A DNA stretch of 64,000 bases, taken from Sorex araneus (Eukaryota; Chordata; Mammalia; Eulipotyphla; Soricidae). This document shows positions 1 to 64,000 of the stretch, piece after piece. The number at the start of each line of letters is the position of its first letter. Position 1 is the stretch's first letter. The translations under genes were made by a program, and so were the position numbers. Where the stretch lies: contig NC_073308.1 in the NCBI RefSeq assembly GCF_027595985.1, positions 12,673,011-12,737,010 of the forward strand, in the 5' to 3' direction. Below the pieces are notes generated by a model, which did no database searches, was not told the DNA's origin, and saw only the letters and a program-made list of their open reading frames with translations.

Positions 1-62
1 GGGTGCTGAAAATGGAATCTGGGTCTGCCATGTTCAAGAAAAGAGCCCTTCCCACTGTATTA
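1..62 (-). repeat. tRNA-derived SINE, head fragment (cut by window edge)
   Basis: The bases read as the reverse complement of the shrew-type SINE head: the B-box region, the 'tgcaaggcaaacgccc'-like block and the 'ctgtgctatcac'-like block are recognisable with several changes. The element continues left of the window. Confidence 0.6.
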
Positions 63-87
63 GCACGTTGGCCTCTTCTACATGAAC

Positions 88-270
88 CCTGTCGATGTCA
101 CTGTTATCCCATTGTTCATCGATTTGCTCAAGCAGGCACCAGTAATGTCTCCATTGTGAGACTTGTTGTTACTGTTTTTGGCATATCAAGTATGGCACGG
201 GTAACTTGCCAGTCTCTGCCGTGAGGGCAGGATACTCTTAGTAGCTTGCCAGCCTCTCCGAGAGGTACTA
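88..270 (-). repeat. RTE-tailed SINE (class B), head missing
   Basis: Antisense copy. It opens with a short cactgt-type tail, then the conserved tail block (atcccattg..catcgatttgctcaagc, then the cagtaatgtctccattgtgag block), then the 'tttttggcatat' and 'gcttgccag' blocks. The tRNA-like head that should follow is absent; the sequence passes directly into a family C fragment. Confidence 0.75.
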
Positions 271-468
271 CGTATGTATCTGTTACTGTATTTTGGATAT
301 TTGGATATGAATATGCCACGGGAGCTTGCCAGGCTCTCTCAAGTGGGCAATAGACTCTCGGTAGCTTGTCAGGTTCTTTAAGAGGGAGAACTAGGCTATT
401 AGACGCATTGCAGCTGCGTGCTTCCGGGAGCTTGGTTGTATGGTCTCTGGATGTTGACCATCCATATT
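271..468 (-). repeat. Family C fragment
   Basis: Antisense fragment of the long RTE-tailed element seen complete near 29 kb and 44.6 kb. Shared blocks are 'atgccacgggagcttgccaggctctc', the 'agagggagaactaggctat' segment and 'gcgtgcttccgggagcttg'. Both the GC-rich 5' part and the tail are missing, so with the adjoining SINE it forms a mosaic. Confidence 0.6.
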
Positions 469-539
469 TTAAAATATAGAATAATTATCAGCCTTTCTTG
501 TTATATCAGTTATTTATTTATTTGCAATATCCAGTAGAA

Positions 540-850
540 GAGGCTAGAGCAATAGCACAGCAGGTAGGGTGTTTGCCTTGCACACGGCAGACCCGGGTTT
601 GATTCGTCCTTTCCTCTTGGAGAGCCTGGCAAGCTACCAAGAGTATCCTGCCCGCACGGCAGAGCCTGGCAAGTTACCTGTGGCGTATTCGATATGCCAA
701 AAACGGTAACAATAGGTCTCATTCCCCTGACCTTGTAAGAGGCTTCAATCATTGGGGAAGAAGAGTAAGGAGAGGCTGCTAAAATCTCAGGGCTGAGGCT
801 GCCCGCTCGAGTGAATCAACGAACAACGGGGATGAGAGTGATACAGTGAT
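540..850 (+). repeat. RTE-tailed SINE (class B), long-tail form
   Basis: A complete sense copy: a tRNA-like head with A-box and B-box-like segments (ending 'gggtttgattc'), the 'gagagcctggcaagctacc' module, 'attcgatatgccaaaaac', then an extra ~80-bp segment ('tcattcccctgacc' ... 'ctaaaatctcagggct') found otherwise only in family C, and the RTE-like tail ending in gagtgatacagtga. It links the SINE to family C. Confidence 0.8.
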
Positions 851-879
851 CAGACAGTTAAGAATACAAATAGAAATAG

Positions 880-2300
880 TAGAAATTGGACTACCTTTTT
901 AAAAAAAAAAACTTCATCCTGGAAAAGCAGAATAGATATGGACATAATCACAAATAACTTTAGTACAATTTGGTGATTGATGCTGCTTTTCACCTTTTCG
1001 ATTTACAATCTGTAAATTCTGGTAGTCTTTCAACTTCATTTGTCTCTAATGTTACATAAGCATACTAATGTACTACAAGGTAGGTTTCTGTTTTTTGTTT
1101 TTTGTTTTGTAAATAAAAGAACATGTGAAAGTTTGTAGAAACAGTCTCTGGCACGCAAAATATAATCAATTAATAATAGTTTTTTTCTGTATGCACAAGA
1201 TGTTATGGGATCACGGAAGACATGACCAATCTTATTTGAGAGAAAAGACAGGAAACACAGGGAAATGAGGAAAATGATTTTTAGAGAAAATTCTACCTTG
1301 CGTTTAGTCAGAGGGTACTAGTGAGAAGTAATGAGTTAAAGAATGGAGGTAAGAGGAGATTTTAGAGCAAAGAAACCAAGACAAACAAGGATGTGGAATT
1401 GTTATATCTGCAGGAAAACAACAACCAAAACCAGGAAAAGTGGATGATTTGAAAGTTTAACAAGGCCTAGATTGTGGAATGTGCTTATTTTATACATTGG
1501 GTTTAAAATTATTCCTCTGTTTGGAATGCAGTTGTGAGGGTAGGGGTCATAAATTTGTTTTAGGCAGCAAGTCACATTTCCTACACATTGTTTTTGAAGC
1601 TGTTACACCAAGTACTTATGGGTGTAAGATTGGTGAAGTACAGTTAAGAGGTTAAATGTGCAAAGATATAATAGTCTAGGAAAAAATGGTGATGGTATTT
1701 ACATCTGAAGACAATAGGAAAGGAGAAGAAAGGCCTACAGAAGAAGTATTTAGGAGATTAAATTCATAATAATGTGACCATGTAATGAGAGAGTCCTGAA
1801 AAATCTACATAAGTTATTCAGGGCAGATGCTAATAACATGGACAAAGGGAGAGGTAGCAAGATAGCATAATAAGGGAGGTAACAAGTCTTGATTTAGAAT
1901 ATGTATCCTAATTGCTATTTTTCAACTATGTGCTTCAATTTTGAATTATTACTTTTAGGTTTAGATTTTTAACAATAATAATAATGGAAAACTGCTTGTG
2001 AAATTTCTTTAAAACTGTTCTTAATTCATCCATTATACTATAGACTACTAAGCTGGTATTGAAGTCACAGTCACAAAAAGTTATTTGACACTGGAGTCAA
2101 TTGAGGTTTTTTATTAAGGATCTGCTAATAATAATTGACTAACTACTCTTTCAAAAAATTGGTGATCTCTTTGAGCCGTAATTATAAAATGTGAATATAA
2201 TGGCCATTTTGGTTATTTTAAGTGTTAAGTTAAACAGAAAATAGCATTCACTATGAAATGTATTCTCTAAAATTGTTTGTTATATTAACATTAGCAACAT
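880..2300. other. No recognisable gene or repeat
   Basis: AT-rich single-copy-looking sequence with a short homopolymer A run near 901. There is no long open frame, splice-bounded exon, or resemblance to the repeat families of this window. Confidence 0.5.
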
Positions 2301-2456
2301 CATTACCTTTTTTCAGAAATTTGGGTTTCAATGGAGAATGAATTAGAAGTTGGTTGATGATAATAAGAATGAAATAAGAGGACTATTAAAGTCACTTTCA
2401 TGTGCCTAATGTCTGAAATACAGAAAGAACTCAAACCTTCTATGAAAAATGTACAC

Positions 2457-2620
2457 CCGGGGTCAGAGTTAGTACAGCAGGTAGTGCACTTGTCTTGCAT
2501 GCGGCTGACCTAGGTTCAATGCCCAGAAATCCCTGATTCTCCCAGCCTACAAGGAGTGACCGTTGAGTGCATAGCCAGGAGTAAACCCTGCATACCACCA
2601 GGTGTGATCCAAAAACAAGC
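2457..2620 (+). repeat. tRNA-derived SINE (class A)
   Basis: Diverged sense copy: head with 'agtacagcaggtag', a cttgcatgcggctgacc block and a B box-like 'ggttcaatgcc', then the class A body ('ccaggagtaaaccctg', 'ggtgtgatccaaaaac'). There is no long A tail. Confidence 0.75.
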
Positions 2621-2799
2621 CCCTCAATTGTACATTCAAGTATGCTAAGGAACATAACTATCCTTCATCTGAATGCTAAACCATCAGTGATAATACATGT
2701 ATATTGTGTATGTTTATAGAAATGACACCAATGTTGCATGAACGTTCGTTCAGTTAGAGGCACTGAGACAAGGAACACGAAAGAAATTTATGTCATGGA

Positions 2800-3690
2800 G
2801 AGTTCAGGTTCTCTCAGACCTGTGACCAAGGTAGAGAGCCCGCAAATCTCCTTTTATTGACCATGGTACCTCTAAAGGTTGCAATACAGTGATGTCATCA
2901 AAAGAAGCTACAGAAGGAAATCGAGGCAGCAAAACAAGCATTGTTTCCCAAGCATCTGCAGGCCAGGAATTTTGGCCTCTGCAAAGAAGATACAGAACCA
3001 AAACGAAACCTTTCTTGGGCTACAAGTACTTGGGTTTACATCCCAAAGACAAGGCTGGGCCTGCACTTGCAATCTATATCCTAAAGACATCTGTGCAAGC
3101 ATTTGAAATTTTCATCCCCCAAACAGTGCCAGGCCAAGTCCTTTCAAAATCTTTTGCACCAAACTGAACGTGGCAAGTTTGCTATTGAATTGATGAAGCA
3201 TTTTGCACAGAGAACTGGACATTGTGTTCCTCAGGACCAACTCCGGTCCTGTCTAAAAATTGTCTACAAATTTCATCCTTGGTTTCCAGATAAGGGTACT
3301 TTGGAGCCTAAGGTTTGGGAAAAGATTAAGGAGAATGTCTTCAAGAAATTGAAAGAAGGGGCTAGAATCCCCAAACAATTCTGGGTAACTTGGGAAATTG
3401 TTAACTCCATTCTCAAGGCTATGGAAGGTACCTCCGAGGAGGAGGTTGTTAGGTATACTATGGGAGGCTTTCTCCAGAATTAAACAGAGAGGATCTTCAA
3501 TTTGAGGATGAAATGAAAAAAGTTCCTACTACTGAAAGAGCCATACTCTCGGCTCCTCCCATACCCAAATCTAGAAAGAACCCCTATGCTCATTGCTTGG
3601 CTACTCCCGTACCCAAGCCCCCAAAGCAGCTCAAGGCGTTTCCAGTGGAAATACGTTCTCAGAGCAAAAATCTCTGCCACTGATGAATTA
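2800..3690 (+). pseudogene. Endogenous retrovirus gag remnant (class II/betaretrovirus-like matrix region)
   Basis: A 126-codon open frame at 3103-3483 resembles the N-terminal matrix part of betaretrovirus-like Gag: an alpha-helical block, then a 'PWFPDKGTL' motif followed by a Lys-rich helix and a Trp-containing helix. A TAA ends this frame at 3481-3483. A shifted frame carries on to about 3680 with a Pro/Lys-rich stretch (motif 'PVPKPPKQL') like the spacer that follows matrix. No capsid, protease or polymerase was seen, and no flanking LTR was recognised, so this is a decayed fragment. In an active virus the product would line the inner face of the viral membrane. The stop, the frameshift and the missing remainder make function very unlikely. 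Family C starts directly to the right. Upstream sequence from 2800 may belong to the same insert but is not recognisable. Confidence 0.65.
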
Positions 3691-3734
3691 ACATTCCTTA
3701 CTAATGTTCCCTACTGATGGGGGCAGAAATCTCT

Positions 3735-4318
3735 TGCCCCCATGCCTGGCTGTCTTCCCTGGGGCCCTTCAGAGGGGGTGGGCTTCAGTTTCCCTCCCCG
3801 TTCCCAGCAGAGCTCCCGCGGCCAAAGACCTCTGGAGCCTAGCCACAGCCATGTTCAAGACCCCTCTCCACATGTTCCAACAAGCCTCACGCATAAAGGT
3901 ACCAGCAGAGGAACCCAGGTGTGTGGGATCCAGGGCTGAGACCTCCAAGCCTGCTTGGATCGGGACTGGGTCTCTTCCACCCAGATTCCCCATTTTCCAG
4001 TAGCTAGACAGTCATACCAAAGAGACTGCCCCCGGCACCGTGTAATCCCACCAACTTCCAACATCCATAGACTATAAAACCAAGCTCCTGGAAGCTTTTA
4101 GCCTAGTTCTCCCTCTAAAAGAACCTGGCAAGCTACTGAGAGTTTCCTGCCCACATGGGAGAGGCTCGCAAACTCCCCTGGCATATTCATATGCCCAAAC
4201 CAGAAACAATGCTGGGTCTCATTCCCCTGACCCTGAAAGAGACTCCAATGTGGCACCATTGGAAAAGACGAGTAAAGAGAGGCTTCTAAAATCTCAGGGC
4301 TAGGATGAATGGAGACCT
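3735..4318 (-). mobile_element. Family C element (non-autonomous, RTE-tailed), copy 1
   Basis: Third copy of the repeat family also present at 28943-29930 and 44335-44872, in the opposite sense to them. On the + strand it reads from a GC-rich 5' part ('tggctgtcttccctggggcc', 'agcagagctcccg') through 'ccagtagctaga' and 'gtgtaatccc' to a tail 'ggagaccttactgagactgcttgag'. The simple-repeat end is lost, being replaced by an A-rich run. Note that its element sense reads along the + strand; strand '-' marks inversion relative to the other two copies. Open frames here are short and not shared. Confidence 0.75.
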
Positions 4319-4356
4319 TACTGAGACTGCTTGAGAAAACAAACAAAAGGGGACAG

Positions 4357-4492
4357 AAGGTTAGAGAGATAGCTCAATTGGATGGAGCACTGGTATTGGG
4401 TGAAAAACTCCAGATTCAGTCTCTGGCACATATGCTCCAGAGCACTACTAAGAGAATCCGCCTGCCACCCCCCAAACCCAAATATTCTTAAA
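4357..4492 (+). repeat. Old tRNA-like SINE
   Basis: The segment has an A-box-like 'agagatagctcaattggatgg' region, a B box-like 'agattcagtctct' and a tail that becomes A/C rich. It is clearly diverged from the young SINEs and lacks their body. Confidence 0.4.
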
Positions 4493-4619
4493 GAAGGGAA
4501 GGGAAGTACAATTTCAAGTATACTAATGAAGCACACACACCAAAACAGCATTCCTTATGTACGTGAGGGAATGAGACTAGAAAATGAAAACACAAGGAGA
4601 AATACGAAAAGGAAATGAA

Positions 4620-4806
4620 GGGGCTAGAGCGATAGTACAGCAGGAAGGGTGTTTGTCTTGCATGCAGCCGGCGTGGGTTCGGTTTCCAGCATCCAATAGG
4701 GTCCCCTGAGCACCCCCATGAGAAATTCCTGAGCACAGAGCCAGGAGTAACTTCTGAGCATTGCTGGTTGTGACCCCAAAACAAGCAAACAAACAAACAA
4801 ATAACG
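4620..4806 (+). repeat. tRNA-derived SINE (class A)
   Basis: Full-length sense copy from 'gggctagagcgatag' through the head and body ('gagcacagagccaggagtaac') to an interrupted A tail with repeated aaac units. Moderately diverged. Confidence 0.85.
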
Positions 4807-5037
4807 AAACAAAGAGTTCACTTTGCACAAATGACATCAAAGTGTCATCAATTGAGGAATATAAGTAAATATACTTTTGTTTACCTGAAGATCAGGGACA
4901 GGCTGCCAATAATACCTAAAACTACAGAAAATATGAGGTATCTGAAGAATAACTGAAGTGTTAGGCCAAAGTGAAGGCTAGAGATAGCAACACGGAAAGA
5001 ACAAAATAACAAAGTACTAAAACATGAATATATAGCA

Positions 5038-5200
5038 TGGAAAAGATAAGACAGTGGGTAGGCACTAGCTCTGCACATGGCTGACCCAGGTTTGACCCCC
5101 AGCAGGTCCCCAGAGCACTGCCAGTAGTAATTTCTGAATACAGAGCCAAGAAGCAACCCCTGAGAATCGCTGGGTATAACTGAAAACCAAATAAACTGAA
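5038..5200 (+). repeat. tRNA-derived SINE (class A), decayed
   Basis: Sense copy with a damaged head ('agacagtgggtaggcac'), a clear 'ggctgacccaggtttgac' B-box region and body ('cagagcactgccag', 'cctgagaatcgctgggt'). Confidence 0.65.
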
Positions 5201-6021
5201 AGAAATATTAATATGTAGCTTAATGCATATTGCATTCATAGAAAGGCAGTGTATGAATATGTATAAATCACCTAATGCATATTAATGAGCTAATAAACCC
5301 ATTGATTTTTAATATGCATTTAAATAATTTCATGTACATTTAAATCAAAGTACGATTTACTTATTTTTAAATGAATATTAATATAACACGAATAATGCCC
5401 TTATGAATATTTATATAATATCACTATATTAAAATATCGATATATTCTATATGTCTCACACGTTACACCTCACCGATCATTTTTTAATTTTTAATTTATG
5501 TAGCATGATTTACAAAGTTGTCAAAAACAGAACTTCAAGTAAACAACGTTCTAATTCTAATCCCACCTCTGCTGTCATATTCTTCCACCAATGTCCCCAG
5601 GATTTCTCTGCTCCCTGCAGTCTGCCAGTTTAACAGGCATGTTTTTTAAATTGAATTACTATAGTTTGGGTCCCATGCTTATAGTTATGTTGACTTTATT
5701 CGTTTAGATGTACAGATACCACAATTCTATACCACCAGCGTGTCCACAGCCCCTGATTCTTATCTCTGTGTTGCCTCCATACTGCCTCTTATTACTTTCC
5801 CCCTCCATTTCTCTACGTCCCATATCTTCTACCTAGGGCCAAGGATCAGGGCAATAGTTTTAAATAGTTTGTTCTCTTACCTGTGCTAAATAGTTGAGAA
5901 TAGTCACAGTACAGACAGGGAGAAATTTAGTATTTCAGTGTTGGGATGATCTCAATCAGAGTGGAGTAATGAAAACAGAAAATAGAGGACATATTCAAGA
6001 GATATTAAGAATAGAGAACTT

Positions 6022-6178
6022 TGGGGTCAGTATGTGTCTTGTAGGGTAAAGTAGCTGCCTCGTGTGTGTGAAGCCTTGGTTTGATCTCCTGCATCCCATG
6101 CCATCAGTGCCCCCAGCACTGTGGGACACTGGCAGTGCAAGGCCAGAGTATCTTAAGCCCACCAAAATAAAATAAGTA
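6022..6178 (+). repeat. Possible decayed SINE (class A)
   Basis: Weak likeness only: 'cttggtttgatctcctgcat' fits the B-box region and 'catcccatgccatcag' fits the start of the body; the end is A-rich. The rest is too diverged to be sure. Confidence 0.35.
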
Positions 6179-6261
6179 AAAGGTTTCGTAGAAAAAAACC
6201 AGAAAGGTTATTGTACTTGCATAATCAACTGAGGTTCCTTAGGAAAAAAATCCAAACTAAC

Positions 6262-6882
6262 AGCTGCTGCTGTCATGCTGTTATGAAGTCATGAACTTTG
6301 CATATAAGTGGATCAACGTGGAAAGTATCATGCTAAGTGAAATGAGCCAGAAAGAGAGAGACAGACATAGAAAGATGGCACTCATCTGTGGAATATAAAA
6401 TAACAGAGTAGGAGACTAATACCCATGAATAGTAGAAATAAGTAACAGGAGTTTGGCTCCATGGCTTGGAAGCTGGCCTCACATGCAGGGTGAAAAGGCA
6501 GCTCAAATAGAGAAGGGAACACCAAGTAAAATGTGGTTGGAGACCACTCGAGGGAAGGGAGATGCGTGCTGAAAGTGGCCTAGAGACTGAACACAATGGC
6601 CACTCAAATCCCCTATTGCAAATCACAACACCCAGTTGGAGAGAGAGAAATAAAGGGAATACCCTGCCACAGAGGCAGGGTGGGGTGGAGGGGAGATGGG
6701 GCTGGGGGGTGGGAAGGATACTGGGTTTATCGGTGGTGGAGAATGGGCACTGGTGGAGGGATGTGTTTGCAAACATTGTATGAGGGAAACAGAAGCACAA
6801 AAATGTATAAATCTGTAACTGTACCTACCCTCACGGTGATTCACTAATTAAAAAATAAATAAATTTTAAAAATAATAAAATA
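6262..6882 (+). mobile_element. L1 3' end, 5'-truncated
   Basis: Sense copy of the L1 3' end whose antisense copies lie at 31.8-32.6 kb and 50.1-50.7 kb. It starts in the segment around 'tgaactttgcatataa', passes 'ggaatataaaataacagag' and the G-rich 'cagaggcagggtggggtgg' part of the 3' UTR, and ends at 'tgattcactaattaaaa' followed by A-rich sequence. It encodes no intact protein. Confidence 0.85.
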
Positions 6883-8400
6883 AAAATCATGATGTATATA
6901 ATAATAATGAAGAGAGTTCCTTATAAAACTTTCTACGGAATATTCAATGCATTCATTTGGAATCCTGAAATAATTCTATTCTAGTCTCTTAATGGGTTTA
7001 AACAGTCAGCCCTTGTTTAAGGCCAATAAAACCTGTTTAAAATAAAAAATAGGAATTCTCGAAAACTTTCATTCTTCTAGTTGCTAAGAAAGTTATAGTG
7101 CCAATGCCAAATTCTAAATAGAATATAATAGACACAAAGATTATTTAAGTAAGTATATATAATGGTGGTGAAAGTTGAAAAGGTATTAAAAAACACTATT
7201 GTAAATAGTGTTGAAATAAGAGAATCATTACTACGTTTATTGGACAATTTGAGAGGGACAGGCACTATACATGAATAGGAGGTTTGCACTATAGATAATG
7301 AATCCAAATGATTTGCTCATTGCATATTTTCACCCATCCTAAAAAAAGACTTCTGATGTTCTAAATCTTTGTTTCACAGACTACACAGTAAAACTGGTCT
7401 TTTCATATATTTTTCATCAAGAAGATCAACCAGAGGCCAGGGATATGGCTCAAGTCACAGATCACGTTCCTTCCTTGATTGTTCAAGGTCCTGGGTATAA
7501 TCCTGAATATCCCCCTGGCCCCTCAAGCAATGCCAGGTGAGGCCCTGTTGGCCCAGAGCACTAAGAGAAACTCCTGGAAGGACTGTTCTCTGCCTCCAGT
7601 ATATATATACCATCTGACACATGTAAGGTTCTAACCACATAAGATTACTGCAGCCCAATTAGTCCAATTCTCCTTTCAGCATCAAGTAACTATTGATCTA
7701 AAGGATCATAATATATATATATTTATATTTTATGTCTTATATAAAGACATTTCCCGTATAAATTTTTTCTTAAATTCCAGTAGTAAAGAAATCTCTAAAT
7801 ATATGGATTATTAGGAGAAGGTTAACTCCTAGAATTATCACTTCTATAGATGCTAAGGTTTGGGAAAAAATTGAGAAATTATCTTCTCAGAAAGATTACA
7901 CTCATTTTTGCAATCTGAAAAGTCAGAGTATCAAGAAAAAAACAATTTCTCCCAGTTTTACAAGAAATCTGTAAAGAGGGACACTAAAAGAGGGAAGCAT
8001 ATTGAAAGACTTCTCAATCTACACTATCATCATAGTACGACTACCGACATATTGATATATGTTTTTCTTTCCCTCTCAGTGTATGTAAGTCAGCAATTTC
8101 AATCACAGAGTAACTTCACATAGTGCTCCATATACATCATTATATATGTTGTAAGTAAATCAAAAAAGAAACTGGAACCAGTCCAAAAGATATTAAGAGC
8201 TGGGTTCAAAAATTAAGAACCAGCAAACATGGAAGGACTACTGAGAACTCAAATAATGTCTCCAATGTTGTCTTCTTCCAGAGCCCCACACGAGAAGATA
8301 GCTTGTAAGATGAACCATCATGCCTCAAAGGACCAGCCTACAGAACATTTATTGATCACCACAGGGACCCACTAGTCTACCTCCTGCTCCTTCTAAAACT
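6883..8400. other. No recognisable gene
   Basis: AT-rich sequence. A vague SINE-like stretch lies at about 7437-7600 ('ggtcctgggtataatcctg') but is too weak to call. Short TA runs occur near 7710-7735. Confidence 0.45.
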
Positions 8401-8407
8401 ATTTTCA

Positions 8408-8548
8408 CACCAGAGAGATAGTACAGCAGGTAAGGAGCTTGACTTGCATGTGGCTGAATTTGATTTGATTTCTGGCACCACATATGGTCCCCTCAGCAGA
8501 GAGTAAGCACTGAGTACCTCAAGGTATGTCCCGAAGACCAAAAAAGAA
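8408..8548 (+). repeat. tRNA-derived SINE (class A), decayed
   Basis: Sense copy: 'gagagatagtacagcaggtaag', 'cttgcatgtggctgaattt', then 'catatggtcccctcag' and a shortened body. It lies about 45 bp upstream of an L1 3' fragment. Confidence 0.7.
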
Positions 8549-8589
8549 GCATAAAATATAAAATCTCTTCTTTCGCAGTGCTGAGGGAG

Positions 8590-8828
8590 GTAACAGTACA
8601 CCCTAAAACTATAACTGGTATACTCAACAAATAATGCTGGATGACTAGGGAGAAAGAACACTGGGCTGGAGATAATAGAGGCATGTGTGTATGGGGTGGG
8701 GATGGAGGATCATGGGCACTTTATTTGTAGGGGTGTGAAGTAACTTTATATATCCATAACACAAACTTGAATGGTATTGTAACCCTATTGCCCAAATTAT
8801 AATAATATACAGAGTAAAAAATTAAAAC
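8590..8828 (+). mobile_element. L1 3' UTR fragment
   Basis: The pattern of G-rich purine tract ('ggggtggggatggagg'), 'gggcactttatttg' and an A-rich ending 'gtaaaaaattaaaac' fits a diverged sense L1 3' UTR of the same general layout as the copy at 6.3-6.9 kb. Confidence 0.5.
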
Positions 8829-8949
8829 AGACTTCCTTTTGTGCTTTTTTCCATATTAAAACTGAGTTGTGTCCGTCCACACAGGAAAGATGATTCTCCA
8901 GGACATGCATCCAACAGACTCTAAACTGCCAGCTTATATTTTGTTTATT

Positions 8950-9104
8950 TGTTTCCTTGCTTGCCTTTGTTTTGTGGCCACACCTGCCAGATCTCAGGAC
9001 TTACTCCTGAGGACTCGGGGGACTATCTGTGATACAGTGGATTCAACCTGGGTCAGCCATTTGCAAGGTAAGTTTCCTACCCACAGTATTATCTCTCCAG
9101 CCCC
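8950..9104 (-). repeat. tRNA-derived SINE (class A)
   Basis: Antisense copy: 'tgtggccacacctgccag', 'ttactcctgagga', 'ttcaacctgggtcagcc', ending 'atctctccagcccc', the reverse of the SINE 5' end. Confidence 0.75.
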
Positions 9105-9698
9105 CAGACAGCTGATTTCTAATAAAGTTTTTTCTCAACCAGTTATCTTGTCTCTCAATGGATGGCCTTTCCAGCAGCCACAAAAACAGTCCGTCAAGAT
9201 TACAAACACTTCTATGCTCAGGGATCACTCCTGGAGAACTGAGAGGATATCTTTGCACTTATATTTTCTCCCTATATTTGGAAGGCAATAAAAAGCAAAT
9301 AATATCTGTTACTTCCAACAGAGTTAACAAGCCTCATTCTATGATATTATGGTTTAAAAAGAAATGATTATGTAATCTTATAGGGAGATTGTTATGTAAT
9401 AGAGAAAATGATCACTTGCATTAAAGGCAGCCAACCAGCAAAGACATGCAAAATAAAGGCCAAAACCAATTTCTCTAAGGACAATGCTAGAGAGCCCTAG
9501 CCCTCTGGTAATTTCCAAGGCACCCATAAAATAATAGAGAATGATAAAGAACTGAATGTGATGCCAGAAGACAATAAAATAGACGACAGCTGAGAAACAG
9601 AGGTGTGTCCATTTGGACTCTCTTACACCAGGAGTGAAATTTCCATGAAAGTTGCCTAAGGAAAATCTGCTTCACTCTCTTCAGCAATCAGCCTTCTT

Positions 9699-9880
9699 TT
9701 TCTTTTTCTTTTTTGCTGTTTTGTGTCACACCTGGCGATGCACAGGGGTTACTCCTGGCTCTGCACTCAGGGATTACTCCTGGCAGTGTTCAGGGAACCA
9801 TATGGGATACTGGGAATCGAACCCAAGTTGGCTGCATGCAAGGAAAACGCCCGACCAGCTGTGCTATTTACTCCAGCCCC
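9699..9880 (-). repeat. tRNA-derived SINE (class A) with target-site duplication
   Basis: Well preserved antisense copy from a T-rich (poly-A in sense) end to 'tttactccagcccc'. It is bounded by a perfect 14-bp direct repeat 'caatcagccttctt' at 9685-9698 and 9881-9894, the hallmark of target-primed reverse transcription. The poly(A) tail and long duplication suggest mobilisation by L1. Confidence 0.92.
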
Positions 9881-9899
9881 CAATCAGCCTTCTTCTAGT

Positions 9900-11340
9900 C
9901 CAAAGAAAGTCAGGTGTTCAACAAGGAATAAAACTTACCTTATTAAAAACAGAAACTAGAACAATCTGTACATTAAGTCATCACATGCTGTAATATTTTA
10001 ACAAGTGTTTTTTCTGTACACATTGAACATCCAAAATGAGTATTAAGCAAGGACTTCCAAACATAAATCAGTAAATCCAGCTTCTGTTTCTGGCTTTTCC
10101 TCTAAAGAAATTATAATGTGTCCTTGGGAAAGTTATTTCAGCTCCGATCAAACTCAATTACCTGACCACAGTTGCAAGGTTTGTTTAAATTCACTTTGCT
10201 TTTTCTGAGTGTGTGAGATACATATGTGGAAGTTGCTATACAAACACCTACTAGACACCGAAAACCTATAGCCAACCACCCAATACCATCAAATAGAAAA
10301 GGTTATTGTCGATATTAAAATACTAACTGCAATTTTATTCTGTGTAGCCATAAACTCGGCCAATTTTTTTATTACTCTGTTTGAAAGAACAATAAAACCC
10401 AGGTAGTTCCTGAATGTGATTCCTTTACATTTGAAATTTAAAAACATTAAACAAATGAAAATGAAATGCAAGTTCCAAGAACACACTTCTTTTTTCTGAA
10501 GGAAATAAAACTTAGGGCTCATTAGGGTCCTATAATGATTAGCACTTCCCACAACACCACCATCCCAGGCCCCACCAAATAGATGTCACTGCGTTCTTGA
10601 TGATTGTAGAGGCAAGGTAAAGGCTCCTTCTTAGTCCAGGATTTTGTCTTTCCTTCATCTGTCACAGTGTTGGGGGCAATATGGCCACCTGATATCATAT
10701 AAGCATGTGTGGCTTATTATGTATGTATTTTGCATACATATCTGTACATGTATACATATATTTCTTAAATGCATTTCAAAGTTTAATGCATGTAGGAAAA
10801 GCAACCACTAATATGAAATTAATGGTGTCTAAATAATTTTTAGAAAAAGAATGTTACAGAGAAAATAGGTGATTTTCTTTTACCAACATTAAATTCACAA
10901 AAATTAACTCAAAAGCTCTCTAATCTTCTTTCAAATATTATCTTTGGGGAGTCCTCTAAACACTGAGGGCTTCAGTTTTGTTTTATGCTTTTTTGGTAAT
11001 TTATCTAATGAGTAAAAAAACTATATAACTTTTTAACTAATACAATAAACAAAAAGAGGAATAAGAGAAAAACAAGAAAGCATGTAAAATGAACAGAAGA
11101 GGCTACTTTTGATTATTAGAATCAACAACTGTAAAAAATACAGCTCATAGATGAAAATGAAAATGTAGTTTAAAAATAACCATCAAAAACACAACAAACA
11201 GCACGTAGCCAACTAAGAAAGTCATGCTCATGGAGAAGTGTATCAAGTAATTTGTATAGATGACCTAGTTATTAAAGGAACAGAAGAGTAAACGTTTTCC
11301 ATTCCATTTGAAAGTTTTCATTAGTCAAATACTTATCACA
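9900..11340. other. No recognisable gene or repeat
   Basis: AT-rich sequence with no open frame above about 90 codons and no family seen elsewhere in the window. Confidence 0.5.
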
Positions 11341-11487
11341 GGGACTGGGGCTCTAGTACAGCTGGCAGGAGTTCCGCATTGCATGCAGCTAACCTGGTTC
11401 CATCTGGTTCTACCTGAGCCCCAACAGCAATGATTCCTGAGTGCAGAGCCAGGAATTCCTGAGCGTTGCCAAGTGTGACCCAAAAAG
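11341..11487 (+). repeat. tRNA-derived SINE (class A) abutting the FMN2 pseudogene
   Basis: Sense copy from 'gggactggggctctagtac' through the body ('gagtgcagagccaggaattcc') to 'gtgtgacccaaaaag'. It directly meets the GC-rich FMN2-derived block, so it either interrupted that block or marks its broken edge. Confidence 0.75.
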
Positions 11488-12200
11488 CCGGCTGCTGCTG
11501 GGGCACCGAGGGCTCCGCAGCCCGGATCTCCCGCAGGTCCGAGAGCGCCGGCAGCGCCTGGTCCGTGTCGGGGCTTCCCCGCGCTTGCGGGTCAAGGCGC
11601 TCGGCCCTCGCAGGAGTCCACCCAGGCCCAGGAAAGCTCCGGGCTGTGGAGAGACGAGCTCGGGAGGCGCTGACGGCTCCTCGGAGCCCAGGAGCTGCTG
11701 CTGCGGCAATCGGATCTCCTGCTGGGTATCTGGAAGCAGATCCTCTTGCTCCGCAGCCGAGTGAAAGCTCTAGATGTCCGTGTCCGATCCCGAACTGGTC
11801 CTTGGTCCGTCCTGCGCCCCTACGGCAGTTTCCAAACTCTCAGCCACCGCCGGGACTCCCGACCCCTGCACCGGCCAGTCCAGGGCCACCTGGACGAGTG
11901 ACCTCAAAGGACCACACTCGACACCCGACAGTCCTGTGTCGTCGGCCGAGAGGCTGAGATCCGGTGTTCTGGGGACCACGGAGTGGGCGCTGTCCAGCTC
12001 CCCGGTCTGTAGGGCCCGGGAGTCCAGCACATCTTCACGGGAGCCGCCGGAGCCTTTCCCCTTGGGCAGATTGTTCCTGACCCGTGGGTTGGAAACACCG
12101 AAGCTCTCCAGTCTGACTTACTCCTCTTCTTGCCCTGCTCCCGGCCGCAGCCCCCACCCCCTCGCTGTGCCTGCCCAGCGCCTCTTTGCGGGTTCCGCAT
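11488..12200 (-). pseudogene. FMN2: FMN2 (formin-2) exon-1 pseudogene, N-terminal coding part
   Basis: Formin-2 nucleates actin filaments and acts in oocyte spindle positioning and in neurons. This copy covers only the unique N-terminal part of exon 1. Reading down the - strand from a Met at 12198-12200, one frame carries '[14 protein letters not shown]'. A one-base loss near 12093 then moves the match to a frame with '[20 protein letters not shown]', '[13 protein letters not shown]', '[13 protein letters not shown]' and '[16 protein letters not shown]'. A TAG follows at 11770-11772, and the match resumes with '[20 protein letters not shown]' and '[15 protein letters not shown]'. A further shift yields '[12 protein letters not shown]'. 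These blocks are collinear with formin-2 as I remember it, roughly its first 230 residues. No FH1 or FH2 domain is present. The frameshifts and stop rule out a formin product. It has no introns and no poly(A), and stops at a SINE. Confidence 0.88.
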
Positions 12201-12640
12201 CTCTGGGAACGGGAACATCCCGCCAGCGCGCTCAGAGCCGCCCCTCCGTGTGCGGAATCGCCTGCGCCCCGTTTCAGTCCGCCCTCCTGGTTCCCCGCGT
12301 CGCAGTCCCGCTGCTGCGCTGCCGCGTCTGGCACTCAGGCCACGCTGGCCCTCCGCTGCCCTCTGCCCGGCCTGAGGAAAGCTCCCGGCTAGTCCGGCGG
12401 CCCGGCGAGCTGCAGGCAGGAGACGGCGCCGGGCTGGCCTTGCTCACACCTGCCGCCGCTTTCCAGAACGCGCTGCAACTCCCGCGGCGGCTGCGGCTGC
12501 GGCCCGGGCCTGACTGGGCGCGCTCACGCTCAGTGCGGCGCGCGGCTCCTGCCAATGACTGCGCAGGACGCCTCGGTGACCTGGCTCGCTGCCGGCCACC
12601 ATCGCCCCAGCTCAGCTCTTTGCTGAAACCCTCTCCCCTA
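12201..12640 (-). other. CpG-rich leader of the FMN2 copy
   Basis: Strongly GC- and CpG-rich sequence upstream (on the - strand) of the FMN2-like start. It carries a CCAAT box in - sense ('attggcagg', + strand 12550-12560) next to a 'tgcgcag' motif. It is probably the 5' UTR and perhaps promoter region of FMN2 copied along with the coding part. The long + strand open frame across it (11774-12694) is a by-product of GC richness. Confidence 0.55.
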
Positions 12641-12659
12641 TTTCAAGGGCTGCAATCCT

Positions 12660-13390
12660 CACAGTGCCCAGGGAATGCATCCGGGCCCAGTTGAAGAGCT
12701 TGTCAACAGGAAAGATGCACACCAAATTTGAAAACCCCAGGTTCTGCACGCAGACAACACTTGGTTTGAAGAGAGGCAAACTCCAGTGTAAGGACATGAT
12801 AATGTCTAAGTAGTATAGTATCCGTGCTTCTATCCTATAACCTGCCTGCGGAAACATGGCTCTTCTAATCGGAAAAAAAAGTAAATTGATTATTTTTTTC
12901 TTTAGTGATTGATCACTTGAACTGCTGACCATATGGTTTAAGAAAGCTTTTATGTTTCATGCAAAGCTTGCATCTCCATGAGAGAACATCTATTGTCACT
13001 TCAAAGTCCATTTTTTAAGTTTTTAGACATAATAGTGAAATGAAAGATATGAGAAACTACTGAGATTAGAATTTATTTACTTGCTAATTTAAAAAGGGTT
13101 TTGTGTTTACCATAGAAATCAATTTTTGTATTCAAAAAGGGTGCATGTATTATAACTCCCAAGAGGGACAACTTATTAATATTAAACATACCCCATTGTT
13201 GCCTATGAAAAGAAAAAAGACAATAAGGCAACACCCTTGCAACAAATACATGAAATTAGAAGTGCTATAAACTGCTCTGCCAAGCAAACTCTTCAAAGCA
13301 AACTTTCATTTTTGCCTAACTACAAAAGCTTGCAACTTTTCTGTCCAGGAGCTCTTAACATTCTGGCATCAATTTCAAATATGGATCAAT
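12660..13390. other. No recognisable gene
   Basis: GC content falls sharply past 12.7 kb. The sequence to 13.39 kb is AT-rich with no recognisable family. Confidence 0.45.
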
Positions 13391-13394
13391 TGGT

Positions 13395-13453
13395 TCCAGT
13401 CGGCACCAGTAACATCTCCATTGTGAGACCTGTTGTTACTGTTTTTGGAATTT
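13395..13453 (-). repeat. RTE-tailed SINE fragment (class B)
   Basis: About 55 bp of antisense class B tail: 'ggcaccagtaacatctcc', 'attgtgagacctgttgtt', 'actgtttttgg'. Both ends are missing. Confidence 0.7.
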
Positions 13454-13459
13454 AAAATA

Positions 13460-14505
13460 TATTCCTCATTTTAAACCTTGTCACTGTTTTAAATATTTTT
13501 TTTGTATCTAGAGAATCTCCAGGAATAACTGGAAACAAGTATTAATAATATTTTGATCAGAATTTCATTTTTTGATACTTTGAAAATACAGAATAGCTGT
13601 CCAACATATTAGTACTTTTGAAACCTAAAGAAGGAAGTCTTACATTTTATATGACACAATTGAAATTCAGCAAACAAAGGTTCTTTGTCATACCATGAAC
13701 CAACATTTGAAACCTCTCACCTCAATCATTCTTTGTTTTTTTTTTTAATGGAAGTTTTCTGTGAAAGCATTACATAGCAACAAATACTTAAGTATTTACA
13801 AATTATGTTCTTAAAAATTGATAACTTGAGTTGACCAGTTGTCCTTAGATGGTCCTTTTGAATTCATGGTCTGGAAAAAAATAACTTTGCCAGGATAATA
13901 TCCCAGTCTCTGAGCCATTCCTGAGTCTTTGAAAAGCCTTGGTTTCTCCCATTATTCAAGTCAGTTCTGTTCTAAAAAAAATCTGTGCTGTTGCCCAGCA
14001 CTATTTACCAGAGGTTAGTAGGATTTTCTGCTTCGTTTCATCTTCTGAGAGACTATAATTCTTAATTTTTGCTTTCTATAAAAAGGCATCTTGGTTCTAA
14101 TCTATTTGTTTCCTTCTTGTTTTATTCTTTGATATTTGGATCAAGTTCCACAAGGAAGAGGTAGACAAGGACAGAATTTTTAAAAAGGAAGGAGAAAAAC
14201 TTCTGTTTGGTTTTTGTTTTGTTGGGTTCCCCCTGCCACCTCTCTTCCCCACCTCACCCCCCACCCCACTATACACACGTTATTTGAATGAGAATCAATA
14301 GATGGTAGCTGGTCTTTTTTAACAAATCTCAAATAACAAAGGGTAAAGGTTGACACATAATAAAGACCATTTGAAATTCACAGTGTGGGTATGAAATGTA
14401 GATAACTGTCAACCCAATTTAGCTTATGAAATTGCACCAGGCTGAAAGAATTGCTCAAGGTCATCTAATAGTACTAGAACTTACTAATTTAGATCTCAAG
14501 TTCTT
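13460..14505. other. No recognisable gene or repeat
   Basis: AT-rich sequence with a T run near 13737 and a C-rich stretch near 14228-14275. Confidence 0.45.
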
Positions 14506-14511
14506 TATGAG

Positions 14512-14675
14512 GGCCAGAGAAATAGTATAGCAGGTTAGACATTCATTTGTCTTTCACTGAGCCAATCCGGTTTTGAAACCCATCACCAAATATGGTTCCC
14601 TGAGCCCCTCCAGGAAGAGCCAGGAGAAAGCCCTGAGCATAGCCAGGTGTGGTACCAAAACAAACAAAAACAACA
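14512..14675 (+). repeat. tRNA-derived SINE (class A), decayed
   Basis: Sense copy: 'gggccagagaaatagtatagcagg', then the body 'atatggttccctgagcccc' and 'agccaggtgtggtacc', ending with repeated aaac units. Confidence 0.75.
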
Positions 14676-14679
14676 AGGC

Positions 14680-15235
14680 TACACTGTTTGCTCTTTATGG
14701 AACTAGTCTCAGTTCCAAAAACTGAAAGCAAGCTGCAATAGTTTGCCAAAGCACACCTTGTAATGTGCCGTGTAACCAAAAGTACCTAGGAGTTGAGCCA
14801 AGCTCAAGTCAAGTTCAACTCCATTTGCTCAAGAAAGAAAATTGTATCTATAACTGCAAAAACACATTTAACCAATAATTTTAGTCTCAATATGCTTACC
14901 ACAAACTAGGAGCCAGGATACAGAAGAGAAATGGCAGGTTGTGGCCAGGCTCTATATACAAGCGTTTCTTCTAATTTAACTGTTAGTAAAAGGCTTTAGT
15001 TTATTACATTTTAAAACGTAACAAAAATCTATATGGATAAAAATTCAAATGCAGAACTATTTTCCATATGTGGAATTAAATGCAGATTTTTTTCAATAAT
15101 ATAAGACAAAATAAGTAGGAAAACATTATGTACTCAGCTCATGATTTGCTTATGTAGGCATAGTTGTTACTGATCTCTACAACTTAATCTAGAGTCAGGA
15201 TGTCAACCCTGAGTACTACCTGCTGTGTCCTCTAA
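14680..15235. other. No recognisable gene or repeat
   Basis: AT-rich flank between a SINE and the 3' end of the RTE element. Confidence 0.45.
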
Positions 15236-17556
15236 AAGAAATCACTTGTATCCCTTGTTATCCCATTCATCTTCGATTTGAATGAGAGAGCGCCAGTAAT
15301 GTCTCCATTTGTCTCTGTCATGTGCTACTGTACTCCAATGGTGTCTACTCACTCCAGGAACATGAAGAGCCTCAAACAGTTGGTTCAGGGCTTTGAGGAA
15401 GAAGTCTGACCATCTCGTAGGTAGGCAGTGTTTTGACATCCCTTGGAATCCAGTCGGGAACAGCTCTAGTGCAGAGTTCATCTCTAAATCGCACTACGTG
15501 TCAGGCCCATCTGATTTTCTACACCTTGGCAAACTAGACAGTATCTCCTATTCTTTTTTTTTTTTTGCTTTTTGGGTCACATCCAGCCATGCACAGGGGT
15601 CACTCCTGGCTCTGCACTTAGGAATTATCCCTGGAAGTGCTCAGGGGACCATATGGGATGCTGGGAATCGAACCCGGGACGGTCGTATGCAAGGCAAACG
15701 CCGTACCCGCTGTGCTATCACTCCAGCCCCCCAGTGTCTCCTATTCTTGATCCTCAATGGAGGTCAGAACTCCAGATTCCTTCCCTCACTTGAGTGAAAC
15801 GTGATACTCCAAGCATAGCTCTTTCCATTCCTCTTTGGGATACCCAAATAGCGTACTTGACCTATTTTCATAGGGCCCAGGTCTCTGAGGCATATGTTAG
15901 TGCAGGAAGAATGATCAAGTTGAAAACAGTGCCAGGAGCTGGAGGTTCTTCGTCCTCTTAACAAGTTCTTCAATGCTCTTGAAGACATTCCAAGCTGCTC
16001 TCTTCCTCCTGCGCACTTCTGGTGCCAAGTCTTTGTTTATGTTGATTTCTCAACCCAGGTACACATAGCTGCTGCATTCAGAGAGCAAATGGAACATCAG
16101 AGACTAGTTCAGTTTTCATGAACATTGTCTTGGTGAGATTCAGCTGCAGTCCAACCTCTCCACACTCGAGGTGGATGTCAGTCAGCATTTGTGCCACTTG
16201 GCTGATGTTTGGTGTCATCGGAACGATGATATCAACGAAGCAGAGGTGGTGTAGTTGCTGATCATCTAACTTCACTCCCATTCCTTCCCATTCCAGTCAT
16301 CGCATGATGTTCTCGAGGATGACACTGAAGAGTTTCGGTGAAATGGTATCACCCTGCTGAAACCCTCTCTTTGCGCTAATGATCACGTCCATGTAGAATG
16401 GTAAGATCCTGGTGGTGAATCTGTAATACAGCTCCGGGAGAACTTGACGTACTGAGTTTGAACACCCTGTTTGGCTAAGGCTTTGATGACTGCTTCAGGC
16501 TCAACAGAATCGAAGGCCTTCTTTAAATCAACGAACGTCATACAGAGCGGCATCTTGAACTTTTGCAAAACTTCAATGAGCTTGGTCACTGTGTGGATAT
16601 GGTCGACCATGTTTAATTCTTTTTCAGAACCTGGCTTGCTCACATGGTTGTCCTTCATCCAATGTTCTGCTTATTCACAATGTCTCAAGTGAACAACTTG
16701 TAGATGACGGGCAACAGGCAGACTGGGCAATAGTTGCCCATGTCCTGGATGTCTCTCTTCTTGTACAACAGAACAGTCCTGCTGGTTTTCCATTGGCACT
16801 GAACCTTGCATACAGGCAGGTAGCATGTGAATTGCTGAGCCAGTGTTTTGAAGAGTATTGGTGGTAAATTCTTCAGGTGTTTGAGTCTGACCTTGTCTGG
16901 ACCGGGTGCTGTATGCGTCTTTACCAATGAAATGGCATGTCAGATTTCAGAAGGGAGGACATTGGGAACGACATATCCATCTTGCAGAATTTGATTTCTG
17001 GGCAGGTGGATGTGGCTGTCGAAGAGATCTGAGTAGAAGTCATGAATAATCCTGTCCATTGCCCTTCTGTTAGATGTGATAGATCCATCAGTACGCCAGA
17101 AGGCAGTCATCTTGGACTTGTAGTTGGTGAAGGACAGCCCAGCATTGCGAACACCTTTCCCAGCTTCTGCCTCATCAGCAAACATTGCTGCTCTTCTCTC
17201 TTTGAGGTCTTTCTTTATTGCTTCTCTGCATAGCTTTGTGAGCTCGAACATTAGCTTGTGATTGCTGAGCTCGAGAGTTTTGAAGACAGGCATCTGTTTG
17301 TGGCTTTCCCACTCTTAGCGTTCCTCATGTAGCCATGGAAGTGCTGAACTAGTTGATTGTATTCCTCATCGATGTCATCAATGATGGCATCTTCCCAATA
17401 ATGTTGCCCCAATAGTGCCAAAGAACTCCCAGCTGGTGGTCATTCTGGGAGTTCTCTTCTTAAACTTAAACTTTGCATTCCTTTCTCCCCACTCTGTGAA
17501 GTAGAATTTTGCACGAAGGAGATGGTGGTCCAATCCCATTTAGAATTTGCAGTAAG
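15236..17556 (-). mobile_element. RTE-clade LINE (RTE1-like), 5'-truncated and decayed
   Basis: A - strand retrotransposon about 2.1 kb long excluding the SINE inside it. The conceptual protein runs from the end of the endonuclease domain (FTEWGE-like and 'TSWEFF' blocks near 17.4-17.5 kb), through 'REAIKKDLKERRAA' and 'FYSDLFDSHIHLP' (17.0-17.25 kb) and the reverse transcriptase ('TAPGPDKVRLKHL', 'VDLKKAFDSVEPEAV', 'GLQLNLTKTMFMK'), to the C-terminus '[13 protein letters not shown]' at 15.3 kb. It would copy its own RNA into DNA at a nicked target. The catalytic FADD box reads FVDI (16228-16239), and several frameshifts and stops break the frame, so it is dead. The protein type is unlike BovB. 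It matches the RTE1 family shared by strongylid-type nematodes and the common shrew, as I recall from a 2019 report of horizontal transfer. SINE and family C tails copy its 3' end. Confidence 0.9.
15556..15731 (-). repeat. tRNA-derived SINE (class A) inserted in the RTE element
   Basis: Well preserved antisense copy from a T tract to 'tatcactccagcccc'. A 17-bp duplication with one mismatch flanks it: 'cagtatctcctattctt' at 15539-15555 and 'cagtgtctcctattctt' at 15732-15748. It is younger than the RTE copy it splits. Confidence 0.92.
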
Positions 17557-17639
17557 TAAATTAAATGATTTATTTTCCTCACTGTCAGTTTATAGCTCTA
17601 GTTATTTTAAGAAGTGACATTGGTCTGTCCTTTCTCCCT

Positions 17640-18330
17640 CTGCAGGGAGTTTAGGTTTATTGAGTAACTCCCACCACAGTGCTTCTCAGGCACACCAAAT
17701 TCCATCAGGCATTTCCAATACTCTGTCTTTATGTTTGACCACACCTTTGTGCTCTTCTTCCCCTGTTTCTTAATCATGTATATCTCCAAATCAGACACTG
17801 TAACTTTTAAAGTCAAAGTCTTCTAAGGACTCTGGATTCTGTATATGTAAGTGATATGTTGCTTTTTGTTTTCCTTAATGTACTTTGAATATTTTATTTT
17901 AGAGCAGTGGCCCTTTTGTATAGCCACAGGAAGACAGTTGATGCAATGCTTAGCTAAAATGAAGGTTAATTGACTCCGAATAATATTTACTCCTGGGCAT
18001 CCTACATAATTATTTGACTTAAGCCTCAGTTCCTGTTAGTTCCTAACTCTCCAAAAGGGGAATCCGAGTGAGGAATTTGGATTCACCCAGGGCAAGTGGT
18101 TAGCTACCCTGGCATCAAAAAGGATGAGCTAAGCACCATAAAAAGTATAATAAGTTAAAAGCACAGTCATGGAACAAACTGTCATGACCCAAAAAGAAGT
18201 AACTGAATAAGGACCCTGCTGAGGTTAGGAAAGGCTAACCTGGCCTTCCAACTGTATTCTGGGTTATAAAGCAAGGTATCTCATGGAAAAGCCACCCTTT
18301 AACCTTACTACAGCTCTTACTGTATTTGTA
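17640..18330 (+). repeat. LTR-like repeat (family E), copy 1
   Basis: Shares a long run of blocks with copies at 34.25-35.3 kb and 39.44-39.73 kb: 'taggtttattgagtaactcc', 'cacaggaagacag', 'actcctgggcatc', 'tgacttaagcctcag' and 'tgaccc-aaaaag'. It contains a ~150-bp insertion-like difference near 17.7-17.85 kb. The right edge is uncertain. Confidence 0.6.
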
Positions 18331-18966
18331 CAAAATGACGAGAAATATTATTAAGAAGTAAATTTAAAATGACTGTTTAAATGGATACTGGCTAAGAAAA
18401 CAAGAACGAAACACACCCTTTGATCTCCTAGCAGGAATCTAGAGTGATGGGCACTTTTATATGAGATTTTATCCTAGAGTATCTCCTAGAAGAACTTCCC
18501 TGGAAGGAAGGGCTTTACATCTATTCATTGTTATATGATAATGTTCCACCCAGCCTATATGTAAATGCTACACTCAATCCTTCATGACTTCTCTCTAACT
18601 AATGCTATGAGCCTTGAATACAGAGCCACTGAATGACACCAGCCCGGTGGCCTCTGTTACTTCATTCCTCTATCTCAAGCAGCTGGTAGGGACAGTGATT
18701 TGACCCGGAATGCACTAAGGGAACCCTCAGGTCCTTGAGGGCAGGTCAGTGACTGCCCACCCCAGTACACTGACAACTCACTGCAAATGGAACATAAGAT
18801 TCCCCATTGCATATGAAGGCACAGTTTCTTTCAGTACTTGCAACAACAGTTTTTGGATTTGCAATTGACAAACAATAGAATAAATTAGAACATTTGCTTT
18901 GCTCTATGTCAAATGGAATCTCCTTTAAAGCTAAGGAGTTTGGCATTTAGGCTTGATATATTTTTT
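18331..18966. other. No recognisable gene
   Basis: AT-rich sequence; family E may extend into its left part. It directly precedes the target-site duplication of the L1-type insertion at 18983. Confidence 0.4.
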
Positions 18967-18982
18967 AAAAGTGGCTCTGTCT

Positions 18983-19978
18983 GGGGATATGGTGCTGCCA
19001 GCAGGTCAACCTGTACCTGTGGGATGAGCGCACCAGCAGCCTGATGGTGCCTTCAGGCTTGTTTGATACCCCCAAATTGCCACTGTGCCTTTGGCTGGAT
19101 CCAACAACTTGGGAACAAGTTTATCAAGAAATTAAAAGACCGAAAGTTAGGTATGTGGGAGCCATGCCCACAAACAACCTCCAGCTCAGCTATACAAGCT
19201 CATTTATTGGCCTTATTCCAGAGACCCATAAAGAAGTTTCAAAGGAGATCAAAATTTGTAGTTAATCTGTTTCACATGGTTGAAAAGGCTGGGGTAAGTA
19301 GAATGGGGGCAGGTTGGCCAGGGGCCTGCCCAAGCAGAGTCCCTGGCAGCTGCTTGCTTCCACAATCCAAAATCACCACCATATCCCCAGCCTGAGTCCA
19401 CTGCCTCAGGACAAACCTCACTGAGATATAATCTGCTGAAAATTGGGGTATGCAGGTCTTGTGACTGAAATCTTCAGCCTTTCTTGGGGTTGGGCTGGGC
19501 TACCTCCCCTCACCTTCCTGTATTTCCCAAAGCTTCGGCAGTCACATCCACACTCCAAAGCAGCCACTCAACTGAAAAACTACTCCAGCTTTACTGTCCA
19601 GATAAAAATACCAAATGCCCAAACAAACACCAGGACCTCTTAGCACCTGTATTGCAAATCATAATGCACAAAAGGTAAATGAGAGAGAGAGAGCAAAAAG
19701 GAAAGTGCCTTCCATAGAGGGAGGCTGGGGGTGGGTGGGTGGAGTTTGGGAGATGGTGGCAAGGAGACAGGGAAGATTGGTGGTGGGAAATGTATACTGG
19801 CGGAGGAATGGGTGCTGGATCATTGTATGGCTGGAACCCAATTATGAACAGCTTTGCAATGGTCTAGCTCATGGATATTCAATTTTAAAATATTTTTTTA
19901 AAAAAGTAACGTGGAGTTCATGCCCAATTCAGTAAGCTTAATCAATGGCTGAATAAATAGCAGTACTTCTACATTTGA
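18983..19978 (+). mobile_element. L1-type 3' element (family D) with apparent 3' transduction
   Basis: A 996-bp insertion bounded by a 16-bp direct repeat 'aaaagtggctctgtct' (18967-18982 and 19979-19994). The body matches the repeat at 33225-33625 ('ggtatggtgc', 'gcagcctgatggtgccttcag', 'gttaggtatgtgggag') and ends in an A-rich run near 19885-19907. About 70 bp of unrelated sequence follow, with an AATAAA at 19952-19957, before the duplication. This is the layout expected of read-through into flanking DNA at the source locus. Open frames inside are not conserved. Confidence 0.8.
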
Positions 19979-20034
19979 AAAAGTGGCTCTGTCTAACATA
20001 GAGAAATTCTGAATACTTGTCTGGGAACTAGCTA

Positions 20035-20340
20035 TTGAAAGTCACAAGTATCTCAATACACAACATATCTGTTCAATGGCAAGAAGCGATTAAAGGTATT
20101 CAAAAGACAAAGCAAATAAGAAAATTTAAATTGAAGAACCCAATAGTTGGGATTAGAGCAAGACTCTCTAATAAATATGGACCAATACCTATAGAGGTGA
20201 TTCAAAATGTTCTAGTAATCACATTACAAAGGTCAAAAGAAATAGATGAAATTAATTTAAATAACATTGAATCTGAAATTCATTTAATAACATTGAATCC
20301 AAAATGTCAAAAATCTTCAAATAAAATAAATAAAAATTAG
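20035..20340 (+). other. Unidentified 101-codon open frame
   Basis: ATG at 20035 and TAG at 20338-20340, about 40 bp past the family D duplication. The product is rich in Lys, Ile and Asn with two alternating hydrophobic stretches ('GPIPIEVIQNVLVITLQRS'). It sits in AT-rich DNA where such a length is somewhat unusual. I do not recognise it. It could be a piece of a processed pseudogene, or chance. It is followed by an inverted run of ttaatt/aattaa units (20355-20415). Confidence 0.25.
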
Positions 20341-20469
20341 CAAGGAAGGCTATTAAAGATAATTTAATATTATCTTTAATTTAATTAAAGATATTTAATT
20401 ATTAAATTAAAGATAATTCAGCTAGTCTTGCGCTTGCTGACCTGAGTTCAATTCCATCACATTTTAAAG

Positions 20470-20870
20470 GTCCAGTTGAGAGTCAATGAGAGGAGAGGAG
20501 ATGAATAGAATTCAGGGAAAGAGTTTATTAAGAGCTCGGAGGTGAGGATTTTAGGTCTTTGTGTCACCCGTATCACCCTTACTGAGATGTGTATTTTTAG
20601 ACTTTCATATCTAATGCCACCGGGATGTGTACTGGGGCTTCTTTTCTCTTGACAAGCCTTTGTTCTCTGGAGCATGTTATTCTCCACCCCCACCCAACGC
20701 CCCCGCCTCTCCCCCTCTCCACCCCCCACTTCCTCAAAATTTCCAAATAAAATCTGTTATACTTCACTGCTGGTCTCTTCCCAAAATTCTTTTCTGTGGG
20801 GGAAGACAAAAACCTCAAAGGCCTGGTAAGTTTCAGTTCTGACCTCTTTCCTGCAAGGAGCAAAGCTCAC
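20470..20870 (+). repeat. LTR-like repeat (family G), copy 1
   Basis: Shares a block around 'cttttctgtgggggaagac', 'aaacctcaaaggcctggtaag' and 'aaggagcaaa' with sequence at about 23.98-24.08 kb. A C-rich stretch (20680-20730) and an AATAAA (20744-20749, in 'ccaaataaaatctg') fit a decayed LTR. No reliable edges. Confidence 0.4.
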
Positions 20871-20874
20871 AGCA

Positions 20875-21765
20875 GACTCTATCTAGATTAGTTCTAGATT
20901 ATGTCTAACTTATCTCTAATTAGTCTTCGATTTCTCCCAGCCATTCCCAGGGTGGCAGAGATGGATAGAGAGAAAACAACAGATTCCCTTCTGGAGGCTG
21001 CTGCCTCTCTCCTCCCTCTTCACATAAATCACAAGGGGGGCCCAGCAGCAACATAAGAAAGGATAAACAAAGGAAGGTGATAGAAGGGACCAAAAATGCA
21101 GAGGAGGGAGGATAAGGAAGGAGGGATTTGGAAGCAACATTCCTGATGTCCTTGAAACAAGCAGGTCTATAACCTGGCATCCACGGTGCAGCTTGAAAAC
21201 TGGAAAATGGGAGAGTAGTTCACAACTTCTATTCCCACAGGGTGATAAACACAGTCAGTCATCCAGGAAGACAAGCCAAAGTTGAGGACAAAAGAAGGGC
21301 AAAGGAGAGTCCCTCTCTCATGTAGTAAAGTCAGAACTGCATTTTAGGGGAAGGGTTGAAACTGATATTCCATTTTAAGTACTGGTAGGCTTTAGCACAA
21401 ACAACCCCCTTCGGTTTTGTCATTTATGCAGTGTTCCCAATATGTTAGCGTCCAGGAGCCAGAAGTATTTGGCTGGTGGAGCAGCCTGACAGTTCAACTA
21501 CTACTTCACTTGGTAGTGCTGGGAACCACCAGAACAGTGCTGGGGAGGGGAAGGGGGAGGTGGTGGCAAATTTAACTCAGTATTTTGTGCATGGACACTG
21601 GTATTTTAAACTATCCTGCCCCTTAAAAAACACTCACAATTTGTAAAGGTTGTCACAAGAGTCGTGGGGCAAAATGATTGCTATGTTCTGGGAATTAATT
21701 TAGTAGATTCTAACACAGTACTTCAAATACGTCCTCCCTCAAACGATAGGAAACTGGAGAAGAAA
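20875..21765. other. No recognisable gene
   Basis: Purine-rich stretches near 21050-21130 and 21540-21565 but no frame, exon or family I can name. Confidence 0.4.
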
Positions 21766-21770
21766 ATTCA

Positions 21771-21938
21771 TTTGTTTTGTTTGCTTTTTTGTTTTTGAGC
21801 CCCACCTGCAGTGATCAGGACTTACTCCTGGCTCTGTACTCAGCAATCACTCCTGGGATCATATAGGGAAAGCATGTGGGGTGCAGAGGATTGAACCCAG
21901 GTCAGCCATGTGCAAAGCAAATACCGCTCCAGGCCCCT
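21771..21938 (-). repeat. tRNA-derived SINE (class A)
   Basis: Antisense copy from a T-rich end ('tttgtttgcttttttg') through 'ggacttactcctggctctg' to 'cgctccaggcccc'. About 20 bp of the head are missing. Confidence 0.8.
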
Positions 21939-22179
21939 AGAAGAAAAACTGATTTGGATGCCTGTTGATTCTTGCCTATGATACTTGATTCAAGATTGCT
22001 TTAGTACTTTAGTGCTCTAGTATCCTAGAGGCTTCCTGGCTCAGGAGCATTTTCTAGGCATTTCTTTCTTAGCCCTTGAAAGGCCTCAGGGAATGTGTTT
22101 CAGGCAGATTCAGATACAAGAGTGAAAAATCACACCAAAAGTAGCACAGCAGTGTGAGCAATTGAATGGCTTTGTAATG

Positions 22180-22695
22180 ACAGCTAAGAAACTGTATGTA
22201 ATAAGTATTATGGAATTGTAATGGGAATGAAGAAACCTTATGGAACAGGGACTAAGAAACTGTAGTGAGAGCTCAGAAAATGAAACTGACCCCCAATGTT
22301 TACAAGAGAAGGGAGGGAAGTTTTCCCTTTCTATGATCCCAATCAACAGGGTTAAGGGCCCACCAGATTTGCGGGAATGCACAGAAGGCAGCACAGGAAG
22401 GCTCTGGGCAGGATATACTGACTTGGCCTGTTTTCCTTTTGGGCACATAAAAGCCACACCAAGTGCTTAGATGTGTTGATTGTCTTTCCTTTGCTTATAC
22501 CCTCTGTATCACTGCTTCACCGATAAGGATGTATGCGTATTGCAATCCACTAATAGAGAATAAAAGACCCTCTCAGCAAACAGGGCTCCAAGTCTCTTTC
22601 ACTTTGACTCGGAATCCTCAGCGCTGAGATTCTAATAAACTCACTATCCTTTCCCGACCTGTCTCAGAACTACAGTTCTGTTAATAATGGGAAAC
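22180..22695 (+). repeat. LTR-like sequence with polyadenylation signals
   Basis: A CATAAAAG box (about 22445) is followed by AATAAA at 22559-22564 and again in 'gattctaataaactcac' (22631 on), then 'ctttcccgacctgtctcag'. This order (TATA-like, polyA signal, C/T-rich U5-like) resembles a retroviral LTR. No partner LTR or target duplication was found. Confidence 0.45.
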
Positions 22696-23029
22696 GTTCC
22701 CCCACACCCCCTTTTTTTAACTTTCCAGAGTTTTTTAATCTGAGGAGCCTTATGTCTATGGAGATAATAATTTTAGTCTCAGGTGATGATTTAGGAAGAG
22801 CTTTCAATTGGATTAACCATCAACGGAAGTCAGCTGTCTGGAGAACAATTCAACCTCAGAGTACCCAGCAACCAGTTGCTCTACAAAGTGTGTCAACTCC
22901 CACATAGTGTGAATTCCATTCAATATTTTTAAAAATTGAAAAAAAAAGGGGGGGTTGGAAAGCACTGTTTGAAGTACTTTGTTTTACTACTGATGTTGTT
23001 TTGTTTTTAACTTCTAATTATTTTAATTG

Positions 23030-23175
23030 TAATTCTTTTCAGTTTTGTCAAGATACAATTGACATACATCCCCATATAAGTTTCAGGTATGCAGCATAAT
23101 ATGTTGACATATGTGTATATTGAGAAATGAAGACCAAAACTTTAGTTAGTATCCATCATCTCCTATGGAAATTAA
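23030..23175 (-). mobile_element. Old mammalian L1 3' UTR fragment
   Basis: The blocks 'tcaagatacaattgacatac', 'taagtttcaggtatgcagca' and 'catatgtgtatattgagaaatga' match the antisense 3' UTR of ancient mammalian L1 subfamilies. Confidence 0.7.
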
Positions 23176-23264
23176 CTATTTCTTTATTGTAGTCAGGAAA
23201 TACAGGAGTCCTGGCTTGTATGTTGGGAAAAATCGTCTGAAGCCCAAAATAACCTAAAGGCTCT

Positions 23265-23293
23265 CACACACACACAGACACACACATACGCAT

Positions 23294-23329
<36 letters not shown>
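23265..23329. repeat. (CA)n microsatellite
   Basis: About 65 bp of CA repeats, interrupted by 'gaca' and 'tacgcatg' in the left half and pure on the right. Confidence 0.95.
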
Positions 23330-23332
<3 letters not shown>

Positions 23333-23615
23333 CCTCTGGAAAACCATTAAGATGCAGAATTCTGAGGAGCAAGAGTCTTCCTGTACAGAGAGCTGTCTGG
23401 ATCCCCCGTGAGAAAGAGGCTCAACTGCTGCGGAGAAGCCTATATAATGAGGACCATCAACTGCTTCAGGTTCTCATCATGGCAATCAATCTACCAAAGG
23501 AACTTAAGGACTGGGTGGGGCCGTGCAGTTTGGGAGATCCATATATAAAGTAAATATACAAGACAAAGGTGCATGTGTGTGCTACCCCACCTCTCCTCTT
23601 AAGATATGGACTTTC

Positions 23616-23795
23616 AGGCACTGAAGCATTAGGGCAATGGGTAGGGTAGATGTCATGCACATAGCCCACCTGGGTTGGAGAACTTTGTCATACAATATGA
23701 CTCTCAGAGCACCACCGGGAGTGATTCCTGAGGGCTGAGCCAAGAGTCACCCAAGAGCACACTGCTGGGTGTGCCCCCACCCTCCCCCCAAAATA
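23616..23795 (+). repeat. tRNA-derived SINE (class A), decayed
   Basis: Sense copy: 'gcattagggcaatgggtaggg', 'cccacctgggttgg', then the body 'tcagagcaccaccgggagtg' and 'actgctgggtgtgcccccac'. Confidence 0.7.
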
Positions 23796-23849
23796 CGTAC
23801 TTTCATATTTTAAACTTTATTTCTTAAGAATGAGAAAATGATCTACACA

Positions 23850-24330
23850 TCCCTGCTTGGGATATTCACTGACTCTCCCCATTCTGGAAAACCCTGTGTT
23901 CTCTCTCTTAAACATGTGTATCCACTTGTATTTCCTTCCCTTGATTTCTCCAATTAACTTGTTTTCCTTCACTATTCATCTCCTGAAAGTCTTTTCTGTG
24001 AGGGAAGAGACAAACCTGAGAAGCCTGGGTAAGGCTTAGGACTGACTTTTCCTTCTCACAAAGAGCAATTCTTCACTCCAAGCTGAGTTCATGGTTCTGG
24101 AGAAATCAGGCAGCAGGAATCATCTCCCATTTGATGTAGAGCAAATGGACTTCAGGCACAGGTTTATAGGGCTGATAAAACATGACAGTCTGTTCAATGC
24201 AGGGTTTTATTAAGACTTTCATCAGTCCAAGATTTTCCCAGGTCCTTCCCTGGGGTGACTGAGGTGGTAGGAAGGGAAGCAGTAGGATTTCTTCACAAGA
24301 CTGCTACCATTTTCTTCCCCATTTCACATA
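23850..24330 (+). repeat. LTR-like repeat (family G), copy 2
   Basis: Its middle matches copy 1 at 20.78-20.87 kb ('cttttctgtgagggaagag', 'aaacctgagaagcctgg', 'aaagagcaatt'). A 'gttttattaagactttcatc' segment near 24.2 kb parallels 'gagtttattaagagctcgg' at 20.52 kb. Confidence 0.4.
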
Positions 24331-24424
24331 AGCTACCGAGGGAGCCCTACTTCTCTGGTGAGGGTTGAGCCTACCACCAGAATATATAGTATACTACTGA
24401 TATGCTTCATAATTCATCATTGCA

Positions 24425-25750
24425 GCCCTTAGCACAACAACTAGATATGAAATCAACCTAGGTGTTCAATGAAATATGAATGGATTATGAAGATGTGTTA
24501 TACAAACACAATGGAATACTATGCAGCTGCAAGAAACAATGAAATCATGCAATATACTGCAACCTATGTAGAACTGGAAGATGTGTTAAGTGAGATAAGT
24601 CAGAAAAAATACAGGTAAACAAAAGATCACCTCACTTATCTTTAATAAGTCGGCAGGGAAATACAGTGTTTTAATGGTGTGAGCCTAGATCACCCTTGAT
24701 CTTAACTTGAACTTGAATACAGAGAGAAAAGAGACAGAGACAGAAGAAATCAAAAAGGGAAGTAAGAAAAGTGAGGCAGGGAAGTAATGAGGGAGCAGGG
24801 GCCAAGTGCCTTAGGTAAATCAGTAATGTATGGGAGTAAGATAGCTATATAATCAAACCATAGAATCAACAACACTGAAAACATAAGATACAAGCTACAG
24901 AAATCAAACTTTAAAATGTGCTTGCCAAGGCATATCTAAAAGTCTAGAAAGAGTCAGTGTTGGTGGGGTTGTGGTGAGAAAGGAATCCTCATCCAATGTT
25001 GATGGGAAGGTCATCTGCTTCACCCTTTATTTCTTTCTGAAACATTTCTTTCCAAAATATGGAGATCTATCCAAAAATTAGGAAGAGAATTCCCATATGA
25101 CCCAGAAATAAATACAACTTTGCATTTATTCCCAAATGCAAAACACATTAATTTGAAATCATATATGCACATCTATGTTCACTGCCACACTTAGTAAAAT
25201 AGTCATGATATGGAAACAACCCAAATGTTCAACTACAGATGAATGGATCAAGAAGTTGTAGTATATAAACACAACAGATTATGGTGCAGCTCTAAGAGAA
25301 AAGGAAATTGTGCAATTTGCAGCAACATGGATCAACTACAGAATATCATACTGATTGAAATAGGCAGAAAAAAAGGGATAGATATAGAATGATCTTATTG
25401 GTTGGACTTAAGATTCACAGCAAAGTAGCAACAAATGCTCAAAAGCAATAAAATGGGACAACTAAGCCACTCAACTGAGTTGGGGCAGGGTTTGCGAGGG
25501 AGGGGAGAGGGCACACTTGTGATGGGTGTGGTGTAGAAATTATTTGCATACAATATTTTATTAATAGCATTAATGAAGGTGGCAGACTGGGGAGAAGGGG
25601 GGTGAGAAGAGAGTGGGAGGGAACTTGGGGACACAGGTAGTAGAAAGTTGACAGAGGGATAGGATAGGTGCAACAACATCGTATATCTAAAACTCATTGT
25701 ATGTCTAAAACATTGTAAATCACAATTCTTTAATAAAATTAAAAAATAAA
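24425..25750 (+). mobile_element. L1 3' region, two overlapping sense copies
   Basis: Blocks typical of the end of L1 ORF2 and the 3' UTR appear twice: 'acacaatggaatactatgcag' (24.51 kb) and the cognate 'aacacaacagattatggtgcag' (25.27 kb), each followed by 'gaaatcatgcaat'-like and 'aacctatgtag'-like sequence. The second copy ends in an A-rich tail at about 25.74 kb. Frames are broken. Confidence 0.8.
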
Positions 25751-26296
25751 AACCAAACTTTGAAAGCAAGAGGATAACTAAGATAAAGAAAACTAAATAT
25801 CACAAGCATATCCCTCTCCACCAAAAAAAAGAGGGTCCGCTGAAAATGGAAATATCAATTTTTCACTAGGTGGTCAGGGAAGGCCTCTTTTAAGGCTAGC
25901 TATTTATAGCAAGAAAACGGAGATTGAGAATGAGTCATGAATGCAAACTGTGAGGAGAGTTGGCAGATAAAATGTGTAAATCAAGATGAGGCAGCCAAGT
26001 CGTTTGTAAGAGGCAATAAACACATCAGTGTTTCAGAGAGACCCTGCTTTCTCAACATCTAAATTACTGGGTAGTCTCTTAATATTTTATATTTCCACTT
26101 CTCACATACTTGCACTTTAGCATAGTGGGATATTAAACACTTGATATCTTTTTAAAAAATGTATTTCTTTAGAGCATTACAAAACCATTCATGATTGGAT
26201 TTCAGTCATACAGTATTCCAACACCCATCCCTCCACCAGTGTATGTTTGCCAGCACCAGTGTCCCCACCTTCCCTCCCATAACTCCCCTCCCCACT

Positions 26297-26430
26297 ATCC
26301 TGCTTGCATGGCAGAGTCTGGCAAGCTCCCCATGGCATATTCGAAATGCCAAAAACAATAACAACAAGTCCCACAATGCAGACGTTACTGATGCCCGATG
26401 AACAATGGGATGACAGTGCTAAAGTAAAGT
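26297..26430 (+). repeat. RTE-tailed SINE (class B), head missing
   Basis: Sense copy with 'gcagagtctggcaagctcc', 'atattcgaaatgccaaaaac' and the tail 'gcagacgttactgatgcccg' ... 'caatgggatgacagtg'. It sits inside the L1 3' UTR. Confidence 0.8.
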
Positions 26431-26654
26431 GCTACAGATTTGCAATACTGATACTGAAAGGTTATCAATAATATCCATTTCCTACTATTAACACTCAGAT
26501 CTTGTCCAACACAATCATTTCCAGCTATTATTATCATAGCTGTCTCTTATCTATCTTTCCTGTCCTCACCCCACCCCACCCCCATTTCTGGTTAGTTCCA
26601 AAATTTGACCAGTCCTCCTAACCCCTGTTTTCCCTGGCCATGGATATTCTTCTT

Positions 26655-26696
26655 CAATTATATATGTGTATATATACATATATATATATATATCTC
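26655..26696. repeat. (TA)n-rich tract
   Basis: Alternating TA/TG run in the L1 3' UTR. Confidence 0.8.
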
Positions 26697-27053
26697 ACAG
26701 ATGAATGAGACATTCTATATATGTCTCTTTCCTTCTGACTCATTTAACCCAGCATAATACTCTCCATGTCCATTCATTTATAAGCAAATCTCCTGACAAC
26801 TGCATAGTATTCCATTGTTTAGATTTGCCATGATTTCTTTATCTATTTGTCTGTTCTAGGGCACTCAGGTTGTTTCTAGATTGTGGCTATTGTGAATAGT
26901 GCTGCAATCAACATAGCAGTGCAGATGGTGTTTATCCTGTGTATTTTTGGTACCCCAAAGTATATTCCCAGAAGTGGTATTGCTGGGTCAAATGAAAGTT
27001 CAGCTTCTGTTTTTTTTTGAGAAATGTCCATGTTGTTTTCCAGGAAGGCTGGA

Positions 27054-27566
27054 TGTTGGGGTCTCAGCAGCCAGCCTGAGATCCTGGCCAAATCCCTGCC
27101 CTTAGAAGCAAAAGCAGGTTCTCTTCAAACAGGGCCCTAAGGCCCTGTGTCAACACTCCACCCAGAAAGGCTCCCTGGTTGAGAGGATAATGGGATGAAA
27201 CTTGAAAGTCACCACTTGTCTGAGCTAGCGAGCCCAGCCCCGAGAAGTGGGAAACATAAATCATGAGCTAACATCTGTAAAGGGCCCAGTAAAACATATA
27301 TGACAAGCATTGATAAGTGTCTAAGCTACCCTGAATTTTCTTATAAAAACCCTGTGTGGGAACTAATAAAATGAGAGTTGCTTGACCTCCAACTCTCCCC
27401 GCTCTGCGTGTTTCTTTCTCAGTGGTGGTGGTGCGGTGGCTGCGGTGTGCAGAGGGGAGGGCAAAGGCTACTCCCCTTCCCACTCCCTCTCCTATAGGAA
27501 GTAAGTCCGGTGGCTGGAAGATCATACTCCAGTTTGCCGGGGTTTCTACTGGCCAGGAGCCTGACA
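27054..27566 (+). mobile_element. Solo LTR with 6-bp target-site duplication
   Basis: A 513-bp unit that opens TGTTGG and closes CTGACA splits L1 sequence and is flanked by the 6-bp repeat 'gctgga' (27048-27053 and 27567-27572). It has a TATAAAA box at 27342-27348 and AATAAA at 27365-27370, only about 20 bp apart, followed by a C/T-rich segment. The 6-bp duplication and the short gap between promoter and polyA signal point to a class II (betaretrovirus-like) LTR. No internal retroviral sequence remains, so it arose by LTR-LTR recombination. Confidence 0.88.
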
Positions 27567-28941
27567 GCTGGACAACTTGGCATTCCCACCAGCAGTGAAG
27601 GAGAGCCCCTTTCTCCCAATATCCACACCAACACCGGGTGCTTTAGTTCTTTTGAGTATATGCCAGTCTCTGTGGTGTGAGATGATATCTCATTCTTCTT
27701 TTGATCTGCATTTCCATGATTATTAGCGATAAAGAGAATTTTTTTCATGTGCCTTTTGGTCATTGAATTTCTTCTTTGAGAATGTTTCTGTTAATTTTAT
27801 TACCCATATTCTGATGGGAATGGATGTTTTCTTCTTGCAGACTTCAACCAGTGCCTTGGATATCCTTGATATGGACCCCTTATCAGAAGGGTATTGGGTA
27901 AATATCCTATCCCATCCCATAGGCTATCTTTGTATCGTGGTCACTGTTTCTTTCGAGGTGCAGAAGCTTCTTAGTTTAATATAGTCCCATTTGTTTATCT
28001 CTGCTTCCACTTGCTTGGTCAGTGGTGTTTCATCGTTGAAGATACCTTTAGCTTCAATGTTGTGGAGGGTTCTGCTGATCTTTTTTTCAATGTGCCTTAT
28101 GGATTTGGTCTGATGTTGAGGTATTTAATCCATTTTGATCTGACTTTTGCGCATGGTGTTAGGTAGAAGTCTGGGACTGTTATTTTTGCATGTAGCTGTC
28201 CAGTTTTGCCAGCAGCATTTGTTAAAGAGGTCCTTGCTCCATTATATATTTCTTGCTCCCTAATCAAAGATTAGATGATCATATATTTGAGGGTGTAAGA
28301 ATATTCAACCCTATTCCATTGGCCTGTGGATCTGTCTTTTATCCTATACCAAGCTGTTTTAATTATTACAATTTGAAGTTTGGGAAGGTGATGCATTCCA
28401 TCTGTTTTTTTCCCAAGAATTGCCTTAGCTATTCGTGGGGGCTCATTTTTCATATGAATTTCAGGAGTGTTTGATAGCTTTCTTTGAAGAATGTCATGGA
28501 TATCTTTATAAGGATCACTTTGAATCTATATAATGCTTTGGGGAGTATTGCCATTTCACAAAGTTAATTATCCTACTCTAATCCATGAGCAGGGGATGTG
28601 TTTCCATTTCCTCATGTCCTCTTTTATTTCTTGAAGCAGTGTTTTGTAGTTTTTCCTTGTACAGGCCCTTTACCTCCTTAGCTAAGCTGATTCCAGGTAC
28701 TTGGTTTTCTGAGGCCTGATTGTAAATGGGATTGTTTATTTCAAATCACTTTCTTCTCTCTCATTATTTGCATATAGAAAAGCTATGGACTTTTGGGTAT
28801 TGATTTTATAGCCTGTGACTACTATACAACTTTGTTGTTTCTAGGAGCTTCTTGGTAGGTACTTTAGGGTTTTCTAAATTATAGTATCATGTCATCTGCA
28901 AATAGAGAGAGTTCAATTTCTTCCTTTCCTATCTGGATGCC

Positions 28942-28942
<1 letters not shown>

Positions 28943-28995
<53 letters not shown>

Positions 28996-29008
28996 TATCA
29001 TCATCATC
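28943..29008. repeat. (ATC)n tail of family C
   Basis: About 22 ATC units with one TAT interruption, immediately at the 3' end of the element; an RTE-style simple-repeat tail rather than an independent microsatellite. Confidence 0.9.
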
Positions 29009-29277
29009 CCATTGATCGTCAAACTTCTGGAGCAGTCTCAGTAACATCTCCATCGTCCAAGCCCTGAGATTTTAGAAGCCTCTCTCTCTCATCCTTCCAA
29101 CAATGCCATAATGGAGGCTGTTTCAGGGTCAGAGGAATAAGACAGAGCTTGTTACTGGTTTTGGCATATTAATACACCATGGGGACCTTGCCAGGCTCTC
29201 CCATGTGGGTATGAAACTCCCAAAGTTTTCCAGGTTCTCCCAGAGGGAGAAGTAGGCTATAAGATATTGCGTGGCTG

Positions 29278-29530
29278 TCTATTGCAAGATACAGCACCCC
29301 AAAGGAGAGAGAACAAAAGGGAATACCCTGCCGCAGAGGCAGGGTAGGGTTGTGGGGGATTGCGTGGGGGTAGTGGGAGGGATACTGGGAACATTGGAGG
29401 AGGAGAATGGGCACTGATAGAGGGATGGGTAAACTATCACTGTATGACTGAAATGCAAACATGAAAGTTCATAAGTTTGCAACTGTACCTCATGGTGATT
29501 CACTAATAAAAAATTAAAAGGAAAAAAAAA
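29278..29530 (+). mobile_element. L1 3' end inserted in family C
   Basis: Sense L1 3' UTR ('ccctgccgcagaggcagggt' ... 'gtgattcactaataaaaaat') ending in poly(A). A 17-bp duplication 'aagatattgcgtggctg' flanks it (29261-29277 and 29531-29547). Confidence 0.93.
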
Positions 29531-31599
29531 AAGATATTGCGTGGCTGCAAAGCGGCTGTGCACTTCCGGAAGCTGGCTTTTAAGTCTTTGGATGCTGGCC
29601 TTTGACAGGATTTCACGGCGCTGGGGGCAGTCCCTGAGTGTGACCGCCTAGTTACTGGAAGATGGAAAATCTGGGCGGAGGGGGCCCAGTCCAGATCCGA
29701 GCAGCCTGGGAGGTCTCAGCCCCGCGTCCCACACACTTGAGTTCCTCTGCCGGTTCCTTCATGGGTGAGGCTCATCCAAATGTGTGGAGAGGGGCCTTGA
29801 GCATGGCTGTGGCGAAGCTCCGGAGGTCTTCAGTCACCGAGAGCTCTGCTCGGGGTGGAGAGAGAAGCTGGAGCCCATCCCCTCCAAGGAGACCCCGGGG
29901 AAGACAGCCAGGCATGCAGGCAAGAGACTCTCTGGATGCCCTTAATATATATTTCTTGCTAACTGCTATGGCAAGTAATTTCATTACTATATTTAATAAA
30001 GTGGCAGGAGTGGGCATACTTGTCCCTGATCTCAGAGGGAAGCCTCTTAGTTATTCTCCATTAAGAATAATGCTTGCTGTGGACTTATGGTAGATGGATT
30101 TGACTATAATGAGGAAAGTTCTTTCAATTCCCACTTACCTGTGAGTTTTCATCATAAATGGGTACTAGATCTTGTCAAATGCTTTCTCTGCATCTATTTA
30201 TATGATTATATATTTTTCTTTTCTTTTATTGATGTGATGGATTATGTGGATTGGTTTGTGAATGCTAAAGTATACTTGCATAGCCAGGATGAATCCCACT
30301 TAGTCATGGTGTCCGATCTTTGTGATGAGTCGTTGGATTCTATTTGCTAATATTTTGTTGAGGAAATTTCCATATCTGTTTTCTTCAGGGGTAGAAGTCT
30401 GTAATTTTTGTTTTTTCGGTGCTATCTCTATCTGATTTTGCTATTGCGGTGATATATGCCTCATAGAAACTGTTTGGAAGTGTTGATGTTTCTTCATTTT
30501 CCTGGAAAATCTTAAAAAAGACTGACCATAAGTCCTCTTTAAATGTTTGAAAGAATTCACTAGTGAATCCGTCTGGACCTGTGCTTTGGTTTTGGAAGAC
30601 TTTTGATTACTCTTTCAATTTCCTCGATAGTGATAGATCACGTATCCCAGGTCTTCTTGGTTCTGCCTTGGGAGGTTATAGGATTCCAGATGTCTATTAA
30701 TTTCTTCTAGGTTCTCTTGTTTCATGGCATGCAGACTTTCAAAGTAATCTCTGACGATCTTTTGAACTTCTTTGATTTCTGTTTTGATGTCCCTCTTTTC
30801 TTTTCTGATTCGATTTATTAGGTTTCTCTCTTTCTTTGTAAGTCTTGCTAGTGGTATATCAATCTTGTTTATTTTCTCAAAGAACCAGAACTTGGTTTAA
30901 TTGATCTTTTGGATTTTTCTTGGGGGGGGGGTTCCATGTCGTTAATTTCTGCTCTAAGTTTTATTATTTATTTCCTCCTGCCTGGTTTGGGCTTCTTTTG
31001 CTGGTTGTTTTCTAATGTTTTAAGCTGTGAAGTCCAGTTATTTATGTGGGTCCTTTCTTCCTTCCTGACAAATGTTTGAAGAACTATAAAATTTCCCCTT
31101 AGTACTGTTTTAGCTGTGTCTCACACATTCCGGTAGCTCATGCCTTCATTCTCATCTGTTTCTAGGAATCTTTTGATAATTTTCTTGATGTTATCTTTAA
31201 TCCACTAGTTGTTCAACATTGAGCTATTTAATTTCCAGGTGTTTGACTTGATTCTTGGTTTCTGTGTGTGATGAACTTCTGTCTCAGAGCATCATGGACC
31301 AAAAAAAGATGGTTGATACAATTTTTATCTTCCTGATTCTATTGAGGTATATTTTGTGACCCAGCACAGGGCCTATTTTGGAAAATCCCGTGTTCACTGG
31401 GAAAGAATGTGTCTTCGGTTTGGGGGAGATGAAAAGCCCTGTACACAACAATTAGCCCTCTCTCTTCGATTTCTTCCTTCAGAGCCAGTACTTCCTTGCT
31501 GATTTGATCTGTCATAGCAGATAAATTGGTGTTGAAGTTCCAACTACTTTTGTGTTGGACTTTTTCTGTATTTTGGTCACTGTCTCTTTTTTTTTTCAT

Positions 31600-31826
31600 G
31601 TCTTATTCTTTATTATGGCTGAGTAATATTCCATTGTGTATATGCACAATAATTTGCTTATCAAGTCATCTATTCTTAAACACCTGGGTTTCCAGATTTT
31701 GGCCATTTTGGACAGTGCCTTAAGGAAACATAGAGACACAAATATATTTTCTCCATTGTGTTTTGGGGTCCTCTGAAGAGATGCCAAGTGGTGAAATTTC
31801 TGGATCATGTTGAGGGCCAGTTTCTA
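31600..31826 (-). mobile_element. L1 3' fragment, antisense
   Basis: Antisense L1 sequence ('ggctgagtaatattccattg', 'cacctgggtttccagatttt') of a different, older subfamily than its neighbours. Confidence 0.7.
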
Positions 31827-31827
31827 G

Positions 31828-33010
31828 GGTTTATTTATTTATTCGTTTATTTATTTATTTATTTTTATTTTTTAATTAGTGAGTCACCATGAGATTACAG
31901 ATACAGATTTACACACTTTCAAGCTTGTTTTTCCCTCATACAATGTTTGCAAATACATCCCTCCACCAGTGCCCATTCTCCACTACCAATAAACCCAGTA
32001 TCTCTCCCACCACCCAATCCCATCTGCCCTCCACTCCACCCTGTCTCTGTGGCAGGGTATTCCCTTTTGTTCTCTCTTTCCAAATGGGTGTTGTGGTTTG
32101 CAATAGGGGTATTGAGTGGCCATTGTGTTCAGTCTCTAATCTACTTTCAGCATGCATCTCCCTTCCCGCGAGTGGTCTCCAACCACATTTTACTTAGTGT
32201 TCCCTTCTCTATCTGAGCTGCCTTTTACCCCAGCATGTCAGGCCAGCTTCTAAGCCATGGAGCCAACCTCCTGTTACTTATTTCTACTATTCTGGGATAT
32301 TAGTCTCCTACTCTGTTATTTTATATTCCACAGATGAGTGCAATCTTTCTATGTCTGTCTCTCTCTTTCTGGCTCATTTCACTTAGCATGATACTTTCCA
32401 CGTTGATCCAATTATATGCAAAGTTCATGGCTTCATTTTGTCTAACAGCTGCATAGTATTCCATTGTATAGATGTAGCAGAGTTTCTTTAACCAGTCATC
32501 TGTTCTCAGGCACTTGGGTTTTTTCCAGATTCTGGCTATTGTAAACAGTGCTGTGTTGAACATAGAAGTGCAGATGTCAATTTGACTATACTTTTTTGCT
32601 TCTCCGGGTTATATTTCCAGTAGTGGTATTGCTATGCCAAATGGGAGCTCAATTTCTAATTTTTTGAGAAGTGTCCGTATTGTTTTCCAAAAGGGCTGAA
32701 CCAGTCAGCATTCCCACCAGCAGTGTAGAAGGGTCCCTTTCTCCCCACATCCTCTCAAATAGCGGTTGTTTTTGTTTTTTTGGATGTGTGCCAATCTCTG
32801 TGGTGTGAGGTGATATTTCATGGTTGTTGTGATCTGCATGTCCCCGATTATTAGTGATGTAGAGCACTTTTTCATGTGCCTTTTGGCCATTCATATCTCT
32901 TTTTTGGGAAAGTTTCTCTTCATTTTTTCGCCCCAGTTTTGATTCTGTTGCCTTTGCCAGTGCCACTGTATTATTAATGGCACCTTCGATCCATACTGCC
33001 TCTATTTTCT
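31828..33010 (-). mobile_element. L1 3' end, antisense, 5'-truncated
   Basis: Starts with a (TTTA)n/poly(T) tract (31836-31875), then 'ttaattagtgagtcaccatg', the 3' UTR with 'accctgtctctgtggcaggg', and the end of ORF2 ('gcatagtattccattgtata'). A young-looking subfamily; the best frame in it is about 105 codons. Confidence 0.88.
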
Positions 33011-33224
33011 TTTTAAACTTTTTTCCTTCTTCTCAAATGGTATTTTATTTTTAAAAGTTGTTCAAATAATTTATGATGTTCAATATTCCAACACCAAACC
33101 CACCACCATTACACCTCCCACCACCATTATTTTGAATTTTCTCACCACCACCGAAGTCTGCCCCCAAAGCATGTCCTAAAGTATTTATTTTATGTTGCTT
33201 GTTATGAGCAATGGATTCAAAATT

Positions 33225-33625
33225 AATCAAGGGGGTATGGTGCCACCACCAGGTCAACCTATACCTGTGGGGCTAGTGCATCAGCAGCCTGATGGTGCCT
33301 TCAGTTTTCCTGATACCCCCCAAAATTGCTGCTGTGCCTTTGGCCAGACCCCAACAAACTGAGATCAAATTTACCAAGAAATTAAATGGTCAAAAGTTAG
33401 GTATGTGGGAGATACAGCCACAAACCACCTTGGCTCAGCTAAATAGCTCAACACAGGCAGGGGATGGGTTGGAACGAGGGTAAGGGGGCGGCAATACTGG
33501 GGATTTTGATGGTGAAAATGTGCACTGGTGAAGGGATGAGTGTTTGATGATTGTAGGACTGCAGCTCAAACATGAAATCTTTCTAACTGTATCTCATGAT
33601 GAATTAATAAAAAGGGGGAAATAAT
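33225..33625 (+). mobile_element. Family D (L1-type 3' element), short copy
   Basis: Matches the start and end of the 18983-19978 insertion: 'ggtatggtgccaccaccagg', 'agcagcctgatggtgccttc', 'gttaggtatgtgggag', and ends 'tgatgaattaataaaaagg'. Its middle is shorter. Confidence 0.7.
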
Positions 33626-34248
33626 AACAACATAATAAAATAAAATTAACATTCAGAATAGAATTTTGTAAAAGGGAATGTGGAGATCAGCTACCGTCCA
33701 GATCACAAGGCTATTTCTCCTGAAAGGGAGCCTAACATGAGGCCCCCATGACCATGCCACCAGACTCTGCACCATGCTGTTTTCACTCGAGGTGACCAAG
33801 AGGGGGGTGGGTAAGAGCCCTCCCCACATCAAGGGACCCAGCCCCGGCAGCCAAAATCCCCACAACCAGGACCCACCAAGTCCTTATTTAAGAGATTATT
33901 AACATGTTGTTACATGGCGAGCCTTGTGTGTGCTAATATTTATTTTTATTCATTTTTTGATAACAAGAGATTGACTTCTACCTTAACCCTATCAATTGTG
34001 GTCTGCTTTTCTTGGTACATCATTGGAATAGATATGAACTCTCATGCCGCTATGAATGTTGCTGCACACTCCAGTGATTCTAAACTTTTAAATAGGGTGA
34101 CACAATTGGAGATGACTTTGGAGTCCAGAAGCATCACTGCAGCTTGTTGCTCTCTTTAGAGATTTATTTGTGAATCTCTGGATCATGGCCAATAGTGAGC
34201 TTACATAGCACTAGAGGCAGTTCGTTGCGGTGACTGGCAGGCTCCCAG

Positions 34249-35315
34249 TGTAGGATAACATAGCCTCAGGTGGTTTAGGTTTATTGGGTTACTCCCATCA
34301 CAGTGCTCCCATTCCTCTGCACTTATTTGTAGCTTCTTTTTTAGTGTTCTGTTGACTTGTATATATTGCTTTTCTCTTCTCCTTCCGTCCTTTGCATAGT
34401 TTATTCAGAGCCATGTCCTTCTGTATGGACACAGGAAGACTTTGCAAATGCTATGCTTTTGTAACTTGGGAGTCATTTGACTCTACATGATATTTTCCTC
34501 CTGGGCATCTGTTCTCTCGACCTAAGCTCAGTTGCCCTTACTTCCTAGCATCCCCAAAGGCAGGGTCCCAATGAGGGACAAGAGGTACCGAGGACAAGCA
34601 GTGAGTTGTGTGCTACCTGGCATCGAGATGGGCCTGGCCAAAACGCCTAATGCTTAACTTTAAGTTAAGAACGTGGTCATGGACAAATGCTGTCATGATC
34701 CAAAAAGTAATAACTAGATTCAGACCCTGCTAGGGTTAGGAAAGATTGATCTGGCCTGAGTGCTGTAGTCTGAGTCTGTGGCAAGATGTGGCCAGGAGAG
34801 CTGCCTTGCAAGCCTCGATGTATCTCTTGTTATGTCCATACAAAAATAACTAGTGTTAAGATGTTAATGAGTTCTTGGACTAAGGAAAGGAGGAAAACCT
34901 TAAGAGGTATTTTGCCTGCTGGCCCTCAGGAAGGGTTTTCTTACGTTGATCTTGCTACCTGACTATGTAGCATAGAGGGCAAGGTAGAGAGAGACGAGTA
35001 GGGGAGAGACCAGGGAAGAGGGAGAATCCAGCAGCAGAATCCAGAGATAGGGGATGCAGAGTGAAGCAGGAGAATGGAGAGAGCGGGATGGAGCAACGAG
35101 GAGAAAGAGTGGGTGAGACGAAAGATTGAATAAACGGTAACTAATCAGCAACCAGCTTGGTCCTCGTTCTTCCCTCGCCGGTCTTTGGCCAACAGCTGTC
35201 CCGATCTAGCCCATACACAGTGGGTCCAGAGCACCGAACGCGGGTGGTGAGACAGAGCCTCCCGGAGAGCCCGTAAACACGCGCTCCTCGGCGTATTTAG
35301 TTTTTTATACCCAAG
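34249..35315 (+). repeat. LTR-like element (family E), longest copy
   Basis: Begins TGTAGGATAAC and shares the family E body with copies at 17.6 kb and 39.4 kb. It extends further right than they do, with a purine-rich region, AATAAA at 35129-35134 and a C/T-rich segment ('tcttccctcgccggtctttgg') that looks like R-U5. It interrupts family F. No target duplication or internal retroviral genes were seen, so the LTR label is inference. Confidence 0.6.
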
Positions 35316-35619
35316 AAGACAGGGAAATGGGGGGGAGGTTGTCGATTCCCAACTCCATGACAGTTGAAGAATTTGGTCACAAAAGCCACATACCTGAGTT
35401 TTTCAGCATGTTCATTCTCCTGCGTGAGGGGCTCATCCAGAGCTTGGAGCTTAGGCCTTGAGCACAGCAGTTCTGGAAGTTTTGGGCTGCCAGACTTCTA
35501 TTAGGGTTGACGCTGGGGTCATCTGCCACCTTCCAGGTGTCCAGAAATGCGGCTCCGCCTTGCATGGTATCTGGAGACATCTCTGCAGCTTGTGGCTCTC
35601 TTCTGAGATTCATTTCTCT

Positions 35620-36780
35620 ACCTATATTCTCATCAATGGATTTAATAGATTCTGGCCTGACTCAAGGTATTTGATCCACTTTGAATTGACTTTTGTGTAA
35701 GTTGTGAGATACTTTTCAGTTTTGTCAGCATCATTTGCTGAAAAGGCTGTCTTTACTTAATTTCAAGCTTTCAACTCCTATGTCAGAAGTTAGCTGACCA
35801 AGTATGTGGGCATTTGTTCTTAGATATTTTATTTTGGCCCGTTGGTCAGAGGATTCTTTCCTCATTGCAATACCATGCTTTTCTGATCACTATGACTTTA
35901 TCATATAGTTGAAATTTAGGTAATGAGATATCCCACAGTTTCTTATTTTTCAGTAGGCTTTTGGCTATTCAGGGTCTTTTATGAATCCATACAAAGTTTA
36001 TTATGGACTTTCTAGATCCTTGAAGAATGCTGTCTGAATTTGGATAGGGCTTAAATTAAGTCTATATGTAGTTTAGGTAAGATGATGCTTTCGATAATAT
36101 TGTTTTTTCCAATCCCAAAGCATAAAATATTTTTCATTTTCTAAGGTATTCTGTTTTTTAAGTGTTTTGAAGTTTTTATGAAACAGATCTTCCACATTCT
36201 TGACAAGTTGATTCCTGGGTGCTTGATTTTCATGGACACTATTTTGAATGGGATACTCTTTGTTTTCTCTTCTGATTTTATCTATTTGTATATGAGGATG
36301 TGACCCATTTTGCTTATTGACTTTGTAGCCAGCCACTTTGCTATATTGGTTTACTGTTTCTAGAATTCTTCTGTGAACTCTTTTGAGTCTTCTACATATC
36401 ATATTGTCATCTGCAAATAGAAATCATTGTTAAATATGAGATAACTGTAAATAAGATTTGTAATCATATGTAATTGTAAATATTGACTGTAGGCTTGTTA
36501 TAGATAGTCTTTACTATATTAAGGAAGGTTTCTATTTTTGAGGATATTTATCATAACTGGATGTCAGATCCATTGCTTTCTCTGCAATGATTTATATGAC
36601 CATATGGTTATATCTTTCCTTTTAGTGATATCATGTGAATTATTTACATATCTTTGAACCAACCTTGCATCCCTGGAATAAATCTCACTGGATTGTGGTG
36701 CTTGACATTCTTGCTATGCTCTTGAATTCAGTATTTTTTTTCAATTCTGTGGTAATATATTTTGTAGTTTGCATGGAATA
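35620..36780 (-). mobile_element. Old L1 ORF2 fragment, antisense
   Basis: The - strand carries a diverged L1 reverse transcriptase/C-terminal region. The best frame is 36073-36402 ('HRRILETVNQYSKVAGYKVN'), the block that follows the catalytic motif in L1 ORF2. It is older than the L1s at 26-33 kb. Confidence 0.8.
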
Positions 36781-36789
36781 GCTAATGCA

Positions 36790-37450
36790 TATATATGTAA
36801 AATTTCTCCTTACACTTTATATAAATACTGTGGTTTACAAAGTGGCTCATGATGATTTGTTCCGGGTATTCAATAGTACAACACCCATCCCACCATCATT
36901 ACACTTTCAACCACCGTTGTCTCAAATTTTCCCAACCCTTAAGCTTGTCCCCATAGAAAGCCCTCCATAATTTATTTGATATTGCTTTTTAACAATAATT
37001 TACTAGCAGGATGATAAAAAATGTATCCTTAAAAGAAAATTAGTGAAAATTGTTGTATCTCACCATGGAGCCATTTAGTGTTTGTATAAGAGATTACTAA
37101 AATGCTGTTGTAGGTTAAGCCTTCTGTGTTTATATATCATAGCATTCTGTGTGACATCCCATCCAGTCTGGTGTGCTACTACAGATTAAGTCTACAACTC
37201 AGTGTCGTAGAGTTTGAGATGTTGCTCTATGAAATCTGGAATTTTTAATGGGTTGATATAGCTGGAATTAAATTTTTAACTGGGTATCAGCTTCTGGGCA
37301 GGTGTGTATGACTGCCGAGAATTCCAGGAGTACAGGGAGATGGAGGTGGGAGAGGGTAGCCCTTCCAATTCCAAGAAAGCCTGGAGATTTCAGTCACAAA
37401 ACCCACATACCTGAACTTTTTAGCAGATTAATTTCTGGGTAAGGCTTGAC
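36790..37450 (+). repeat. Family F repeat, copy 2
   Basis: Shares 'caatagtacaacacccatcc', 'aagagattactaaaatgctg', 'gttaagcc', 'gtgtgctactacag' and 'tcacaaaacccacatacctg' with copies 1 and 3. Confidence 0.55.
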
Positions 37451-37902
37451 CCTAAGGCAGTGGAGTTGGGCTGGGACATGGTGGTGATTGTGGGGTGTGG
37501 GAGCATTCAGCTGCTTGGGATCTATGTGTTTGGGTGGTCTTCTCAAGTTTCAGAAACACTCTAGTCTCACGAGAATTTGTAGGTAATATGTATTTTCTTT
37601 GAAAATAAAAGAAATTCTGACATGTGCCATTTCTCATATATACCTTGACAAAATCATCCATCACATCTGAATATTGTAAAGAAATTTAGAAAGAATTTTG
37701 GTCTCAAGAGTAATATTTTTAGTTTTTCCATGATGGTGGTGGTGGAGGCATGACAGATTCTTCAATTAAAAGATAGAAAAATGATGTATTTATCTCAAAT
37801 AAATGTCTATAGTATTTAAACTAAAATCACACATCATACCATTTCCAAGAAATATTTAAGGAGATAGTGTTTTTAAAATTTCTTTAAAAGGCATTTTATT
37901 CT

Positions 37903-38068
37903 CATTGGGTTTTGGACCACACCTGGTAATGCTCAGAGGTTACTCCGACCTCTGCACTCAGGAATTACTATTATTGGTGCTCAGAGGACCCGATGGGATG
38001 CTGGAGATCCAACCCAGTTGATTGCATTCAAGGCGAGCATCCTACTCACTGTGCTGCTGTTCCACCCA
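37903..38068 (-). repeat. tRNA-derived SINE (class A), first of three in a row
   Basis: Antisense copy: 'ggaccacacctggtaatgctc', 'ggatgctggagatccaaccc', ending 'ctgctgttccaccc'. Confidence 0.75.
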
Positions 38069-38189
38069 AGAGTTGGTGTTAAATAAGATGACAGATGTGA
38101 TACATTTGATTAGAGTGTTTGACTTTTTATTTAGTTGTGTAGGGAATAACATGTACTTATTATATTGACTTTGGCTTCTTGGTCTTTCA

Positions 38190-38350
38190 TTATTGGGGGC
38201 CACACTTGGCAGAGCTCATGGTTCACTCGGGGCTCTGTGCTCAGAGATAACTTCTGGCAGATTTTGGAAGACCATATGCAGTGTTAAGGATCAAGTTGAG
38301 TACTAGAGAGAGTGGCATGCAAGGTAAGCACCTTAATCTCAGTAAAATCT
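38190..38350 (-). repeat. tRNA-derived SINE (class A), second of three
   Basis: Antisense, diverged: 'gggggccacacttggcagagc', 'gaccatatgcagtgttaagg', 'ggcatgcaaggtaagcacc'. Confidence 0.65.
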
Positions 38351-38371
38351 CTTTTGCCCGACTTTGACTTT

Positions 38372-38532
38372 TCCGCAGGGGGAGGTTGCCACACCTGGCA
38401 GTGTTCAGGGCTTACTTTTGGCTTTGTGTGCATGGATCACTCCTGGCCATGGACCATATGGGGTGCTGGAGAATGAGCCTGGAGTGGCTGCATGCCGGGC
38501 AAGAGCCCTACCTGCTGTATTATAACTTTAGC
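38372..38532 (-). repeat. tRNA-derived SINE (class A), third of three
   Basis: Antisense: 'gccacacctggcagtgttcag', 'accatatggggtgctggag', 'gctgcatgccgggcaagagc'. The three copies differ from each other and so inserted independently. Confidence 0.75.
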
Positions 38533-38534
38533 TT

Positions 38535-39440
38535 TAATTTGGCTAGTTTAAGTGTCATGCTTTAGGCAAGGGAATATGAGATGACTGAGTACATGCTCTA
38601 TCTGAGCAGAAGTTTTGGAAATAGTTTTAATTTGCCTCAACAATTTATATTCCTATGTAACATCATATCCCAGATAGGAGCTGTTCCCTCTCCTTAAACC
38701 ATAAAACGAAAAAAGAAGCCCACCTGCTGACAAGCCTATTGTCTGAAGCAGGAGCTGAGCCTACAAGCAAACATCATGTGGTGAGGTGTGGGTTAGATGG
38801 AAATATTTGTGGTGAAAAGTCACTGAGGATATGGGTAGCACATATGAACTGATGAAGGCAGTATGCCTCACTTATAGAAACAACGAGTTTTCCAGATTAG
38901 TGCATTTTTTCCCCTTACTATCGCTGTAAGAGAAAGCATCACTTGCCTTTCTGCATATTTAGAGAGGTGTTTGGGATTTTAAGACTTAAAATACACACAA
39001 TGTGACTTAGAAATATTGGTAAATCTCTTAACCTACAATCTGACTCAAGTGATTGCAACACAGAACAGAGAACTATTTTGGACAAAGACATCTTTACCAA
39101 AGACTCCAAGAAGTGGTTTAAAATGTAGGACCAAATTGAACAATGTAGAAGAGAAAATTTCAGGAAGGATATTTCAAAAGAAAAGCATTTTGATTGAAAA
39201 TAATTTTATGATTAAAATATATGTTTTCAAGATCAGAAGGGCAAACTAGCACCAAACTAAAAGAGAAGAGAATTATGTATGGAATTTAAAAGTTTAATGT
39301 CCATGAAAGACTTTTAAAACTCACACCTCCTATACTGTCCTATTTTACCAAAGCTTTTACTTACCTTTGGAAAAAATGTTCTGAAATCACTAAGGGTTTA
39401 ATAAATTACTGTTGCATAACATTGGGTTATCCTTGCTCCT
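38535..39440. other. No recognisable gene or repeat
   Basis: AT-rich sequence. A 77-codon frame at 39016-39249 is Lys/Asn-rich and unrecognised. Confidence 0.4.
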
Positions 39441-39444
39441 CCAG

Positions 39445-39730
39445 AGAGAGAGCTTAGTTTTATTGAGTTACTCCCACAAAAGTGCCTCAAAGGCACACCC
39501 AATTACATCAAGCACCAATAATCCTATATTGCTTTTCCCTTTCCCTTATGTCACTTGCATGGTTTAGCAATGACCTTTTTGTATAGACACAGGAAGACAG
39601 TTTATGCTATGCTTTGTAACATGGGAGTTCATTGACTCCAAAATAATGGTTACTCCTGGGCATTCATATTTACTTGACTTAAGTATCAGTTGCCCTTACT
39701 TTCTAACACCTCCAAAAGGAGGGTCTCACC
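39445..39730 (+). repeat. LTR-like repeat (family E), copy 3
   Basis: Shares 'gttttattgagttactccc', 'cacaggaagacagtttatgc', 'gttactcctgggcattc' and 'tgacttaagtatcagttgcc' with copies 1 and 2, then stops abruptly at a GC-rich block. Confidence 0.6.
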
Positions 39731-39965
39731 CACCACGGGTGCACGGCCCTGAGGAGCCGGACAGCCCCTGTCCCTCCTGGACCCCGGCGGGCAGGCGAGC
39801 TGCCCTGAGGGGGCAGGGAGGGGAGGGCTGGAACGGCCAGCGGTGGGCGGGCCACGATGCTGAACTTCTGGGCGGGGGGGGGGGGGGGGGGGGCAACTGC
39901 ACGCAAGAGCATGCAGTCTGACCTGGCCTTCTTCCCACGGGTTCCCACGGGACCCCGGCCACAGG
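39731..39965. other. GC-rich block of unknown origin
   Basis: About 230 bp of CpG-containing, GC-rich sequence directly after family E, with a run of 20 G at 39874-39893. It could be an outlying part of the ankyrin gene's CpG island or a piece of an old pseudogene. No frame is recognised. Confidence 0.4.
39874..39893. repeat. G homopolymer (20 bases)
   Basis: Uninterrupted run of 20 G after 'ttctgggc'. Such runs are prone to G-quadruplex formation and to assembly error. Confidence 0.9.
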
Positions 39966-40251
39966 CCAGAAATGGTTGGAGAATTGTAGAAGAGCAGACT
40001 TAGAAGATAAAACCCCAGATCAGCTAAATGAACATTATCGATTATGTGCCAAACACTCTGAGACCTCTATGATCTGTAGAACTATACATTTTGCAGAGGC
40101 ATCAGAAAACTAAAGAATGATTGGGGTATTTTATTTCTCAAATTAATTGAAGCAGCTACTTGTGAAGTCACTGGGAGAGTCCTTATAGGACAGTTCTTTG
40201 AGATAAAGAAATGCCAACAATATTTGATCTTACCAGCCAGTTTAGCGAGCA

Positions 40252-40980
40252 GTGTGTCCCTCACCTGCTCCTCGGCAGGTGTCACCCGCACTTGCCCGCG
40301 TGGCCAGTGGTGCCTGGGCTAAGACGCTGAGGTCAAGTCACGTGTGTGTGGTGCCACCAAAAAATCTCCCAGAAGCTGCCTCCCGCGCTGATTCCCGGGG
40401 AGCCGCTCCCACCCCCCAACTCCAGGACCGCATCTGGGTGCACGCCCCACCGCCAGGAGAGCGGCCTGGAGGGTGGCGGCGGGCTGGGCTGCAGTGCTCC
40501 GGAGCCTCGGTGCACCGCGGGCGGGAGGGCGCGGAGGGCGGGAAGCGAGTGGGAGACGCTGGAGGAGCAGGAGCTGAAGGAGGCGGACGGGAAGACCGCT
40601 CGGAGCCTGGCCGCCGCCACGCGAGGCTGCCAAGCTCCACGCCACGGCTCTGCGCGGAGCTCGCGGGCTGTGGCCGCGCTGCGGGCCCTGCTCAGCGCTG
40701 CTGCGCGGGCGTCCACGCGGTGTGTCCACCCAGCCCTGCCGGCCGCGACGGCGTCAGCTGCACGAGCCGGCCATCGGGGCTCTTGGTTTCTCCACCCGCA
40801 AGGGCTTCTCTGTGGACTTGTCCGTGGTACCCAGAGCGCCGGGTGGAATCTTGGCGCTGTGCGAGGGGACGTGTCCCCTCTGCTCTGACGATCTTTGACC
40901 TCTGCGCGCACGTGCGGGCCCCGGCTCAGAAGCGCACGCGCACCGGTGTCAGTGGCAGTTGGCTAAGGTCACTGTGAGCC
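40252..40980 (+). promoter_or_regulatory. CpG-rich island, probable promoter of the ankyrin-repeat gene
   Basis: Dense CpG and GC content from about 40252 to 40975 in otherwise AT-rich DNA, ending about 250 bp before the start codon of exon 1. It has GC-box-like runs and 'gcgcacgcgcacc' (40931 on), similar to an NRF1-type site. There is no clear TATA box, which fits a CpG-island promoter. The 241-, 192- and 180-codon frames across it on both strands are by-products of GC richness. The transcription start cannot be placed from sequence alone. Confidence 0.65.
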
Positions 40981-41074
40981 CCTCACACCGCGGAGCTTCA
41001 CTGCTGCCGAGTGGTGAGGAGACCACATGGTGTATTCAGGGCTTTGTTGACCTCAGGAGCCTCCCAGAGCAGCA

Positions 41075-41200
41075 GACCCTTTTTTCCTTTTTCTTTTTTG
41101 TTGTTGTCTTTTCTCCCTCCCTCCTCCCTCTCCTTCCCCTCCCCCTGGCCCCCATCCCCCTCCTGCCCTTCCTCCCTCTTCTCCTTGTGCTCCTTTTACT
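41075..41200. repeat. Polypyrimidine tract in the presumed 5' UTR
   Basis: More than 100 bp of T/C-rich sequence ('ttttttgttgttgtcttttc', then ctccctcc-type units) between the CpG island and the start codon. If a 5' UTR intron exists, this could be its 3' end, since 'ttttactgag' follows at about 41194-41203; otherwise it is part of the leader. Confidence 0.5.
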
Positions 41201-41230
41201 GAGGTAATTGGAAGCCTCACAGTCTTTAAA

Positions 41231-41412
41231 ATGAAGAAGATTTTCAACTCATTCTTCTCTGGAAGAGAGGATGAGGACCTGCTGCATTATAGACTGAGAA
41301 TGGGAGACCTTGGAAAAATCCACAAGGCTGTAGTGAATGGCGAGTTAAATAAACTCAGGAAGAAGATCAATTTCAGGAGGTGGAACGTGAATGAGAAAGA
41401 TCAGATGGGCAG
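41231..41412 (+). CDS. Ankyrin-repeat protein of the ANKRD26/ANKRD7 family, exon 1
   Basis: First coding exon, 60 codons plus two bases. The ATG has A at -3 ('aaaatgaag'), and the exon ends at 'ggcag' before a strong donor GTAAGTG. The product starts MKKIFNSFFS and carries 'GDLGKIHKAVVNGELNKL', the entry to ankyrin repeat 1 (residues 26-61). 'MKK-F' plus 'DLGKIHKA' is the signature of ANKRD26, ANKRD7, ANKRD30 and POTE proteins. The distance from Met to repeat 1 (about 25 residues) fits ANKRD7 better than ANKRD26, which has a longer Gly-rich start there, as I recall. Ankyrin repeats bind other proteins; ANKRD26 acts at centriole appendages, and ANKRD7 is mainly known from testis expression. 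The four exons visible here join in phase without stops. The gene continues past the window, so length and exact identity stay open. Confidence 0.85.
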
Positions 41413-41799
41413 GTAAGTGTGGCCCGAGGCTTACCTGGAGAAGACTCTACACCCTGGAAGCTTCCTTTCGCCAGGCTGGGGGTCTTGGAGCAGAGCCCCG
41501 GCTGTTGACCAGGGCCCCCTGAGACTGACTTGTCTTCAGCGCTGGGGCAGCCCCTCCTGAGGTGGGGTGCTGCCTAGAGGCTGCCTTTAGGAGCCACAAG
41601 AAAGATGTTGGTTGCTTGTGAGCTGCTCCACTGACTCCTCCCCTGTGCTTTCTACAGGGTTTCACTACTGTCTATAGTAACAGAAAGAAACGGATGTAAC
41701 TGCAGCATGTATTCTTGGCGTGCATACTTTAAACGATAATGTTTTATGCGGGAGAAAAGACTATTTTACACAAAAGAACTCGACAGTTAGACTAAACTG

Positions 41800-42050
41800 C
41801 TCTTCAGTAGGAAGCTTGGCACTGGGGCAGGGGTGAGAGGGATCCGTCACAGAAGGGAAACTAGGACAATGGGAGAGGGGAATAGTGCCTGCCACAGAGG
41901 CAGTTTGGGGGTTGGGAAGAAACTTGGGAACAATGGTGGAGTGTGGTGGGCACTGGTGAAGATATGGGTGTTGGAACAATATAAGCATGAATCTCAATAA
42001 TAAATATCTTTGTAACTTTGTAATTCAATTTCAAAAGAGAAAACAAAAAA
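41800..42050 (+). mobile_element. L1 3' UTR fragment
   Basis: Sense: 'gcctgccacagaggcagttt', 'ggagtgtggtgggcactggtg', ending near 'aataataaatatctttgtaac'. Diverged. Confidence 0.65.
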
Positions 42051-42447
42051 TGTGTCATTAAAAAATTTGAAATCATTCAAAGTGCTTACTTTGCATATCA
42101 CAGTTGTCTAACAGGAAAATCTATATCGTATCCTAGGTAGGAAAATGAAGTTGAGATCAAAGTAGAATAAAATAATTTTTCCACAAATTTATGTTGGGAA
42201 AATTTGGAAATGCCATAGCAAGGCTATAACTTGAAGGTTAAGTTGTACTTACACCCGGCGATTACCACCCGGCGATAAGCATCACATTTGAAATTTAATT
42301 TGATTAAATTTTACCATTTAAATATATTCTTTCTAAACTATCTTTAGGAAAGTGATATTCATTTAAAATATCTTTAGTAAAGGGGATCTATTCTACTCAG
42401 TATTGCTTTAAAAATTAGTGTGTTAGGAATTCACATAATGGATTATG

Positions 42448-43235
42448 GTGAGCTCAATTTCTAATTTTTTGAGAAGTGTCGATATTGTTTTCCAAAAGGA
42501 CTGAACCAGTCAGCATTCCCACCAGCAGTGTAGAAGGGTCCCTTTTTCCCCACATGCTCTCAAATAGCGGTTGTTGGATGTGTGCCAGTCTCTGTGGTGT
42601 GAGGTGGTATCTCATGGTTGTTTTTATATGCATCTATCTGATGATTAGTGATGAAGAGCATTTTTTCATGTGCCTTTTTGCCATTTGTATTTCTTCCTTG
42701 AGAAAATTTCTGTTCATTTCATTGCCCCATTTTTTCATAGGGTTGGAAGGTTTCTTCTTGCAGATTCCAACTAGTGACTTGTATATCCTTGATATAAACC
42801 CCTTATCTTATGGGTATTGGGTGAATATTCTTTCCCATTCCTTAGATTGTTTTTGTATTTTGGTCACTGTATCTTTTGTGGTGCAGAAGCTTGTTAATTT
42901 AATATAGTTCCATTTGTTTATCTCTATTTCCACTTGGTTGGTCAGAGGCATGTCATCTTTGAAGAATCCTTTAGCTTCAATGTCGTGCAGTGTTTTGTAG
43001 ACCCTGTCTTCAATGTACCTAATGGATTCTGGTCTGATGTTGAGGTCTTTAATCCATTTTGATCTGGTTTTTGTGCATGGTGTTAGGTCGAGGTCTAAAC
43101 CCATTTTTTTGTATGTGATTGTCCAGTTGTGCCAGCACCATTTGTTAAAGAGGTTTTCTTTGTGCTACTTCACATTTCTTGTTCCCTTATCAAAGATTAG
43201 ATGTTCCTATATTTGGGGTTGTATGTAGGGATATT
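42448..43235 (-). mobile_element. L1 ORF2 C-terminal/3' fragment, antisense
   Basis: Antisense L1 sequence parallel to 50840-51640, from 'gagctcaatttctaattttt' to 'tatcaaagattagatg'. Lacks the 3' UTR, so the right part of the element was lost or rearranged. Confidence 0.85.
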
Positions 43236-43470
43236 CTGGCCCCACAGAAGGGGATGCCCACTTTTGATGAAGCCACGCCCCTGTCAGTGGAGGCCACACC
43301 CCCAGCCCATCCAGTTGTTAATGCCCAGTGCACAGACCTATTGAGAAGAACCACGATGGTTGCGCAGGCGCTCAGGGCAGAGGTGAAGGCAGGTGCCCTC
43401 CGCTGGGATGGTCCTGGCAGAAGACTTTGGGGAGTGCCCCTACACACTTTTATTTTCTATCCCACAATAA
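43236..43470. other. GC-rich segment of unknown origin
   Basis: Contains 'gaagccacgcccctgtcag' and 'gaggccacacccccagccc', resembling 'agaagccacgcccactacc' in the 5' UTR of the L1 at 55.68 kb. It may be a rearranged L1 5' UTR piece, joined to the ORF2 fragment on its left. Confidence 0.4.
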
Positions 43471-44334
43471 TAATCTTTTGTTAGACAAAACCATTCCCTG
43501 AATATGAAACTTTATAAATTTTACTTCTATTTTTAATAACAAATCTTGATTCATTTCAGTGTTAACATTTTTTTCTTTAGTGTTGGTCACTATTACAATG
43601 TTTAGGATACATGACTTGTATACAGGGAACTCTGGTTTGATCTGCACAAGATTTTATGAGCACCTCCAGGTGAGGCCCTGGAAGCTCCATAGTAACTGCA
43701 TTGTATGGGTAATCCCTGGCACTGCAGAACCTTGGCAGCTCCACAGCCTCTGAGTTTCTCATTTAGCCACTATTCTGGTTGGGCTAAGAATTGCTAGCAT
43801 TGGTCCTTGTGTCTCCTGAGGACCCCTTTGGAGAGTAATTTCCACCCCCCAGATATATTTGTTATTTCTAAATTACTGTAAATTTTTATTTGCTGTTCTT
43901 AAAAATCTGTGAATTCAGAATATATGTACATTATTTCTTTCTCAAATATATATCTATAAATAATATTTAGAGAATATGTACTATGTATTCTATATATATA
44001 AATTCTAGTTTCATTATTATTAAAGAAATACTCTGGAGGAAAAATAGGAATAAAATCATACTACAGAGTAATAATGTAATAATTAAAATAATAATAACTT
44101 TCTATTTTGAACTTTTTTCTTAAGGATTGTAGTATGGTGACAACTCTCCTATCTTATAAAGTATCATTTTAGATGTGCGTGCAGAAATTTTGTATGGATC
44201 TATGTAATTATAGTGTTGTTTTATTTATACAACTTTATTTAATAGAATATGTAACCAGCTATGTATTATTTAATGATGCTGTGAAAAAAATAAATATAAT
44301 GATCAATATAATTGCGAAAACAGGTTTTACATTT

Positions 44335-44872
44335 CACGATCATGATCACGATCACGAAATCCCGTTGGTCGTCGATTTCTCGAGTGGGCTCAGTAACCTC
44401 TCCATTCGTTCTATCCCTGAGACTTTAGAAGCCCTTCTCTACTCGACCTTCCCAACGATGCCGCATTGGAGGCTCTCTCAGGGTCAGGGGAATGAGATCC
44501 AGCTGGTTACAGGCTTTGGCATATGGATATACCATGGGAAGCTTGAGAGGCTGTCCCATGTGCACAGGAAACTCTCAGTAGCTTGCTAGTTTCTCCCAGA
44601 GGAAGAAGTAGGGTATAAGTTATTGCTTCTGGGAGCTTGCTTTAAAGTCTCTGAATGTTGGTTGTTGATGGGATTACACACCTAGGTTCCTCTGCTGGTA
44701 CCTTCATGCATGAGGCTTGTCCGAACGTGTGGAGAGGGGCCTTGAGAATGGCTGTGGGTAGGTTCTGGTGGTCTTCGGCCACTGGGAGCTCTGCTCGGGA
44801 CGGGGAGGGAAGCTGGAGCCCATGCCTCCGAGGGGCCCCGGGGAAGATAGCCACGCCTGCGGGCAAGAGTCA
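44335..44872 (-). mobile_element. Family C element (non-autonomous, RTE-tailed), complete copy 3
   Basis: A 538-bp insertion flanked by 'ttttacattt' at 44325-44334 and 44873-44882. The 3' end (left on the + strand) is a short (CACGAT)-type repeat, then the RTE-like tail ('gtcgtcgatttctcgagtgg', 'gctcagtaacctctcc'), the SINE-shared middle, and the GC-rich 5' part ending 'gggcaagagtca' on the right. It shares order and ends with copy 2 but has a different tail repeat unit, which marks the family's natural boundaries. Confidence 0.87.
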
Positions 44873-44910
44873 TTTTACATTTAAAAGTTATTATTGTAAT
44901 TTTCATTAGA

Positions 44911-45016
44911 TTTTTTTTTTTTGCCACATTTGGCAGTTCTCAGGGCTTGCTCCTGGATTTGCCCTCAGGGATCACAAACAAGGCAAAAACACTACCCACT
45001 GTACTATCTCTCCAAA
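44911..45016 (-). repeat. tRNA-derived SINE (class A), internally deleted
   Basis: Antisense, beginning at a T run, 'gccacatttggcagttctc', then 'ctcagggatcacaaac' and jumping to 'aaggcaaaaacactaccc'; the centre with 'accatatggg' is lost. Confidence 0.75.
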
Positions 45017-45514
45017 GATATAAAGAAATTTTATTGGACCAAAGTTATAAAGTCAAAACATGCTTGACTTTATAAAAGTTCATTTTCCCCAAATATTAAC
45101 CTAGTGGCCTCAGCACAGTTGACAGATATGTTGTTCAATCCTATTGTCACAAATACCCAGCTTGTGTTGTGAAGATTCAGGTCAACTTTACCTGACTTAC
45201 AAGGAACCATATGAGTAAAAAAGATGTTACTGGACCTGGTGACATTTCTACAACTAGTCATTGAGATAGAAATAATATGTACTTATAAGTGTACTCATCC
45301 ATTCGTTTGATTTTTGGCTTCATTATTTATAACATGAATTGGTCATAGCAGGCATTCATTCTGATCTCTCAGGACACTTTAATCTGTAAAAACTTCATGT
45401 TGAACCCTCTAAACATGGTGAGAATTTTAAGATTCAAATACTATTAGGAACATATCTCAGTTGAAGTGTTTTTCTTCTTCATATGAGTAGCATTTCTGAT
45501 ATAAGAAATTTTCT

Positions 45515-45692
45515 GGGGGCCGGAGCGATAGCACAGCAGGTAGGGCGTTTGCCTTGCACGCAGCCGACCCAGGTTCGATCCCCGGCATCCCATATGGTCC
45601 CCCAAGCACCGCCAGGAGTAATTCCTGAGTGCAAAGCCAGGAGTAACCCCTGAGCATCGCTGGGTGTGACCCAAAAAAGCAAAAAAAAAAAA
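45515..45692 (+). repeat. tRNA-derived SINE (class A), youngest-looking copy
   Basis: Near-consensus sense copy from 'gggggccggagcgatagcac' through a clean B box 'ggttcgatccc' and body to a long A tail. The 9-bp repeat 'aaattttct' flanks it (45506-45514 and 45693-45701). Lowest apparent divergence in the window. Confidence 0.93.
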
Positions 45693-46109
45693 AAATTTTC
45701 TAAGTTAATTTTCTTTTGTTTTTTACAAACTTCAAACTATATTAATCGTCTTTTGTTTTTTGCAAACTTCAAACTACTAAATAATAGGACCTGATTTCTG
45801 TATCATGATTTCATTAAAAATACCTGATTTCTATATCATGAGTATATCAAAATATTGAATTAAATAAGTCATGCCTATTGTCACAAATCCTAAATTTCCT
45901 TTAGCTTGAATATTTTTGAAAGTAATAATAATTGCTTTTATTTTCTCTTCTTCCTTTTTTACATTTTAGTTCTCTTAACTACAGGGATTATAAGGACCAC
46001 AATTTATTAGAATGTCAACCATGGGACTAAAACGGAAAGAAACTTACTTTGCTGTATTTTATTGAAATCTGGAACTGTGGACCATGTGAAGTCCCATTTT
46101 TTTGAAGTT

Positions 46110-46980
46110 TTAAATTTTCTTTTTATAAACTTGTTCACAGCTATTCATTACTTTAATATTCAAACACCAATCCCACCACCATTGCACTTCTTACCTCCAT
46201 ATTTCAAACTTTTCCACCCCAAATCCTAAACCGTGCCCCCCAAAGCAGGACCAAAACAGTTATTTCTTTTTCTTTTGGAGACACACCTGACGATGCACTG
46301 GGGTTATTCCTGGCTCATGGCAGTGCTTGAGGTCCATATGGGATGTTGGGTATCGAACCCAGGTCGGCCGCATGCAAGGCAAGTGCCCTACCCACTGTGC
46401 TGTTATTACTCCAGCTCCAGAAACAGTTATTTTTGTATTAATTTTTGTGAATCATCCACTAAAAATGGTCCAATAAAATTTCTTTAGTGGAAAGTGTGTG
46501 AAGATGGTTGTATTTCAACCTGGAGTCAGTAGGCCCTGGAATTACTAACAGGTTTGTTAAGCCAAATCAAATGTTCTGTGCTACTCGTGGTACAGCGGGT
46601 GCTGTAGAGTATAGAGGTCAGAAATTCTAAAATTTAGAATGGAGCTATACAGCAGATTAACTCATGGGTGAGTCTCTGGGTCATGGCTGTGGATGAGATT
46701 ATATGGTGCCAGGGGCAGTTTGTGGATGTGACGCCAAGCTACCAGTAAACTTGGGAGATAGGTGGGAGGAGGCCCATTCCTGCTCTGAGCAAGCTTAGAG
46801 ATTTTAGTCACAGATTCCACATGCCTGGGTTTACCTGCATGATCATTTGTGAGTGAGGCTGTGTGAGCCATAGATAGCAACCGTGAGCACGGTAGGGACT
46901 GAATTTTGCAGTTATTTGGCTCCTGGGCTCTGTTGGGGCAGGGAGGGAAACTCACTCACCTCCCCCCCCCCCCGTTGCCG
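46110..46980 (+). repeat. Family F repeat, copy 3, with a SINE inside
   Basis: Shares 'caaacaccaatcccaccacc', 'tcctaaaccgtgcc', 'gtgtgaagatggttgtat', 'gtgctactcgtgg' and 'gtgagtctctgggtcatgg' with copies 1 and 2. A 12-base C run (46962-46973) lies at its right. Confidence 0.6.
46266..46420 (-). repeat. tRNA-derived SINE (class A) in family F
   Basis: Antisense copy with an internal deletion, flanked by 'aaacagttattt' at 46254-46265 and 46421-46432. Confidence 0.9.
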
Positions 46981-48107
46981 TCGTGAAGACTGTCCCATTT
47001 CTTTAGATACCAATGAGATATGTTTTAACTCATGGCAATTGTAGTAACAGATGTTATGGATTATAAATATTCAAATTCAAGATATGTGAGAGAAACAAAT
47101 CTCTTAGAATTAGAAAATAGTGTTGTTTATATTCCTTAAAAACTCTGCAAAGTAGATATAATTGATCATTTTTCTTGATAGGAATATGTCTGTAATGGAT
47201 TAATAGCAAATAAAATAATATTGTGGAGCTATTTATGCTAGAAACTGTCAAAACACAACATCATTTTTCATTTAAGCATTAGAATACTGTTTTCTAAGAG
47301 GGCTAATTTTTGTATAACCATTTTGTTCATGATACACGGAGACACAAGAAGACAGTGGACAGAGTTCCTGGGACTTTGCTAGCTCCCACTGTCTACCCCT
47401 GGCTGGGTGCTGGATGGACTGCTTTGTGCTCAGGTCCCTGGAGGCCTCCTAGGCATCATCCTCAACTTCCCCACCACCAGTGTCCCACAGATTAGGGAGT
47501 CATAACATTTGTGGTCAGCTCTAATTCTCAAAATCCAGGTGTGTGCTTCCTGAAATCAGGAATTTTCTCACATCCCACCCTCTTGCTATGGCCAGACCAG
47601 ACAGACATCCTTGTGCATCCAGCTAGCATGTCCGCTTGAAAGTAGTACTGAATATACTACTCATATTGGATGACATGGGATGTGACAGTCCTAATTCATG
47701 GACAGTGTACATTCATAAACCTCAGTGAACAGAATGACTTCTTGAAGATCAGTTGTCATATTCAAATAGCACTAGATCATAAAGGAAATCTGAAAAACGG
47801 AGGTATTGACAGTAGCTCTCTGGTATAAATGATTGAACAGATCAGTTCTTAACCAGGAATCTAAATCTCTACCATTCATACATATAAAACTCAAAGTATA
47901 ATGGGGAAAGAAATGAATTTAACTGCAGTGTGAGAGCCAGCAACTCAGGCAAATCCTCAAGCCCATCAAACCTTTGCAGCCTGGTCCATGAGGACCTGAA
48001 ATCAGCACTCAATGCATTGGCAATTGAAATTGCCAGTGAAGTTAAAAACTTCTTGGACAGGCAATTCAACTAACTCAGAAAAGCTGATTCAAAGGATGAC
48101 ATTTCAT

Positions 48108-48212
48108 ACCATATGGGACAATATGAGTTGTCGAGGATCAAACCCAGGTTGGTTGATCCCCAACATTTCATGGCAAGTCCATTACCCACTGTATTATCTT
48201 TCACCCTGGGGA
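48108..48212 (-). repeat. tRNA-derived SINE (class A) fragment beside exon 2
   Basis: Antisense head part only: 'accatatgggacaatatgag', 'gatcaaacccaggttgg', 'cccactgtattatc'. It ends about 75 bp before exon 2. Confidence 0.7.
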
Positions 48213-48288
48213 CAGCTTGCTCTTTATGTTTTCACTTACACAATGTAATGACTTTTTATATCCTCAAACGTCTATTGCAATTCCCTAG

Positions 48289-48403
48289 GACTCCCCTGCA
48301 CCTGGCCTGTGTCCTTGGCAGTATAAATACGGTACAATTACTAGTGGAAAATAAATGCCTGCTTAATCCTCGTGACCAGTTCAAGAGGACACCCCTGTTC
48401 AAG
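48289..48403 (+). CDS. Ankyrin-repeat protein (ANKRD26/ANKRD7 family), exon 2
   Basis: 115 bp. The acceptor is 'ttccctag', and the first base completes the Arg codon split across intron 1. The exon encodes residues 61-99: ankyrin repeat 2 opens with the classic 'TPLHLAC' and holds 'TVQLLVENKCLLNPRDQ'; repeat 3 starts 'TPLFK' at the end. The donor is GTATGT and the exit phase is 0. The same exon break, between 'TPL-K' and 'AVQC', occurs in ANKRD7 and ANKRD26 as I know them, which supports a real gene rather than a retrocopy. Confidence 0.9.
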
Positions 48404-48562
48404 GTATGTAGTAGTGAAATCTGTCGGGGTGATATTGAATTGATTTATTCATTCAGAATAAGCATGACTATGGATCATTTATATGTAACTGTGGTATAAT
48501 CTGCAGGGTAATGAATTTGAATTATTAGAACTTACCATCTGCTCTTGGTATGATCTTTACAG

Positions 48563-48736
48563 GCAGTTCAATGCAAGTACGTAGTTTGTTCACAATTTCT
48601 GCTTGAACATGGTGCTGATCCCAATCTCGTGGACATCCATGGTTTCTCTGTCCTCCACTATGCTGTCCATGATAATAGTCCATTTTTAGCAGAACTCCTG
48701 ATTAATTCCAGTGCGAACATCGAGGCCAAAGACAAG
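48563..48736 (+). CDS. Ankyrin-repeat protein (ANKRD26/ANKRD7 family), exon 3
   Basis: 174 bp, exactly 58 codons (residues 100-157), after a short 159-bp intron. The acceptor is 'gatctttacag'. It begins 'AVQCKYVVC', completes repeat 3 with 'LLEHGADPNLVDIHG', and encodes most of repeat 4 ('SVLHYAVHDNSPFLAELLI', 'ANIEAKDK'). 'LLEHGADPNL-D-HG' and 'A-LHYAV' are close to the ANKRD26/POTE pattern. The donor reads GTATAG, weaker than the others because +5 is A. The large, repeat-filled intron 3 follows. Confidence 0.9.
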
Positions 48737-49686
48737 GTATAGAATATTTATTTACAAAATATTTGCATCATGTGTGTGAATTTGAAATCCCCAAACCTTT
48801 CATTTTACACCTGTGCGCATGTACACACGCAAATTTACACTCTGGATACTACATGCCAGTGTCTGTCACCATGAAAGCAACTCTAGAGCAGAGCTGGGCA
48901 AGTTTAGAGAAAAAGGGTACCTCCATAAAGAGCACAGCTCTGTCTTCTAACCATCTATCTGACTCAGGGGTGAAAAGGTCTTCCATTAGTGCCTGGGGGT
49001 GGGTGGTGGGCTCTGCACCGCAAAAGACTGACGGTCTCATGAGGCATGAGCCGGTGCTGCAGGCTGGTGGTTGTGCATGGTTCAGGAAATGATTCTTCTT
49101 AGGGGGAGTGGAGGAGGAATGGAGACCAAGTAACCAGAGCTGGAGGAGTCGGGAGTGCAGGTCGGAGGGAGAATCAGCAGATCCCACACCCTGAACACTC
49201 CAGGACTCCAAAGTTCTGAGGGCCAGTGCAAGGGTCAGGTCCTAGTTTGGTCTCCTAATGGCTTCCACTTGTGTTGCTAGTCATCTTGCCTTCTATGAAT
49301 AATCATGAGAGCACCAGCATCAGAGAGTATCTCCTGCTTGCTTTCTGTAGCTTCTAGATGAGAGAAGGTTCATGGCTATTTACAGGTCAAGGTAAAGCCA
49401 GTCTGCCTGCACGTTTTCTTCTACATTTCCATTATACACAACATTCCAGCCCTGTAGCCTGTAGCAGTCTTCTCTTGGTTGACAAGAGAGGTTGAATTAT
49501 ACATGTGTATAGGATCAAGCATATCCTGAGTGTGAATATTTTGCAAGGGGTTCTCAGATTTTAATTTATATAACATCTATATTGAAGTAGTAGATGCCAT
49601 GCCTTTCTTTATCCATTTATGACAAATATATTTAAAAAATATTAAACTCAATAGCAAAACTTTTTGAAATTGTTGCACTGATTAAC

Positions 49687-49820
49687 TTTTTTTATTGTTG
49701 TTTGTCTTGGCGGCACAACCAGCTGAGTTCAACCAGCCACACTCACTTACTCTTGCTGGTGCGTCAGGCACCAGGTCAATAACATTGGGCCTTACCAGCT
49801 GTGCCATTTCTTTAGCCCTT
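49687..49820 (-). repeat. tRNA-derived SINE (class A), decayed
   Basis: Antisense: 'ttgtcttggcggcacaacc', 'gctgagttcaaccagcc', 'accagctgtgccatttc', ending 'tttagccctt'. Much of the body is lost. Confidence 0.55.
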
Positions 49821-51769
49821 ATTTTATAAAGGTAGTATAAATCAACATAGGAGGCATGTTTTTTTGAAAAATTGATAAGAAATTGGTCTTTGGATGGCCA
49901 CTGTCACTATAACTTTCTCTCTGTATGCAGTATTTCCTTGAATTTTAATTTATTCATTCTAAACATTTTATTGATTGAGATTTTCACACTTTTTTCCACA
50001 CTAGGTTTTATAACAGCTAGCATAGAAACCCTTATTTCTTTTTTTTATTGGTGCATTTCTTTTTTTTCACATTTTTTATTAGCGAATCACCGTGGGGTAC
50101 AGTTACAAATTTACAAACTTTCATCCTTTCATTTCAGTCATACAATGATCAAGTACCCATCCTTCCACCAGTGCCCATTCTCTACCACCAATGATCCCAG
50201 TATCCTTCCGACCACCCCCACTCCCTCTGCCCCCACCTCTGTGGAAGGGCATTCCCTTTTGTTCTCTTTTCTTTTGGGTATTGTAGTTTGCACTGAAGGC
50301 ATTGAGTGGCCATTGTGTTTGATCTATAGTCTACATTTGGTTCGCATCTCCCAACCTGAGCTGGTGCTGCAAATACCCTTTAGTTGGCGTTTTCTTCTCT
50401 ACCTGAGCTGCCTTCTCCCACAGCATTTGACATGGCTTCCAAGCCATGGAGCAAACGTCCTAGTCTTTATCTCTAGTATTCTTGGGTGTTAGAACTCCAT
50501 TCTGTTATTTTATATTCCACAGATGAGTGCAATCTTTCTATGTCTTTCCCACTCTTTCTGGCTCATTTTCACTTAACATAATACTTTCCATGTTGATCCA
50601 TTTATATGCAAATTTCATGACTTCATCTTTTCTAACAGCTGCATAGTATTCCATTGTGTAGATGTACCAGAGTTTCTTTAACCAGTCATCTGTTTTCGGG
50701 CACTCGGGTTTTTTCCAGATTCTGGCTATTGTAACAGTGCTGCAGAGAACCTTCGAGTGCAGATGTCATTTCTGCTATACTCTTTTGCCTCTCCAGGATA
50801 TATTCCCCAAAGTGGTAGAGCTGGGTTAAATGGGAGCTCAATTTCTAATTTTTTGTGAACTGCCCATACTGTTTTCCAGAAGGACTGAACCATTCGGCAT
50901 TACAACCAGCAGGGAAGGAGAATCCCTTTCTCCCCACTCTGCACCAACATCTGTTGCTTTTGTTCCTTTGGATGTGGGCCAGTCTTTGTGGTACAATATG
51001 ATATCTCATCGTTGTTTTGATCTGCAACTCCCTGATGATTAGTGATGAAAAGCATTTTTTTTTCATGTGCCTTTTGGCTATTTGGATAACTTTTTTGAAA
51101 CTGTTTCTTTCATTTCATCGCCCCATTTTCTGATGGGGTTGGATGTTTTTCTTTTTGTAGAGTTCAGATAGTGCCTTTTATATCCTTGATATCAACCCCT
51201 TATTCAATGGGTATTGGGTAAATATCCTTTCGAATTCTGTTGACTGTCTTTGCATTTTGGTCACTGTTTCTTTTGAGGTGCAAAAGCTCCTTCGTTTAAG
51301 ATAGTCCCATTTGTTAATCTCTATTTTCACTTGCTTGGCCAGTGGCGTGTCATCTTTGAAGTTACCTTTAGATTCAATGTCATGGAGGGATTTGCCAATC
51401 TTGTATTCAATATATTTTATGGATTCTGGTCTGATGTTGAGGTCTTTAATCCATTTTGATCTGATTTTTGTACATGGTGTTAGGTAGAGATCTGAGCCTA
51501 TTTTTTTTTCTTCATGTAGCTGTCCAGTTTTGCCAGCACCATTTATTAAAGAGACTTTCCTTGCTCCAATTCACGTTTCTTGCTCCGTTATCAAAGATTA
51601 GGTGATCATATATTTGAGGGTGTGTATAAGGATATTCAACCCTGTTCTATTGGTCTGCGGTTCTGCCTTTGTTTCATTATCGTGATGTTTATATTATTAC
51701 TGCTTTGAGGTTTGATTTTGAGGTTGGGGAAGGTGATGTCTTCTCCACATCTTTCCCCCAGAATTGCTT

Positions 51770-54290
51770 TAGTTATTCATAGGGATTTGTTGTTCCATAT
51801 GAATTTCAGGATTGCTTGATCCATTTCTTTGAAGAATGTCATGGGTATCCTTATAGGGATTGCATTGAATCTGTACAATGCTTTGGGGAGTATTGCCATT
51901 TTAACAATGTTAATTCTCCCAATCCATGAGCTGGGGATATCTTTCCATTTTCTAGTGTCCTCTTTTATTTTGTGAAGTAGCATTTTGTAGTTTTCTTTGT
52001 ACAGGTCCTTTACTTCCTTAGTTTAGCTGATTCCAAGGTACTTGATTTTCTGAGGCATGATTGTGAACGGGATTACTTTTTTCATGTCACTTTCTTCTCT
52101 CTCATTGTTTGCGTATAGGAAAGCCATGGACTTTTGGGTATTGATTTTATAGCTTGCAACTTTACTATACAAGTCTATTGTCTCTAGGATTTTCTTGGCA
52201 GAGCCTTTAGGGTTCTATAAATATAGTATCATATCATTATATCATAGCGAATAGTGAAAGCTTGATTTCTTCCTTTCCTACCTGGATGCCCTTGCGATCT
52301 TTTTCTTGACTAGTTGCTATTGCAAGTTTTTCCAGTATTATGTTGACCTGAAGTGGTGAGCATGGGCATCCTTGTCTCGTCCCTGCTCTCAGAGGAAAGG
52401 CTCTTAGTTTTTCCCCATTGGGGATGATGCTTGCCATAAGCTTGTGGTAAATGGCTTTGACTATATTGAGAAAAGTTCCTTCGATACCCATTTTGGTGAG
52501 AGTTCTCATCATAAACAGGTGCTGAATTACCTGTTTGTCAAACAGCTTGTCAAATGCTCTCTCTGCATCTATTGATGTGATTATATGGTTCTTATCTTTT
52601 ATTTTGCTGATATTATGGATTATGTTGATTGATTTCCAAATGTTAAGCTGTCCTTGCATCCCCGGGATGAATCCCACTCAGTCACGGTGGGATCACTTTT
52701 TGGGATCACTCAAATCCTACTTTTTGATGAGTTGTTGAATTCTATTTGCTAATATTTTGTTGAGAATCTTCGCATCTATGTTAAGCAGAGATATCGACCT
52801 GTAGTTTTCTTTTTCATTGTTTCTTTGTTTGCTTTTATTATTAGGGAGATATGAGCCTCATAGAAACTGTTTGGGAGAGATTCTTTTTTTTTTTTTTCAG
52901 TTTCCTGGAAAAGCTTGAGAAGAATTGACAATAGGTACTCTTTACATGTTTGAAAAACTTCTCTAGTGAATCCATCCGGACCTGCGTTTTTATTTTGGGG
53001 AAGACTTTTGATTTCAGTTTCTATTTACTTGATATTAATGGATCTCTTCAGGTATTCCAGATCTTCTTGAATCAACCTTGGGAGATTATAGGAATCCAGG
53101 AATGGATTTATTTCTTCTAGGTTCTCTTGTTTCATGGCATACAGACTTTCAAAGTAGTCTCTGATATTGTTTTGAATTTCTTTTGTTTCTGTTGTGATGT
53201 CTCCCATTTCATTTCTGATTCGGTTTATTAGGGTTCTCTCTCTTTCTTTGTGAGTCTTGCTAGTAGTAGTTTAGCAACCTTGTTTATTTTCTCAAAGAAC
53301 CAGCTCTTGGTTTCATTGATCTTTTGACTCGTCTTTTGGGTTTCCATGTTGATATTTTTGGCTCTAAGTTTTATTTCTTTCCTTTGGCCTGATTTGGGCT
53401 CTTTTTGTTGGTCCTTTTCTAAGATTTTGAGCTATGAAGTCCTGTTATCTATGTAGGTCCTTTCTTCTTTCCTGAGGAATGCTTGCAGAGCTACAAATTT
53501 TCTCCTTACCAAGGTTTTAGCTGCGTCCCATAGGTTCTGACAACTTATGTCTTCATTCTCACTGGTTCTCAGGTATCTTTTGATTTCTTCTTTGATTTCC
53601 TTTTTAACCAATCATTGTTCAACATTCAGTTATTTAATTTCCAGGTGTTTGATTTGGTTCTTCGTGTCTGTGTGTGATTAAGTTCTATCTTCAGTGCATC
53701 TTGGTCGGAAAAGATAGTTGACACCATTTCTATCTTCCTGATTCTGTTGATGTATGTTTTGTGACCCAGCATGTGGTCTATTTTGCAAAATGTTTTGTGT
53801 GCACTGGAAGAAAAAATGTGTATCATTTCTTTTTGGGAGCAAAACCATGTATAGATCATTAGGCCTCTCTCTTTATCTCTTCCTTTAAAGCCAATGTTTC
53901 CTTGCTGAGTTTTAATCTTGGAGATCTATCTAGAGGTGGTAGGGCAGTGTTGAAGTCTCCAACTACTATTGTGTTGTTAGCAATGCCCTTGTTAAAATCT
54001 GTTAGCAGTTGTTTTAAGTGTTTAGCTGCTCCCTCATTAGGTATGTACATGTTTAGGAGTGTCATTACTTCCTGCTGTACATATTCCTTAACTAGTAAAA
54101 ATTGGCCTTCGCTGTCCCTTCTAATCTTTTTCAACTTGAAATCTATGTTGTCGGATACTAGTATGGCCATCCCAGCATTTTTAAGGGAGTTGTTTGTTTG
54201 CAGAATTGTTTTTCATCCTTTGACTTTGAGTCTGTGTTTGCTCTAACTTTCAAACGTGTTTCTTGTAAGCAGCAGAATTTTGGGTTTAGT
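51770..54290 (-). pseudogene. L1 ORF2 remnant (endonuclease-reverse transcriptase)
   Basis: Endonuclease part at 53859-54170 ('NMYIPNEGAAKHLKQLL', 'VVGDFNTAL'), reverse transcriptase at 52237-52677 ('[10 protein letters not shown]', '[11 protein letters not shown]'), and C-terminal region at 51777-51983 ('[19 protein letters not shown]'). The frame breaks right at the catalytic motif: it reads LSLFAMI instead of the expected F-A-D-D, so active-site aspartates are lost. Several more stops and shifts divide it. It must once have been about 1,250 codons. Confidence 0.88.
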
Positions 54291-54607
54291 TTCCGAATCC
54301 ATTTTGCCATTCTGCGTCTCTTAATTAGTGCATTTAGACCATTGACATTGAGGGGGATTATTGTTAAGGATTTTGTGCCATCTTTCTGTAGGGGTTTGTT
54401 GTGCTTGTGGAGTTTTTTCTTGTCTTACAGTAGCCCCATTAGTCCTTCTTTTAAGTTTGATTTTGAGTCTATGAGGTTTCTTAGCTGTTATTGATCCATA
54501 AAATAGTGTATTATTCCTTCGAGTTTGAGTGAGAGTTTAGCTGGATAAAGTATTGTTGGTGAGACATTCATTTCATTGAGTTTTTACACTATATCCCCCT
54601 ATTGTCT

Positions 54608-55200
54608 TCAGGCTTGGAGGGTTTCCTCTGATAGGTCTGCTGTAAATCTGAGGGTGCTCCCTTGTATTTTGTATGTGATTTCCTTCTCTGACCTTGCTGC
54701 TTGCAGTATTTTGTCTCTACCAGTAGCATCCATCATTCTGGCTATGATATATCTTGGAGTCTTTTTACTAGGGTCTCTTTTAGCTGGCACTCTTCGGGCT
54801 CCTTGGATCTGGGTGCTTGCATTCTCCAGTTCTGGGAACTTTATAGCAATGATATTTTGAACTGTGGGTTTTTCATTGGTGTTGTCTCCCTGTCCTTCTG
54901 ATACTCTGATGATTCTAATGTTGTTCCTCTTGATATCATCCCCTAGGTCTCTGATTCGCCTAAGAGCTATTTTGAGGTCTTTTCCCATTGCTTGTTGATG
55001 CCTGTAAGCTTCCTGCAGCTCATCTTCAAGCTCACTGATTCTGTCTTTGGCTGTGGCCATTCTACTATTGAGGGCACCCATTGAGTTTTTAATTTCATCT
55101 GCAAAATCCTTAATTCGTGACACTTCATTTTGTAGCTTTTTTATTTCTGCTGTTATTTTCTTCCTGTATTTTCTTGGCTGTCCAGTCCATTGTTTCCTCC
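54608..55200 (-). pseudogene. L1 ORF1 remnant (RNA-binding coiled-coil protein)
   Basis: A 171-codon frame from 55123 to 54608 with a heptad coiled-coil stretch ('RISELEDELQEAYRHQQAM'), then the RRM-like part ('NIRIIRVSEGQGDN', 'IQGARRVPAKRDPSKKTPR') and the start of the C-terminal domain ('TADLSEETLQA'). The order matches mammalian L1 ORF1p. A stop ends it about 40-50 residues early. Confidence 0.88.
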
Positions 55201-55974
55201 TTTAATTTCCTGGATGTCTGTTGAGCCATTTCTTTGAGTTCATTGAACATTTTCAATATTTCATCTCTGAATTCTTTATCAGAGAGATCATATTTGTGGG
55301 TAATGCTTATTGAGGCTCCTGGACCCTTTTCATCATCTCCTTGTGGTGGGGATTTTCATTGTTTCTTCATGTTTTTGTAGTCGTGTGGTGGTGTAACTTT
55401 CCAGTTCACTACCAGTATTGCCCACTTTCTCTCAGGTGCTCCTCAGTGGCTTAGGTGAGGTCTCTAGTGAAATTTAGGAGGATTTTTGTTTTTATATTGG
55501 ACTTATAGAGCTTCTAGTGATGCCAGTATTATGGTGCAATTGGAATACACTATTGGACTATTGACCTAATGTATTTGAGATAGCCAGCATAATCCCCATA
55601 GAAATAGGTAATGGAAATAAAGATGTGATTTCCAAGTGTCAGGAAAGGAAAAAATAACTGTGGCCATGCCCAGTTCTACAGAAGCCACGCCCACTACCAA
55701 GATGTGATTGGGGTGCCAGGTGGTTGGGCAGAAACCTGGGAGAGGGAGAGAACTGTGAGCGGCCCTGGAAAGTGGCTCAGGGGCTGATGGGATTGTGCTC
55801 AGGGAGGTGGGGTGGCTCAGGGCCTTAAGAGATGCCTGAGGCGCATGCACGGGGATTGGGTGTGGTGGGGGATTGGTGTCCCAAGTTGAATTACTGACCT
55901 GGGAGAGGGAGAAAACCAAGAGCGGCACTGTAGAGTGGCTCAGGGACGGATAGGATGGTGCTCAGGGAGGTGTC

Positions 55975-56690
55975 CTTATTCTTTTAAGAGGAATAATGTC
56001 ACGGACCACTTAGCCTTTGTCTTCATTCAGAGTCCATTTATTAGTGTACCATTTGAATCAGGAGGTTCCAGTGTGATATCTTGGATCGCTAAACCATTGT
56101 AAATTAAAGGGAACAACCTCCCATAATTTCTGGAAAACAGGATATTTTATACAAAAAATTCAAAACCAGTCTGTCTAATGATTCCTCCTGTATATCGTTC
56201 AGCACATAACAAACTACCAAATAGAAGTTTTTAACAAATTTAAACAGAATCCTTTAGTACTAGAATGTAGTGTATGCTTTGGTAATGTTTCTCAAGGTAA
56301 AAAGAATCCTTTCGTATTAAAATATAGTGTATTTTTTTGGCAATCCTTCTCAAGCACACTTAACAGAACGATCCATATTGTTACTACATAACAGTGCTTC
56401 TAGTAAAGTACATATTCTTTGGAATATAATCTTAGGAGCAACAATGAGGGGATGATGATTTAGTTTTTACTTCAATTAGAAAATCAAATCTAACACATAT
56501 ATTATTTTGGATGTGTAAAGGAAAAATCAGACTGTACTTCAAAGCATTTTTATTTAGTTGGAGGAATAAAATAATGGCAGGATGCAACAGTAAATTCTAT
56601 GTCAGATTTAACATTAGAGAAACCAGTAAGTGATAAAGTGATTTTTAGAAAACGACTTCTCAATTAATCTCTTGAAGACATCTAGAAAGA
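55975..56690. other. No recognisable gene or repeat
   Basis: AT-rich sequence between the two large L1 copies of intron 3. Confidence 0.5.
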
Positions 56691-56892
56691 ACATTTTATA
56701 TTATTTTATTTTAACTTTGTTGTTGAATCACTGTGAGACAGACTCTTCCAAACCTGTTCATGAATTGGATTTCAGTTATACAGTATTCCAACACGCATCC
56801 CTCCACCAGTGTACATTACCCAGCACCAGTGTCCCCAGGTTCCCTCACATCACCCTCCACCTCCCAACCCTGCTTACCTTTAAGGCAGGTGC

Positions 56893-56896
<4 letters not shown>

Positions 56897-56962
<66 letters not shown>

Positions 56963-57000
56963 ACTGTCTGTCTCTCTGTCTCTGTCTTTCTGTCTCTCTC
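56897..57000. repeat. (TC)n microsatellite
   Basis: About 60 bp of pure CT repeats followed by CTGT-interrupted units. Confidence 0.95.
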
Positions 57001-57380
57001 CTTTGGGGCATTGTTGTTTTTAATATTGATACCGTAAGGTTATTAAGAAAATTTCTTTATCTACTTTTAACCCTCAAGTCTTGTTCAGCGTCATCATTCC
57101 CAGCAATTATTGTCATACCGATCTCTTCTCTATCTTACCTACCCTTAGCCCCACACACACTTGTGGTTAGTTCCAACCATTGACCAGTCCTCTTAACCCA
57201 TTTTCCCTGATCATGGATATTAGTCTTTTCCTATATACTTTATATATACCACAAATGAATGCAATCAATCTGTACTTGGTCCTCTCTTTCTGACTCATTT
57301 CACTCAGCATGATACTGTCCATGTCCATCCATTTATAGGCGTATTTGCTGACTTCATTTTTTCTCATGCCTACATAGTAT

Positions 57381-57622
57381 CACTGGAGAGATAGCACAGC
57401 TGTTGGGCATTTGCCTTTCATGCAGTCGACCTGAATTCGATTCCTCTCCCCTCTCAGAGAGCCCGGCAAACTTCCGAGAGTATAGAGCCCACTCGGCAGA
57501 GCCTAGCAAGCTACCCGTGCGTATTGGATATGCCAAAAACAGTAAAAATAAGTCTCTCAATGAGAGACTTTACTGGTGCCTCCTTGAACAAATTGATGAG
57601 CAACGGGATGACAGTGATAGTG
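57381..57622 (+). repeat. RTE-tailed SINE (class B), complete, with target-site duplication
   Basis: Sense copy from 'cactggagagatagcacagc' to the tail 'gggatgacagtgatagtg', flanked by 'acatagtat' (57372-57380 and 57623-57631). Its tail in one frame reads 'LYWCLLEQIDEQRDDSDSD', matching the C-terminal end of the RTE protein. No poly(A). Confidence 0.9.
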
Positions 57623-58495
57623 ACATAGTATTTCATTGTGGAGATGTGCCATAGTTCCTTTATCCATTCATCTGTTCTTGAGCACTCAGGTTCTTTCCAG
57701 ATTCTGGTTATAGTGAGTAGTGCTGCAATGAACATAGCCGTGTAGAAGGGGTGTCTGCTGTACCCCCAATGTATATTCACAGAAGTAGTGTTGCTGTGTC
57801 AAATGGGAGCTTAATTTCTAGTTTTTTGAGAAACATCCATATAGTTTTCTAAAAAGATTGGATGAGTCAGCATTCACATTAGAAATAAAGGAGAGTCCCT
57901 TTCTCCCCACACCCATGTCAATACCGTTTGCTTTTGTTCTTTTTGGATGTGTGCCAGTCTCTATGGTGACAGCTATTGTTGTTTTGATCTGCATCTTCCT
58001 GCTGATTAGTGATAAAGAGCATTTTTGCATGTGCATTTTGGTCATTCAAATATCTTCTTTGAGAAAGTTTCTGTTCATTTGATCCCCCCATTTTCTGATG
58101 GGATTGGCTGTTTTTAATTTCTTGTAGAGTTCAACCAGTTCCTTGTTAATATCTTCGACATTAACCCCTTATAAGAAGGCTATTGGGTAAACATCCTTTC
58201 CCATCCTTTCCCATTCTGTAGGCTGTCTTTGTATCCTGGTCACTGTTTCTTTTGAGGTGCAGAGGCTTTTTAGATTAAGATTTGTTTATCTTTGCTTCCA
58301 CTTGCTTGGTCAGTGGCATTTCATCTTTGAACACCTTTAGCTTCAATACCGTGGAGGGTTTTGCTGATCTTTGCTTCAATGCACCTTATGGAATTGGGTT
58401 TGATGTTGAGGTCTTTAGTCCATTTTGATCTAACTCTCATGTCTGGTGTTAGGTAGAGGTCTGAGTGCGTTGTTTTAGAGCTATTTTTTTCTTTT

Positions 58496-58674
58496 ATTTT
58501 TTTTGTTTTTGCTTTTTAGGTCACACCCAGCGATGCACAGGGGTTACTCCTGGCTCTACACTCAGGAATCACTCCTGGCGGTGCTCAGGAGACCATATGG
58601 GATGCTGGGAATCAAACCTAGGTCGGCCGCGTGCAAGGCAAATGCCCTACCCGCTATGCTATCACTCCAGCCCC
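58496..58674 (-). repeat. tRNA-derived SINE (class A) with target-site duplication
   Basis: Well preserved antisense copy from a T-rich end to 'atcactccagcccc'. The duplication is 18 bp with one mismatch: 'gagctatttttttctttt' (58478-58495) against 'gagttatttttttctttt' (58675-58692). Confidence 0.93.
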
Positions 58675-60427
58675 GAGTTATTTTTTTCTTTTTGCACATA
58701 GCTGTCCACTTTTGCCAGCACCATTTGTTAAAGAGGCTTTCTTTGCTCCACTTCGATCTCTTGCTCCCTTACCAAAGCATAGATGATCATAGACTTAAGG
58801 GTGCTTGTAAGGATATTCAGCCCTATTCAAGTACCTCAGAATCAGCATAACTCAGGCAGTGAAGGACCTGTACATAATTAAAACAGCACGGTATTGGAAT
58901 AAAGCCAGATCCGCAGTCTGCAGATCTGTCCTCATTCCCATGCCATGCTGTTTAAATTATTAGTGCTTTGTAGTGCAGTTTGAAGTCCGGGTAGGTGATG
59001 CCTCCCATCATTTTTTCCCCAAGAATTACTTTAGCTATTCATGGGGCCTTATTGTTCCATATGAATTTCAGGAGTGTTTGATCAATTTCTTTGGAAAATA
59101 ATATGGGTATCCTTATAGGGATCTTATTGACACTGTATGATATTTTGCAGAGTATTGTCATTTTGACAATATTATTTCCCCCAATCCATGAACAGAGGAT
59201 GTGTTTCCATTTCTTCGTGTCCTCTTTTCCTTGAAGTAGCGTTTTGTAGTTTTCTTTGTAGAGGTCCTTTACCTCCATAGTTAAGCTGATTCAGAGGTAC
59301 TTGGTTTTCTGAGGCGTGATCATGAATGGGATTGTTTATTTCATATCACTTTCTTCTCTATCATTATTTGCATATAAGAAAGCCATGGACTTTTGGGTAT
59401 TGATTTTATAGCCTGTGACTTCACTATACAAGTGTATTGTTTCTAATAGCTTCTTGGTAGAGGTTTCAGGGTTCTCTAAGTATAATATCATATCATCTGC
59501 AAATAGTGAGAGATTGGTTTCTTCCTCTCCCATGTGGATGCCCTTCATATCTTTTTCTTGCTAACTGCTATGGCAAATACTTCCAAAAGTATATTGAATA
59601 GAAATGCTGACAGTTGTCATCCTTGTCTTGTCCCTGATCTTAGAGGGAAGGCTTTTAGATGTTCCCCATTGAGGATAATGTTTGCCTGGGGTTTGTGGTA
59701 GATGGCTCTGACTATAATGAGGAAAATTCTCTGAATTCCATTTTGGTGAGAGTTTTCATCGTGAATGGGTGCTGGATCTCGTTAAGTGCTTTCTCAGTAT
59801 CTATTTCTATGGTCATATCTTTTATCTTTTCTGTTTTTGATATGATGGATTATATTGATTGACCTGTGAATGTTGAAACATACTTGCATTCCTGGAATGA
59901 ATCTCACTTGGTCATGGTGTATGATCTTTTTGGTGAGTCGTTGGATCCTATTTGCTAATAGTTTGCTAAGGATCTGTGCCTCTGTGTTCATCAGGGATAT
60001 CAGCCTGTAATTTTCCTTTTTTCTGGTGTCTCTGTTTGCTTGTGGTATTAGGTTGATATGTGCCTCATCTAAAATTGGAGTGTTTATTTTTCTTCAATTT
60101 CCGGAGAAATCTTTAGAAGGACTGGCAATAGGTCTTCTTTTAATGTTTGGAGAATTCACTAGTGATACTATCTGGACCTGTGCTTTTGGTTTTGGAAAGA
60201 CTTTTGATTACTGTTTTAATTTCATTGACGATGATTCGTCTATTCAGGTATTCCAAATCTTCTGGGTTCAGCCTTAAGTGGTTATAGAAATCCAGAAATT
60301 TATTCATTTCTTCTAGATTCTCTTGTTTTGTGGCATACAGAATTTCAAAGTAATCTTTGATGATCTTTTAAATTTCTTTGGTTTCTGTTGTGATGTCCCC
60401 TTCTCATTTCTGGTTCGGTTTATTAGG

Positions 60428-60508
60428 CTTTTCTCTCTCTCTCTATCTCTCTCTATCTATCTCTCTGTCTCTCTCTCTGTCTCTCTCTCTCTGTCTCTCT
60501 CTCTCTGA
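60428..60508. repeat. (TC)n-rich microsatellite
   Basis: CT repeats with TA and TG interruptions inside the L1. Confidence 0.9.
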
Positions 60509-60592
60509 AATATGTCCTGCTAGTGGATTTTTCAATCGTGTTTATTTTTTCAAAGAACTAGGTGATGGTTTCATTGATCTTTTGGATTTTTT

Positions 60593-61089
60593 AAAAATTT
60601 TATTGAATCACCGTGGGCTGGAGCAATAGCACAGTAGGTAGGGCATTTGACTTGCATGTGGCCGACCTGGGTTCGAATCCCCGACCCCTGAGAGCCCGCC
60701 AAGCTACTGAGAGTATCTTGCTCACACGGCAGAGCCTGGCAAGCTATCCGTGGTATATTCGATATGCCAAAAACAGTAACAAAAAATTTCACACGAAGAT
60801 ATTACTGGTGCCCGCTCGAGCAAATCAATGAGCAATGGGATGACAGTGACAGTGACAGTGATTGAATCACTGTGAGATAGTTACAAGCTTTCATGTTTGG
60901 GTTACAATCACACAATGATCAAACACCATCCCTCCAACAGTACACATTCCCCACCACCACTATCCCCGGAATACACCACCTTTCTCATCCTTCCCTAGAT
61001 AATGCACCAAACATGATGACCTCTCAGTATCTATGTTGCAAGCCATAATGCCCCAAAATAGAGAGAGAATATGGGGAATATTGTCTGCC
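60593..61089 (-). mobile_element. L1 3' end inserted into another L1
   Basis: Antisense L1 3' UTR ('attgaatcactgtgagatag' ... 'ccaaaatagagagagaa') embedded in ORF2 of the host L1. 'ttggatttttt' (60582-60592) and 'ttggattctttttt' (61090-61103) are likely duplicated target sequence. It is itself split by a class B SINE. Confidence 0.8.
60616..60860 (+). repeat. RTE-tailed SINE (class B), complete, third nesting level
   Basis: Near-consensus copy: 'ggctggagcaatagcacag', B box 'gggttcgaatcc', 'gcagagcctggcaagc', 'attcgatatgccaaaaac', tail 'attactggtgcccgctcgag', then three GACAGT units. Duplication 'attgaatcaccgtg' (60602-60615) against 'attgaatcactgtg' (60861-60874). Confidence 0.93.
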
Positions 61090-61954
61090 TTGGATTCTTT
61101 TTTGGGAGCCTAGCTCATTAATTTCTAAATTAAGTTTTATTATTTCTTTTCTCCTGCCTGATTTGGGCTCCTTTGTTGGTCCTTTTCTTAGCTCTTAAGC
61201 TGTGAGTTCAGTTTTTTTACGTGGGTCCTTTGTTTCCTCCTGATAAATGTTTGCAGAGCTATAAATGTCCCCCTTAACACTGCTTTAGCTGTGTCCCAGA
61301 AGTTCTGGTAGCTTGTGTCTTCATTCTCATTTGTTTACAGAAATCTTTTGATTTCTTCTTGATTTTCTCTCTAATCCACTACTTGTACAACATTGAGCTG
61401 TTTAATTTCCAGATGTTTGAGTTGATTCTCTATTTCTATGTGTGATTAGCTTCTATCTTCAGTACATCCTGGGCTGAGAAGATAGTTGATACAATTTCTA
61501 TCTTCCTGATTTTATTGAGGTACATTTTGTGAGCTAGCATGTGGTCTATATTGGAAATTGTTCTATATGCACTGGAATAGGATGTCTATTCGTTGTGGCG
61601 GGGGGAGGGGGCAGAATGGAAGCTCTCTCTCTTGTTTCTTCCTTCAGAGCCAGTACTTTCTTGCTCCATTTTAGTCTTGTTGATAGCAGATAAGGTGGTA
61701 GTGAAGTCTCCAACTACTTTAGTGTTGCTACCAATATCTACCTTGAAGTCTATTGGCAGCTGTTTTAAGGATTTTTCTGATCTAGGAGGGACATTTTAAA
61801 GAAGAGAAGCAACCTTTATAAAATTGCAGGGGTGAGAAGGTAGGGATTACTTTGGATTTGAGTTCTCTATTCTTCATTTAGGAGTGATAATTTTATGATT
61901 TCATTTAACTGTACTAGATTTTGTGATTTTGAAATTGGTTTTGCTATTTTGCAG

Positions 61955-62061
61955 TCTGGCCGAACACCTCTTATACTTGCTGCAAAAGGAAACAAACCAG
62001 CAATGGTAGAATTGTTACTCAAGAATAAGGCCAATGTAAATGCAGTGGATAATGATGAAAG
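61955..62061 (+). CDS. Ankyrin-repeat protein (ANKRD26/ANKRD7 family), exon 4
   Basis: 107 bp, 35 codons plus two bases (residues 158-192 and part of 193). The acceptor is 'ttttgctattttgcag' with a good pyrimidine tract; the donor is GTATGG after 'gatgaaag'. It encodes the end of repeat 4 and repeat 5: 'SGRTPLILAAKGNKPAMVEL' and 'KANVNAVDNDE'. 'MVE-L--KKANVNAVD' is very near ANKRD26, while 'DN-xR' at the exon end recalls ANKRD7, so the family is clear and the member is not. Exit phase 2 requires at least one more exon to the right of 64000. Confidence 0.9.
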
Positions 62062-62855
62062 GTATGGTATTTTTTATATTTTATTTTTAAAAAACACTTC
62101 AGGTTCTACCATAGGATTAAGAATCACACAACCATAAAGACATCATTATCAAGACAGAGTGATATATATCAACTCATGATTGATCTCAGTAAATGGCAAT
62201 TATCAATAATTCAAACGTTATATTAATTTATAAAATGAATTTATGTCACTTGCAATTTAATTGACCATTTGTTTAGTATGATGGGGTTTCAACAAATTAA
62301 ACATATTTAGTTTGTTTGTGCTATTTGAATTTGACTTTATGATGCAATTTTGAAATTATTAATGCTTTTATGCTGTGTGAATCTTAGTTCTAAGGTAGAA
62401 ATTGTTAAGAAATGCATATGGCATTTAAAATGTAGCTCATTTTGACATTTGTTTTTAACTCTTTGCTTCCAGCTGCTTTCTTTGTTATGAAAATCAATCC
62501 CTGACATTCTTTCCTAGGAACACATATTGTGTAACCATCAGTTGTTTTACTTTGTCATTTCTGGTTTATTTCCATGTGTTTTTGTAACTATATCTATACA
62601 AGGGAAATAGTCTGGTGAAATGAAGCTTAACTTTAGCCAAAAACCATCGTAATATGTGGGTGGTAAGTATAAAAAAAATGGACTTTAGATCCACACTATG
62701 AGCTAGGCTTTATTTTTCACTCAAATAGTTCTGTCATTTTAGAAAGTGACTTACTGTCACCAATAATGCTTCCTGTTAGGCAAATGTGGATTAATGCAAA
62801 CAGTTCACTCTTTGAAAGTATGGTTTCAAATTACAGAGGTGCACTTGAGTGATGA
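62062..62855 (+). other. Start of intron 4; nothing recognisable
   Basis: AT-rich intronic sequence after the exon 4 donor; no exon or repeat seen before the SINE at 62859. Confidence 0.5.
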
Positions 62856-62858
62856 CTT

Positions 62859-63010
62859 TTTTTTTTTTTTTGACTTTTTGGGTCTTTGATTGCAGTGCTC
62901 AGGAATTACTCCTGGCTGTTCTCAGAGAACTATTTGGAATTCCAGGGATCAACTCATGTTGGCCACATGCAAGGCAAATGCCCTACCCGCTGTACCATTG
63001 TTGTGACCCC
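62859..63010 (-). repeat. tRNA-derived SINE (class A)
   Basis: Antisense from a T run: 'gactttttgggtctttgattg', 'ggaattactcctggctg', 'ggcaaatgccctacccgctg', ending 'ttgttgtgacccc'. Confidence 0.8.
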
Positions 63011-63212
63011 CAAATGTTAACTTTTTGAATACTTACAGTAGGGGAATGATTTTAGATTTTTCAAAAATTCATAAATCTTGTAATTGGTCTATCATATAAG
63101 ATCTTAGAAATTTAAGAAAGATTTAAGTTGATTGTGCATGCATAGAACATAGACAATGATGTCAATGTTCTTTTTACACTTTTCTCTCAATTTCTATACT
63201 TTGGGCAGGGAG

Positions 63213-63363
63213 GGAGTTGGGCCACACAGAGAAGTGTTCAAGTTTTACTCTGGGCTCTGTGCTCAGGATCATTTTGGCCATGCTTGGGGACCTTATGCAG
63301 TGCAGGACTGGGAGTGGCCACATATAAAGCAAGCATCTTAGCCTTGTACTCTCATTCCAGCCC
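63213..63363 (-). repeat. tRNA-derived SINE (class A), decayed
   Basis: Antisense: 'ttgggccacacagagaagtg', 'gggctctgtgctcagg', 'ggggaccttatgcagtgc', ending 'ctctcattccagccc'. Confidence 0.65.
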
Positions 63364-63419
63364 TTCCTCAGTCTGTTACTGTCTTCCCTTGGAAAGATTG
63401 TGTCTACAGGTTATGATTT

Positions 63420-63664
63420 CACTGTCACTGTCATCCCATTGCTCATTGATTTGCTTGAGCGGACATTAGTAATGTCTCCATCTTGAGACTTGTTCTTACT
63501 GTTTTTGGCAAGTTGAATACACCACGGGTAGCTTGCCAGGCTCTGGTGTGAGGGCGAGATACACTCGGTAGCTTTCAGGGCTCTCCCAGAGGAGCAGAGG
63601 AATCGAACTCGGGTTGGCCACGTGCAAGGCAAATGCCATAGTGGCTGTGCTATTGCTCCAGCCC
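63420..63664 (-). repeat. RTE-tailed SINE (class B), complete
   Basis: Antisense full copy: CACTGT units, 'catcccattgctcattgatt', 'taatgtctccatcttgagac', 'gaatacaccacgggtagc', 'cagaggaatcgaactcggg' and 'gctattgctccagccc'. Confidence 0.9.
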
Positions 63665-63933
63665 ATGTTAAACTATATATTATTCAGCACATTCCTCATG
63701 AACTGCATGTTAGCTTGGAATGTTTTATATCTTTACTCTCCTTGAAAAGGAAGCCATTTGTACTTCTAGTTATTTCCCAATGACTTTATCTGCTGTTTTT
63801 CACAATTAATTGAAATTCATTGAAGTGAAGTGCATTACAATGTCTCTTCTTAATGTTTTATTTGTACCCCTAATTCCTCTCTTTAGGTTTACTCACTGGA
63901 ATAATTTTTATTTTTAATTTAAAAAAGGAATTT

Positions 63934-64000
63934 GGGGGCTGGAGTGTTAGCACAGTGGGTAGGGGATTTGCCTTGATTGCAGCCGACCCGGGTTTGATTC
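63934..64000 (+). repeat. tRNA-derived SINE head (cut by window edge)
   Basis: Sense head: 'gggggctggagtgttagcac', then 'gcagccgacccgggtttgat'. Class cannot be told because the body lies outside. Confidence 0.85.

Follow-up and report, generated by a model that had tools for sequence, protein, structure and literature searches.

Results

A decayed RTE copy interrupted by a SINE

The window, meaning the whole stretch of DNA analysed, comprises 64,000 nt of the genome of the common shrew Sorex araneus (C7:12673011-12737010), within an assembly scanned as 2.406 Gb in 65 contigs. Its minus strand carries a decayed retrotransposon that is split by another insertion:

15241..17548, minus strand: decayed, 5'-truncated RTE copy (endonuclease end, reverse transcriptase (RT) and C-terminus), located by tblastn with P0001
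16224..16240, minus strand: degenerate catalytic box reading CFVDII, FADDI in relatives (read-through and comparison with other copies)
15555..15731, minus strand: A-tailed Sorex-type SINE of 177 nt that splits the RTE coding part (target repeats, empty sites, primer and probe match)
15732..15747, minus strand: 16-nt target-site repeat, left copy on the minus strand, one mismatch between the two repeats
15539..15554, minus strand: 16-nt target-site repeat, right copy on the minus strand, with the same mismatch

P0001, a nematode-type RTE protein of 946 residues, matched this feature over residues 229-946 in four tblastn pieces running from 17548 to 15254 (best E 2e-146), a similarity that chance does not explain. 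The N-terminal 228 or so residues are gone, and most of the endonuclease has been cut away with the 5' truncation. An earlier note on this DNA had described a decayed LINE with an FVDI catalytic box and quoted three peptides of a minus-strand RTE-clade protein. The peptides are found on that strand as given (REAIKKDL.. starting at 17227, VDLKKAFDSVEPEAV at about 16532 and a 13-residue peptide at 15322), the box is read at 16240-16224, and the decay is evident from the truncation and from a read-through with eight stops and several frame changes. Of the four other copies compared, two have FADD at this place and another differs by a single change ahead of DD; FADD is likewise read in L021, a copy with an open frame described below.

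When five separate open pieces of the window copy were scanned against Pfam, four were without any match and the lone match, to RVT_1 (E 3e-6, 27.4 bits), lay slightly below the cut-off of 29.6. A genome search with three short peptides of the copy joined as one query gave no match. The RT piece had ten matches to solved structures, the best being R2 and L1 proteins (best E 1e-11). An APE endonuclease and an RT are combined in a single ORF in the sister copy L021, and P0001 also contains both RVT_1 and Exo_endo_phos. The 3' end of the RTE has repeat-like ends (AGTGATACRAGTGAT) in the copy L011 and clear repeats in partner elements, and is blurred in the window copy. Judged by its kinship with RTE endonuclease-reverse transcriptases, the feature is an RTE-clade LINE. 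Separately, weak RTE-protein matches on the minus strand at 52806-52210 and 60403-59866 look like the RT remnants of another LINE, likely L1.

Duplicated copies order the insertions

The SINE inside the RTE is presumably the element named SOR. A published Sorex SINE assay (PMC8608897, as far as its primer and probe sequences) matches it, with one mismatch in the reverse primer at 15616 and four in the probe at 15649. A DNA search of the genome with the window RTE copy (40 of 22,595 candidates scored) returned 63 matches. With the window's own counted, C7 has six SINE-bearing copies of 97-100% identity, and two more are partial at 97 and 99%. Three copies on C9, 88-90% identical, have 52 nt of flank in common with the window copy but no SINE; where it would lie, the two pieces matched in each copy overlap (by 16, 16 and 17 bases), so that these are empty sites. 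The remaining matches have 74-84% identity across the longest piece. The truncation point, 17548, is query position 53, at which 19 of the 63 matches begin exactly, as expected of independent insertions.

The order of events is therefore RTE insertion, an older duplication, SINE insertion and a recent duplication. The earlier note had read a SINE insertion in this LINE, which the 16-nt target repeats and the SINE-free C9 copies establish, and the decay, the SINE insertion and the later duplications support its view that residence had lasted some time. The window itself belongs to a segmental duplication family on C7, in which RTE and SINE recur at 97-99% at 5.0, 5.7, 5.9, 12.7, 12.8 and 26.4 Mb; positions 3780-4420 of the window are also found again in L013 (C7:5.0 Mb) at 98.75%.

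A nematode-type element in a shrew assembly could in principle be nematode DNA contaminating it, and the portions of Dunemann & Wasmuth 2019 (PMC6542046) drawn on here do report Trichocephalida contamination of older S. araneus data. The window copy, however, lies on a 77.8-Mb contig, is decayed and holds a shrew-type SINE; it is one of thousands of copies, distributed across all large contigs seen; and a 28-nt RT piece of the RTE, allowing at most two mismatches, occurs at 2,200 + 2,275 = 4,475 genome sites (reversed control, 0). The read tests in PMC6542046 also rejected contamination for RTE1_Sar, the shrew element treated in that paper. The contig, the C7 and C9 duplicates and the number of RT-piece sites lead us to reject this explanation, to which we assign a practically nil chance.

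The shrew copies group with strongylid nematode RTEs

In a protein search with the window RTE, all 111 organism-labelled sequences among the best 120 of 516 hits came from strongylid nematodes, the other nine being unlabelled. With L021 as the query, 24 of the best 120 of 399 hits had no organism and the rest were nematodes, including Caenorhabditis and Plectus. We built a tree from 33 hand-picked rows: five shrew copies, 15 strongylid-type, ten other nematode-type and three BovB, the last being database records. The shrew copies form one clade (100/99) and join the strongylid RTEs at 100/100; other nematode RTEs (Necator, Ancylostoma, Haemonchus, Caenorhabditis, Plectus) come next, and BovB lies outside. 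Smaller earlier trees agree, and in none of the trees does the window RTE group with BovB proteins. The tree program warned of long branches meeting, those of the Plectus row and BovB, and BovB is the sole vertebrate RTE in these trees, with RTE1_LA, RTE-1_EC, RTE-X and AviRTE left out. A BovB protein is also filed under Mycoplasmopsis arginini (P0123) and Mycolicibacterium malmesburyense (P0158), probably reflecting ruminant contamination of bacterial records.

These results bear on whether the window element is a vertically inherited mammalian RTE, either BovB or another vertebrate lineage. BovB is RTE-clade as well and its RT aligns to the window (E 6e-15), and RTEs with partner SINEs are known in other mammals (Ohshima 2013, PMC3747384, Table 1). 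Against this, a long, fully supported branch divides BovB from the shrew and nematode set, and the organism-labelled hits are nematodes only, among the matches listed. With BovB, the one vertebrate lineage sampled, outside that set, we reject BovB identity and vertical inheritance on the trees and leave such a reading a very small chance. The earlier note had called the element a nematode-type RTE distinct from BovB and proposed an RT tree as the check; the 100/100 clade of shrew and strongylid copies upholds the first, and the tree places the window RTE inside nematode RTE diversity, far from BovB.

The direction of transfer is a separate matter. Strongylids excluding the shrew copies are supported at only 72/63, which fits a shrew clade either nested in or sister to the sampled strongylids. 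Transfer from shrews to nematodes, or to both from a third host, would be compatible with that weakly supported order, and several of the closest proteins (P0001-P0003) carry no organism label, among the matches listed. Outside the shrew and strongylid clade, however, the next relatives are again nematode RTEs, and the element is carried by nine nematodes and one mammal according to the cited portions of PMC6542046; we thus regard this reading as unlikely and favour entry into shrews from a strongylid nematode or by way of a relative of one. P0001, P0002 and P0003 derive from short contigs and, of the full-length proteins among the matches listed, come nearest to the shrew copy; their source could be a closer relative of the donor.

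A transfer of this kind is already in print, as the earlier note had said: Dunemann & Wasmuth 2019, in the portions cited, describe transfer of RTE1_Sar between nematodes and the common shrew, with the S. araneus element adjoining H. polygyrus and N. brasiliensis at low confidence, and report it absent from hedgehog, solenodon and mole. Like RTE1_Sar, the window RTE lies in the shrew genome, groups with Trichostrongyloidea-type RTEs, has strongylid nematodes as its nearest relatives, is abundant and decayed, and is not BovB. By inference, the window copy is almost certainly RTE1_Sar, and it is a confirmation of the published transfer, not a new one. The same portions describe an S. araneus consensus that is not full length, with no full-length ORF identified and a fragmented ORF in the longest copy, and partner SINEs go unmentioned in them; here we find RTE-tailed SINEs and one full-length open frame, in L021.

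A SINE family built from the leader and 3' end of the RTE

Shorter repeats in the window, which comprise SINEs and longer non-autonomous elements, share as their 3' end 54 nt found at the end of the RTE ORF:

60616..60857, plus strand: SINE with tRNA-like head, RTE 5'-leader body, RTE 3' tail and (GTGACA)n; flanking repeat ATTGAATCAC
57383..57625, plus strand: RTE-tailed SINE; flanking repeat ACATAGTAT; sub-threshold Rfam tRNA match, E 0.1
63419..63663, minus strand: RTE-tailed SINE; no clear flanking repeat
90..270, minus strand: RTE-tailed SINE body and tail, head not found (sequence match)
542..849, plus strand: longer form of the RTE-tailed SINE, with head, longer leader-derived body and tail (sequence match)
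26296..26418, plus strand: partial RTE-tailed SINE, body end and tail with a gap (sequence match)
13385..13465, minus strand: partial RTE-tailed SINE, weak match (tail score 22 of 54)
3780..4420, plus strand: non-autonomous RTE element, 5'-leader-like part and 3' end (tail under the score-20 threshold of the tail scan)
44346..44821, minus strand: non-autonomous RTE element, leader-like part and 3' end, ending in (GTGATC)n (sequence match)
28992..29876, minus strand: non-autonomous RTE element split by a further insert and terminating in (GAT)n (sequence match)

The SINE, about 235 nt in total, consists of a tRNA-like head of about 79 nt, about 104 nt of RTE leader, 54 nt of RTE 3' end and a short tandem repeat. 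Its tail aligned to the window RTE with a score of 30 (best of 1000 dinucleotide shuffles, 17) and matched the RTE 3' end at 43 of 54 positions in L021, 48 in L011, 46 in L022 and 46 in L023. The majority body matched the RTE leader at 88/96 positions in L021 (score 80) and 83/96 in L011 (score 67), the best of 300 shuffles scoring 16; within the stretch fetched, no leader match was found in L022 and L023, so that two of the four copies examined have it. The 5' part of the long non-autonomous elements, like the SINE body, matches the leader immediately upstream of the ORF in L011 (E 7e-18). That leader-like part had also been considered as an L1 homologue, a candidate dropped once the RTE leader match was found. 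In the head, a B-box-like GGTTCGATTCC is seen, and one head gives a sub-threshold hit to the Rfam tRNA model (24.6 bits, E 0.1). Flanking repeats of at least 8 nt accompany 6 of 17 SINEs; among 200 swapped pairs the number is 11. The 3' repeat after the tail is of at least two kinds in the window and L001-L020, GTGACA-like and GTGCTACA-like, suggesting subfamilies.

On sequence comparison, the SINE has its 3' end in common with its partner LINE. A SINE may nevertheless merely pick up RTE sequence and be moved by L1, as the A-tailed Sorex SINE would be, and SOR, the SINE inside the window RTE, has the same kind of tRNA-like head. SOR, however, has a poly-A end and no RTE body or tail, whereas the RTE-tailed SINE ends, as RTE copies appear to, in RTE sequence followed by a short tandem repeat, and SINE/LINE partners are generally marked by matching LINE tails (Ohshima 2013, PMC3747384, in the part cited). 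Movement by L1 is accordingly improbable, and the RTE enzyme is the more plausible agent.

We found no published shrew SINE with an RTE tail among the openly accessible papers searched; the shrew is absent from the 13 mammalian SINE/LINE rows in Table 1 of Ohshima 2013 (PMC3747384). As far as that search reaches the partner SINE family is new, though its kind is already known.

The SINE outnumbers the RTE and is of similar age

The 30-nt junction of body and tail (AAGTCTCACAATGGAGACRTTACTGGTGCC) occurs exactly at 17,922 + 18,304 = 36,226 places genome-wide, and its reversed control at none. To gauge density we used a 200-kb sample (20 places of 10 kb at hand-chosen round positions on C1-C10, with 2,700 bases N), which held 28 SINE tails scoring at least 20, with 0 in the reversed sequence. 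Thirteen of the 28 have a full head, two are RTE copy ends and two lie in L013, the duplicate of the window start. The other 24, in about 197 kb, scale to about 290,000 per 2.4 Gb, a figure that is rough because the places were hand-chosen and L013 duplicates part of the window.

Fifteen SINE copies differ from their majority sequence by a mean of 0.113 (K2P, CpG excluded; range 0.049-0.387). Pairwise distances among five RTE copies are 0.150-0.266 (mean 0.215), or about 0.11 each, and SINE and RTE are therefore similar in age. At mammalian neutral rates, such divergences translate into tens of millions of years.

One RTE copy has kept an open frame

Genome matches to P0001 (59, from 48 of 89,178 candidates scored) include only one stop-free match longer than 132 residues, at C12:345154236-345157115. 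This copy, L021, contains the following frame:

L021:613-3702 (C12:345154113-345157202), minus strand: ORF of 1,029 codons from ATG to stop, beginning in the leader and extending past the RTE end

Its product has RVT_1 (114.7 bits) and endonuclease (33.2) domains. The motif A aspartate and motif B glycine of the RT are replaced, both being kept in all four other copies compared; we take the aspartate to be catalytic. L021 is single-copy, with nothing else above 78% amino-acid identity (45 of 112,774 candidates scored). A recent active insertion is disfavoured by its private changes of about 9%, the level of a decayed copy, by the lack of a relative above 78% and by the two changed RT residues.

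The private changes number 51, 64 and 57 by codon position, with 139 nonsynonymous and 40 synonymous against 129 and 44 at random; since they match random placement, plain purifying selection over the whole ORF is rejected. L021 has 0 stops against 7.8 or 6.4 expected, an outcome shared by 0.0002 and 0.001 of random placements respectively; it had been selected as an outlier without stops out of thousands of RTE copies. Across nine segments of the ORF, which were fixed after the overall ratio was known and before the counts per segment, the synonymous share varies to a degree reached in 0 of 1000 random placements. In the same test the controls gave 675 (L011), 303 (L022), 105 (L023) and 504 (the window copy) of 1000, the first segment of L023 being probably misaligned, with 102 of its 158 private changes there. 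Compared with P0001, the frame is preserved across four length changes of 10, 3, 8 and 11 codons, an argument weakened by the nucleotide alignment, in which several length-difference runs are not multiples of three.

Together these observations tentatively suggest L021 as a candidate host-adopted protein. The fuller reading, in which the RTE gave rise to a SINE family, built from its two ends, that runs to some hundred thousand copies, and the host also kept L021 as a protein that has lost the ability to reverse-transcribe but retains its endonuclease motifs, we consider doubtful. No finding of the L021 type was met in our literature search. L1TD1 (PMC4161310, in the part cited) would be a parallel for L021 only, as a protein of LINE origin that a mammal has retained; it comes from L1 ORF1 and shows conservation between species, whereas L021 is RTE-derived and known in one genome.

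Discussion

We put a probability of about 0.93 on the reading that the window holds a dead RTE1_Sar LINE, which entered shrews from a strongylid nematode or by way of a relative of one, and that this RTE amplified partner SINEs. We propose a model in which copies are made as in the RTE family generally, by target-primed reverse transcription: (i) The APE-type endonuclease of the RTE protein would nick DNA and its RT, acting at the RNA 3' end, would copy the RNA from there. (ii) Deleted RTE RNAs that keep the leader and 3' end would be copied as well. (iii) The tRNA-like head of the SINE would have it transcribed by pol III, and the transcript would recruit the RTE enzyme through its RTE tail. 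Mobilised in this way, as the shared ends suggest, the SINE family may have been amplified by the RTE until it became more numerous than the RTE itself.

Comparable systems are known. AviRTE and its SINEs (Suh et al. 2016, PMC4844689, in the part cited) likewise involve RTE transfer between birds and nematodes, and those SINEs join a promoter head to a bipartite LINE 5'/3' part, the same plan as in the shrew. AviRTE is nevertheless a different RTE lineage, described in that paper as distant from known nematode RTEs, and it is by this description that we set it apart. BovB resembles the shrew RTE as a horizontally transferred mammalian RTE, and its tRNA-headed and 5'-end/3'-end non-autonomous partners, Bov-tA and Bov-A2 (PMC3747384, Table 1), are the ruminant analogues of the elements described here; what sets BovB apart from the shrew RTE is its place outside the nematode RTE clade.

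What the window copy contributes is confirmation of the published transfer in an assembly of chromosome scale, together with empty sites and a nested SINE that can be dated. Should L021 prove to be a genuine gene, a mammal would have a LINE-derived protein of nematode origin. The partner SINEs would show that the footprint of a LINE transferred from parasite to mammal can lie mainly in its non-autonomous offspring, with 36,226 exact junctions against 4,475 sites of one RT piece at up to two mismatches, and the 30-nt junction would provide a simple marker for dating the invasion across shrews.
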